From Ulota crispa (Eukaryota; Streptophyta; Bryopsida; Orthotrichales; Orthotrichaceae), in contig OY987243.1 in the NCBI GenBank assembly GCA_963920765.1, forward strand, positions 23,121,419 through 23,185,418: 64,000 bases of DNA. The letters run 5' to 3'. Shown in pieces: positions 1-64,000 of this stretch. The notes under the pieces were generated by a model. That model made no database searches. It saw only the letters and a list, made by a program, of their open reading frames with translations, and was not told where the DNA came from. Made by a program: the position numbers and the translations under genes. The first letter of the stretch is position 1. Each line of letters begins with the position of its first letter.

Positions 1-969
1 TCGACGTAATTGAAATGCTAGGTACTAAGTAGGCTGGTAGATTCACAGTGGAGTATCAGGAAACATATTATGCCATGGTACCTGAATTTCTGTACACCAA
101 GGTCGCTAGGTAATTATCCACTTGCGGACTTGGTATTAAGTTGGAGAAAAGGGAACCCAATCTCCTTCGTAGTTACCCTCGGATTGTAAAAGTTAAATGC
201 AGAAATAAGGAAGTGCACCTTTTTTGCAGCTTCACGGTTATAAGTTTCAAGCTCGTTCAACGTCATCAAGGGATTTCGTGGGTCAATAGTCAGTGTAATC
301 GGTAACAGCAGAAAGTAATTGAGGCTCCATATGCTTCGAGTTTGAGTTCTCCTTCTGCACAGTAGAATGTACTAGCCAATTCAAAGACATGGGCGGAAGC
401 ATGCTTCAATACCGCTTGTGTTCTACAGAATCATTTCACTTGAGACGTACGTTTTAAGATGGTACAAATTCTACTTATGCTTTGAGCTTTTCATTCAGAG
501 AGCGAGTTTCTGACTTCTCGTTTCAGTGAAGGCTGCAACTCAAAACCAACTGCAACCATTATAATCTCATGATGTTATAATATAGCAAAAGACATGGGTT
601 TCAAAATCTACTAACATGGCACCGAACGCCACTTAGACGCTACCCAGTGCCTCGCGAAAGAGGGCCTGATGATCCTGCATCTCATCACACGAGCTGCGGC
701 GTTGTGATACACAAATATTTAATCTTCAACGAGAGCACAACCCTAAATTTGTTTAAATGCCTTTGACATGCCAGCCAGAGATACAGAGGAGGTCGACGCC
801 AGTTAATTATTCAGGCCGAAACATGCCAACAGCTAATACAATATGATCTCACACAAATTCTAACATTGCCATAGGCAGACTACCGTTAAAATGGCGTCCA
901 GGTCTCAAAGCGCAGCCACCGTCATACACATCTGTGGCAAAGCAGTTGACGCTTGAAGAGACTACAGAA
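1..969. other. No gene seen (3' flank of FolD)
   Basis: AT-rich sequence downstream of the FolD stop codon. It probably holds that gene's 3' UTR. I see no long reading frame, RNA gene or inverted repeat here. Confidence 0.5.
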
Positions 970-3937
970 TTATTCAACACCGAAAGCTCGTTTGGCAGCC
1001 TCGAGAGTATTTGATAGCAGCATTGCTATCGTCATTGGGCCAACACCTCCGGGAACTGGTGTGATCATGGATGCCACTAGCTTGGCCTCTTCAAAGCACA
1101 CGTCTCCCACGAGTCGATAGCCTTGTTTTGTTGATGAATCCTACAGTGTATACTCAAGATAACGCACAGTAAGCGCAACATCAAGTAAGGTGGAGGATGC
1201 TTTTATGATTTACGACCTCCCATTGACTTTGAAATTGCAAAAGACACTCATACACAGCAGCACAAATTATCGATCTCAAAAGAGAATGTTCTACTTTCCA
1301 AAGATCCCTCCACAGCTCTATCTGTGTCTCCCAAAAATTACACTCCTACACATGTTCAAATGCATAAAGTGCAGCAAAATAATATCGTCTACCTTGATCA
1401 ACAAAAAATGTCCGAAACCTAAAACATGGGAATGCTAATCTCCCTGCTATCTAAAAACAGAGGATTTCTTGTTTTGCATACCTCCACAGCGTTGATTCCC
1501 ACGTCAATAACGACGGCTCCTGGCTTCAGCCAGTCACCTCGCACTAACTCAGCTTTTCCAACTGCAGCAACAACAATGTCGGCTTCTCTGCTAATTTCTG
1601 CTGGATTTCGTGTGCGTGAATGCATTACAGTCACGGTAGCATTTTCGCGCTGCAATTCATACGCAGGTTAGTTCTTATAACATATCCAGCAACTAGTCAG
1701 CAAAAGGACTTAGAATGTTCTGAGTTTGACTGAAATAAAGATGTTCATAGAACCTCAGAAGTGACTATCTTTCCTGATAAAAAAAGCAAGGGCCACTATA
1801 CAGTTCTCCAGACAAGTCTTGAGGACAAGCCAGAAGTTGAAGCCAAGGCGGGACAAGATGATACGACCTTTAAAACAAAACAGGCTTCGTTAGGTTCAGC
1901 GATCTTGTCTGTGATTGATCATTTTGCTGGCTAATTCTGTTTTGAGCGCTCCAAAAAGAATGGTCAAATGGACAAAATCACTCACAAAATTGTTGCCATG
2001 TAACAACCCATGTCATTTTATCATCAATTGTCGAGATTCTTCCTCCGTGGCTACCTTGACAAAGTGTACCAAACCTCTCAAACTTTTGAAAAACCACACT
2101 GCTAGGTTACTTAGAATATGGTCTTGTCCTCAAGGCATGTCTGAGCGATGTAAACTAACCCTGAGATGATACAGTGACAAGATGAGAGTATTAAGAACCG
2201 AGGAGATGCTTCAAAAGGTCACGAACCTGTAAAAGCTGAGCTGTAGGTGTGCCCACAATATTGCTGCGTCCAAAGACAACTGCACGCTTCCCTTCTATTT
2301 GCACGCCTGAACGCTTCAGAAGTTCAATGCAACCCTTTGGAGTACATGACACAAACAAAGGTTTCCTCCCCTGCATCGACAGAGTTCCAACATTGATTGG
2401 ATGGAGTCCATCCACATCCTTCTCATAGCTCACGGCCTCCAGGACCGCCTCCTCGCTAATGTGCTGCAAGAAAATGGAACGCGTTAGAAGAAACTCCAGA
2501 AATTTGGCCTCAAGAAGCCTCGATTTCGCGTGATGATGCATAGATTACGTGGAAAAGAAAACCTTGCTACTGTACTCTGAAATCTTGTTGTTAAGTGTAC
2601 GGAAACAGCCAATTACGTGGGAATTAAATGGAACTCAGGGACCAAAAATCTAGAAAGTATTTATCCAACAGAGGGTATCAAAGTGCAATCTTTGAGCTCC
2701 AAAAGAGGCAATTTGGGAACGTGATTTAAAGTTTTTAAAAGGAGCTTGGTATATTCAGAAAGGATATAGTGCTTTCAGACGCGATTCTAGGATTCTGATG
2801 CAGGACCAGATTGGAAGTACTAAAAGAATTGCGAGGCAAGAAAGGTGTGAAATTGTGACCCCTCAGGGGTTTAGTTCCTAGAGGATAACAAAGATCGATT
2901 CCTACTTAGGATTTCCCAAAATTTAGAAAAATAACATCTCGGATCTGCTCACCTTGGGAAGAGGAAGCTGAACCAATATCCCATGAACAGCGGGATTGTC
3001 ATTAAACTGCTTGACATGTTTCACTACTTCCTCTTGCGTTACGTCTTCAGGCAGAGTCGCTTCAAAAGACAGAATTCCAGCTTCAGCGCAAGCTCGTTTC
3101 TTGTTGCGGACATAGGTGGCCGAATCCTTACGCGCTCCAACCAGGACCACAGCCAAGCCAGGCACATGTCCCACGGACTCTTTCATCTTGGCCACTTCTA
3201 CTCCGATTTCCTTTCGTATCTGTTCTGCGATTGCTTTTCCATCGATAATTGCTCCTGTCTGGTCTGTAACACCAGATTTTTATCACTACGCACATTGTTA
3301 ATCCCTTTCAGCCTAAGCTATAAACTCTTAACAGAAAGAAACCCTAGCAAAAGTCCCTCACATCTCTAAACGAAAACATGTCATTTCAAAATAATGAAAC
3401 TATTCAATCATTCAGAGAACCCTAATTAGCAGATGCTCTTGTTACGAAGACGATGCACGATGCTACTTGTAACGAATCAAAATGGCTTTCATTACGATTT
3501 GGAACTAAAACACAAACATGATGCAAACCTAATCGAAAGTGCAAATTTCCTCAAATTAAGAACTAAAGTTATTAAGTATCTCCTCTTAAATATCGGCTCC
3601 TTATAGCGAAACTGATGAGGATTAACAAACAAAAAAACCTAAGACATTTAGGAAAGGAGTTCTGTGAGCTAACCGACTCACAAATTGAGCTACAATTTGA
3701 ATACCGATCGAGCTCAAACAGGCTCCACTGTGATAGAGAGAGAAGATTGTCACTGATTGGCAGCGGTTCAGAAATGAGGAAAACAATTTGCCGAAACCGC
3801 AAGAGATATAAATATATATATGCACCTGTTTGACAACCGCCGGTGCTGGTTTGCACATCCTTTCCGGAAGAGGAATTGTAAACATTATTAGTCCCCGAGC
3901 CCTCCATAGTCGACATGATCGCGCCCTGGGCCGTCAC
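970..3937 (-). CDS. FOLD: Methylenetetrahydrofolate dehydrogenase / cyclohydrolase (FolD), five exons
   Basis: Bifunctional folate enzyme: oxidises 5,10-methylene-THF with NADP and hydrolyses the methenyl product to 10-formyl-THF. Exons by eye: 3826-3937, 2953-3263, 2227-2463, 1482-1649, 970-1140; all introns are GT-AG and the frame is continuous, giving 332 residues. The catalytic pair is visible as Tyr88 and Lys92 in SATYVRNKK; the Rossmann motif GRSNIVG lies at about 206-212 and PGGVGPMT at about 305-313. The first 37 residues are Ser/Thr/Gly/Asn-rich and acidic rather than Arg-rich, so I see no clear organelle leader and infer a cytosolic form. The start could instead be the inner Met (3916) of MSTMEGSG. 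Gene identity is certain; the exact start is not. Confidence 0.93.
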
Positions 3938-4391
3938 AAGAGCTCAAACGTCAACCTAGCCAGCTCTCGAAAAGGTCAAATTCCTTCAATCTCTTCAGAT
4001 TCAACCCCGCATTGTACAAAGAATCTCCACATTTCGGAAAAAATCACGTAATGGCTACTTAAATAGATTATTACCTGGAAAGGCCGTACGAAACTAGTCG
4101 GTAGCCTCCGTGCCCGAGGTCGGATTCAAAAGAATTGATCTCCGTTCAGATGCCGAGAGCATATTGCTCAACAAATTGGAGACTTGAGTGAGAGGGACAC
4201 GCACAGATTCTGCCGCAGGAGCTCAGAGGAGCATCCGGCGATCGAGAGTGAACAAATTGCTGGAGTCTGCGCGGGGTTGCTCCCCTTTCGGAACGGACGG
4301 TCGTCGGTGGACGGAAGTACGTTATCGTTCATTGTGTATTTGTATTTGTTGTGTATCTCTATCCTGCAGTACCCTAAAGAAAGTCTATTTA
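3938..4391. other. FolD 5' flank, nothing else recognised
   Basis: Presumed promoter and 5' UTR of the leftward FolD gene. Short reading frames around 4184-4494 run through into the adjacent MITE on both strands and look like chance. Confidence 0.4.
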
Positions 4392-4705
4392 AGGTAGGAG
4401 CACCCATAAGCAACGCTGTCCCCATAACCGTCAGTTCTGAAATCTTGGAAAATCTTTGGAAGTAAATCGATGTAATGACAAGGATGTATAACATGTGAAC
4501 ATGAAATCTTGATAGTGGTTATGGGTACAATGGCAATTTGCTCTTTAAAAATTCACAGCTTATTCTCATAGTATCCAAATAATACATTCAAAATTGCAAA
4601 CTCATTATTTTTTTGTTCCTAATAGGATTGTATAATTTACTAGCTGTTTATAAAGACTCATCATGTTAAAAACCCTTAGATTGTTGCTTATGGGTGCTCC
4701 TACCT
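4392..4705. mobile_element. MITE, family M, copy 1 (TA target)
   Basis: A 314-bp element bounded by matching inverted ends AGGTAGGAGCACCCATAAGC and its complement, with TA on both sides. Just inside the left end is GCTGTCCCCATAACCGTCA, which recurs in the copy at 49270-49665. The TA flank fits a Tc1/mariner-type non-autonomous element. No coding capacity is visible. Confidence 0.8.
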
Positions 4706-4751
4706 TACTCCCTCTTCTGGCATTCAAAAGAAGCAAAAGAAGTCTGCATTA

Positions 4752-5896
4752 CCCCTAAAGGCCCAACTGTCCCTAGACAAATGGATTTCGGGCATGTACC
4801 TATAGCCAAACCAATGAACGAGGAGAGCCAAAAAAATAATAGAAAGTCAATTGAATGCAATATGCAAAAAATCGAGTGAAATCTAAATAAATCGGCTAAA
4901 AACCAACTAAGTTTTTGAAAATTTTCCAATTATAGTGTAGGTACATGAAGAATAGCCGGTGCATTCATTGAAAAAACCGGATGAAAATGAGAAATGTAGG
5001 CTTTTAGTTGAAAAAGCTCAAAATCTCCCCGCACACTGAGCCTAACTATTTTGTGTAATTTTTTGAAACTTTGATTGAAGGTGGGGAATTTCAAGACCTA
5101 CGCGGGCATCTAATTTTTTCTTCATTTTGACATTTGACAAAGAAGTTATGCAAGAATTTTTGCAACTTGGGGGAGGGAGAGCAATCCGGGCAACCCAAAA
5201 GCTTCTTAAAAAACTGTGTTTTTCAAAAATAAAAAATTGAGATTGGTTCGTTAGATATTTTTATACGTGGGAGGCTTTGAATCATTCAATTTCAATCAAT
5301 GAGATGAAAGTCATGAGATGTTTTAGTTTGTGCGCAGTTACGGATCCTCTACTCTAAAATAAACTTTGAAGTCCTTTATTCTCCACAATTTTTGATATTT
5401 TGGAAAAAAAAACTAAACCTAAGGATATAGATTGTTTATTACAACATTATAATTGTTGGGATTTGCATTTTTCATTTCAATAATTGAATTCTTAACAATT
5501 CAATGATTTGACTCATTCTCTACTTCTCTTTAGTTCCTATTTTTTTCCCATATGTTGTGTAGTTCCAATTGATTTGAAATTTCTCCCACACATACCTAAC
5601 TTAGTCTTCTACATGGAAAAATAAACCTCAACTTTGTGTAGAGCAATTATTTCATGTAAGCGTGGTCAAAGGCTTCTAAAACTTTTGGGCAACATGAAAA
5701 AAAACCTTTTTTTTCACTTTGAATGTAAATATCTCCCTCCTCTCTAACCTCATTTTTTTCTCCCACAAGTACCTTTCTAGTCTAATGCAAGATCCTATGG
5801 TCGGATTTGCAAAACAAATTTTATTTCGTACTTTCTACTCATTAAATAGCAATTTTCCATGACTTTCACAAGAAAAAGGGCTTGGGCCTTTAGGGG
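4752..5896. mobile_element. TTAA-family element A1 (piggyBac-like ends)
   Basis: Left end CCCCTAAAGGCCCAA pairs with right end TTGGGCCTTTAGGGG. The flanking TTAA has decayed (ATTA at left, ATAT at right), suggesting an old copy. Subterminal sequence near the right end is the reverse complement of that near the left end of A6 (30984). No transposase frame is visible. Interior sequence is also found, split by another insertion, at about 12290-13010. Confidence 0.72.
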
Positions 5897-5924
5897 ATAT
5901 TTCATTCTCATATTGTTGATATTT

Positions 5925-6250
5925 AATCCTCATGTCATCCCAATGAGGTATATCAAATTTTAGCTACCAAAAATCAAAATCCTATTTTTGGAGAATTGTT
6001 TTTAAAAAAAATCTTGGTTTTACATAATAATTGATTAAAAAACAAATGTGATGAATTTTTGAGATTTGATTGCATGGATATGTAGGAAACATCCATATAC
6101 GCACCTTTCCTTTTACCAAACATCTTCAAAAAGTTTCAAAATTCCTTCTATAGAGCTTTTAATGTTGGGGTGATCATGACCAAATTTAGTAAAATAGATA
6201 TCTCTATTATTTAATTAGCTTTTGGCAAAGTAAACACACCATCACACCAA
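5925..6250. repeat. Single arm of the F foldback family
   Basis: Matches the left arm of the foldback at 37186-38059, including shared stretches such as GACCAAATTTAGTAAA and TTTCAAAATTCCTTCTATAG. Only one arm is present, so this is a truncated copy. The following stretch to 6839 is AT-rich and I see no gene in it. Confidence 0.6.
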
Positions 6251-6839
6251 GGTTTCTTTTATTGGCTAAAAATAACAAAAATTCACCATGAAAAATTATG
6301 CTTCACTATCACTATAGGAAATAAATGTGAAAAAGAGTAGTCTTTTTAGCCAATGTTCACTTGTAATTGATAACCCTATAGCCAAACCTTGATTGAGGAC
6401 CATATATGTATTCTCTTATTGGTTGACTGGTATTGTCAACTTAATCTCCAACCAAAATAATATGGGTGTCCTATCTGCCACATATTTCATCTCTCACATT
6501 TTAATTGTAGTAATTCTTCAAAAGTCAAACATATTTCATCTCTCACACTTTAATTGTAGTAATTTTTCAAAAATTGTGACCAATACACTTCATTTGTGCC
6601 TCACTTGTATAATAAGAAACCATTGGTAACCAAAATTCTCTCTCCTTTTTTCATGACCGAAGCATGCTTCTTCGAGTGTTTTTCCAATATAGCCACCTCT
6701 GTGAATTACAATCATAAATCATCACTAATACTTTCATAAGTTGAAATCCTTAAAAGAAATGAGTGCGATTCACACTCAAAGGTACAAGTTTAATCATAAT
6801 ATACAAATCAAACAACAAACTTTAATTACCATAAAAAAG

Positions 6840-7235
6840 GGGACAGACTAGGGAGACACCCCTATAGCCCAACCTATTAAATTTGAGATTATTTTTTTGT
6901 CAAAATAAGAAATAAAATCAAAATAATATTTTAGGGCACACTTGCATCTGCAAGAGTTACAAACACAACAAATATGTCTCATTTGTCAAATATGTCTCAT
7001 TTGTCAAATATGTCTCATTTGTGACATGATCCAGAGTTAAACTTAAAAACAAAAGGAATGACTAGTTTTCACTCTTGACCATGTCACAAATGAGACATAT
7101 TTGTTATATATTTGTAATGCTTGGAGATGCAAATGTGCGCTAAAATATTATTCTGATTTTGTTTCTTATTTTAAGATAAGAATAAACTCAAATTTAATAG
7201 GTTCGGCTATAAGGGGTGTCTCCCTAGTCCGTCCC
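6840..7235. mobile_element. MITE with long inverted ends and an internal 18-bp triplet repeat
   Basis: The two halves are near mirror images over about 150 bp each; the ends are GGGACAGACTAGGGAGACAC and its complement with few mismatches. Near the centre the left arm carries three tandem copies of an 18-bp unit (AAATATGTCTCATTTGTC, about 6966-7020); the right arm has only one, so the repeat expanded after the arms formed. No clear target duplication is seen. Confidence 0.72.
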
Positions 7236-8516
7236 TAAAACAAAGCCTTGCTATGAATCTAACCTCCCCTATCCCAAGCCACATTACCACAAGTCACACC
7301 TTACATAACAATAACCCCTCATTCTTGGCGGATCTCAAAATACACAAGAAATGAGGGACCGTTTTATCTGCTTATGCAATGAGGGGTTAATTGTTATGTC
7401 TCACAACAAACCCCTAAAGCATAAAATTCATGAAAAACGTATATAAGGCCACAAAACCATAATCAATCCTTGGCTAAAACTTGCCAACAACGTCTCCCTC
7501 TCATTCAATCCCAACACATTGGTTTGGAACTAATGATCAAGCTTGAATATGCAACGAGACACAAAAGGGTTGAGCGACTCTACATTGCAACAAATACCAC
7601 CCAACAAAAAAACAATCGTGAACGGACAGCAAGAAACTCGTTATACAAAAAAAACACGCTTTTTAATGCAAGACACTGTCCATCATCACCAATGATCTAG
7701 CATTTTAGAGCAAGCAAAACCCCAGGGCTCATAACCGCCTCCAAACAAACACATTACCTAATAGAAGGTCCTGGTCAGGTGCTCCAATAAATATGCCTCC
7801 ATAAAGAGGTTAGGCAAGTCTATGCATGGACTACAGTACACAGACCGTCCACAACAATCCTCAACTGTACACGGTAATCCAAAATAGACATGATGAACCA
7901 CGCACTAGTCACTCCTTAGGCATCTAGCCTACATGCGGCACGTGTTTTCTTCTAAAGGTTCTCTATTCCTACAAAGATTCTTCACAAAAAAGCTAACAAA
8001 GACCAAGGTTACGAAGGACTCGATTTCAAAAATCGTTTCCAACCGTCGTTGCGCGAGACGGAATAAAACATGTTTCATACCAAATCCAACAATTAACTAA
8101 AATACTAAAAAGGCAGAAGATTTTACTAAGTGCTATCATAACAGCGAAACCATATGTCCAACAGGCGCAACAACATTCTCGCTACAAGTACATTGAGTAC
8201 GACTTATCAACATAACAGAAATCTCAGGTAGCTTCAGGTCGCAGATCGTCAAGATACACAACTTTGGTAACGTATCACTGCAAATGTGATGTACTAGACA
8301 ATGGTCCTCATTAGCACTAGATTTTGACTCATCCCATCCCTTCAAAACCTAACTCTGGCTAGATTGGGGTCTCCGCAGTGATTGGTGCCCTCCAGTAAGG
8401 AAAGAACCCTCACCCTCGACCTTAATCAAGAAAGCACATCTATCACTGAACACAAGTTTCTCAAAACCTGTTTGACAACAAGAAAAAATCCCCTAGATAA
8501 TTCAGACAACGCATTC
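7236..8516. other. No gene seen
   Basis: AT-rich interval between a MITE and the left OSCP arm. Short reading frames at 7470 and 8136 have no recognisable domain. The last part before 8517 keeps only weak, gapped similarity to the sequence beyond 18260, consistent with a diverged outer flank of the inverted duplication. Confidence 0.4.
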
Positions 8517-8532
8517 AGCTAGTCAAGAACAT

Positions 8533-8538
8533 TTTATT
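8533..8538 (-). terminator. Poly(A) signal of left OSCP gene
   Basis: AATAAA on the minus strand, 224 bases past the stop codon and 16 bases inside the outer edge of the duplicated arm. Confidence 0.55.
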
Positions 8539-8761
8539 GGCCCAAGACCTTAGGTTTGCAATTATTTACAATCCCTCTCATCCCACTTCGCAACCCACAT
8601 CATTTCCGGGTACTACTTACTCGGGTCTTGGTCAAGTTGAAGGTCGCCATTTCCCATTCGCAACTCGCGCTTCGCCGAGTTGTTGGAGTACACACCCCTC
8701 CCAATGCCACCGACGATCCGCTGCTCGCCTGCTCTCCCATTCTAGCACCCGCTTCATTCGC

Positions 8762-9457
8762 TCAGATGGCCTCCGCCAGCAGCTGCTCCATCTGCTTGAT
8801 CTGCGTGTCGATCGACAGATCGATGTGCTTGTCCTGGATGTCCACCACGATGCCCCCGATTATGCTCCTGTCCACCTTCTGCTCCACCTTCAGGCTCTGC
8901 CCCGCCTTCAGGTACCCCTTCAGCGCGCCCTTGATGTCCTCCAGCTCCGCCGGACTCAGCTCCAGCGCCGCCGTCACCAGCGCCTGCACCTCGCCGCGGT
9001 GCGCGTGCAGCAGCTCCGAGTAGCACCCGCAGATCCGCTGCAGCTGGTACAGCCGCCCGTTCTCCGCCAGCACCGCTAGAAAGTTCTTCGTCACGTCGCT
9101 GAACTTCGTCTCCTTGAAGATCTCCTCCACCGCCCGCATGCGCACGCTCTTCGACACCGACGGGTCCTTCAGGAAGTCCGCGAACGCCGGGTTCTCCGCC
9201 GCGGCCCCGACCACCTGCTGCAGCTCCGCGTCCACGGGATCCAACACGTTCCTGCGCACCGCCGTCACGTACAGCGCCGACGCGTACTTCCCAGCCACGC
9301 CGTACATCGGCAGCGGCACCTCCACGTACTCCGGCTCCGCCTCGGCCTTGCCCGAAGCGAACGTCCGCGCGCCCCGCACCGCAGGCCGCTCGCACGTCCC
9401 CGCCACGGCCCGCGCCACGGCCACGGACCTCCGCACCAGCTGCTGCGACCTCCACAT
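8762..9457 (-). CDS. ATP5: Mitochondrial ATP synthase OSCP (delta) subunit, left copy
   Basis: Peripheral-stalk subunit linking F1 to Fo in mitochondrial ATP synthase. A single 231-residue frame without introns. Residues 1 to about 33 are rich in Arg, Ala and Val without acids and look like a mitochondrial leader. The body has the OSCP/delta pattern: YASALYVTAVRR near 59-70, an all-helical N domain, then a C-terminal domain with VDRSIIGGIVVDIQDKHIDL before the end. Length is normal for the mature family plus leader. Codon third positions are nearly all G or C, unlike neighbouring genes, so several long overlapping frames appear that are only shadows. It is identical to the gene at 17320-18015, and the two 5' ends face each other across about 7.9 kb. 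Confidence 0.95.
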   Translation of the reverse strand: MWRSQQLVRRSVAVARAVAGTCERPAVRGARTFASGKAEAEPEYVEVPLPMYGVAGKYASALYVTAVRRNVLDPVDAELQQVVGAAAENPAFADFLKDPSVSKSVRMRAVEEIFKETKFSDVTKNFLAVLAENGRLYQLQRICGCYSELLHAHRGEVQALVTAALELSPAELEDIKGALKGYLKAGQSLKVEQKVDRSIIGGIVVDIQDKHIDLSIDTQIKQMEQLLAEAI

Positions 9458-9556
9458 TGCGCCTCGCCCGCTCCCGCGCCAATTCCAGTACCTGCCCGGC
9501 CTAGCTGCGCTCTGGGACGATGGCGGACGCTAGAACGACGAGAGCAGAGCAGCAAA

Positions 9557-9565
9557 CCCTAGAAA
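9557..9565 (-). promoter_or_regulatory. Telo-box-like motif upstream of left OSCP
   Basis: AAACCCTAG on the plus strand (CTAGGGTTT on the coding strand), about 100 bases before the start codon. Such motifs are common in 5' regions of plant housekeeping genes; function here is inferred. Confidence 0.4.
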
Positions 9566-9752
9566 CGGGACTCGTCGCTGAATTGCGCATCGCCAGGCGC
9601 GAGCACACGCGAGGACGAAGGCGAGCGAGAGAGACGATGGCAGACCGCGCGTGCAACGGCGCTTGGAATGGGCGCTTGGACTTTCTGGTGGGGCCAGCGG
9701 TCAGCGGCAGGGGATTTGAACGTGACTTTTGCTAATTAGCTCAAGTGGCTAA

Positions 9753-10240
9753 GAGCATCCTCAGTCTACCCCGGCATAAAGGCCGCTATATCAATCATGA
9801 TTTAACTCCCAAAAATTATATGATTTGAAGAGCATGAAAATTTTCATTCTAAAAGTGCAATAAAATTTTGGTTTAAACATTGCATGATTTAAATATATCA
9901 TTTCAAATGTTAGCTAACTTCTAAAAAATTTAGAGGCTTTTCCAAATCAAGCCTAAATAAGGAAATTTTAGTAGAGGGGTTGGTACATTTGCCATCCAAT
10001 TTATTAAAATTTCCTTATTTAGGCTTAATTTGGAGAGGCCTCTAAGTTTCTTGGAAGTTAGCTAGTATTTGATGTGATATATCTAAATCATGCAATGTCC
10101 AAACCAAAATTTGTATTACGTTTTTACAATGAAAATTTTCATGTCCTTCAAATCGTATAATTTTGTGTTATTATCTATTTGCTATTAATAGATGAGGATT
10201 GATATAGCGGCCTTTATGCCGGGGTGGACTGAAGATGCCC
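9753..10240. mobile_element. Tourist-like MITE (TAA target) at the inner edge of the left OSCP arm
   Basis: A 488-bp element with about 45-bp inverted ends. They begin GAGCATCCTCAGTCTACC at left, and GGGCATCTTCAGTCCACC when the right end is read inward. TAA flanks both sides. The ends and 3-bp target fit PIF/Harbinger-derived Tourist MITEs. The right OSCP arm has one TAA at the matching place and no insertion, so it preserves the empty site. No coding capacity. Confidence 0.85.
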
Positions 10241-10299
10241 TAAAAGCACTGCTAAACATGTATTCTTCTTTGAAATCACCACTTAGAAGTTTGACATTA

Positions 10300-10725
10300 G
10301 GGATAGTCACAACTTCACACAGAATGAAAAGAGAATGGAGATTGAGAAGTTGTGGAGAGAAAGGAGGAGCCCATAGGAGCTTGTTCTTCATGAAGATGTT
10401 GAGACACCTCCATTTGTGTAAATTGGAGAATGAGAACGGAGGATGGAGAATGGTTTTCTTAGAGGAAGGTAGCATAGTCAACCATTGGAGGAGCAGAAAT
10501 AGCTAGTGTGAAAAGCAATTCATAAGTGGGGAAAATGAGTAGACCATGGTTAGAAGTTTGCACGCTGATTCATTCTCCACTCCATTCTTCACCTCTGAAG
10601 GAGAAGAATGAGACGCTGAGAAGTTTCACACACTAATCATAATCAAAACTCTAGAAACCACTAGTGACGCGACACCACTACGTTTTCATTCTCCACATGA
10701 GTGCAAGAAATGCTGTGACTACCCC
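10300..10725. mobile_element. MITE, family G, copy 1 (TA target)
   Basis: 426 bp, ends GGGATAGTCACAAC and complement of GGGGTAGTCACAGC, with TA outside both ends. The interior matches family G copy 2 (36418-36845), including AATGAAAAGAGAATG and GAGAAGTTGTGGAGAGA. It sits 60 bp inside the MITE at 9753-10240 on its right side, not within it. Confidence 0.78.
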
Positions 10726-11889
10726 TACTGTTAATAGCCATGAAAATAAATGATTTTTTTGTTATTTTGGGTAGAAGCTTTGACGAGTGTAGCCCTAGTT
10801 TGTGACCCTAGTTAGCGGTTGCCATCGGGGATGAGGGTGGCATCAAATGTCACCAAGGCCTAAAATTGACTCCTGTATGGGGGTTGATGCTTTGGACGCT
10901 TGGGGAAAAAATGCCATTGCAAGGTGGGAATTTCAAAAAGTTAACAAAACCCTATCTATTTAAAAGACACCCAAAAAAGGAAACATAAAAAGAAGAAACA
11001 GGGAAATTTTAGTCTGTTCATTTTGCATGAAAAGACATCTAACAGATTAAAACACAAGTAAGGATAGCATAAAATTTCAAAGTTTCTGAACTTCAAATCT
11101 GAAGTTTTTGGTTGAAGTCACTTGAAGAAGTGTATAGTCTAATTTCTTAAGAGTTACGTTGAGGCATTTCCATTATATTTTGATACCTGAATTGCATATA
11201 CATAGTGTTTGAAAGTGCATTTTGCCAAATTTTGAAATACAATAACGTCTTTTCATTGTCATCCTAAGCAACTAATTTAAATTGACTTTAGTAAGGGGTT
11301 TCTAAGTTTGAGAAAATTTTGAATAATCCCAATGAGTCTATCTTTGTAAATCTGAAACTATATTCTTAAGAACATTGAAATTTTCTCAAGAGAACTAAAA
11401 TTTATATTGCGTAGGAAGTGGTGCAAAATATTGCTCTACGAGCTCCTTTGGACGAGAGGTTTGCGAAAGAACAAGAAACTGGAAAAAGAGAGTTTTGAAA
11501 CTATTCTGGTTTCCACAGTTCTTCAGATGTAAAAAGAGGCAATTTTTTTTATAGAAGTGATGCTTGAGTAAACATGTTAAGTAAAGAAATTAGCAAAAGT
11601 TCAAAATACCCTATTATAAACCAAGGTATTTTTTTTTTAGTATTTTACATGAACAGTAAAATGCAACTTGTCCTCTAAGGTGAGGATAATTTTTAGAGGG
11701 ACTGAAGTACATTTGCTAATATGGAATTTGCAAACTTGGAATCTAGCGTTTAAACGCAAGAAAAAAAAACCTAGTTATAAACACGGCATTGTTTTTTTTT
11801 GTAATTCTTGACATCCTGAACATTGTGTTAATTTACTTTGGATTTTCAGATTTTGGTAGACATCAAAAATGACATTGCAAATGCATTAA
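10726..11889. other. No gene seen
   Basis: AT-rich sequence between two small elements. No convincing reading frame, RNA gene or inverted repeat was found. Confidence 0.4.
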
Positions 11890-12251
11890 CCTTTGAACGT
11901 CAGATGGGTGGCCATGCCTGCCCTCTACAGTGTTTCTACAATGGTGTGGCAGGTGCCACCCTTTAAAATATTGTTTCTTAAAGTTGCAAAAGTCAATAGT
12001 GCATGGTGCCCTCATGAAAAGTGCAAGATAGGCAGCTTGGGACTTAACATTGTGCTTCTGAATCATATCACAATTTGGGTTACCTAAAAACATGAATGCA
12101 TCTCATGAGGTAATTTTTGGCCTTCCATGATGGACCATGTGTTTATGGCCACTTCTGAAAAAAAAATCAAATGGAAAACGACTTTTTTGTGAATCATAGA
12201 ATCATTTTCTAGAGCCAAAGGACGTTTTTTGTCCTCCTCGACGTTCAAGGG
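11890..12251. mobile_element. TTAA-target element, family B, copy 1
   Basis: 362 bp flanked by TTAA on both sides. The left end CCTTTGAACGTC pairs with GACGTTCAAGGG at right. The interior matches the two halves of family B copy 2 at 19195-20189, which is split by another insertion. The ends differ from the main A family but the TTAA target is the same. The short open frames inside are chance. Confidence 0.75.
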
Positions 12252-12289
12252 TTAAATCAATTCTTAGCATGTTTTGCAATAAGAGTCCC

Positions 12290-13010
12290 TCATAAACTTG
12301 TGCTCAAAGGTCCAAAAAACAATAGAAAGTCAGTTGAATTAAACTGCAAATAAAAGAGGTGAATATATGAATTCACCAATACGTATTCCGACCAAAATTT
12401 CAAAAATATCTGATTGTTACATAAGTACAATACGTAGACAATATCCAGTTACATTCACTCCAGAAATTGGTTAACCCATGAGAGCCCAGCTCAAATTTGT
12501 GTCATGTTGGACCTCATTGCAAACAATTTGGCACCGCAAGTTCAAAAACAATATCTGAAAGAGTTAGCTTTTGATATTGCACAAGGCTTTGGATACGCAG
12601 ATGTAGGAAAAATTTGGTAAGTTTTCATTGCACGGATCAAAAGATTATTACAATCAAAAACAACAAATTGCTAAATATTGAGAAGCCATATTTTGGTCCC
12701 TGGGGCGCTCAAGGATTATCTGCTGAACGTCACAAAAGCCCTTTGCGACCATATGTATGACCGTATGTACAGATGTATTTGAGCTCCTTTGAGAGCTTTC
12801 CAAATTTTTTTATGCACCCACCATCATACAACCCTTCAATATGTATGATTGTAACACTCGATTTCCAACTATCCAAACTTCTGAATATTGAATGCGACCG
12901 TATTTGGTACCGTAGCTCCAGAACCGAAGGGCCCTTCAGGGGTTAAAAATGAGTAATGCCGGATTTTGCCAGTGAAGCTCAAAATCTCCCCAGACGGTAC
13001 TCGGAAAGGG
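12290..13010. repeat. A1-like remnant interrupted by element A2
   Basis: 12290-12470 and 12947-13010 match consecutive parts of A1 (about 4805-5040), for example CAATAGAAAGTCAGTTGAAT against AATAGAAAGTCAATTGAAT, and the shared AGCTCAAAATCTCCCC. Between them sits A2 at a TTAA. The outer ends of the remnant could not be fixed. Confidence 0.6.
12475..12942. mobile_element. TTAA-family element A2, nested in an A1-like remnant
   Basis: 468 bp with TTAA on both sides; left end CCCATGAGAGCCCAG, right end GGGCCCTTCAGGGG. The surrounding A1-like sequence resumes across the insertion, so A2 is the younger element. No coding capacity is visible. Confidence 0.75.
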
Positions 13011-14178
13011 AATCAGCCCTAAGGACGCTTGCTTTTGGGACACCCTCGCCTTAACCCTTTTTGGAGACGACTCTTTTGTCCCGCCAGTAAGCAGCAAAGC
13101 TCAGATGATTTCCTAGTGCAATCGCTACTACCGGTATGGACAGTGACGCAGGGTTTTGCGGAATCTTATTTCACAATTTGAGATTAGGATTTGATCGAGT
13201 ATAGAGTTTGATTGCGAAGTTATGCAAGGTTTGCATCGTGGAACTTTGAATTGAATGGAGGACGAGAAGCGGAGAATCCCTGTATGCATTAATAGGACCA
13301 TGTATCCTGCACGAGGAATTGGTTGCGGGCTTGAAAGTTACGCATCCACATAATTAATTTTTCAGTTTTCGTCACTGCTGTTACGGAGCACCAGCTGCGG
13401 CCTCCGTCGAGGTGCTTTTTAGAGCACGCTATTGTTGCAATGGCAGGTTGAAAGCCGACGATTCTAATAGCGCTGGGATTAAGCTTACTGCCCCTAGAGA
13501 GGAGTCGCAGAGTTGTTTAGGACTTTCATTTCGTTGAAGATGATGAGTTGGAGAAAGTTCGATTCCTATTTTCTCGACTCTCAAGTAAGTGACTTTTAAT
13601 CCGCTGCTGATGTTATGAGCAGATTTTCCTGAATTTTCTGATTGAGGTAGATATGATTCAGATGCGAGTGACGAGCAATGTCTTTACACAAGCTCAAGAG
13701 CTGATTTTGAACCTTGGCTCTAATCTTCATTGTATGCGCTTTATGGTGACTTGAACCGAGGGTTTGGCTATGGCATTGTTGATTTCGTCACTCTCGAAAC
13801 TGAGTTCTCTCGTGAGTTTGAAATAGCAGTGCTCTGATTATGCACTATAGTCCTTTTGTTTCTTGGAGGAAGCGTTGCGCAGTTTTATAGGCTAGAGATC
13901 AGGTGACTGTGAGCGATGTGCTACCTTGGAATGTTGCAGCGTTTGGATTTTCCTACAAAATTTGAAGTTGTTCTTTACCTCTCCTTACTGTGAAACCTGG
14001 TTTCTTGTTGCGTACCTTTCGAACTGAACGGCTGTTTTTTATGTTTTTGTTTGTTAGGGTTTAAAACAATATACCGGCAACGTTTCGTCTTGTGCCGATC
14101 ACTGGATGTTAGCCTTGGAGAGATTGAAACACTAGTAGATTTTGTTCCAGGTGACGATTTGCCACCAACAACCGAAAC
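13011..14178. other. 5' flank of the small coiled-coil gene; possible upstream exon
   Basis: Less AT-rich than its surroundings. At 13540-13584 there is a short frame reading MMSWRKFDSYFLDSQ followed by a good donor (GTAAGT), which could be a leader exon of the next gene or of a separate gene. I could not trace a supported continuation. Confidence 0.3.
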
Positions 14179-15021
14179 ATGATTTTCAAATTTGCGTTCG
14201 CGAGCCGGGTGCGAGAAATCGTGCGTGTGCTGCGAGGCCTTTCACCTGACGAGGCAGTGCGTGAGCGCACTCTTGCAATCAATGAACAACTTGCCCGAGT
14301 ATGATCCGTCCTTTTATTCATAAGAATGCTGTACCTTTCTCTTGCGGAAACTGGTTTACCTTTCCTCAGCAAAATTAGCCTCGTTTTTGGTGTTGCAGTA
14401 TTCACGAAACATGTATTACGGATGCTGTCGTACACCTAGGGATAAAACTAAAACGGAAAAATGAGTATTTGTACTTTCTCATTGGCTTTTTGGAAATTTG
14501 ACGCTGACATATTAAATTGTGAAGCTTCGAGCGACCAGGATAGCGCAGGAGAAACAGCGTGAGGAAGCAGCTTTGAGAGAGGTTCAGTTTGTGATTGAAG
14601 AGATGGAACGGTTGAAGGAGAGCTTGAGTGCTGCGGTATTTTCTCTTCTGTATTTTCTATGAATTCTTCTTATAATCAGAGTACTTACGAACAGTTGAAG
14701 GATTTCTAGCTTCAGCTTTAGAGCATAGAATCTTTCAATTTACTGCCCATTTATCACTTCGGTTTTGCAACGTTGCAGGAGGAAGCTGCTGTTGAGTTTG
14801 TAAACCAGATAAGTGATGATGCACAAGCCCAACTAGAGGATGAGTGGGAGAAGAAAGCAGAAACGTTGATGGCAGAAATGACTGCAGCAGGAAAACCAAC
14901 GGCCTCCAGTGTTGATTTGCCCGTGGCATCGCCTCCCCAGGAGGCCTCGCAGGAACCTTTGGCGGTCTCTAAAAGCAGAAACACCGTTGTTGAAACTAGG
15001 GTTGTAGTTCCGAAAAGCTAG
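14179..15021 (+). CDS. Small charged coiled-coil protein, unidentified, three exons
   Basis: Not recognised. Exons 14179-14298, 14525-14635, 14779-15021 join in phase with GT-AG introns to give 157 residues. The N-terminal 20 residues are basic and hydrophobic (MIFKFAFASRVREIVRVLRG). Residues about 25-77 are rich in Arg, Glu, Gln and Leu and should form a coiled coil (EKQREEAALREV, EEMERLKESL). The C-terminal third becomes Pro/Ser/Thr-rich. An alternative splice from about 14961 to 15038 would stay in frame and replace the end with QTRRMAEYLRKLFEEQFL, ending at a GTAAGT donor at 15104-15105. It lies alone between the OSCP arms. The regular phasing makes a real gene likely; function is unknown. 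Confidence 0.55.
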
Positions 15022-16363
15022 TCAGCTTCTTACACAGATTCAAACACGGCGTATGGCGGAATATCTTCGTAAGCTCTTTGAAGAACAATTTCTGGATGTT
15101 AGGGTAAGTTAACATCCGTGCCAAGGGCGAACCTTTTATCAATAGATTATTCATGTGCCGTTTCCTGGAGAAAGGTTTTGTTTTTATCATTGATGAAGGT
15201 CACGTATAGGATTGAGCGACATTACACTGGAATTACCATATACTGGGCGTCACAGATTCACAAGAGTTCAGGCCAAGGGTTCTTTTTCAAAAATATTGTG
15301 AGTTCGTTTCTCTGCATTCATGTACCCCATAGCATATGGTGATTTTAGTGGTAGTAGATTCTTGCCAGCGCGTGGATCAACTGCTATCTTCTTTTTTTAA
15401 ATGTATCATTTTTTTCTTGCGTACTTCGTTGTACATTGATAGTGTTGAATTTTGTGCAATTTTATTTTTGATTGAGTAGGGACATAGTGAGAATGAAGGA
15501 ATATTTGAAGTAAGTTTCTATGAACAATTCAAAATGTACAATTTCAAAGTGAAACGACAAATAAAGCCTGAGCAGGATATCTCCAGTAAATTATGAGCAG
15601 GAAATTAGGAAAATTACTATATTCCTCCCTTCCAGATGGAAGTTATAGTAGATATGATATGTATTTAGAATGTAATCACTCGTCCTACAAAGAAATTTAT
15701 TGACTTACGTATGAGCATCCAGAAGGGCGTTGTTTTATGTCACTCAAACTGATATTGTTTTTTGCCTTCTTTTTCTTCAACATTGTTTTCAACAACATAT
15801 GTAAACCAGTGGGATGTCACAAAATTCACAACATTTTTACATGTTAGAATGTAAGGGAGTGTTGGAAATCATGTCAAAAAGAGTGTTTGTAACAACTCCA
15901 CCCCTCCAACTAACATGTAGGGTGTTCAAATCCTACACGTAGGCACTTGCCCAACCTAAATGGGTTAGTCTTAAAAACATTTAGATTTAGTTGGCACAAA
16001 CTTTCAGTCATTTTCATTCTATGTTTTTGATAGTTCTTTGAACAAGATCATTTATCTGCGTTTTTAAACAACTTTTCAAACATTATTCAACTCTATTTCA
16101 CAAATATTGTTACTCTTTTATACAAGATTTTTTATACTTTTCTTAGCACTCTTTTTATCATCTTATTTATGTTTTATCAACTCTATATTTGGCATACTTG
16201 ATTTGACATTCTTAATACTCTTCTAATTATCAAAGCATGAGAAATTAGTAGGGTGTGTAACATTTTCTTAACACTTTAGTATCAATATGGACAAAAAATG
16301 TGTTGAGTATTTTAGCATTGTTTAGAAGTTCTACAATATATTTAAAAAACTAAATTCAATGTC
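15022..16363. other. Possible 3' exons of the small gene, then AT-rich spacer
   Basis: 15038-15103 can be read as an exon (MAEYLRKLFEEQF). Open stretches at about 15200-15300 and 15481-15597 (GHSENEGIFEVSFYEQFKMY) could be further exons but I cannot support their joins. From 15600 on the sequence is very AT-rich and I see no gene. Confidence 0.3.
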
Positions 16364-16483
16364 CTAAGGGTATACTTGGTCTTAAGAGGGGTAGTAGCAA
16401 AGGAAAATTAGATGCATTTGAACATACCTTTAGATTGCATTTATATTGTTGATACCCCTCCTAACATCAAGTGTGAACCTACC
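16364..16483. repeat. Short F-family foldback derivative
   Basis: Resembles the two ends of the large foldback at 33703-34712 brought together: AAGAGGGGTAGTAGC at left and GATACCCCTCCTAACATCAA at right, with AACATACCTTTAGA between, as in the larger copy. The middle is missing, so this is a deletion derivative. Element A3 sits directly next to it. Confidence 0.55.
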
Positions 16484-16487
16484 TTAA

Positions 16488-16713
16488 CCCTTAAACAACG
16501 AGAGGGCATCGTATATGCATTGCCGTATAATGGGCATTTGCTACCAACAAAAGGTTGTAATTTGGGGTCTCAAATAGCTAACTATGACCGCATGCATCTA
16601 TTCTCCAACTTCTTTGTTGATCTCAAACGTAATAAAGGTGTGGATGCACTCCAAATACAAAAAAAATACATTGTATTGTACTGGTCGCAAAGGGCTACCT
16701 CGTCCTTTAGGGG
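16488..16713. mobile_element. TTAA-family element A3, 226 bp
   Basis: Left end CCCTTAAACAACGAG, right end CTCGTCCTTTAGGGG, TTAA on both sides. It has the same length and the same interior as A4 (22245-22470), for example TCCAACTTCTTTGTTGATCT. No coding capacity; the local open frames are chance. Confidence 0.8.
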
Positions 16714-17214
16714 TTAATTCACTTCAGAAAACAAGACGTCAATTATTTTCCAACTTTCTACCCTTTTGGGTTGGTCATAAATTTCATGATCCACAAGTTA
16801 ATCGTCCACATAGATTTGTATTCTATACATGTGTGAAAACGTCTAAACAATAAAAACCAAGCCTAAATTCTTCACTTGTTTGAAAGGTGGAGACTGTGTG
16901 AATCCATTGATTGTATACCACAAGGACCTCATAAAAGATTTCCACCATTTTTTCAAGTGAACAAATTCCAAAGAAGGCCCCAAGGCTGAGATAAGCTTAT
17001 GCCAATACACGTTTAGCGGAGTTTTTAGCCACTTGAGCTAATTAGCAAAAGTCACGTTCAAATCCCCTGCCGCTGACCGCTGGCCCCACCAGAAAGTCCA
17101 AGCGCCCATTCCAAGCGCCGTTGCACGCGCGGTCTGCCATCGTCTCTCTCGCTCGCCTTCGTCCTCGCGTGTGCTCGCGCCTGGCGATGCGCAATTCAGC
17201 GACGAGTCCCGTTT

Positions 17215-17223
17215 CTAGGGTTT
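17215..17223 (+). promoter_or_regulatory. Telo-box-like motif upstream of right OSCP
   Basis: CTAGGGTTT about 100 bases before the start codon; the same site is present in the left arm. Confidence 0.4.
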
Positions 17224-17319
17224 GCTGCTCTGCTCTCGTCGTTCTAGCGTCCGCCATCGTCCCAGAGCGCAGCTAGGCCGGGCAGGTACTGGAATTGGCG
17301 CGGGAGCGGGCGAGGCGCA

Positions 17320-18015
17320 ATGTGGAGGTCGCAGCAGCTGGTGCGGAGGTCCGTGGCCGTGGCGCGGGCCGTGGCGGGGACGTGCGAGCGGCCTGCGGTG
17401 CGGGGCGCGCGGACGTTCGCTTCGGGCAAGGCCGAGGCGGAGCCGGAGTACGTGGAGGTGCCGCTGCCGATGTACGGCGTGGCTGGGAAGTACGCGTCGG
17501 CGCTGTACGTGACGGCGGTGCGCAGGAACGTGTTGGATCCCGTGGACGCGGAGCTGCAGCAGGTGGTCGGGGCCGCGGCGGAGAACCCGGCGTTCGCGGA
17601 CTTCCTGAAGGACCCGTCGGTGTCGAAGAGCGTGCGCATGCGGGCGGTGGAGGAGATCTTCAAGGAGACGAAGTTCAGCGACGTGACGAAGAACTTTCTA
17701 GCGGTGCTGGCGGAGAACGGGCGGCTGTACCAGCTGCAGCGGATCTGCGGGTGCTACTCGGAGCTGCTGCACGCGCACCGCGGCGAGGTGCAGGCGCTGG
17801 TGACGGCGGCGCTGGAGCTGAGTCCGGCGGAGCTGGAGGACATCAAGGGCGCGCTGAAGGGGTACCTGAAGGCGGGGCAGAGCCTGAAGGTGGAGCAGAA
17901 GGTGGACAGGAGCATAATCGGGGGCATCGTGGTGGACATCCAGGACAAGCACATCGATCTGTCGATCGACACGCAGATCAAGCAGATGGAGCAGCTGCTG
18001 GCGGAGGCCATCTGA
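17320..18015 (+). CDS. ATP5: Mitochondrial ATP synthase OSCP (delta) subunit, right copy
   Basis: Identical in sequence to the left copy at 8762-9457: 231 residues, intronless, N-terminal Arg-rich mitochondrial leader, OSCP signature in the C-terminal domain. The start is the ATG following GGGCGAGGCGCA and gives the expected leader; longer frames over the same bases in other phases lack any domain and arise from the high GC content. Both copies look functional, so the locus would encode the same stalk subunit twice. Whether both are transcribed cannot be told from sequence, because the identical tract also covers about 295 bases upstream of each start. Confidence 0.95.
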   Translation: MWRSQQLVRRSVAVARAVAGTCERPAVRGARTFASGKAEAEPEYVEVPLPMYGVAGKYASALYVTAVRRNVLDPVDAELQQVVGAAAENPAFADFLKDPSVSKSVRMRAVEEIFKETKFSDVTKNFLAVLAENGRLYQLQRICGCYSELLHAHRGEVQALVTAALELSPAELEDIKGALKGYLKAGQSLKVEQKVDRSIIGGIVVDIQDKHIDLSIDTQIKQMEQLLAEAI

Positions 18016-18238
18016 GCGAATGAAGCGGGTGCTAGAATGGGAGAGCAGGCGAGCAGCGGATCGTCGGTGGCATTGGGAGGGGTGTGTACTCCAACAACTC
18101 GGCGAAGCGCGAGTTGCGAATGGGAAATGGCGACCTTCAACTTGACCAAGACCCGAGTAAGTAGTACCCGGAAATGATGTGGGTTGCGAAGTGGGATGAG
18201 AGGGATTGTAAATAATTGCAAACCTAAGGTCTTGGGCC

Positions 18239-18244
18239 AATAAA
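18239..18244 (+). terminator. Poly(A) signal of right OSCP gene
   Basis: AATAAA 224 bases past the stop codon and 16 bases inside the end of the identical arm. Confidence 0.55.
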
Positions 18245-18260
18245 ATGTTCTTGACTAGCT

Positions 18261-19194
18261 TCATCCTTCTTATGCGTCGTCCCTCATAATCGAAGGTTTT
18301 AGTGGCTATGAGCAGCACGCAGTCTTCGGAGCTCCTTTAGTTCATAGAGAATCATCACTCTAGTCTAGATTGTTGCAGAATGAACTGGACAAGTCGAATG
18401 GGAACTTGGTTGTGTTGGTTTTCTCCTGCGCAGCATGATGGTGCTTTATTTGCAACCCTCTATCTAGAAGATAAGACTGTCTGAGGACCTGAGGGGAGTC
18501 GGAAGCGAATTGTTCCGGTGAATTGATTTTTGGTCTAGGCTGATTTACTTAGCCTGCTTCGTAGCTAGCAATCCTTATAGAAGTTGGGAGTGCAAGAAAT
18601 GCCCTCGCATCCAAAGTACATTTGAAAGGCAAGTATCGGACATGTCTGAATTGTAGTGCGCTTTCAGAATTGGAGACAGAGTAACCTGCACTCCAAGTTT
18701 CTTGACTCATCCGGTTGGTGCAACTTAATTGCTGATGAGAATAGTCAGAAGTGTCATGGGAATTGTATCGCTAACTTGTTCGAGTTCTTGAGCAATTTGT
18801 AAGTTTTCTGGCAATGTATCGATAAGTGCGAAAGCATATTGAAATTTGTCTTGCAAGATCGTTACGGAAGGGCCTAGCTAGAGCAATGTCCACGATCTTT
18901 GGAAAGTGCAAAGAACCTCCTGGTTGAGAATTTGACATTCTTTAGCAATATCTTGCAGTTTGAAGAAGACGTGTTAAGATTGAAACATACATTGAATGTA
19001 GGACTGTTTGGTAACATAGAGCCCTTGTTGTAACTGCCGAACCCCTCCCTTAGAGCAAGGCAGTCATTCATGACGTCATTGGTTATATGGAAATTCAGGC
19101 TTACTCTTGGAATAATGGTATTAAAATTTACTAGATTAGAAGTTCTAATCTTGCTGCCCCTGAATATGACAATGTTGCACATTCTTAACTCTAA
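18261..19194. other. No gene seen
   Basis: Flank outside the right OSCP arm. Only weak gapped similarity to the sequence left of 8517. The minus-strand frame at 18874-19182 has no recognisable domain. Confidence 0.4.
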
Positions 19195-20189
19195 CTCCTA
19201 AACGTGAGGCTAGTGACTGTGACAAGCCCCTCTCTACATTGGCTCCATCGTACTTTACAATGCTTTGCAAGTGTCCACCCATTATAATACTATTTCTAAA
19301 AGTTGCAATAGATAATAGGGGGTTTTAGATATCTCAAAAAAATGGTGAATGAATGGTTGTGCACGAGTTTTCGTTCATGGTGAACGTGAAGGCACAAAAG
19401 TGAATGAGCCATGAGGACCTCCAGGAGGTCCTCATGGCTTGTTCACACGTGAACGACATGAAGCCTCTCCCTCCTTGCCTCTCCTGCTAGCTTTGATTGT
19501 GTTCCTGTTGCTCCCATGCCCACTCCCATGCCCGCGTCGTGCCTATTTGAGATTGTTGCCAGCCTCTTAGCTCTCGCTTCGGACCTCTGGCTCTCGCTCC
19601 GTGCCTCTAGATAGTTTGGATGTAGAGTTGATTGCCAGGTCAAGGTCATTCAAGGAATCGCGATGCACGAGAAGCAACAATGGTGGAGTTGAAGAGATCT
19701 TGATTAGAAGCAGACAATTGTGGAGACGAAGGGTTCCGGATTAGAAGCAACAATGGTGGAGTTCAAGGGATCCGTACAGAATTAGTGATTGTGGGCAGAG
19801 TTGAAAGGGTGGTGAGTAGTTCACTACAATTTGGATATTTGAATGGGTGATCGCGAGGACATGAATGGTGGTTTGACTAACTTGTTCACCAATTTCATTC
19901 ACATGAACAAAATTGCCTTTGAACAACATATCTGAAACCCCCTAATAGTGCATGTTGACCTCATGAAATTTACAAGAAGGGCAACTTGTGTACCAACATC
20001 GTGGCTTTGAATATTTTCAAAATTTGGATTACTTGATAATATGAATGCATCTAATGAGGTATTTGTTTGCCTTCCATGATGAACCATGTGTTTTTTATCA
20101 CTTTTGAAAAATAATCAAACAAAAAATATCCTTTTTCATTTTGCAAGGCATTTTTTTGGTACATTTTTGTCTACCTCAATGTTTAGGGG
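19195..20189. mobile_element. TTAA-type element, family B, copy 2 (interrupted)
   Basis: Matches family B copy 1 (11890-12251) at both ends: CTCCTAAACGTGAGG at left and CTCAATGTTTAGGGG at right, flanked by decayed TTAA (CTAA, TCAA). The copy is split by a 625-bp element at 19318-19942. With that removed its length is about 370 bp, close to copy 1. Confidence 0.7.
19318..19942. mobile_element. Terminal-inverted-repeat element nested in family B copy 2
   Basis: Ends GGGGGTTTTAGATAT and ATATCTGAAACCCCC with TAATA on both sides. The intact family B copy shows the joined site as CAATAGTGCATG. The interior contains a perfect 31-base palindrome at 19408-19438 (GCCATGAGGACCTCC and complement around one A). 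A short target duplication with G-rich ends could fit PIF/Harbinger, but the family is uncertain. Confidence 0.75.
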
Positions 20190-20193
20190 TCAA

Positions 20194-20842
20194 GGATCAC
20201 ATGAATATCTTAATTTGCCAAAAATGTGAAGATGTCTTGTAAAGTGTAGTTTAGAAGAATGATCAAGTGGTGACTTTCAGAAAAGAATTGTAGGATTTGA
20301 TCCATAAATTGTATCTACACAATTGGATCTATTGTTGTGTTCACTAGTAGTTATTAATAAATTTGAAAACAAATAATTCTAAACTCTTAAAATTTATCTA
20401 AGTGATCTCATAACTCTATTCCAATGGGGCTATCTTGTTCAACGACTAAACCCTAAATTCTAATTTGCATGATGTTGTTATTGAACTTGTTTGTAATCAA
20501 TTCTCTTTGCAATTGTCATCTATCACTTCTCAGAATCCATGTCCTTTAATGTAATAGTGCATGATTGGGAAGCATTATTGTGAGTTTTTATGATGTTGTG
20601 ACTAATCATACTATCCAAATCACAACAACCTCTTAAATATCACATACGACCTCTGTAATGTTACATTTGCAATCTCTGTGATATTATAGAAAATGAGGAG
20701 ATATGAGTTGAAGTTGATGTGATGTTTGAGGTCACACAGATATTAAAGAGGTCGCCTTTTTATTGCTTCTTTGTGCTTCACCCCTCATTGCTTTCAAGAT
20801 TTTGTGATTTTGAGGAGTTTTGAATTTTCATGATTTCATTTT
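20194..20842. other. No gene seen
   Basis: AT-rich spacer. Nothing recognised beyond short repeated phrases about ATATTATAG/ACATACG near 20640-20700, echoed around 21340-21425. Confidence 0.35.
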
Positions 20843-21230
20843 AATATCCTTGATTCCACCCTTACTTGTCACTGTTGCATTGCTATTTGTTGAGCAATTT
20901 GTGACTTGTTGTTTGTTACATGGTCACCTTGTCAAGTTACATACATTCTTGTCATTTAGTGTAAGTGAATCTCGTCAAGTTGCAATGTTATTTGTCGCGT
21001 TATAGAGCAATTTCTCTCTGCTTCTCTTTGGACACCCGCAAGCTGTGAAAGCCCATTTCTTTGTGCTTGCATAGTGACAAATAACATTGCAACTCGATGA
21101 GATTCACTAACACTGGACGACGAGAGTGTATGTAACTTGACAAGGTGACAATGTAACAAACGACGAGTCAGAAATTGCTCAACGAATAGCAATGCAACAA
21201 TGACGAGTAAGGGTGGAATCAAGGATATTG
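20843..21230. repeat. Inverted repeat, about 155-bp arms
   Basis: Arms about 20843-20996 and 21075-21230 with a spacer near 80 bp. Because the arms are mirror copies, both strands show almost the same short frame (SLIPPLLV.VALLFVEQF), which is a sign of the repeat and not of two genes. Confidence 0.7.
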
Positions 21231-22244
21231 CTACTACCAAATGGTTTAAAACATTTGTTACATTGAAGCAATTTTGGATTTCACAACAGTTCCAATGGTG
21301 AATGCGCAGCGTAGCAAGCGCTAATTGCTAGTCATATATACTACTAAAATTACAATGACCTCTATAATATCACATACATCCCTTTATAATATCACACATC
21401 CAATATATATGATATTATCACATACATACAGTTTGAAAACTTATTGAAATTTCCAACTTGCATTTTATCTAACATATGAAAATCCAAATAAAATACTAAT
21501 GGTGAATGTGTAACGTAACAAGTGCCAACTGCTAATTTTAATGAGAAATTTTTGAAGATTTCCTTAACAATTCACCCCATTGCACATCAACAAAAAAGTG
21601 GAAGGAGTTATGTAGGGGAAGTGACCACAATTATCTAGTGGTTTGTGAAGATTTGCAAGGGCGACAACTTTGTGGATTGTTGTATGAGCAACCACCTCAT
21701 AACTTTGATTTTTGGATAACTCTATCCTGAACTTCACTTGCAAGTTTGACACCCACAAGTATCTTAAGTTTTCTATGAGTGTTACTAAGATTATTATCTT
21801 CCAATTTTTCATTGACATGAGAGCATCCACACCATTACACGCTTAGGGTCTGATACATGCAATATTTGGGCAATAATTGCTCTAGGCCCATCAAAACATT
21901 CTCTTGACACTGAAACTAAGTGTATTAAAGCAATGGCCCTTAAAATCATGGTTCGTCCTATGTTTAGTGAGTTTTATCTTATACTCCACTTGATGACTGG
22001 TCAATTGATTGTATGTGGGACATGTTTGAAGAGTAATGATGGGGGACAAGAATTTTTAAGGGGGTTTCAAAAGCAGAAGCAAACAATTGGCAAGCTATTG
22101 ATTGTGTATAAGGGTGCAAATGCTCTCTAGATTTGTTGGGTTAGTGTCACAACATTTGCACTTTTCTAACTCAGAACCTAAATCCAAGGTACACCTAGTT
22201 TCTAGAGCATTATGTAGTTGAATGTCACAATTTGGAGCTTTTAA
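21231..22244. other. No gene seen
   Basis: AT-rich. Tandem-like phrases built on ATATCACATAC at 21370-21425. Open frames at 21564 (minus) and 21933 (plus) carry no recognisable domain. Confidence 0.35.
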
Positions 22245-22470
22245 CCCTTAAAAGTCCATAGGCAATAGTATATACGCTGACATATAATTGTCATTTACTA
22301 CCAATAAGAAATTTTAATTTGGGACCTCAAGTAGCTCACTAGAACCGCATTGATCTAATTTCCAACTTCTTTGTTAATCTCAAAAATAGTAGAGGTGTGA
22401 ACCTATTCCAAATACAAGAAAAATACCTTGTATTGTACTCGTTGGAGTGGCACGCTTAGTTATTTAGGGG
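22245..22470. mobile_element. TTAA-family element A4, 226 bp
   Basis: Left end CCCTTAAAAGTCCATAGG, right end TATTTAGGGG, TTAA on both sides. Same length and aligned interior as A3 at 16488-16713. The two copies differ at many single bases, so both are old. Confidence 0.8.
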
Positions 22471-22474
22471 TTAA

Positions 22475-23605
22475 TTGTGCCGATTAAAAAAAAATGTTCC
22501 AAGTCTTATACCCACAGAATGTTAGTTTTGAATCGGTAGTTTGAGCAACTGTGAAAAGGATTGGGAGTTGCTAGAGCTTGAGTAACTTACTTGGCCAGAG
22601 GCCTCCAGCCTTACTTTTTCTAAATCAATAGAGCTTTTATCTCCTTCTGTCAGTTTCTCTTACATACTTTCATTTTGGGGTTGGACCAGTTCAAGGCTTT
22701 CATCGTGCTTTACGACCTCACTCATTGTATATATAATGCAAGATGTCATAAATCAGCAAGTTTTTGGTCAAAAAAGTCAAATATTTGCCAACTTTGAATG
22801 TTGATAACTTTCTTTTGGCCAACAACAATTCCAATCTATTTTTGGAACAATAATCTCAAGATCTTTTAGCTTATAGCTAAAAAGAATTTTAGCATATTTA
22901 GGGGTGTTATGACTTATGGTTGTTAGGTCATGGTCGGTTATGCAATTTTGCACCATAGCAATATGAAAATAAAATATATGGCACAAAGCATAGTCCTTTG
23001 ACATAACCATCATTGAATGCCATCTATATGGATATTCAAGCCCATTCAAGCAACAAACCTTCAACATGAGTTCACAAACATGTACACGCCCATTACCAAA
23101 AACCAGAATTATACCAAAATAGGAAAAGTATCAAGAAAACCCTTCTTTGCACATTTACTAATGCAGTCATCTTTCCGACAACCCCCTACAAAGAGAACAG
23201 TACAAGATGTGCGAGGCATGGGATAGGATGTAGTGGAGAGAAGCATGGGGTTCGTAATGTGCTGAATTCTTAGAAATCAATTACTCCCCTAACAATAGCT
23301 TGGTAAGCAAAAAAACAAATCAACAATAAATGCTACATAACCTTGACATGAGCATTCATTTCCAATCCCAAAACATGAAGATGAGCCCTCAATTCCAATG
23401 AAAAAGACCGGTTGTCCGGCAACAAAAGATTTGCGTCCTAAGAATGGTGTGTCTAACTATGCATACATCTATAAAAAAAATCTTCAGTCCCTCCAAGTCT
23501 CACCATCCTACACCACTTTAATTGTTTTCCCAAAAAGTGAATTTGCCCCAAGAATGTCATAATAGGAGTATAGAATGCTAGAAATAAAAACCCTCGAATT
23601 TTAGG
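22475..23605. other. 3' flank of PDS, no gene seen
   Basis: AT-rich sequence with the presumed PDS 3' UTR at its right end. The short frames at 22777 and 23017 are not convincing. Confidence 0.4.
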
Positions 23606-28004
<4,399 letters not shown>

Positions 28005-28798
28005 CGCTCCTCCAAACTCGAACAACTCGGGCAAAATTGCTCGGACTACTCGGACTACTTGGACTACTCGGGTGTGGCGCAATCCGAAAGAGATGCAATG
28101 GAATTTGTGATGGACCCACAGAAAAGAGCAGCGATGGAAAGGTGATGGAAGTTTTTAGTTGGTGAAGATAACTTAAGAGTGTTGCAGCGGGCTATGAGTG
28201 GTCATGAGAAAACGTGATGCGTTCTCGTTCCCACAGCCTTACGGAGTCCCCGTGGAATCTCTGGAGACTGTGGAAACTGTGAAAAGTGACAATGGTGAAG
28301 GGGATGTTTGTGATTCATCGACGATGAGTCGACGACGACGATGGGTGCATCGTTTTTGAGGAAATGCGTTTGTGCTGTTGCGATGAGGTAGGTGCGGATC
28401 TTTGTTGTCGTCGTCGTGGCTGCTCCGTTGCTCTCGGATGATTCCCTCGAGCGGGGAGAACCAGAGGAACCACGTCGTCGGCTCGTCGCTCTCGCTTTTT
28501 GCATCTGACCCCCCTCGTGGACTGGTGGTGTTCGGGAAGAGTTTCGGCTTTTCACCGGTTGATATCCGGTTTGTCGCAGGGTTTTTTTTGGCGTCCTTGC
28601 AGCCAGACGAAATCACTTTGTGCGGTTTCAGCCTATGTTTATGTATCCCTCGTAAAATCCTCCATAGCGGGGCAGGCACGTAGGCTTGTTCCTGTAGATG
28701 AACAGTGCCAGAAAAAAAAAACCCTGGTTTGTCGTGTTTTCATCTGGTTTTTTCAGGAGGGTGTACCGGGTAATACCTGTATTTGGACTATAATTTAA
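28005..28798. promoter_or_regulatory. PDS 5' flank
   Basis: Presumed promoter and 5' UTR of PDS. The block at 28200-28680 is GC-richer and has open frames on both strands (for example minus 28239-28679), but these are low-complexity, lack domains and fit a CG-rich leader region better than a gene. Confidence 0.4.
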
Positions 28799-29411
28799 GG
28801 GCCACTTTATACTTGGGGTCGGATTGAAGGCTGGCTCGAAGTTTTCAAATTTCAACCAATAGGATTGTTTTGTTTTTTCAAATTTGGCCCAAGGGCTTTA
28901 TACTTGAGCTGAGCCAAAACTACAATTATCTTAAGTGACATCCTAGTTGGTAATATTTTGGCGCCAAATCTTTGAGCCCAAGTCATGAAATTGGGGCGAG
29001 GTTTTAGGTGGCTTGAACTCTAAACTTGGGCCAAATTGAGCTAAAAAATAAATCAAAAATTTCAAAAATTTCAAAAGTTTGGAAAAAAAAAAAAAAAAAA
29101 AAGTTTTTTCTTAAAGAAAGTTTCAATATTCTTTTTCAAAAGAAAAGTTAAAATTTTAATTCAATGTTATAATTTGATGTTCCCAAAGTTCCCAATGATG
29201 TCCCAAAGTTCACACTAAAGTTCCCAAAGTTCCCAATGAAGTTCCCAAAGTTCCCAATGAAGTTCCCAAAGTTCCCAAAACTTACAATCGGGTCCTAATG
29301 ACTTTATACATGGTTGGATTGAATGCATAGCTTGGAGCCGGATTGGAGGCCAGAAGGCCCCTCAATCAAGCCAACCCACAATCCGGCCCAGCCCCAAGTA
29401 TAAAGTGGCCC
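28799..29411. mobile_element. Inverted-repeat element H upstream of PDS
   Basis: 613 bp, ends GGGCCACTTTATACTTGGGG and matching complement. No clean target duplication; a loose 8-base similarity outside the ends could be a decayed one. The interior holds a poly(A) tract near 29083-29102 and a minisatellite at 29179-29280. Confidence 0.7.
29179..29280. repeat. Minisatellite of GTTCCCAAA / GTTCCCAATGAA units
   Basis: About five repeats of a roughly 20-base unit alternating GTTCCCAAA with GTTCCCAATGAA, inside element H. Confidence 0.8.
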
Positions 29412-29483
29412 TCATTCTAATGTAATTGTGGCTAGTTTTTTGTAACCTAGTTTCAATTTTGAGCCAATTTTTTTGCCTTTTAA

Positions 29484-30659
29484 CCCCTAAAGGACCAAGC
29501 ACAATTTTTCTCAAAAAACACTCAAAATTGCCATTTCTAGTGTTTTGATCCCAAAAACAAAAAATTTCACCAAATTCATATCCAACCATAAGGTCTTGTA
29601 GAAGACTTATTCAAGAACATACCCTGAAATTTTTGTGAAGTTTGACTGTATGGATTGAGAGATATGCTCATTTGAAGTAAGTACATAAAGTTTTTTTTTA
29701 CCTCTGCCCAAAATTTTCAGATGCCTTTAACCACATATGGTGAACAATTTTTGCACTAAGGGTGCTGAAGTGTTTTGTCCAACACACTCAAAATCATCTC
29801 CTCATGTTTTCATGACCAAAACAAATATCAAACATTCCTTTCTTGGCCTTGCATTGCAAACATGTGCTTGAAATTCACACTACATTAGAGCTTTTTACAA
29901 ACCAAATTCCCAAAAGATTATTTTGAAATAAAAAAATCCAAACGATATATTGAAAAAGCTTACCTTCAATGACAAACACCCAAAAAATAAATTGAAAAAA
30001 AATAAATAAACAAACCCAAATTGGGCCCCCGGGTTTTAAAATCTAAGATTAAAAAAATTAATAAAACTAAAAAAAATGCCCAAATTGGGCCTCGGGTAAG
30101 CCACCCCGGGACAACCCCAGGGCAACCCCCATGGACACCACCACAGGGCCGGCCTTGCCAATGTTTGTGGGGCCACCTCCCTATGCCTTTTTTTGTTTTA
30201 ATTCATTTTATTAATTTTTTAAAATATTTTCTGTTGCAATTCATGCGGGCCACCACTCCACTTGGTCCTACAACAAAGGACCTTTTTTCATGTGGTCCCT
30301 CCAATTTGGATTTCATGAGAATAATAGTTGTTCTTTTTTCGACTCCTACCCTACCAATAAAAGAACCCATTTTGCAACCCTCTGCCCCATTTTTTGGCAA
30401 AGTTGCTCACTTTGCTTGCCTCTTTGAAAAGCCAAAGAAATTTGGCATGCCCAAGCTGCCCCTCGAATTAAAATTCACATGTTTACCCTTGTAGCTTTTA
30501 AACCGTAAATCTAAATTCAATAAAAATTATTCTCCCACATAGCCCTTGCAAAACTCTATCTCCGGAGAAAAAATTATAGAATTTGGTGAAAAAATGTAGT
30601 AGCTTGACCCTACCCAAAACCCCATTTGTCCCCTATAGGGACAAGTGGTCCTTCAGGGG
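29484..30659. mobile_element. TTAA-family element A5, about 1.18 kb
   Basis: TTAA flanks both ends; left CCCCTAAAGGACCAAGC, right GTGGTCCTTCAGGGG. Subterminal AAATTCATATCCAACCATAA is shared with A6. Internal open frame 30021-30494 is proline-rich and repetitive with no transposase features. Confidence 0.85.
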
Positions 30660-30855
30660 TTAATTGGCTAACAATTCACTCAGTACCAAGGCTTGGTGTA
30701 CGGCACTTAGGGAGGAAAAGCTCAACATTTTTTATAAGCTACCCTCTACTTTTGTGTTGAATAGTGGAATCCTCCTCTATGGTTTTAGATTAAAATAAGG
30801 TATTTAAATCCAAATGTGGTTTCAAATTTTTTTTAATTCAATCTCCTAATAAGTG

Positions 30856-32653
30856 CTTTCTTTGTCCCTCTAAAAAATCCCAAATTAGAGAGATTTCTTA
30901 TAGCACTAAAAAACTCCCATTTGCTGATTTCAAACACTTAGAAAGCATTTGCCATGTTCAATGATCTCATGGGGGCAAGGTAACCTCTAAAGGCCCAAGC
31001 CTTTTTTTCTGTGAAAGCCACTCAAAACTGCCACTTTTGGGGGAATGAGTAGAAAGACAAGAAAGTTTTTTTTAAAGGAAATCCAACCATAAGATCTTGC
31101 CCTAAACTATGGAAGGTACTTGTGGGAAAAAAATAGCTCATTCTAGATGTAGAGGAGTGAGATATTGACATTTGAAGAGAAAAAAAAGAGTTTTTTCCTT
31201 GATGCCCAAAAATTTCACAAGTATTTGATAGCTCATACATCAAAAATAAGGGAATTGATATGTATATATACCACCTTTTTTTTACTATTCTACCACACTC
31301 CTACTATATATGGCCAATATTTACAATATCAAAATAGGTGTAGACCATGAAAAAGACATTACTAATTTGAAAATGCAACTTGACATAGAAGTTGCAACTT
31401 AAATTCTATTTTTTTAGCTCTAACTTCCACTCAAAGCATCAATTAAAAACTTGGCAAGTTATGCTTATTTCAATTTAAATTTACTAATTGATATTATGAA
31501 CAAGATCCTAATTGAAAAACCAAATTAAAGTTGTAATTTCTATATCAAGTTGTATTTTAAAATTAGTGATGATTTGCCCATGATCCACACCTATTTTAAC
31601 ATTGTAAGTATTGGCCATACATAGTAAGTTTGGTAGAATAGTCAAAAAGGAGTGGTGCATATATGTATTCCCCCAAAAAAAATGCTCTATGCAATGTTGA
31701 GGTTTATTTTTTGCATGTAAATGACCAAGGCAAGTAAGTGTGAGAGATTTTTCAAATGAATTGGAGGTGTGAATCATACTTTAAAAAAATTTTGCAATGT
31801 TGTAAGGCCATGAAACTTGCATATACACTAGACAAAATTGGAGGATTTATGTAAAATTTTAAAATTTGAATTAGTTTAATCCAAAGAGTAAAACCCAAGG
31901 AATCCTAGTCTACTACAACTAGGAAAAAGAAGGGAAAAAACAAATACACAAAGAGCTCAAAAAAGTAAAGCTCCAAATTTCAAAAGGGGTAAAAGAAATG
32001 GAGGTTTGGGAGTCCGTTACCTACCCACAAACTAAAACCTCTCACTTATCAATCAAATTGAGTGATTCAAAGCTTTTGATATATAAATGTAAAGAACCAC
32101 TTTCAGATTTTTATTTTAACAAAGATGAAATTTAAAAAACAATTTTTTAGGTTGTTTGCCCTCCTCCTTTTTTTTTTTAGAGATTCATGCATAACTTCTT
32201 CAATAAATGTCACAATGAAGAAAAAAATTGATGCCCGCATAGATTTTTGAATTCCCCATCTTCCGTAAAAGTTTTAGAAAATCACACAATTAGCTGTAAG
32301 TACATGCTCAAAACCCCACTTGGCCCATGAGGGGCCACTTGGACCATTAGGGGTTAAGCAATTAGAGAGCATTCCTCTCCTAGCAAGCTTGGTCTTGCCC
32401 ATATGAGGTACCATTCTTGTTGCTAATCTTCAAATCAATAATGAGGAGCTAGTAGCATCCACAAACTGTGCACAAATAAGTTACTTTTTGCATGGAATTT
32501 GGGTGCAAAAACAACGGCATCAAAATTGAAGATTTTGCATACATTTAATAGATGGTATTTTGATTCTAGAATGCACATGTCACTAACACAAAGACTAAAC
32601 ACACATTCGATCATTTGCAAGGAGGCCTTTTGGACGTCAAGGGACAGAGGGAG
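30856..32653. mobile_element. Stowaway-like element S1, split by A6
   Basis: Right end GGGACAGAGGGAG followed by TA, left end CTTTCTTTGTCCCTC, close to the Stowaway consensus. The sequence on the two sides of A6 matches 57754-58342 read in reverse, where CATGGGGGCAAGTTAAGCAATT is uninterrupted. Without A6 it is about 430 bp. The copy at 57754 is longer because of an internal duplication. Confidence 0.78.
30984..32353. mobile_element. TTAA-family element A6, inserted in S1
   Basis: Left end CCTCTAAAGGCCCAAGC, right end TTGGACCATTAGGGG; outside are GTAA (decayed) and TTAA. The S2 copy shows the same site with a single TTAA, which supports TTAA target duplication. The interior has an inverted repeat with arms about 31250-31400 and 31535-31690. 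No transposase frame. Confidence 0.85.
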
Positions 32654-32810
32654 TAATGATCTAAACTCTTATATTTCCGTTAGGTGAAAATCAGACATTT
32701 TCCATCCTAACTCCACATTAGGGCCTCGCACATGGGTTGAGGTGGGGGCTCCGTCAGGTCCCTCACGGGCCAAGGTGGGCCCCACCGAGAGAAAAAAATG
32801 GCAAAAAGCC

Positions 32811-33008
32811 CATAACATTGTTAACCAGCCCTCCCCGTGAGGAATAATGCTCCTTAGATACCTGGAGGGGCTTTAGTTATAATTCAGTCAATTTCATTGG
32901 TTGGGCTGATCAGCCCAGCCAATGAAATTGACTGAATTATAACTAAAGCCCTCCAAGTATCTGGGGAGTATTATTCCTCATGGGGAGGGCTGGTTAACAA
33001 TGTTATGC
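32811..33008. repeat. 198-bp near-perfect palindrome
   Basis: Centred on CTGATCAG at 32906-32913. Roughly 99-bp arms with only a handful of mismatches and almost no loop. It lies in a stretch slightly richer in GC than its surroundings and ends in CATAACATTG and its complement. No clear target duplication, so it may be a foldback MITE or a locally formed palindrome. Confidence 0.85.
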
Positions 33009-33211
33009 CTGAGAGCCTAGCTCCGATGGGGTAATACTGAGAGGTTTAGGGTTAACTTGAAACACAAACTATGCTCCAGGCTACTGGTCATTGTCCACAT
33101 TTTAAAATTTAGAAAATTCAAATTGGTTTTAGAAGAAATGTTTATCTAGTAATAATTTGAACAATTTTAAATGTTTTTCAAGCTTTCTCAGTGTGACTAC
33201 AAGGTAACCCA

Positions 33212-33230
33212 TGAAGGCCCATGCACTTTC
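33212..33230. mobile_element. Possible left end of a TTAA-family element
   Basis: GTAACCCATGAAGGCCCATG resembles the left ends of A2 and A6. I could not pair it securely; the right end at 38192 is a candidate partner, with several insertions between. Confidence 0.35.
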
Positions 33231-33702
33231 TTGAGTATCTCAAAATTTGTTCTTGGATGAACAAAAGGTCAACATTTTGATAAGTTGCACCAATTTTTTT
33301 TTAAACATAACCATACAAATTCAAACTGGATATATTAGAGACCACGTAGGAAAAGAAAACACAACAATACCACTTATGGATTGAAAGATTGTAACATTTG
33401 ATCAAGAAGGTGTTAAAACTATGAAAGTGATTTGAAGTCTTTCAATCCTCTTTTCACATCTCAAATTTAAAATTGAGGATACCAAAAAAATATGAGTATG
33501 TAAAATACAGCACGTGCTACCCTACTCAATTTACGGCTTCTTAAAATCTACTCTAGAATTTTTAAAATTAAGTTTCTAATGTGATTGTTTCTCCAAGTTC
33601 TAGTGTACTTTAGTCAAGTTAACTCACAACGAAAAGAAAAGAAGTGAAGTTGACTCACAAGCATTATGAAGGAACTCAAGTAAACCCACAAGTGGGATAA
33701 AC

Positions 33703-34712
33703 ATAAGCTTATGGTACATTCACACTTGATGTTAAGAGTGGAGGTAGCTAAAGAAAAATCGATGTATTTAAATATACCTTTAGAGTACAATTGGGTCCAT
33801 TAATCTTACAAATTGTATTTTTGGGTCATTCAGATTTTTTAATGAAACGTAGAGTACAATTGGTGTATTTTTGACCAAAAATTTATCATTGCATCCTCAC
33901 GTAATCCCAATCAAGCATACCAAATATCAAACTCAGAAAAGCAAAATTTCATTTGTGGTGAAATTTTAAAGCAAAATTTGATGGTTTGACATGGTATTTT
34001 ATTAAAAACAATTGGTGATAAATTTTTGAGATTTGATTTCATGAGTATGAAGGAAACATCCATATGTGCATCTTCCATGCTAAAAAAATGCCCCCTCAAG
34101 TAACAAAAATTTGATCAATAAAAGGTTTAGTGAAACTTGTGATAGGCCCAAATCTTGAATTTTTATTTTATTTTATGAAAATCAAAATTTGTTGTTTGAC
34201 TCAAATAATGTGATTTACTTTGTATCTTTGAACATGATATCTTGTTTACTTGATGAGAAGCTAGTTTAAAAATAAAGATATGTATTTACAAGATTTGGGC
34301 CTATCACAAGTTTCATTGAATATTTTATTGATCAAATTTTTGTTGTTGAAGGGGGTATTTTTTTAGCATGGAAGATGTGCATATGGATGTTTCCTTCATA
34401 CTCATGAAATCAAATCTCAAAAATTTATCACCAACTGTTTTTAATAAAATACCATGTCAAACCATCAAATTTTGCTTTAAAATTTCAGCACAAATGTAGT
34501 TTTGCTTTTTTGAAATTGATATTTAGTATGCTTGATTAGAATTACGTGAGAATACAATGATAAACTTTTGGTCAAAAATACACCAATTGTACTCCATGTT
34601 TCATTAAAAAATCTGAATGACCCAAAAATACAGGTTGTAAGATTAATGGACCCGACTATACATTCATATTGCTAATACCCCTCTTAACACCAAGTGTAAA
34701 CATACTCTTAGT
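33703..34712. repeat. F-family foldback F1, about 1 kb
   Basis: Two inverted arms of about 430 bp around a spacer near 34140-34310. Matching phrases include ATTTTTGGGTCATTCAGA with its complement, and the terminal CACTTGATGTTAAGAG with CTCTTAACACCAAGTG. The arms have diverged by roughly a tenth or more near the ends and less inside. No coding capacity. Confidence 0.75.
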
Positions 34713-34750
34713 TAACTGGAAACCAGTAAATCAAGGTAAACCTGGCCCAT

Positions 34751-34805
34751 AAGGGCTGGCCCTCATCGGAATGTCGGGCCAAACTAATGAGGGTTGGCCA
34801 GCCCT
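34751..34805. repeat. Short GC-rich inverted repeat
   Basis: AAGGGCTGGCCCTCAT and ATGAGGGTTGGCCAGCCCT face each other across about 20 bases. It could form a small stem; no function inferred. Confidence 0.5.
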
Positions 34806-36417
34806 CACCTGCAGTCATCGACCTGCATATGAGGCCCATCATGGCCTTGTGCAAGCTCATGTGCGAGGCCATATTGACATAACTTATGTATAGTAAACCA
34901 AGCCCACTACTAGTTCTCCGTACCCGTTGCGTTGAATTTAGCACTAGTTGCTTTGCAAAAAAAACTAAATTGATAAGGGCCATGAGAGTGAGTTCAAAAG
35001 CTTGTTAAAAGTTGGTTTTTAACTTTGCGAGAAAGAGAGTTTTTCCAAGGCATGGTTGCATTAAGCTACATGGATCTTCTCAATCTAAAATCCAAGGCTT
35101 TTCATGAAAAACTAAAAAAAACTAGGCACCATGTGAGGTGCAAAAAATTGCTAGCATGGGCTTTCTTGTGTGAAAAATAAAGAAAATGACAAGAAGCTTG
35201 CCTTTAGCAGATGAGTGGAAATAGGTTTTTTTGACTTGCAAAACAATATGAAAGACACTCAATTTCACTTGCAAAATGCATTAGGAGAATTGAAGCTTCT
35301 TAATGAATGTCTCCATTAGTTACAATATTTTCAATACATAAGTCTCAACTTACTACACAAACTATTTGGAATAGTGAACCATATGCCAATAATGCTAACT
35401 TGCACTTATTCCAAAGAATTGTGAATTTGCAAGACACATTGATAACCAAAAATAATTCACACTAATTTAGGTGTATTCAATATACTCAAGGCTACAATAT
35501 GCAAGTACTACATCAAACATTGTGACAGTCATCATGGCTTTAAAATATAGTTTGAACCATCTGAATCTACAAAAGTGTGCAATGAAGAAGTTAACAAAAT
35601 TCCAAGGAACACAAGGGCTCTTAGGAATGTAGCTACATCTAATAGTAGACTCTAACTTCAAATTTCTTGTTTTTATTATTCAAATATCTCACTTGCTCCT
35701 ACTTCAATATCCAAGGCAAATTGGCATTCAATAGACTATAAGCCGGCTAAGCTTAGAAAATTCCAGACACAAAACCGGACAAAAAGCTTGTCAAACGGGA
35801 AATTAACTAGTTTTAGGAAAAAGAACACTAGAATTTTTACTCAAGTCTTCTAAAAATACATTGAATTCTTGCTATACTTAGTTGCCTATCACAAATGGTG
35901 GCAGACTCCCAAGGTCAAGGACGTACCTAAAACTTTGACCATATGATAGTTGAGGCTACGTCTTTGCTGGAAAAGAATACAATTTTTTGGTACTTGTTTA
36001 CTAAGTGGTAGAGATATCTTCCAACGGTTCCAAGTGGAGGTGAAAAACCACTAGGAGAAATTGAAATTTCTGAATCCTAAAATCTATATTATGATGATGT
36101 GATGTTATTGAAAGTTCCCAATCTTAGTCTCAACTCCTTTTGGAAATTAAGAAGAACCTTGCCTTTCATATGGTGAAGGGTTGTGACAATTCTGATTCTT
36201 GCCAAGGTTGTAATTAAAAAAAATCTTTGGATTTTCAAATTAAAAAAATACAAACACTATAATGTGAAATGTTTGGTATTATAGTCTTATAAATGGTACC
36301 AATCTCAAAACATAGGAAATTGACTAGTTAAAAATTGAAAAATAGGAAAAAATTGATTTGTTTTTTAAGTAGCTAGCTAGAACTGGTGAAGTTATGAAAA
36401 AATCTAGTTCTACATTA
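34806..36417. other. No gene seen
   Basis: AT-rich spacer right of foldback F1. No domain-bearing frame, RNA gene or clear repeat was recognised. Confidence 0.35.
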
Positions 36418-36845
36418 GGGGTAGTCACGGCTTCTCAAGGAATGAAAAGAGAATGAAAATTGAGAAGTTGTGGAGAGAAGAGAGGAGCCAATAGGAGCTC
36501 ATTCTTTGTGAAGATGGTGTGACACCCCGTTTGTTTGTTTTAAAGAATGAGAATGGGGAATGATTGCCTGCTTTCAGAAGATGTAGTAATAACTATGTTC
36601 TCCACCAACGGGAGCAATCAATTGACAATAAAAACAAGTACGACAAGGTGAAGAATACGTTGCAAGAGGTGAAACTTCTCCTACTAAACTTCTCACCGTC
36701 CCATTCTTCACCTCCGGGGGAGAAGAATGGGATGGTGAGAACTTTAGCATGCTAACCAAAACGAAAGCTTTAGCAGCCAGCAACATAGTGACTTGTTTGC
36801 TTTCTCATTCACCACAACTAGCCAAGAATGTGTTGTGACTACCTC
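36418..36845. mobile_element. MITE, family G, copy 2 (TA target)
   Basis: 428 bp, ends GGGGTAGTCACGGC and GTTGTGACTACCTC with TA outside. Aligned with copy 1 (10300-10725) over its length, including GAGAAGTTGTGGAGAGA. Confidence 0.78.
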
Positions 36846-37185
36846 TATTGTAAGTTAGTGTTAGAGAAAAACCAATTTAGCTAAAAAAATACTTTCCTAA
36901 TTTATCAAACTCAAATGTGTTGTTTTTACATGTTATGAGTTAATTTTGCAACTTTAGCATTTGCAGTGCTTGTTTTTAACAACATTACTAGTGATGTCAT
37001 TAACTTTTGAATTAATGATGAAAATGGCAAAATATTAAAGTTTTGTGAGCGAGCAATTCAATTAGAGAGTGCATGAAAGATGCCACATTATGTTGAGTGC
37101 CCTACCAAGTAGTTGCATGAAGGAAAGCAAACAGTTGAGACCAATATTCAATGTAAAAAAAAAGAACAAGAAGCATGCCACCTTT

Positions 37186-38059
37186 GTACACTACCCTTGC
37201 TTATCTTTACGCCTAGCCCATTCTACCATTCCAAAAACTTAGCATTTTACACAATACAATTGGCAACTTTGTATTTTGAATCATTGGCCTATAATACTTA
37301 TACAATCCTAATCAAGCACACTAAACTTTGAGTTCCAAAAATCAAAATTTTATTTTTGGTGAATTATTTTAAATAAAATTCATGGTTTTACTTGACAATT
37401 GACTAAAAAAACATTGGTGATGAATTTTTGAGATTTGATAGCATGGGTATGTAGGAATCATCCGTACACACATCTTTCCTTTGAACAAAAATTTTCAAAA
37501 AGTTTCAAAATTCCTTCTATAGATATTTTAGTGTTAGGCCCATCATGACCAAATTTAGTAAAGTAGATATCTCCATTTTTTAATTAGATTTTAAAATTTG
37601 ACTCATACATTGTGGTTAAGTTTTCACCTTTGAGCAGAGCAATATGTTTATTTTGCCAAAATCCAATTAAAGATTGGAGATATCTATTTTACTAAATTTG
37701 GTCATGATGGGCCTAACACTAAAATCTCTATAGAAGAAATTTTGAAACTTTTTGAAGATTTTTGTTTAAAGGAAAGATGTGTGTATGGATGATTCCTATA
37801 TACCCATGAAAATAAATTTCAAAAATTCATCACCAATGTTTGTTAATCAATTGTCAAGTGAAACCATGAATTTTATTTAAAATAATTCACCAAAAATAAG
37901 ATTTTGATTTTTGGAACTCAGAATTTGGTATGCTTGATTAGGATTTTATAAGAATTATAGGCCAATGATACAAAATTGCCAATTGTATGTATTGTATAAA
38001 ATGCTAAGTTTTTGGAATGGTAAAATGGGCTAGTGTAAAGATATGCAAGGGTAGTGTAC
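37186..38059. repeat. F-family foldback F2, 874 bp with about 408-bp arms
   Basis: Arms 37186-37594 and 37659-38059 are inverted copies around a loop of about 65 bases; they begin GTACACTACCCTTGC. GTAC stands at both outer edges. The matching place in element A8 (58740) reads AATGTACTTGTGCAAG without insertion, so F2 went into a GTAC site of an A-family relative. One arm is also found alone at 5925-6250. Confidence 0.82.
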
Positions 38060-38192
38060 TTGTGCAAGTCAACCAAAAGATCTTAGAGTTGAACTTGTTA
38101 AAAAGTAAGTTTCAATGAAGATTTTGACCTTACTTTGGGGACTAGTATTTTGAAGCAGTTTTGGACCTCTAAACACAAAAGAATTTTAGGGG
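38060..38192. mobile_element. Right end of a TTAA-family element (A9) interrupted by F2
   Basis: Matches 58745-58877 of A8 closely, ending AAGAATTTTAGGGG followed by TTAA. The left end lies to the left of F2 and is not securely placed. Confidence 0.65.
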
Positions 38193-38196
38193 TTAA

Positions 38197-40167
38197 TAAA
38201 ATGGAAGTTTTGCCTACATTTCAATTCCAGATTTCGAATGGACATGTGCGAAGCATAGGCAAGGCGTTGGGCAAGGCACGCTTGTTTTACTGAAGCACAC
38301 ATTCTAGCGTAGTTTAATTGGGTTGCTGCATAATACAATGACCTAATCGAGATTCTTTGGAAAAAACCACGCTAAAAATTCCTTTCTGATTGTGATGAAT
38401 GAAAGATTGAAACCATCCATTGACTCGATCTTCGTAAATGGTGTATTGAAAGGTTAAAGCATTGATCAACACATGGACCTCCAAAAACAATCATTGAATG
38501 ATTGTATGGCTATAAATTGCAAGAAAGGAAGCTTTGCACCTATAAAATTTACTTAAAATAAGTATGAGTAAGTACCTTAATGGAAAAGTGCTAAATGGAT
38601 GTAGCCCCTTTATAGTATATGTGCTTGTTTTCAGCAAGCAAACATATTTCCACATTCTACAACAAATTATATTTAAGCTACAAAATATCCTTACATTTCG
38701 AACTATGCAAACAAGGCAACGCACTATTTCAAAAAGAAAGTAGAATTACAGTTCCTTAAAATTAAAGTTAAAGAAAGCAGTTACGTGCAAATTAACATTC
38801 TAGAATGTACACGAGTGGTACATTCTAAGATAAACGGGGTACGTTATCCAGTGCAGGTGCGTCTCGATTACTTTCCCGAAGTTCCTGTTTAAAGCTCCGA
38901 GGTGGCAAAATCTACCCAATGGGAACCTGACAAGTCAGCATGAAATGACTCAGAAAAGTAGCCGCTCGAGGGGATTGGGCATCGCCAGCAGAATCCTGGC
39001 AACGACAGCAATCCCGTACGCGCTCCATGTGGCTGGCGCTCCCGCATCCCCGCACCATTGATTTTGAATTGTTTTTTCTGTCCTTGCAAGCGCGAATTTC
39101 TGAAATGGCCGCCTGGATGGCAGTGCCAGGTGCAAATTCCTCAGAATTTGCCATTTTTTCTTTTGGCTTGAGGTTATTTTTTTGTCCGGTAGTTTTAGTG
39201 TCAGTTTTTATCTGTTTGCCGTGCAAAAGATTTGACTTCGGGAGGCAACAAAAAGGTTCGAATTATTTCTCGGGATGAACCAGAGGTTGCGGTTTGTTCA
39301 TGGCACGCCTGACGAGGCATCGAGAGTTTATCGTTGCTTTGGGCGGCGTTTAAGCTTATTAAGCTTACAAGCCAGCCAGGGTTTCAGTTGCCGGCGCTTA
39401 TAATTTATTTTAGTGTTCTTTTATTGCGAGCGTTACGTTTGCTCCTGGGTTCTTGTGACAACAGAATCCACCTTATTTCGTGACCTAGGGTTTCGATGAG
39501 AGGCACAACGGTGGCGAGTTCTGGAATGGCGCGTATGGAGTGGTGCTTAGGGTTTCGTTTTTTGCTAAAAAAAATCTGAGGCTATGGAGAATAGCGTAAT
39601 TTGAGCTGTTGAGCTACCGGTTGAGGTTTTAGTGTTAGTGTGTGTTTTCGATGGCCTCGGGGAGCGTGTTGGAGAATTCTGCTCTCGATGGCGTCCAGGT
39701 GAAATCATAATTGCGTTTTTGGAGTGAGGATCGGATGAAGTGGCTGGTAATGTTTTGCGAAGATGGCGGACTGGATCAACGTTCTTGTGATCGCTCCTTG
39801 GTGTGAAATTTGAGCTCCGGGAGCAAGGGAGACTATAGTTGCTCGGCGATGTTGGGAATGGCTGTCGAAGATGTTTCATGGCGAATTCTTCTACCAGGAT
39901 TTTAAGCATGAAATGGATTGCTTTTACTGACTGGCTATGACATGATGATTTTTAGTGGAAATTCGATTGTGGTGTAATTGGAAGGTTTGGTCCTCTGATC
40001 GTTCTCATGGAGTCCAGAGGTTATGTGGTCTTACATGAATTGACACTGGTATAGTGAGTATGTGACACGGGAGGATGCCCTCGTACTGCATTGGATGAGA
40101 ATGACACCGGGAAGGTGATCGTCGCAGAAGTTGTTAGAAGTAGTAGGTGTGATAGAAAAGCAGCAAG
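38197..40167. other. 5' flank of the two-pore channel gene
   Basis: Left part AT-rich, right part (about 38880-40160) mixed composition and probably promoter plus 5' UTR. A minus-strand frame at 38912-39226 (MANSEEFAPGTAIQAAISEI within it) has plausible codon use but no domain I recognise; it might be a small divergent gene. Confidence 0.35.
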
Positions 40168-43100
40168 ATGAGGAAGAAGGTCAGAAAGAAGACCCCTCTC
40201 CCCGAGATACAGGAGGAGGGGCTTCTCACTCCTCTTCGGAGAGGGCAATCAGCGTATGTGCAATCGACAAGTATGGATCTTAGGCGGTTCACCGATTTGG
40301 AGTATGGACCGCAAAGCGAGTCCTCCTTAACCTCACATGTGGAGATGGCAGCTGCTTTGGTTGATCAGGTAATTAATCATTCCCTGCATGTGTTCACGTC
40401 TGTTGCTCCTTCATTCTTTCTCTTGTGGTCATAATTTGCGTCATGGTCTTTAGGGAGAGCACTAAAGAGCTGTGTAGGAATCACTTTGTGTACAAGAGTC
40501 AAACCTGCTGAGATCAAATAATTATCTTTGTACATGAAATTTTATGCTATTTCGAAGTAGGAGGTTGCAGATCACTTTTGAAGTTTAGTTGACAATTTGA
40601 TTTTTATTCACGGATCAGTGGCTGTAGAGCCAAGTTATTCTCGCACTATTTGCCAATATGTCTAACGAAGTGAATGAATTGATGAGCTGCTGTTGGTAAT
40701 AAGAGTCATTATAGGAGTTGGATTTAGGTCTCTAACTGTTTTAGCATTCTCTACTTTGGTTGAAATTCTATAAATATTGGCGAGCAGGCTAATATGGAAT
40801 GGGATCCACTACTCGGACTCTCTGATTGATTTTCTCCAATCATGATGTCCAAGTGCCGGTAATATTGGATATCGTACTTGAAGAATGAAAATAACCATCA
40901 GAAGATCCAGTCTTTGATGGTCGATGTATGTTGCAGGCCATGCTGGGCAGGTGGATGCCATTGGCTGTGGTCTATCACAAGGATTATCAAAGTGCCAAGA
41001 GAGCTTTTCTTACGTACCACAAATTATCCTTTGCAAGAGGCTTCATATATATTCTGTTGATGGTCCTACCATTTTTCGAGGTTGGTGATACTACTCTTAA
41101 TGAAAGTAAACGTTGCGTTTTTTATAATATTTAGATTTTTTCAAATCCGTTTTCATTTATTTTTACTTTTATTGAAGCAGAAAAATTTGTCTCACCGCAA
41201 GGACACAAGTATACACGCTGTTGATAATATTTTTTTCAAGTTGAGGGAGTGCAACTGCATGGTTTCGTTGAACTAGTGTTTTACGACAGAACAAGGAAAG
41301 ATTACGTATGTGTTATAAGGTTTTGAAAAATCCTTTTGGTTTGTTAAATAGATGGACGGATAGCTTAACATTAGTCAGAGTTGATGAAGTCAGATACTTG
41401 ATAGAGTTTAAATGTGTTGTCTGTAAAATTTGTTTAGAAAGGTTAATCTTTGAGAGGACTCTGAGAACGTTTGGGCTTTATTCTGTAGATTCCAGCATGG
41501 TGCAATCACGACCTGCCACATCCTTGTGGAGACCCCAAAAAGTATCCTCTTAGCGGTTTACCATATATTCAAACGTGGGTATCTGGGACTATTCAGGTTT
41601 GCATTCTCTTCTGGTTGTATGCTAACAAGCTCCTATTTTTCCCCCCTAGCGGCCATTGTCGATAGTTTACCTCCTTGTGAACCTTGTAATATTCTTCGAA
41701 GCTGTTTTAACTTTGCTGGTCTGAAAACCATGGCATGCATCTGAGAGGCGATTACTCGTTTATTTATAGAGCAACGAAACTAGCAAGGAACCTCCATTCG
41801 AGTGCTTCATACTTTAGTCTTGGGGATCAAGTTGCTAACGTTGCACTTTGGATAGCTGAAAGTATTTAAACCAATTTTACAGGTGCTGTGTGTGTTGGTG
41901 CTGGCCTGCTCGGTATGGCTGCAATGGTATTTTCTGAGGTCGCTATTCTGGATTAATCGCGTGGGAGTCTACAAGGTTTTTTTTCGGTCCTTGAATGCCT
42001 CATGATGTCCTGAATTATACTCTTTCCATATACTTTCATGTCCATCAATGAGTATTCGACAATTATTGATCAATGCACATCTACTACCGATTCATACTAC
42101 TTAACTGTTGATCAAAAGTGTTTTGTTCGACGGTGCGGAGCAGGTGGTGGTTCTGGGTTTAATGGTGGTGTCTACAGCTGCATCTTCCCTTGGACTAGCC
42201 GCATTGCGTGGGATTAATATATCGATGTACACACGGCTGCTAATTCCCATTGTCTTCAGCAGGTAAATTTCTGACCCGAGTCAAGTTCTAAGACGCCGAT
42301 GTTTTTTTGGATTCTTAGAAAATGTATGGTCGTCAAGTTTCTTCGCATGCAGAGTGAGTAATCTTTACTGGCAATCTTTTGTATGCTCATGACGTGCAGT
42401 GTAGATGAATACTTCATTTATGTCGTATATTTACAATTTTTTATATCTCTTTGAGTTTGTTCACCCCGGCTCACTTCTTGCATATGTATAGTTACGTCAG
42501 ATTGACCGTGCATTAGAATTAAGTGGGTTGTGAGGCAAACTTTTGGATGATATGATAGATGAAAATGATATGGCTGACTTGATATTTCATCTTTGACGAT
42601 AGGGCCATACGAGGTTGCTTCCGGATGACTCTACGGATCGTACACACCTTTCTGGATATTGCGGTATTACCTTAAATCAATACTCCTGTCTCAATTTGTC
42701 TAGCTTGCCCTGTTTCAGGTTGTACTTTGTCACTTCGCATGAAGAAATACGTGGTGGCTGAAGTTTCTGATGCAACTTTTTAACTTACCTCTTATAAGTT
42801 CTCTTTGTGCTTGTGTCCTTGTGGATATTAGGTGCTGGTAGGGATATTTGTATTAATCTCAGCTTGGCTGGCAACGACAATATTTTCGGAGACTGCAGAT
42901 GAATTCAAGAATTTCAGCACATCACTACTCAGCCTGTTTGTGTTGTTGACAACTGCCAACAACCCTGTGGTTTGGGCTTCAACATATAATGCAAACCGTT
43001 TTGCATTCTTCTTCTTTTTCTTCTATATGATTATGGGGCTGTATTTCTTGATGAACCTGGCTTTCTCTGTGATCTACAGCAGCTACAAGCAACAGGTATT

Positions 43101-45726
43101 CTAACTAACCTTTTTTTTGATTGAAACGTTTATTAGCTTTTTCACGGTTCCAGTGAGATGGTTTTGAAGAGCAGGTTTTATTGAGCGATTCTTTGCTCTC
43201 AATAATGTTGTGCTTGGTGGGAAACTCTTCAGAAAATACGATATTTTTTGAATGCAGTAAACCTCTAACGTGTGACAAAGGTCAATTATACACCGAGTGT
43301 GTTGTTCCTTTGTCTGGTGTCATACTTAGGTTTATACCTCTGCTTGTCTTGCAGATGGCGGTTGAGGTTGCCAAACGTATAACAGCTCGACAAGGAAATT
43401 TGAGGGCGGCTTTCAGTTTATTGGACACACGCCACCAAGAATGGATAGATGGTGCAACAATGATTGCCCTATTCCTTGCCATTGGACGCTACAGGTGAGT
43501 GCTTGTGATTATAGTCCATTATGGTTAACAGTGTCCAAGAGAATCGAATGGGTCCATCTGCTTGTATACAAACAGTTGGGTAACAGAGTAAATTATAGTT
43601 GGTGGCTCTAATTTCCTTGTGGTTGGCATCTTTTTATGTCATTTTTGATAAACAATTGCTGACCCAGGCACTTATAAATATTTTCCTGGTTTTTGGGTGG
43701 GTCAAAGGCATATACCGGATGTTCGAGCTCGTGCAAGCCGACTTTTCCTCGCTCTTAACAAACGTGGAGATTTCAAGATCTGGTCTGATGAGTTTGAAGA
43801 ACTTTGTGATGTTATTGCTAAAGAGGTGGAAAGGCAACCAGACATCGCACGTCTAAAGCGGCGCCGTAGTACTACAGATCTGCACTTCGTGAAACACCCC
43901 TTTTACAACTATGTTATCTGGGCCTTGACGTTGTCTTCATTATCAATTGCCATCGCTGCACTCAATGTACATTATTAAAACTCTTACTACATATTTGTCT
44001 TTGGATTTGGGAGGTTTTTTGTATTCTTAAATTTCCTGATCCCGAACACCTCAGTAGTGTTAAATTCTTTGAATAGTATGAGAAGGGAAAGATCCTCACA
44101 GCATCCTTTACTAAATTTCGTACAGTTTCTTAAGTTGACTTTACGGTGTGAACCCGTTCGAAATGTCTTATTTAAATCCGATGCATGGTTGAATTGGCTC
44201 GAAGGTCTGACATCTGCAGCCTGGTATGTGTTAATATAGGTCTCTGGACCGGTGCAGATGATATTGATAAATCTTGAGTTCGTATTTGGTAAGCGCTATT
44301 AATGACCATCTCTAATAGTATTATTTCGTTTGTGAGATGATGTGGGGCTTTGTCATGGTTTTGCTAAATGCTGGTTCTTGGCTCTTTTAATATGCATTTA
44401 AGATCTTCTATTGCCCCTCATTCAGTTGCCACTTGTACTCAAACTTCCTGTTAAGAAAATGACTGGATTTCGATTCATAATGAGCTCTTTTTCTCATTGT
44501 GCAGGCTGGATTTTCGTTATGGATGGTGTGCTCAAGATCTGTGTACAAGGGTGGTCGTCTTATTGGCGGACACTTGTAAATCGCTTTGATTTTGTTGTCG
44601 CAATTGCGATTGTAGCCCTTCAAGCGGCATGTTTTTACTACGTTGATTCTCGATCCTGGTGAGTGGTCTTTATTCCAGACTCTTGCAGCATACCATTCCA
44701 CGTAGCTGACTTGAAGAAAAATACTGCAATATGTTTAGTAATTACACCGTTCATTCCATTTAGTGCCATCCATGATTCAATGTGCTACTAGAGTAGCTTG
44801 CTGTGGAGTAAACGAGTTTTCATGTAAATAATATACCATGGAATCACCATCAAGTGGCTTTTGAGTGAACGATCACTCAATCAGCAAGTGGCCTAATCAA
44901 GATCTTAATCTCACTAAATGATGTTCTAGTCATATCTATCAATAGATATGCTAATACCTGGTGCTTGAATTAACATGAAACCTACGTAGTAGCATACACT
45001 AAATAGTAGAAATGGTGTATTGCTTTATAAGGAGACCGGCACTATGTTATTTGCTAACTATATCGCTTCTCATAGTTATACGTTCTCATTGATTTCGTGT
45101 TCAGGGTGTCCTACTTCATCATCGCTCGGTGTTTCCGTATACTTGCACTTATGACCATGAGCTCCCGCTGGCGTCTGATGGGTGAAACATTGGTGCATGT
45201 GATTCCTGCAACCGCTCCTATATTGGCCCTCCAGTTCCTTGTGTGTTCCGTCTTTGCCCTACTGGGCATGCACCTCTTTGGGGGGCTCATATATAAGGAC
45301 AACCCAGCATTGGAAGGGACAGAATATGCACATCACAAGTTTTATGGATTCAACTTCAACGATTACCCTTCCGCAATGGCGACTTGCTTCAATCTCTGTG
45401 TGGTAAACAAGTGGTATGTGTTCATGGACGCTTATGCAGCAGTCACTGGAACAATGTGGAGTCGAGCTTACTTCATAGCTTTCTGGGCAATTGCAGTTGC
45501 TTTCACTCTCAATGTTGTGGTTGCTTTCTTTGCGGAGGCGTTCACTAGCCAAATGGAGAAAACCGAGAAGCTCAAGGCTCGAGAGAAGAGACGCTCTGAG
45601 GAAGATCTGTTACCTCGGCATGGGACGCTGCTGAGGAAGAAGTCCATTGGCGGTGGCTTGCCGCGCAGAACAGCCAAATCCTTGTCGTACTATGACTTGT
45701 ATGAAGATATTGTTCAGAAATCTTAA
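40168..45726 (+). CDS. TPC: Two-pore cation channel, type-2-like, about thirteen exons
   Basis: Voltage-gated-like channel with two six-helix repeats, expected in vacuolar or other endomembranes. Exons: 40168-40368, 40937-41080, 41489-41596, 41650 to about 41718 or 41782, 41883-41975, 42144-42262, 42603-42663, 42832-43095, 43355-43494, 43708-43966, 44077-44119, 44505-44658, 45105-45726; about 760-780 residues. First pore: TTANNPVVWASTYNANR; second pore: NLCVVNKWYVFMDAY. The S4 helix of repeat I is IRGCFRMTLRIVHTF and of repeat II IIARCFRILALMTMSSRWR. The linker has two EF-hand-like loops, both degenerate. The N terminus has EEGLLTPL, a dileucine-like sorting motif. The pore residues and weak EF hands differ from AtTPC1 and fit the bryophyte type-2 group. 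One stretch (41719-41882) does not thread cleanly: the open frame shifts by one base there. Confidence 0.88.
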
Positions 45727-46754
45727 AGGAAGTAAGCTGCTTCAAAACTGATGCCTTTTATCCTTTTTGAGCCTTGTAAGCGACAGTTTTCCTGAATGTG
45801 TTTATACTTTAGCAAAAAAGCATGTTAGTTGTTAAAACTTGATAGCTGTTTAAAACGAAAGCTAGGACATCATGGCTAATCATCAGCCAAATGGCTGTTT
45901 GTGGCGGCTATCTTGAGAGGGTGGGCAATCTTTGTCCAGTATAGAGAGAGCTCACTTAGTTTACCTTACATTGGAACCTCAGTAACTCAGGTTCTAACCA
46001 TTCTATTGTGTATTTTTATAATTCTGCACTTCCAGTTCTGCTCCTTTTTTATATGCTAAAAACCTGGCAGCAGTGTTGTAGTTCTGAAGTCGTACTCAGC
46101 CTGTCACTTGCCTTACCGTAATACTTTTCATCTTCTTTAGAGATAGGATAGTACGATACGAGTCGGTATTCTGAGGTCATGGGTGTCTCGATGTGCCTCA
46201 CCTGGGCTGTTTGCGAGACCATGGCTGATCGTTTCTTTTTCAAGTTGTGCAAATTCTAGTACTCGGTGCCTGCAGTCATTGCTTCAAGCAATGCTAGGAT
46301 GAGAGATTGTCATTCTGGCTGATGGTGCAGTAGATGGGGCTTCTTATGGAAGTCATTAAAGGTAACAAACAACGATTGTATCTGTTTGTTTTAGGTCTTA
46401 TGCTTTGGTTTAAGCTAAGTCCTAAATCTTAAACCCTAATCTGTAAAATCCTTACCTACTCTGAATCTGGAAATGATTTTCCTCAATTTTTACTGACAGT
46501 TCAAAACTTTATACGTCCTGACTACGACGTCAAATCCAAATAAGGTGACCAGTTGCCTTCACACCAGCGTCTGGTAATGGTATATACGGAGGTAAAATTC
46601 ATTTGCTAAGCATTGTTCCAAGCAACGCTTGCTTAGGAGAATTGCTACTTACCAATATTTTCTGAACAAAACTTTATAGGGAGGTTGTACCATGTGGAAT
46701 CAACAACTTCAAAGTTTTTGATAGCCGTATCCAGTGCTTATTACCGGTCCTTAA
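45727..46754. other. 3' flank of the channel gene
   Basis: Contains the presumed 3' UTR. No further gene was recognised; the short minus-strand frame at 46049-46252 has no domain. Confidence 0.4.
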
Positions 46755-46800
46755 CCCCTAAAGGACCAAAGAGCCCAATATGGCCAAATGGGGTTCTTGG
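46755..46800. mobile_element. Left end of a TTAA-family element (A10)
   Basis: TTAA followed by CCCCTAAAGGACCAAAGAGC, a good match to A5 and A8. No right end could be paired with confidence. The region to 48211 is AT-rich; overlapping open frames at 46685-47306 on both strands look like chance within the element. Confidence 0.6.
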
Positions 46801-48215
46801 AGGTGTAAAAGTGACAAAAAAGGGGTATTGCATGCTCAAATTTTGGTTTGCCACTGAAGTCCAAATGGAGCTAAAAGTCCAACAAAACTTTTGGATTGGC
46901 TTGTTGTTCCTTGAAGCCTCTAGATTTTGCACCCAAACATTTGAGTTTACTAGTTTTGATATTAAAACTATTAGTGGGAGTGTATATAGGCATTGTACAT
47001 TGCATTGTGGATGGAGGAATTTTGGATGGGATGAGTTGGAAGCACACTCTCCCATATATAAGAGAGAAGGTTGGTGATGTGTCACTTTTTTTTCTCTCAA
47101 TTGGGCATAGTTTTTGTAGCTTTAAAGTAGTGAGCCAGCTAGATCCACTTACTTTGAATGACCATAAGTTTTGGAGTTTGTTCCCATTTGAGGAGTTTTT
47201 TTTTTTTTCCATCAAGTATAGCCAAACATGGTCTCATGGGATCAACCATTATGTAATTTTTTTTATTGGGAAAAAATCACATCAAAGTCCAAAATCCACA
47301 TTGTGAAATGCTACCTAAATTAACAAATACGAGATTCTCGACGATGGGGAATTTGGAGATTTACTTGGATTTGAAATTAGACTAGCCTTAAATTTTTGAT
47401 TGATAGTTGGGTACAGAATGGCTAGTTTGGATTGTATAAATACTTGTTCAACTTCTAAAAATTGAGGGAATGTGCTGAAGGTTCCATATTGGAGGTATGC
47501 AAAATTTTGTTAGCAAGACGCTTAGAGGTTAAGCAAAGCTTGTGTAGGTGGCTCACTCTCATTGGATCTCATGACATTGGTTTATAAATGGTAATCAAGT
47601 TGAATCAAATATGCTACAAAATGGTGAAAGTTTGCCTACTATCATTGTTTGTTTGTGTTGTATGACCTTAGACACATGGATGCATATGATTTGCAGATTG
47701 ATAGTGTGTATTACCTATATTGAAACATACAACATTGAAACAATTTTCATAACTTGTGAACTAAACTTTGGACAATAAAAAACCAATGCTTGTAACATAG
47801 TGAATTTCTTGATGTAAGTTGTTGGCCACAACCTATTGTGTTGACCTTACTCTATTTGCTAACCTTGTATGGATCATGTGCACTTGCATGCTAGTTCATA
47901 ACCAAAAATTGGGTTTGAAAGGTCTATTACCTAATATAGGATTTGTGCATGGTGCTTACCCAAATGAACCAAAGATTGATGCTTGTAACATTCTAACTAA
48001 ACGTTGTTCAATCTACAATCTTTTGCTAGGGTTAGACATAACCTAATTCACTTCATTTGATTGAGATCATGATTGAATGCTAGCTCAATATAGTACAATA
48101 ATGGTTGAAGGCTTGTGCCTAGGGTTTTGGAGCTTTTTTGGAAGAAATAGACAATGCTTGTGTGTCCATTAATTAATTTGAAAGGTTTTCCAACTTTGGC
48201 TATCATGTGCTTTAA

Positions 48216-48285
48216 CCCCTAAGCGCCCAAGCTGACCAAAAGGGTCCGTGATCCTATCTTATTTTGAAAAGCTAGGCGCTTAGTG
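48216..48285. mobile_element. 70-bp TTAA-family miniature hairpin
   Basis: TTAA on both sides; left end CCCCTAAGCGCCCAAGC, right end GCTAGGCGCTTAGTG. Essentially two inverted ends with about 35 bases between. Confidence 0.7.
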
Positions 48286-48289
48286 TTAA

Positions 48290-49269
48290 ATTAAAGTAGT
48301 AAAGTCTTGGTTAAGTCTTCTTGATTAAGTGCCAAGATTTGTATACTATGTGTTACATTTATCTAGAAGACTATGCTGCCCAAATTAAAAACAAGCTCTC
48401 CTAATTAAGATTAAAATCTTTCGTACTTGTGGTTGCACAAACATATTGGTTTCTCAAAAAATCCATTAAGTTTACAACTTCTTTATGTACATTAATGTCA
48501 TAACTTTGCAATTGCACTTAATAGTATTTTAATGGAAGTTTCAACTCATTTGTGAAGTTTGTTACTAGGGGGCCATCTTTGACTCCTTTTCAACGTATGC
48601 CATAGCTAAATGTTATTGTTGGAGACTAGCTATCAATTCCTAAACAATATTAGTTGTCTTGACCCAAAAGGATGGAAGATAACGAGATTTGTCAACAAGT
48701 TTGTAAACCAGGATTTCATTAAGATAACAGAAGACAAACACAAGGTGAATTGTTCTTTCCTTCACAAGAATTATGCACACCTTTCAAAGATTTCTTTCAA
48801 ATGATTTTAATTATAAACATACTGCTCTTTCTGTTTTTACTGTATACTTGACATTTATGTTTATTTGGTAAAATCATGTCACATTTCACCATTACCTTCA
48901 TACAAATTATCAACTCATGGCCGTTGCTACTTCCAAAATGATGTACAACGGCCTGAATATGTTTTCCATGAATCACGAGTTTTAATTTATACAAGACAAA
49001 TTGAAAATTGGCATTTAGCCAGAATGATTTGGTGAATAAAGCTACCCGTGCTTTTAACACGATGTTAATCACTTGTATGTGTTACATGTGTAGCGCATTT
49101 GGCTCTTGCTATTGTTACCCAATCTCATGTAAGTAGCGGTATCATGGGATGTAATGGATTTTCTTACGCAAGGCATGCTTATTTGGTGTGTACATTGTTT
49201 CTTTCAAAATCTAATCCTCTTCACAGTAGTTGGTTGGTTAGCAAACAGCCTCTGCAGCTCACAGATTTA
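48290..49269. other. No gene seen
   Basis: AT-rich spacer. Frames at 48610 (plus) and 48797 (minus) show no domain. Confidence 0.35.
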
Positions 49270-49665
49270 AGGTAGCAGCATCATAAGCGCTGTGTCCCCA
49301 TAGTCGTCATCTGACAATGGCAGGGGCTAATTAATTAAAAAATAATTGATTGTGGGTGACTAAATGTTGGTTATGGGTGATAAAGTGATGGTTGTGGGTG
49401 ACTAGCCTGAGGTTTTGAGTACTCATCTCACTATTTAAGAACCAACAAACCTTGTTTTCAGCATCTCTTACACATGGTTCCTACAATTTCAGTGATTTTG
49501 GACTTTTGAAAAATCTTTGTGAACAAATGCTTGCAGTTGGAACCTTGAAGTTGATGCCATTATTTTTTATTTCCACTTCCTAACTTACAGTATTTTTTTC
49601 AAAGTTAGTCAATTGTTTTACCTACTCCAAAACACTTATTTCCACGCTTATGGGTGCGCCTACCT
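49270..49665. mobile_element. MITE, family M, copy 2 (TA target)
   Basis: 396 bp, ends AGGTAGCAGCATCATAAGC and GCTTATGGGTGCGCCTACCT, TA outside. Shares TGTCCCCATA and a GTCGTCA-like phrase with copy 1 at 4392-4705. The interior has repeated GGTTATGGGTGA / GGTTGTGGGTGA phrases near 49340-49400. It lies about 430 bp past the CCS stop. Confidence 0.75.
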
Positions 49666-50093
49666 TAGATATATGCAGGGCTCAAGGTTTTACTCAAATT
49701 TGATATTTCTGTGTGACGTGTCCACAACTACGCGAATGATTGGGATCTGTCATTGACTTATGCAGCACAGATTACTATCGCAATCGAAAATTTGGGATGA
49801 TGCAATGGATATGAGCACTGATGTTAGCAGTCACAAGTGGATTCAAATTGACATTCACAAGGAGAATTACGACAACCATCACCAGGACGTCTCTTTTGTC
49901 CAATGACTACACAAACACATTACAACTCCCTCTTATTCCATGACAGCTAATAGCCCACAACAGAAACGTCACAATCAGAGACGCAGAATCGGTACATTCC
50001 ATCAAGCTTGGAACTATAATCTGATCAGACTTTCCCATGTAAGAGGACTCAACAAGATGGCAGCTCTGCAAAACCTACTCATGCAAATCGACC

Positions 50094-53000
50094 CTAAGCC
50101 TTGACGAAATCATTGTTGGACGATTCCCAAATGACAGTGCCATCGCACAAGCAGAGCTTCTTGTAATTCTCACCAACGCCAGCGCTCCTTGCGATGACCG
50201 CCGCAGTGATACCCGAACTTGATTTATCTGTATCTCCGTAAACTACCAATGCACGGCCAATCAGATCTCGAACTTGCAACTTCTCCTTGGTGCCAGAATA
50301 TTCGGCGACCCCCTCGTTGTTCACTTCCAACACTCCCAAGTCACCTGCTGAGCCGCTATAGATCTGACCTGTGCTGGCAGCACCACGAGTAAGATCTCCG
50401 TATTCGTTTATAGACCACCCAAGTGAGCCTTGAGGAAGGCCGCTGAAGGATGCTTCAACGCGTAGCAGTTCCATACTCACTTGAGCAAGCCTCACGACTC
50501 CATGAATCTGGGGACCTTTGAACTCGGCCACTGCGGCTGAAAGCGTGAGATCTGTACAAACCGAACAAGAAGGACCGTCAGAATCATTCATTTATCTCTT
50601 ACATTCATCCTGGAACAAGACCTTCGTATTCAAGTCCATTAAAATCTCCTAGTCACCCGGTTTCCAAGCGACTTTTGACAAACCACACGAAACCACAAAG
50701 AAGCTGATACCAAAGATTAATTTGAGTTCACGTAATAAGCTCACTCCAAAAGACATGTCCAATTGATATTGTCCTTTAGGGCATAGCACACCTACGACAT
50801 CCTCTCTGGAAGAACAAAACCTCGTCTCAAAATCTGGAATCATGTAGGAAAATGCAAGAGAATTCATGACTGCTTGACCACTGCGACAGTTTTTTAGACA
50901 AAAGTTATGGGCAGATTTTACATCATGCAAGGATTATACTAGTCCCAAGCAAAGAAACGCAACAAATTTAATGACATCTAATGAAACATCTTCCACAGGA
51001 TGACTTAACAGCAGACAAATTCAGGAGATACCAACTGCAATCTTCGAGGAGCTGGAAACACAGGAGTGTCATCAGGTTCATGCCTCCAATTAACAACTCA
51101 ACGAGGGACGCATCATATAGTTCAAGCATGTAGTATATCATACGACACGATATACCAGGCATTCGCTGAATCAAGTATCATCGTAACCAACCACAAGTGA
51201 CAGCAGTCCTACCTGACGGAGACTCTACAGATGGAGTGCAAAGAAGAAAAGCATTCAGTTTCAGTCACTGAAGCAGAGCATCTCAATGAAGCACCTTTGG
51301 CTCATACGACGATTCAGTCTGACAAAAAAGCAACATCGGAACAATCTTGCCCTTCGTCGAGCTCAAAGGTTTCCAGAAATGAAATCCTTGATTTCAGCAC
51401 ATCAACCAATGTAGATCGATTTCAGAATCATGAAGAAGAGGTACATATACACGAGGTTGATCAACAAGCGAAATTCATTATCAGTCTAACAAATATGCTG
51501 CCAAAATTCAACGCAACGATTCCTCCGTTCTATGTTGGCGCTCGAGATAAGAGGAAGCTAGACACTTGGATGATCAAAGTCGAACATTACCTTGACTCGA
51601 TACAAGTTAAGACGGATAGATTGAAGATTAGCATTGCTACCACTCTATTTGATGGATTTGCTGCCAACTGGTGGTATAATCGAACAAAACATGTTGAAGA
51701 AGGACGAGAACTTCCAGTTCTGTCCTGGCAGCAATTTGTACACATTATGGAGAAGACATTCATTCCTGCTGAAGCCAGATTCGCCATTCAGGACAAAATT
51801 GCAGTCCTGAAACAGACTGGTTCTATTCCCAGTTATGTTGCCAATTTCCATTCCCTCTCAATGCAGCTTGAAAACTCAAGTGAGTCAGAGAAGGTCTCAA
51901 GATTTATTGGTGGGCTGAAACCAGCACCCTCTTCCTACCTGAGTTCCAAAAAACCTACAAGTATGCTAGAGGCGATAAAGTTGGCAGAGAAATGGGCTTA
52001 CACATGTGTTGAAGAAGGGGAGATTCTACCTAGTAAGAGAAGGAAAGTCACAACAAGGCAGTCATCCCCCACCAAAGCAGATAGGCAACCCCCTTATGCT
52101 TTATATGCTCGCGTAGACGGAATTAATCACCTAAATCGTCCAAATGGATTTAAACGGCTTACAGATGCTGAAATGACCGAGTATCGAAAAAGAGGCTTAT
52201 GCTTCAACTGTGGTGGGCATGGACACACCTTCTTCCAGTGCTCTCAAAGGTACCCTCAAGCGTACTAAACTGATTTCAGAGTTCAAGGAAACCCAGTATA
52301 AAGACGAACATTTGGTTTGCTACGTGATTCCAGAAACACTTGTTGAAGTTTCTCGATCAACAGATTTTCTGGATATATTCAGTAATATGATGGAGCAGTT
52401 TTTGAAGGTAAACCAGACCAGACCCTTAAGGGAAGTAGGCTGACTAAACGAAGATTCGGTAGTGGATAGATTGAGACAATATAACTAGATTAAAGAATTG
52501 TGACGGGCTAGGACAATCTTATAAGGAGATAACCAAACATGGAACTTCAAAGCGCCTTTAAATGTAATGCATTGGATGTCCGTAACGTCAACATTCTTAT
52601 GAAATACGTTGGGTAGAACAGACACATATGCATGAATCACAATAAGAAATCTCACAGTAGCAAGCAAGAGCCTGCTATTTCAGCTCACGAGGGATGAATC
52701 ACGTTATAACTTATCCAATACTGTAAAGATATTTGCCCTAAAGCGCGCTTCACTTCGATTTTGCGACTGGCGATGAGCAGCTAAATAATATACGCGTTAA
52801 GTACAGAGAATATCATCAGTTTCTGACTAAATCGTTTAATTCGACATCAAACAATTATAAGATTTATCCCCAAACTCAATTGCCACTTCACTGTTGCATT
52901 CAATACCGAAAGAACTTCGAAAATCTAGGAATGGGAAACTTCTCTAGGGAACGCACATGAATAAATAAGATTAAATAAAAGAGTACTGTTACCATCAACT

Positions 53001-55351
53001 TAAACACAAACTCTATATTGAGGTTACAGATTCTTAGGGTGACATCTGAGGAGATATGCAAGAAGCATCCACAAGAAGACCTTAAATATACATGGATGCA
53101 TAAGAAACACAAGCATGAACTTAAAACCAGAACAAAATGTGGACCAAAGTCCTACGATTAAAAGAAATCCACCAACGGCAACTTACTTTCTGGAAGCCCT
53201 TGACCGATAAGCCGAGCCTTGCGTCCAGATTCTACCAAAGCTGCTGTGAGGTCCTTTACTGTTGTTGACCCCAAAATCCGCACCACTTGATTTTCAAGAC
53301 TCACGTCCACGGACTTCACACCTACATCCAAGACAGGGGAACAATTTCTCTGAATATGACAATTTTCTATCACAGGAAGCAGCAAGGTCCTAGATCAGGT
53401 TCGCCCTAAAATTTCATATACAATCGATCTCGCCATTACCAGGTTCACATTGATTAAATAAACAGTATAAATGAAGCTGCCAAATAATCATTAGAAACAC
53501 AGAGATTGGGTGTAGTAGGAACAGCCATGCAGAATGGGTTAAGTCGAGCAGTTTACCGTCAAGGGGCTCTAGCTTGGTGCGCACTGATTTGACGCATCCG
53601 TCACATTTCATGTCCACCATGAACTCAGTCTGCGATTTTAAGATAAAACCAATGATGATCGAATCTCAATTCGCAATCAAATGGGAACAACCAAATGCCG
53701 TAAACTTGTCACTAAAGACACCGGGTACACTAATTGCAATGATCTAAAAAACCTTTCCTCAGAAGGCCAGAAGAGAAGACGATCCAAAAATCTAATTAAA
53801 CATAAACAAATCGGAGGCTAAAACAACGGCGTTTGTGAGGCATTCACTATCTCAGCTGTTGCTCTCTAAAAATAAGTCGTTTTAGAATACCTAAACTAAC
53901 GAACCATGAAATTCAAAAGGGAGAAAACTGCGCAGAGCTCTTCAGCTCTCCAGCACATGCCCTGACTGCATAATTTGCATCACACATAATTTTGAAAGCC
54001 AAGAGGTGTGCAGCGTTCAAAATTTACCATCAAATCCGGTAGTTCCGCCTTAGCTCCGGCCCCATTCTTGCCCTGATAGTCTCAGCAACAATGTACAAGC
54101 AAAAGTTACATTTCTAAGCAACCGCAATGTAATATAACCAAAAATCCATAGGTCTCAAGCGAAGATCTATATCCTCAGCCAAACATTCGCCAAATTCTAA
54201 CGAGGTCAGTCCTACACAACCTACTGGTTTTTCGAATAGCGATTACAGTCACAACAACAATTAGCTATAGATAGAAATAGCAAAGGGATATCATAAAGCA
54301 AATGTTGAGGCATAAACCTGTCCTGGAGCCATCTGTGAGACTTCAGGTGACGCTGTCGCCTCGACCGCTACCATCGCCGCTCCAGCAGCCATAGGATACG
54401 CCAGAAATGAACCTTGCAACAAGTGCGTGGAGCCTAGAAACCGATCTTTGAAGATGCGCGCACTTTGCTTTAGCAACACAGTCGTCCGTGGTGACGACGA
54501 CCTACGAAAGAACACCAACTCAAGTAGTTTCAGAGTTCCAAATTTTATTGAAAAACAACACAAATATGTTTTAAATCTTCCATTTTAATTCCAAGCACTA
54601 AACTAACTTTTTTCAATCCAAGTTCAAAATGCCAATTTGCTAAGGATTACAATGTCCAATTCACAAAGATAAACAACGCTTCCAAATTGTCCCTTACACT
54701 GCAAGAGCTCAATTTCCGCATCGCCTTCTAAGTGTTCTTCAGGCGACACATTCAATAATATTCACGTATAAAAAACTACTAAACCTTAGGCATTTGTTAA
54801 CACTCACAAAAATTGTATCAAGAGTGCTAAAAACACATCGAAATTCAAATTGAAATCATTTTCAGCTGTTATTGTTGTAATCGAAACTTTAAAAAACAAA
54901 AGCTACATCCATTCTTGTGATCATCACCGCAATAAGACAACGTTTTACAACTTCAAATTGGATTATCGGAGTAAAACAGAGTCTTAACCACAAAACCGCA
55001 TGTAATTTTTTTAATTAACACCGAGTAAAGAGTCGTCAACTCTCAAATCCTTCCCAAGATCGATGCTATTCTCTCAAATCCTTCACAGGATCGATGTTAT
55101 TCTTAAGAGGAGAGCAATAAAAAGCAAATTTTACAACAAAACTCTCTCACTGCAGCTAAAATTAAAGCAAGAACATTAGAAAAATGCAGAAGAGAAATCC
55201 TAACCTACTATGTAGTGGCGAGACATGAGCGGCGAAATTCTCAGCACCTGTTCGAAGAATTGAAAGATTTGATGGAAGGCGCGGCAGCCGAAGCTGTGAC
55301 AGCAGCAGCTGGGAGGAGAGCCGGCAACCCTATCGCTCGTAGAACGGCCAT
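50094..55351 (-). CDS. CCS: Copper chaperone for superoxide dismutase, six exons
   Basis: Delivers copper to Cu/Zn superoxide dismutase. Exons: 55248-55351, 54318-54501, 54028-54072, 53557-53629, 53187-53321, 50094-50551; all GT-AG, frame continuous, 332 residues. Residues 1 to about 95 are Ala/Ser-rich with few acids and suggest a plastid leader (MAVLRAIGLPALLPAAAVTA). Domain I (from about 105) is a heavy-metal domain with Cys120 and Cys123 in MKCDGC. Domain II is SOD-like (LTLSAAVAEFKGP onward, GVVRLAQ, GDLTRGAASTGQIY) and lacks the usual SOD histidine pattern. Domain III carries the CxC motif Cys314/Cys316 in CLCDG. Intron 5 is about 2.6 kb and holds a gag-type relic on the other strand. 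Confidence 0.95.
51231..52268 (+). mobile_element. Gag-type retroelement relic (Ty3/Gypsy-like) in CCS intron 5
   Basis: Gag-like reading frame of 345 residues antisense to CCS. The core (about 95-245) has the retrotransposon gag pattern, for example FDGFAANWWYNRTKHV and SWQQFVHIMEKTF; a single zinc knuckle CFNCGGHGHTFFQC lies near the C terminus. No LTRs, primer-binding site, protease, reverse transcriptase or integrase were seen nearby. As an element it is therefore a broken remnant, although the gag frame itself looks whole. That suggests either a young relic or a frame kept for a host use. Confidence 0.75.
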
Positions 55352-56435
55352 GTAATCCGTCCTGTTCAGCCTAACTTACTTCTAGTTAAATAAACGTTTT
55401 TCAAAGCGCGCACACAGAATATATGTTCAGAGTGCCTGAAAAAGAACGTCACTCGCAATGGAGACCGCCAGCTGAAACCTACCGATATGTTACAATGACA
55501 GTAGTTAGACAAGATTTGGAAAAACTGCTGGTGAATGTCTGTGGAAAACTAAATTCTTTTCAAATGCTGCTGCGAATCCTAACGTGACGGAGACTGTGCG
55601 AGACGCAGTTGTGATTGCGCTACTCTGGAAATTTCTAGAAAATTCGGGAGAATCCTACGCCGAAGTGGTGGTTCTTTCGAGGGAAAGATCGTCGTCTTCT
55701 TCTTCTTGCCGCTACAGTTCGAGTAAAGAAAATCACTGCATTGCCTAGGGTGTCACGGATATCCCTAATTTACACGTGGCATTTGCGTTTGAATTGTTTT
55801 GCAAATGAGATTTTAAGAAAAGGTTTGAAAATTTTAGGGCTTTTTCTAATTTATTTCTATATCCAATACCATTTTTTTTTGCCTTTGAGGCTCATGACCA
55901 GCGGCAATAAACCTGGCGAAATTTTGCATTTTGCAAAATTTCTGCTAAACTGTATTGTAATAACAAAGAGGAAAATTTAAAAAGTAGTCAAAGTCTCAAG
56001 ATGCAAAATTGCCTTTGAGGTGAGGTGCAATTTGATATGCTACCCGTTGTTGATGGGACCTCAACTTAAGACAACTTGAGTAGCCATCAAATATATTTGA
56101 TTTCCCACACCTAACTATAATGCAAAGTGTAAATGTTCATTTTATTCACATGCCTTCCCTCAAACAACTGATTGTAGTTATCAAGTCATGGCAAGGTCTG
56201 GCGCTTGTATGAATGTACGAAATAATCTTTTAGCAACTTCTTGACAAAACTGTTAGTGTACACTTTGCAAATGTCCAAGTTTGGCATTATAATTAACAAA
56301 ATGAAACAACTATTGAAGATTGATGTTAGACATCACCAATTCACATAACTAAAAAATATATGAACCAAACTTAAAAGTTGCCAATTAAAACCTAATAAGC
56401 TGCCATGCATGTAGCTAAAAGTTCTTAAACAAACG
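55352..56435. promoter_or_regulatory. CCS 5' flank
   Basis: Presumed CCS promoter and leader up to about 55750, then AT-rich spacer. No further gene seen. Confidence 0.4.
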
Positions 56436-56578
56436 CAATATTTATTAAAAAGGGAAAAAGTGACATTTTGGGACTTTTGGATTTCATGTTTTCTAAAGAG
56501 TATTCATTGAATACTCTTTAGAAAACATAAAATCCAAAAGTCCCAAAATGTCACTTTTTCCCTTTTCAATGAATATTG
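56436..56578. repeat. 143-bp near-perfect hairpin
   Basis: Arms of about 71 bp meet with almost no loop at TATTCATTGAATA (about 56500-56512). The arms include AAAAAGTGACATTTTGGGAC and its complement and differ at only a few positions. It is not flanked by TTAA or TA and does not match the other families. It may be a foldback MITE or a small-RNA precursor. Confidence 0.85.
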
Positions 56579-57384
56579 TGATGGCAAGAAAAAACTCTTG
56601 TAGACAAAATATTAAACTAAATGAATAAGTATTGCAACGTGTCCTCTACTAAAATTCAAGGTGGGTTGCAAAAAATTCAACCTACAATGCATGTCTTTGG
56701 CAGGTAAAGATAAAAACAAACAAAAAAATTAATAAAAGTCATGAGTCATGACTCCTACAAATTCTCACAAAAGAAGATTTGATTTGTCATTTTTGATCTT
56801 CTGGCTATATACTGTAGGAGCCAAGTGCCTAATTGTAAATGAAAGTGCAATAGTATCAAATACATGTTTACAACATGTGTCCTTAGGATAGAGTTGTTGG
56901 GGGTATATTGTTTAGCAATTTTTTTTTGGGTCATTGGAGCACAAATATTTCAACACTTTGTTTATTTATATAAAAATAACTCTTTTTTTCTTGAAAACAT
57001 CTGAAAAATATTTGGTTAAGTATGGAATTATGTAACTTTCCATCATGTTCTTTTTGTGAAAATCGAATTTTTTACATCATTAAGGAGGAGTTTTGTACTA
57101 TGGAGGTCGTAACATATGAAAATCCATTTTCAAAAATTCAAACAGACGATGTTTAAATATTGACACCAAAATTATGATATGAATGACGAAAGAGGACATG
57201 GTAAATTGTTACTATGAGAAAATGCATTTGCAATTTGCTATTTTGTGTATTCACCATTAAACATATGTCAATATAGAAATCTACCATTTTTGTGTTCGTT
57301 GTAATATTTTTCACATGTGATGTGATGAGCTCCAAAAAAAACCTTGAGCATTTCAAAATTATTTTCTTTTGGAATATAAATTAA
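56579..57384. other. No gene seen
   Basis: AT-rich spacer between the hairpin and element A8. The minus frame at 57153-57356 shows no domain. Confidence 0.35.
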
Positions 57385-58877
57385 CCCCTAAAGGACTAAG
57401 GAGTCCACTTTGGGCTTTATGAGAATTCAAGTAGGCTCTATTGATTTCGTAATTTGGAAATTTTTCATGAAATTTTTAGGAAGGATGCTACTCATCATAA
57501 TCTACATGTGAAGCTTTATTTCATGTCATTTCAATAAGTAATGCAAAAGTTAGGAGGTTTTTTCAATTTCAATGTCAAACCGGATAACAAAAAAATATAT
57601 TCTAAATTATTTATTTATTGATAGAATTGTATAGATTGATATCTACTCAAAAAAATAATAATCACTCAATTCCAAATAATGAGGTAAAAGTTAAAAGGAG
57701 TTTTATTTTGCGCAATGAAGGTAGGAAGAGAGTAGAAAAAACATATAAAGTTACTCCCTCTGTCCCATTATAAAGCTCAAACAAACTTCTCCATGAGGGA
57801 TTAATTGTATTTATAGTCATTATGCTAGTGACAAATGCATTCTAGAATCAATATACCAGCTACCAAATATCTGCAAAATCTCAAGTTTTAATGTTGCCGT
57901 TTAGACACCCAAATTCCATGCAAAAAGTACCATCTTTGTGCATAGTTTGTGAAGGCTGCCGGTTCCACATTATTTTAGTCTTTGTACTAATGACAAATGC
58001 ATTCTAGAATCAAAATACCACCTACCAAATGTGTGCAAAATCTCTAGCTTTGATGTTGCTGTTTGGGCACCCAAACTCTATGCAAAAAGTACCATATTTG
58101 AGCATATTTGTACATGTTGCTAGCTCCTCATTATTAATGATTTAAAGATTAGCAGCAACAATGGTACCTCATATGGGCACGGCCAATGTTAGGAGAGGAA
58201 TGCTCTTTAATTGCTTAACTTGCCCCCATGAGACCATTGGACATGACAAACGCTTTCTCAACAATTGAAATTAGTAAAAAGGAACTTTTTAGTGGGACAA
58301 GAACTATGCCTAATTTGGAGCTTTATATTCGGACAGCGGGAGTATCTTTTACTCTCAATTTTGAAAATTTTCAAATGAAAAGGAAAGTTACTAATTGTTT
58401 GTTAGAGCATTCTCACCATTGGGATTAACAATTTTCAAATTCTTCCAAAACTTATTAGCATATTAGTTATATCTTTCATTCATCAATACCTTTCACTTTA
58501 CAGTTTTTGTAAAAATGAATCCAAAATTTTTTTTGGTTAAATTTTTATATATATGCTTTCAACCCATTTTCCAAGATATTGCCAAAATTGCACAAGAAAT
58601 ACAACATGCATATTTTTTTCTAAATTTTTTGAAAAACAAAACTTCACCTTCTAGAAGGGTTAGAAAAGCCTACATTTTGAAATTTAGGCACATTGATCTT
58701 GCAATTGGTGGGAATGTTCATTCTGAAATTTTGGGACAATGTACTTGTGCAAGCCAACCAAATGATCTTACGGTTGGATTTGTTAAAAAATAAGTTTCAA
58801 TGAAGATTCTGACCTTGCTTTGGGAATTAGTATTTTGAAGCAATTTTGGGCATCTAAACACAAAAGAATTTTAGGGG
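57385..58877. mobile_element. TTAA-family element A8, about 1.5 kb, containing S2
   Basis: TTAA on both sides; left CCCCTAAAGGACTAAGG, right AAGAATTTTAGGGG. The last 130 bases match 38060-38192. A Stowaway-like element is nested at 57754-58342, so A8 is older than that insertion. Open frames inside are short and non-transposase. Confidence 0.82.
57754..58342. mobile_element. Stowaway-like element S2
   Basis: 589 bp with TA on both sides; ends CTCCCTCTGTCCCATTATAA and GGACAGCGGGAG, close to the Stowaway consensus. Contains two direct copies of a segment of about 150 bp (around 57815-57960 and 57965-58110, both with GACAAATGCATTCTAGAATC). Relative of S1 in opposite orientation. Confidence 0.85.
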
Positions 58878-58881
58878 TTAA

Positions 58882-58955
58882 CCCCTCACTGCCATGGATC
58901 TTTCAAATTATACTAGAAGGGGGACGTATTTTGTCTCTTCTGGTAGTGAAAGGGG
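58882..58955. mobile_element. 74-bp TTAA-family miniature hairpin beside A8
   Basis: Shares the TTAA at A8's right edge. Left end CCCCTCACTGCC pairs loosely with GGTAGTGAAAGGGG; an inner pairing AGAAGGGGGAC with TTGTCTCTTCT also exists. The right flank is ACTA, so its target copy has decayed or this is a chance hairpin. Confidence 0.5.
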
Positions 58956-59862
58956 ACTAAAGCATACTCCGTACAAAACAATAATTTGTTCTTCACCTAG
59001 AATGTTGACTTTGAGCACATTTTAGTCAAATATGATATATTGTGGAGAAAGGTTGTCAGAATGTTAGCTACCTTAAGAGATGTTTCATAGTTATTTGGTA
59101 CATAAGCTTTTGATCTTTGTTCACTATGACAAACTTCATGATGAACGTTGATTTTACGTGGTGATATATGTGCAACATGAAAAATTTTACCTTATCAACA
59201 CAATCACACTCAAAATCTTGATAAAAAGAAGATGATTTTTTGACACATTCGGAATTTTGAATTTTGAAGATTCAAAAGATGTTCTTTAGAAAGTAGGCCT
59301 TTATATTTGGGTAACCAACCACATCATCAAAAGTCACCATCTTATGAGTTTTCTAAAATCCTCACAAAGGGGCTAAATTTTGAATATCTTCTAAATGTTT
59401 GAAATCTCTTTTCATTATACCTCTTCTTTACAGACTGTTGCAAACAACCACCAAAACGACAAGTTGGCAAGTAGTTTCAATAAGAGCGTGTTTTTTTTTG
59501 TTTTTCTCTATAAAAAAAAGGCGCCGCATGTTTTAACCAAGAGTCGTAATCTCCAATCTTGATGCTCTCTGTTGATGGAGGTATACATGAAAAATGAATG
59601 GAACTCAAGGACCACATCTGCAAAATTAAGTTATCTACACAGCTTTCGCCTAATGTTGCGGTCATCTCTAATTGCAATGTCTCTAAGAAATATTAGTTCA
59701 ACTCAGACACGTGCGCAGCTGACAACTCCCTATAGTGACTTTTCTTAGAAACAAATCAGATGGAGTCACCGATTGCACACTAACTTCTAACACCGATGCA
59801 AGCAGTACACAATGAGCAGCACTCAGCATATTTCTACACCAACTCCAGCTTTTTTGTGTTCT
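58956..59862. other. 3' flank of the kinesin gene
   Basis: AT-rich, with the presumed kinesin 3' UTR at the right. A short minus frame at 59477-59677 shows no domain. Confidence 0.4.
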
Positions 59863-62800
59863 TCAGCTAAAGAACATCGACGAATTCTCCTTGAAGGTGA
59901 CCAAGAATCGTTTATTATTTGCATTCTGCAATCTTTCTCTGGCGTTCCGAGCCCTACAACTTGCCTTTGCTTCTTGAGGCCGCAATGACGATCTTGTTTG
60001 CTGTAATGAGGGTCTTGTTTGCTGCAAACCACAACATGCCACATCATCATGAGGTTTGCTGCAGTAGTCCACAATCATGCCTTCAAAAATAATATTGGTC
60101 ATCAGCCTGACATTCACATGGAGAACAAACTGAGCAATATGAAAGGTAACCAAACATTCCACATAGAAGAAAGAAAAACAAGGTATTCAGTAAAATTAAG
60201 CTGTTTCAAGAACTTTAGACAGCATCACACAGGAGAAATTTTCACTGTGACCAAAGGGAGATATTTCTTTTCAGGAAGCAGCCTGGAGAAAATTTCTCTC
60301 TATGATGCTGATGCTGTTTAAAAGGTCTTGAAACAGTCAAATTTACTGAAAACCATGCCATACATGGAAAAGACTAGTATAATCGCTTTGATGGTTCGGG
60401 AAGAAGACCAAACCTGCGCTCTGTTCGACTCAAGCTGCAAGCTTTTTATGCCATGATCAATATGACTACACGGAGGGAGCCGCTCTTGTGCATGGTTTGG
60501 GGGTTTCGTCACTAGCCTTGTGATCTCAGTGGGCATCTGCAGCGTCGTTCTCTTCGTTAAGTCTGCAAGAAGAGATTGCAGAGTGCGTACGTCTTCATTC
60601 ATTTTCATCAACATCTGCTTCTTTGCATCTAGATCCTGATTTGGAGGGCCACGAATGCGCTTGGCTTTCGCCGCACACCGTAGTGTATGGACGCTCTCTT
60701 GGAAATCCTGCACGTCAAAACAGAGATGGAGCCAAAAAAATTTAATCACCAGAATCATAGAAGAACATGGCATGTGTTAGTAAAAAACATGAAACCAAAG
60801 AGAGTCCCCATGTAACCCTCTCAAAACTGTTGATAAGAAATACGAGGCCATTTTTGTCCACTTGGTCCATTAGGTAATATACACCCTTTTTAAGAGGCAA
60901 GCAACTCAAAATATCAGAATGCAAGAATGCACAATATTCTTCCTCTTTGCAGGAGAAGAAGAAAAAGATTCACTGCACCTGCTCAGCGGGAGAAATGTTG
61001 GCCACCAAGAATGTCTTGCTGCTCCCACACAAAGACTCTCGCAAAAGCCAAGTCAATGAGGAGCTTCGGTACGACACAAACTTTCCATTCGACCTGCCGG
61101 AGCTCAGATTCGTAAATACCTGCATCAGTAGAACCGTGACAACCATCCATATAGTCCTCAGTGATTGAAAAGTCGAGAAATTTTACTTGAAAGTCGTATA
61201 ATACTATTATTTCTACAACCACATGTCAAAACTACAGCAGAAATTACAAGTTCCTTCTTTCGTTGGAAGCATAGGGCCTACCATGCTACAGATTCAGTTA
61301 GTTGAACACATGTCTTTATTTTTCATTGGGCAGCATAACTTTCTATGTTTTTGAACCATTTTTGCATAATCTATTAATTCTCTAACCTCGTTGAGTTGCG
61401 CGAGTGAGCGGTTGATGTATTTAGATTCGTAGGTTCTATCAGCTGAAGGCTTCTGGCCTATAACCATCTTCTCACTGCCTGCCAAGCTCCATCACGCCAT
61501 AGCATGCTCTTTAGCACACTACTAGTAAGTTCAACACTTGGCCAAGTTACAAACCGGAAACAGTTCATAGAAAAGTTACACTATCTGTACGATCTTTACA
61601 ATCCTCCAATTGGAGTATGAGAGGAAAAGTAGGAATGTCAGTGAGAGTTGCACATGAAAAAGGATTCTCGCCTGCAAGATCTACCAAGTTAATATGGCTA
61701 ACGCTGGTGTCCTTTGCTTGATCGTTCCAATGCATCTGATCACCCAACACCCGCTTAAATTTTCTATATATGTGAAAAATCCTCAAGATTTATTATTTCT
61801 GAAGAGATTTTCGAAATTAAACATGAGAGTGTATTCTTAAAGAGATAAAAAGAGAGCTGAATTTATACCCTTATAAGCTTGATGGTGAAGAGGGTGTGAC
61901 CACGGCTGGATGACCTGTGTGTGTTTGTGTTTGCTGCTCCTAGTTTCACGAACTTTTCCATTTCATCACATGTCGTCACATCCTTCCAAACCGGACCTTC
62001 CACAGATGGGCCTGCCAATCAAGGGAGTCCAATTCATTGGGTATCAAGGTCTTCATTTGAATATAATATTGGTAACCGGGATTGCTGTGGAATTTTCACT
62101 GATCATTTGGCAAAATTACCACACAAACGGAACGATGATTTCAAACACCCAAGTTAAAAAAATAATCTAGAGTTAGTATCTAATACAATTACCTGGTACT
62201 GGGAGCTCCCGAACTCGCAAATAATCCTTCTTAACGGGGCCACGAAAGGAGAAGCTTGAACCCCTTCCATCTGTTGATGACGACTCCACCTGGATATTCA
62301 CCGGGTATTCTTCATTGCTGTGATCCCGGGTGTGATCCCGGGTGTGATCCAGTATCTTGTCAGCTAGGAGGTCCCATACCTTTTCTTGATAGATCTCAAG
62401 GGAGCTCACCTGTGTGCACCAAAACGTTCACCTATCATCCAACTTAAATTTGTAATTGTTCCATGCAGCTCTCATTCACACAAAACTACAAGTTACACAA
62501 AGAGATTACTACCTCTACACATACTTAGTCTCAAGCATTCGATACATCCTAGTTAAAAGGACAGTAAGCAGACAGGTCAAAGCAGCAGGGTTTCATTCTT
62601 TTCTGTTCTAACAATAATGAGGTCAGAAATAGGCAAACATGGCGCGTTAAGAAAACATTATTGATCAGTATCTCCGAATATCATGAAGGGCACACCAACT
62701 AAGGTAACGCGTCTAATTTTTTCAAGACAAATGTTGCACCTGAATGGAAAAAACGATGCCACTCGTTCGATCCTCGTGTACACGACGCATCAATTCATGA

Positions 62801-63498
62801 ACAATCCTTGGCACCTGTTTAACCATCCAAGTTTAGCAACTTCAGTTGAACAACTCAAAGAAATTCAACACTAAGTAAACTATACCTGTGTATTTACTTT
62901 GTAAATCCTGATCCAGGCGAGACTTAATGTGACGCCATTACATCAATAAAAGTCACAAACATGCCCTTCTTCCATCCATTGAAATGTGCATATTCAATAA
63001 GTTCGTGAGCACTGTAAGAATTCTAACAAACATTCACTAAAGAAGCCAGTAATTAATAGGCTTTTGAAGGAATGCAACAACTCACAAGGCCTCTGCCGCA
63101 AAGAGTACCATCTCCCATCATGGTGTATGTCTTGCCAGAACCCATTTGTCCATATGCCATAATCTACACATAAATCACAATTGTGCAGTTGCCGGGATTA
63201 CCGACCTTTGCTTGCAACTGGAAAGCACAAAACCGTGATATTTGTATGATAAGGATTGATACACACTTACCGTAGTATTGTAACCATCCAGGGCATACTC
63301 GATGCAAGGTATGCCAAGAGTTTCAAACATCCGTTTCTGAGACTCCTCCTTTCGCTGTCGATTCCCGCGAGGCAGAAAGCTATCGTCCAACACGTAGTCC
63401 ACGTCAAACTGAAGCGTCTCCGCTTTCGTCTTCATGGTGCCATGTCGGAGATAATTGTAATCTTTGACAATTACTTTGTCTTTTTGAGAGCACAAAAC
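59863..63498 (-). CDS. Kinesin-like motor protein, N terminus beyond the right edge
   Basis: Microtubule motor ATPase of uncertain kinesin family. Exons seen: 63271-63498, 63086-63163, 62740-62814, 62193-62409, 61869-62011, 61672-61735, 61387-61478, 60979-61119, 60414-60707, 59863-60021; frame continuous, about 496 residues; the first exon(s) lie beyond 64000. Landmarks: P-loop AYGQMGSGKTYTMMGDG (canonical GQTGSGKT), switch I NTHRSSSRGHTLFTIK (canonical SSRSH), switch II HINLVDLAGSEK, then YRSSSLTWLLRESL and ANISPAEQ. After the motor come a short neck (LRCAAKAKRIRGP) and a charged segment with KKQMLMKMNEDVRTLQSLLADL, probably coiled coil, then a basic tail. The intron after 61672 appears to use a GC donor. 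The last exon is the least certain; reading on past 60414 would instead stop at 60318. Confidence 0.88.
62322..62350. repeat. 12-bp tandem repeat inside a kinesin exon
   Basis: GATCCCGGGTGT repeated with a partial third unit; on the coding strand it encodes DHTRDHTRDHS in a surface loop after EIYQEKVWDLLADK. Confidence 0.8.
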
Positions 63499-64000
63499 CT
63501 GCAAAGCAGGCAATAAATCGTATTATCCATGTGGACAAAGCTAACCAAAAGTAACTTTCTCAATCAAGTAAATGCCAGTTTGAACCGCTCCCTAACAACA
63601 ATTTACTGGACAGAATTCCTCATAAACAAACAGTGTCATTAATGTCAGAGAATAGAAGAGATCAGGATGGACATGACATCGTTTGACTGCATACATTTAG
63701 AAACCCACTGCACATAACAATTGCAAAAACTTTTTTTTTTGACGCAAGTGTAAGTAACTTGGTTCCTTCTCGTACAATCTTACTATCCACATCATCATCA
63801 ATTATAGAAATGAAAGACATGTCTCGTATTAAATGACCATATTTTACTCTCCAGGCAAGTAAGAACAACCAAATGCGGTAGGTCTGGCGGTGAAGAGGAA
63901 GCACGTGTTTTCAAAAACAAAAAAATGGACATCCATCATGAAGGTGCATCGCAAACCACATATGCATGTGAATGAAATGTGAGCCATTTTGGTTTTGTGG
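63499..64000. other. Kinesin intron and flank
   Basis: Sequence upstream of the first visible kinesin exon, presumably intron. The minus frame at 63662-63904 does not resemble a kinesin N terminus. Confidence 0.4.

Follow-up and report, generated by a model that had tools for sequence, protein, structure and literature searches.

The inverted OSCP gene pair

The window, i.e., the whole stretch of 64 kb of DNA analysed here, which comes from a plant nuclear assembly, probably of a moss, is free of N and harbours an inverted repeat whose two arms, each with an OSCP gene, point away from each other on both sides of a repeat-rich spacer (Table 1). Each arm consists of one complete OSCP gene accompanied by 295 bp of upstream and 245 bp of downstream sequence. 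Upon comparison of one arm with the reverse complement of the other, all 1236 bases are equal, 540 non-coding sites included, in full agreement with the original prediction that the arms match at every base, UTRs included. The OSCP gene predicted for each arm is likewise borne out by a complete CDS and by the Pfam match. As judged from its sequence, the predicted product is the mitochondrial OSCP, a peripheral-stalk subunit of the mitochondrial ATP synthase, and not the chloroplast delta subunit, the top PDB matches being mitochondrial OSCP chains (best 145 bits) whereas chloroplast delta matches far more weakly (best 60 bits).

Five genes with an OSCP/delta domain were found in the genome, four of which sit in mirror pairs. 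A genome search with the arm returned three matches, namely both arms at 100% and a paralogue on C3, 76% identical along 570 bases, so that no third copy close enough to serve as a donor was detected, the next DNA match being that of 76%. The identity of the C3 paralogue concerns the aligned part of the CDS, and no UTR could be aligned by BLAST. Because the related C3 region contains a single OSCP gene, the inverted duplication may have arisen after the split from this region.

With respect to the spacer, six of the 12 listed ORFs of 60 aa or more were submitted to Pfam and gave no match above the cut-off, and the window scanned with Rfam (gathering threshold) and ARAGORN yielded no matches. 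The orientation of the spacer was approached by synteny with 28.4 kb of C3, in which no spacer match occurred at the threshold used. Retroposition of an mRNA as the origin of the arms was rejected, since neither arm is followed by a poly(A) tract.

Table 1. Coordinates of the features in and around the inverted OSCP gene pair.
Feature	Position	Strand	Remarks
Left arm of the inverted repeat	8517..9752	+	1236 bp; 0 mismatches with the reverse-complemented right arm
AATAAA poly(A)-signal-like hexamer, gene 1	8533..8538	-	Lies 16 nt inward of the arm's outer boundary
OSCP gene 1	8762..9457	-	231 aa; intronless CDS; Pfam PF00213, E 4.9e-46
Target-site duplication TAA, left copy	9750..9752	+	The left arm ends with these three bases; from sequence
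Spacer between the arms	9753..17024	.	7.3 kb; holds the MITE and dispersed-repeat fragments
Palindromic Tourist/PIF-Harbinger-like MITE	9753..10240	.	488 bp; directly follows the left arm on its inner side; no counterpart next to the right arm
Target-site duplication TAA, second copy	10241..10243	+	From sequence and family alignment
Diverged inner-flank remnant, left	10244..10264	+	17/21 bases match 17024-17004
Diverged inner flank, right (MITE empty site)	17004..17024	-	Partner of 10244-10264
Right arm of the inverted repeat	17025..18260	-	0/1236 mismatches in the same comparison
OSCP gene 2	17320..18015	+	Same sequence as gene 1; head-to-head with it
AATAAA hexamer, gene 2	18239..18244	+	Mirror of the gene 1 hexamer

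The MITE and the flanks of the arms

The palindromic element abutting the left arm, which we take to belong to the Tourist/PIF-Harbinger class of MITEs, exhibits a 3-bp TWA duplication, terminal inverted repeats and copies dispersed in the genome (1909 first-look candidates, 40 of which were scored). The TWA duplications, assessed by eye, are exact in six of the nine aligned copies, that of the window included. The element differs from the consensus of eight relatives at 32 of 484 positions (6.6%), the relatives themselves being 5.4-9.0% away from this consensus.

The homology of the inner flanks appears only after skipping the MITE and one TAA, while the left flank taken inside the MITE resembles the right flank no more than by chance. 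The anchored score of the inner flank reaches 22, the best among 1493 random pairs being 15, and, among 400,000 pairs drawn at random, with a few lying too close left aside, three reached 17/22 at any of five offsets. Over the first 60-100 bp the similarity was equalled by 0-2 of 200 shuffles, and the signal fades over longer stretches. Adding the four identical preceding bases CTAA gives 21/25, to which the "20 of 25" reported earlier presumably corresponds. Beyond the remnant, a gap of 27 bp is followed by a weak further match.

The outer flanks behave differently. Two schemes of anchored extension returned a score of 0, and 368 of the 1493 random pairs reached the score given by another; for the first 60 bp, the strict and loose local alignment scores were attained by 21/200 and 10/200 shuffles, respectively, and more often for longer stretches. 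At the sensitivity of the genome search, the outer flanks (7700-8516 and 18261-19190) returned only self-matches. The sensitive alignment of the flanks proposed together with the original prediction thus separates the two sides: the diverged homology of about 80% expected at the inner edge is real and above chance, but it does not start immediately, owing to the intervening MITE, whereas the weak similarity claimed past the outer edge is not convincingly above chance.

Since the right arm retains an empty site together with the homology located beyond the MITE, its inner side represents the site prior to the insertion, and the OSCP duplication predates the MITE. The divergence of the MITE suggests in turn that the duplication is probably old, a dating which assumes that the divergence followed the insertion, as the element could also have been diverged before inserting here; under this assumption, the duplication appears older than the homogenised tract.

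Probable gene conversion and the competing explanations

The weakly constrained sites of the arms amount to about 665 (the 540 non-coding sites and 125 fourfold sites), none of which differs, so that the identity extends to sites under little selection, as expected for gene conversion. The corresponding 95% upper bound of the arm divergence is 0.45%, and the lack of any difference would have a chance of about 1e-41 if the divergence were 13.2%, twice that of the MITE. A tract of complete identity (1236/1236) with abrupt edges is therefore embedded in a pair whose homologous flank has diverged (17/21), on one side only and over a short length. The combination of a probably old age, according to the MITE, and no difference at these sites is more in line with conversion than with a newly arisen duplication. 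That old inverted OSCP paralogues recently underwent gene conversion, as originally predicted, is thus considered the best explanation, on firmer grounds than the original prediction could draw on, with a probability of about 0.8; the AtpD pair described below offers a parallel. The basis for calling the pair older is narrow: the diverged inner flank that survives spans about 21 bp, and no outer flank is above chance.

The following course is proposed, whose break-repair route and recency we infer. A complete OSCP gene would long ago have been duplicated in inverted orientation, giving two head-to-head copies, after which the spacer and the flanks would have drifted and gained transposons, among them the MITE next to the left gene. 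In recent times, one arm would have been broken and repaired by invading its mirror image, located on the same or the sister chromatid, as template, and copying without crossover would have rendered at least 1236 bp identical. The inner end of the tract would correspond to the MITE, a heterology of 488 bp that a heteroduplex could hardly cross, and its outer end, about 16 nt beyond the poly(A)-signal-like hexamer, to the place where the flanks cease to resemble each other.

An improbable competitor is a very recent inverted duplication of the 1236-bp segment alone, by template switching or break repair and with no later conversion, which would explain the absence of differences, the outer flanks at chance level and the single OSCP gene of the related C3 region. 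It must, however, account for a copy ending exactly at the target site of the MITE, and for the 17/21 match to the post-MITE sequence on the other side. Had the MITE been copied and then lost by excision, the sequence left behind would be identical instead of diverged, and an imperfect microhomology at the junction, although possible, is estimated to be unlikely at such a length. Moreover, other pairs of the genome combine near-identical cores with diverged homologous flanks.

Overwriting of both copies by recombination with a cDNA of the OSCP mRNA appears highly unlikely. The intronless CDS and the outer edge lying 16 nt beyond AATAAA would suit an RNA template, and cDNA-mediated replacement has been considered for intron loss in P. 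patens (in part of PMC3729371). Against such a template, the arm extends 295 bp upstream of the ATG, perhaps past the transcript, and the exact tract of the C10 AtpD pair terminates at the stop codon. In addition, the identical tracts of the RbcS genes overlap in-frame stops, presumably introns, so that the template there would have been DNA.

An artefact of assembly or polishing is slightly less likely still. Short-read polishing can smooth exact repeats; each arm nevertheless lies between its own distinct flanks, in an N-free window of a 37 Mb contig, a duplicated contig end would have brought its flanks along, and a divergence of about 13% could hardly be erased by polishing. Finally, strong purifying selection on both copies of this essential protein can practically be dismissed in view of the absence of differences at the 540 non-coding and 125 fourfold sites, and of a C3 paralogue only 76% identical over the aligned CDS, with a UTR that BLAST cannot align.

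Related gene pairs and comparison with known systems

Similar pairs were sought among 38 loci, comprising 28 of 30 fetched Lhc loci (56 Lhc matches in all), 5 of 9 RbcS and 5 of 5 OSCP. In the inverted chloroplast AtpD pair of C10, whose two genes are separated by a stretch including 200 N, an exact tract of 936 bp is bounded by a 7-bp indel and an indel of about 59 bp, past which the 3' flank still shows 477 identical bases among 548 aligned (87%, six 100-column blocks); it is a clearer conversion case than the OSCP pair. Among the inverted Lhc pairs, that of C6 is identical at 1491 of 1500 columns, followed on one side by about 500 bp of homologous flank at about 75-80%, and that of C7 at 1296 of 1300, followed by about 600 bp at about 78-83% and by another piece of 548 columns at 91%. 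As gaps are cheap in the identity profiles, even unrelated flanks score about 80% over the aligning half of their columns, and a flank was counted as homologous only where BLAST extends too. RbcS pairs contain exact tracts of 628 bp (inverted) and 587 bp (direct) inside the CDS, with differing flanks. The C10, C6, C7 and RbcS tracts share the abrupt edges of the OSCP arms.

Conversely, the C8 Lhc inverted pair displays patches of 92-94% without any long exact tract, and the cyclophilins comprise no local pair of equal score, the inverted pair of C5 having similar scores; not every local pair is therefore homogenised. For tubulins, equal scores were obtained with an inverted pair on C1 and with three alternating copies on C3, and C1 further carries a direct pair. 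Eight same-contig pairs share 300 bp or more without a single difference in the run, five inverted and three direct, which is too few to claim an orientation bias, one pair with overlapping fetched loci being left out of this count.

One copy thus seems to have overwritten the other in some further gene pairs. That this would reflect an ongoing, genome-wide copy-correction between neighbouring, often inverted paralogues, with tracts running until an indel, is a tentative extension and rather doubtful. In such a reading, paralogues may stay in mirrored arrangement because crossing over between them only flips the spacer and leaves both copies in place, and palindromic MITEs at tract edges could halt the copying or even supply the breaks from which conversion starts.

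Topic searches of the literature on moss conversion, inverted duplicates, OSCP, MITEs and RbcS, with most subscription papers outside their scope, revealed no earlier report of this pair. It offers a clean case, a single sequence displaying the age, the tract edges and a barrier of a probable ectopic conversion. If the pattern, hinted at by the few families sampled, were genome-wide, the divergence of neighbouring duplicates would be unusable for dating duplications in this lineage. The moss P. patens is presented as a unique plant in the ease with which its genes are targeted through homologous recombination (in part of PMC4990234). Such plants would therefore be suited to measure how orientation and indels control copy-correction.

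That inverted paralogues undergo gene conversion was already known, and the OSCP pair provides a good new example. Identical inverted gene copies also occur in the inverted-repeat PAI genes of Arabidopsis and other hairpin-silencing loci, but the OSCP genes point away from each other; with this divergent orientation and a 7.3 kb spacer, a read-through hairpin is therefore not expected, as far as anatomy goes. The palindromes of the human Y chromosome carry mirror-image gene copies kept identical through intrachromosomal conversion, in much longer arms; compared to such long sex-chromosome arms, those of OSCP are gene-sized, and similar pairs occur on several contigs. Arm-to-arm conversion in sex-chromosome palindromes is also dealt with in parts of PMC3403216 and PMC7023750.

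The inverted paralogous gene pairs of Caenorhabditis, for which gene conversion was proposed, possess arms up to 100% identical, and the inverted structure of one pair is split by a 153-nt insertion, after removal of which the arms are 81.6% identical (Zhao et al. 2007, in part of PMC1803023). They resemble the OSCP pair by their divergent or convergent paralogues, their near-identical arms and an insertion-broken structure; for them, a comparison of orthologues among three species provides the age, and the described spacers are short, whereas the OSCP pair offers a MITE empty site and a 7.3 kb repeat-rich spacer. Concerted evolution with suggested gene conversion was reported for tandem genes of Physcomitrella (Lang et al. 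2008, as cited in PMC3045890), which are also very similar neighbouring genes in a moss. To this case, the OSCP locus adds tract edges at base level, an inverted pair and a dated flank.

Identical arms and their flanks

Comparison of the two inverted arms, 8517-9752 and 17025-18260, base by base confirmed the predicted identity (1236/1236), each arm harbouring one of two divergently orientated OSCP genes together with 295 bp 5' of the ATG and 245 bp 3' of the coding sequence, and an AATAAA hexamer ending 16 nt short of the outer edge. Against solved structures, the encoded proteins score best with mitochondrial OSCP chains (145 bits), versus at most 60 bits for chloroplast delta subunits. Partial Pfam matches point to a methylene-THF dehydrogenase-like gene and another gene, presumably phytoene-desaturase-like, as neighbours of the pair.

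At the inner edge, the left arm terminates with TAA and is directly adjoined, from position 9753, by a 488-bp palindrome belonging to a dispersed family. Scoring 40 of 1909 first-look candidates gave 82 matches, both strands counted, among which the closest full-length copy is 86% identical and part-length copies reach 88%. With termini GAGCATCC...GATGCCC in a nine-copy alignment and exact TWA target-site duplications, judged by eye, in six of the nine copies, the element has the sequence features of a Tourist/PIF-Harbinger-like MITE. This MITE is absent beside the right arm. Once the element and one TAA are skipped, the left flank matches the right inner flank at 17 of 21 bases, with an anchored score of 22 against a maximum of 15 among 1493 random pairs; at least 17/22 at any of five offsets was reached by only 3 in 400,000 random draws, from which some too-close ones had been skipped. 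A 27-bp gap is then needed to reach one more short match, beyond which the alignment of the inner flanks gave no secure homology. The 80% similarity originally predicted immediately at the inner edge is thus genuine but located behind the MITE, whereas the weak similarity predicted past the outer edge did not rise above chance using local alignment with shuffles and anchored extension: in one scheme the first 60 bp were borderline (score reached in 10/200 shuffles), and the remainder was not.

Four further long palindromes of the window are presumably foldback MITEs; the one at 33785-34661 sits within a repeat whose copy at 16374-16486 is devoid of the element.

Coordinates of the features (G000, the assembly under study; C1, C2 and so on, its contigs; L, loci fetched from it; other positions, within the window)
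Feature	Location	Strand or arrangement	Details
OSCP gene 1	8762-9457	-	231 aa, CDS intronless
OSCP gene 2	17320-18015	+	231 aa, CDS intronless
Self-complementary elements	33785-34661, 37186-38059, 20843-21229, 6840-7235		77-86% palindromes
Segmental relative of window (L004, L019)	G000:C3:9637588-9656000		folD-like, cytochrome-b5-like, single OSCP gene
Putative chloroplast delta pair (L011, L012, L014-L018)	G000:C10:5129096-5156760	inverted, tail-to-tail	
Lhc pair (L032, L033)	G000:C6:18420528 / 18453777	inverted	
Lhc pair (L043, L044)	G000:C7:1386722 / 1485537	inverted	
Four RbcS genes (L051-L054)	G000:C1:27491216-27560585	mixed	
Tubulin-family pair	G000:C1:5047417 / 5057851	inverted	identical profile scores
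Tubulin-family trio	G000:C3:2894799, 2906027, 2922586	alternating	identical profile scores
Tubulin-family pair	G000:C1:32264281 / 32277113	direct	identical profile scores

Age and origin of the identity

Since the right flank represents the empty site of the MITE, the OSCP duplication is older than the insertion. The MITE differs from the consensus of eight relatives at 32/484 sites (6.6%), the relatives themselves lying 5.4-9.0% away; these are 8 of the 10 top-scoring other family rows, a choice that, if anything, biases the estimate downward. If this divergence accrued after insertion, some 13% difference between the arms is expected at unconstrained sites. None occurs in 540 non-coding and 125 fourfold sites, with a probability of about 1e-41 under that expectation and a 95% upper bound of 0.45% on divergence. 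The weak point of this dating is that the MITE might have been already diverged on insertion.

Taken with the match behind the MITE, the empty site and the lack of differences favour, as originally predicted, a recent gene conversion between inverted paralogues of older origin, here in its non-crossover form, a reading to which we assign a probability of about 0.8. A break in one arm would be mended using the mirrored arm as template, and the tract would end with the homology, at the MITE on the inner side and past the poly(A) signal on the outer side. A crossover between the arms would merely flip the spacer, so that inverted pairs may persist. A fresh duplication of the arm segment alone is unlikely, as it leaves the post-MITE match to chance or microhomology.

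Comparable pairs in the same genome

Genome comparisons covered the assembly (157 contigs, 274.8 Mb in total), of which C2, carrying the window at G000:C2:23121419-23185418, accounts for 37 Mb. A PF00213 profile search yielded five matches: two from the OSCP pair, two from a C10 pair and one from a lone gene on C3. The stretch around this C3 gene is considered a segmental relative of the window because a folD-like gene also lies near its OSCP gene, and it would fit an old duplication, either of the genome or of a segment; its OSCP shares 76% identity where the coding sequences align, and BLAST found no alignable UTR. The C10 genes, whose sequences suggest the chloroplast ATP synthase delta subunit, have PF00213 matches 27 kb apart, with 200 N between the genes in the fetched stretch. 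Their exact core of 936 bp extends from a 7-bp indel on the upstream side to a ~59-bp indel at the stop codon, and the six 100-column blocks of 3' flank after it retain 477/548 identical aligned bases (87%).

Because gaps are cheap in the column profiles, in which unrelated flanks too give ~80% over the aligning half of the columns, flank homology was judged by BLAST extents. The C6 and C7 Lhc pairs switch abruptly from near-identical cores (~1.3-1.5 kb) to ~75-83% flanks: 1491/1500 identical columns, then on one side ~500 bp of homologous flank at ~75-80%, for C6; 1296/1300, then ~600 bp at ~78-83% and 548 columns at 91%, for C7. The C8 Lhc pair is similar only in patches (92-94%). For RbcS, an inverted pair is exact over 628 bp and a direct pair over 587 bp; their flanks differ, with homology stopping close to the start and stop codons. 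Of the same-contig pairs formed by the 38 loci under comparison, eight match without interruption for 300 bp or more, five of them inverted and three direct. Judged by score alone, equal-scoring tubulins occur as two pairs, one inverted and one direct, and as a group of three; the profile search of the genome found no such cyclophilin pair.

A direct Lhc pair, G000:C1:168271 / 295396 (L048, L049), 127 kb apart, is exact over 1873 bp, a run that continues to where the fetched locus ends; it may represent a larger segmental duplication or an assembly duplicate. Another pair, G000:C4:4761460 / 4764771, inverted and 3.3 kb apart, has equal but weak Lhc-family scores. An LHCII protein of this genome scores highest among single-domain chains with 8htu and 7xqp (445 bits versus at most 428 for others), both Physcomitrium patens entries, and 506 and 444 bits with longer multi-domain 9vfj chains; the source of the genome is therefore probably a moss.

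Relation to known systems

Gene conversion between paralogues is a known process and, in plants, has long been known among neighbouring RbcS and Lhc genes. In Caenorhabditis, divergent or convergent paralogue pairs, of a structure common to up to three species, are often near-identical within a species, and gene conversion has been proposed (PMC1803023). For Physcomitrella, another paper refers to tandem genes of high similarity and to conversion (PMC3045890, citing Lang et al. 2008). What is new is this OSCP example, with its MITE-bounded edge and empty-site dating, together with an indication that this genome may be rich in pairs of this kind.
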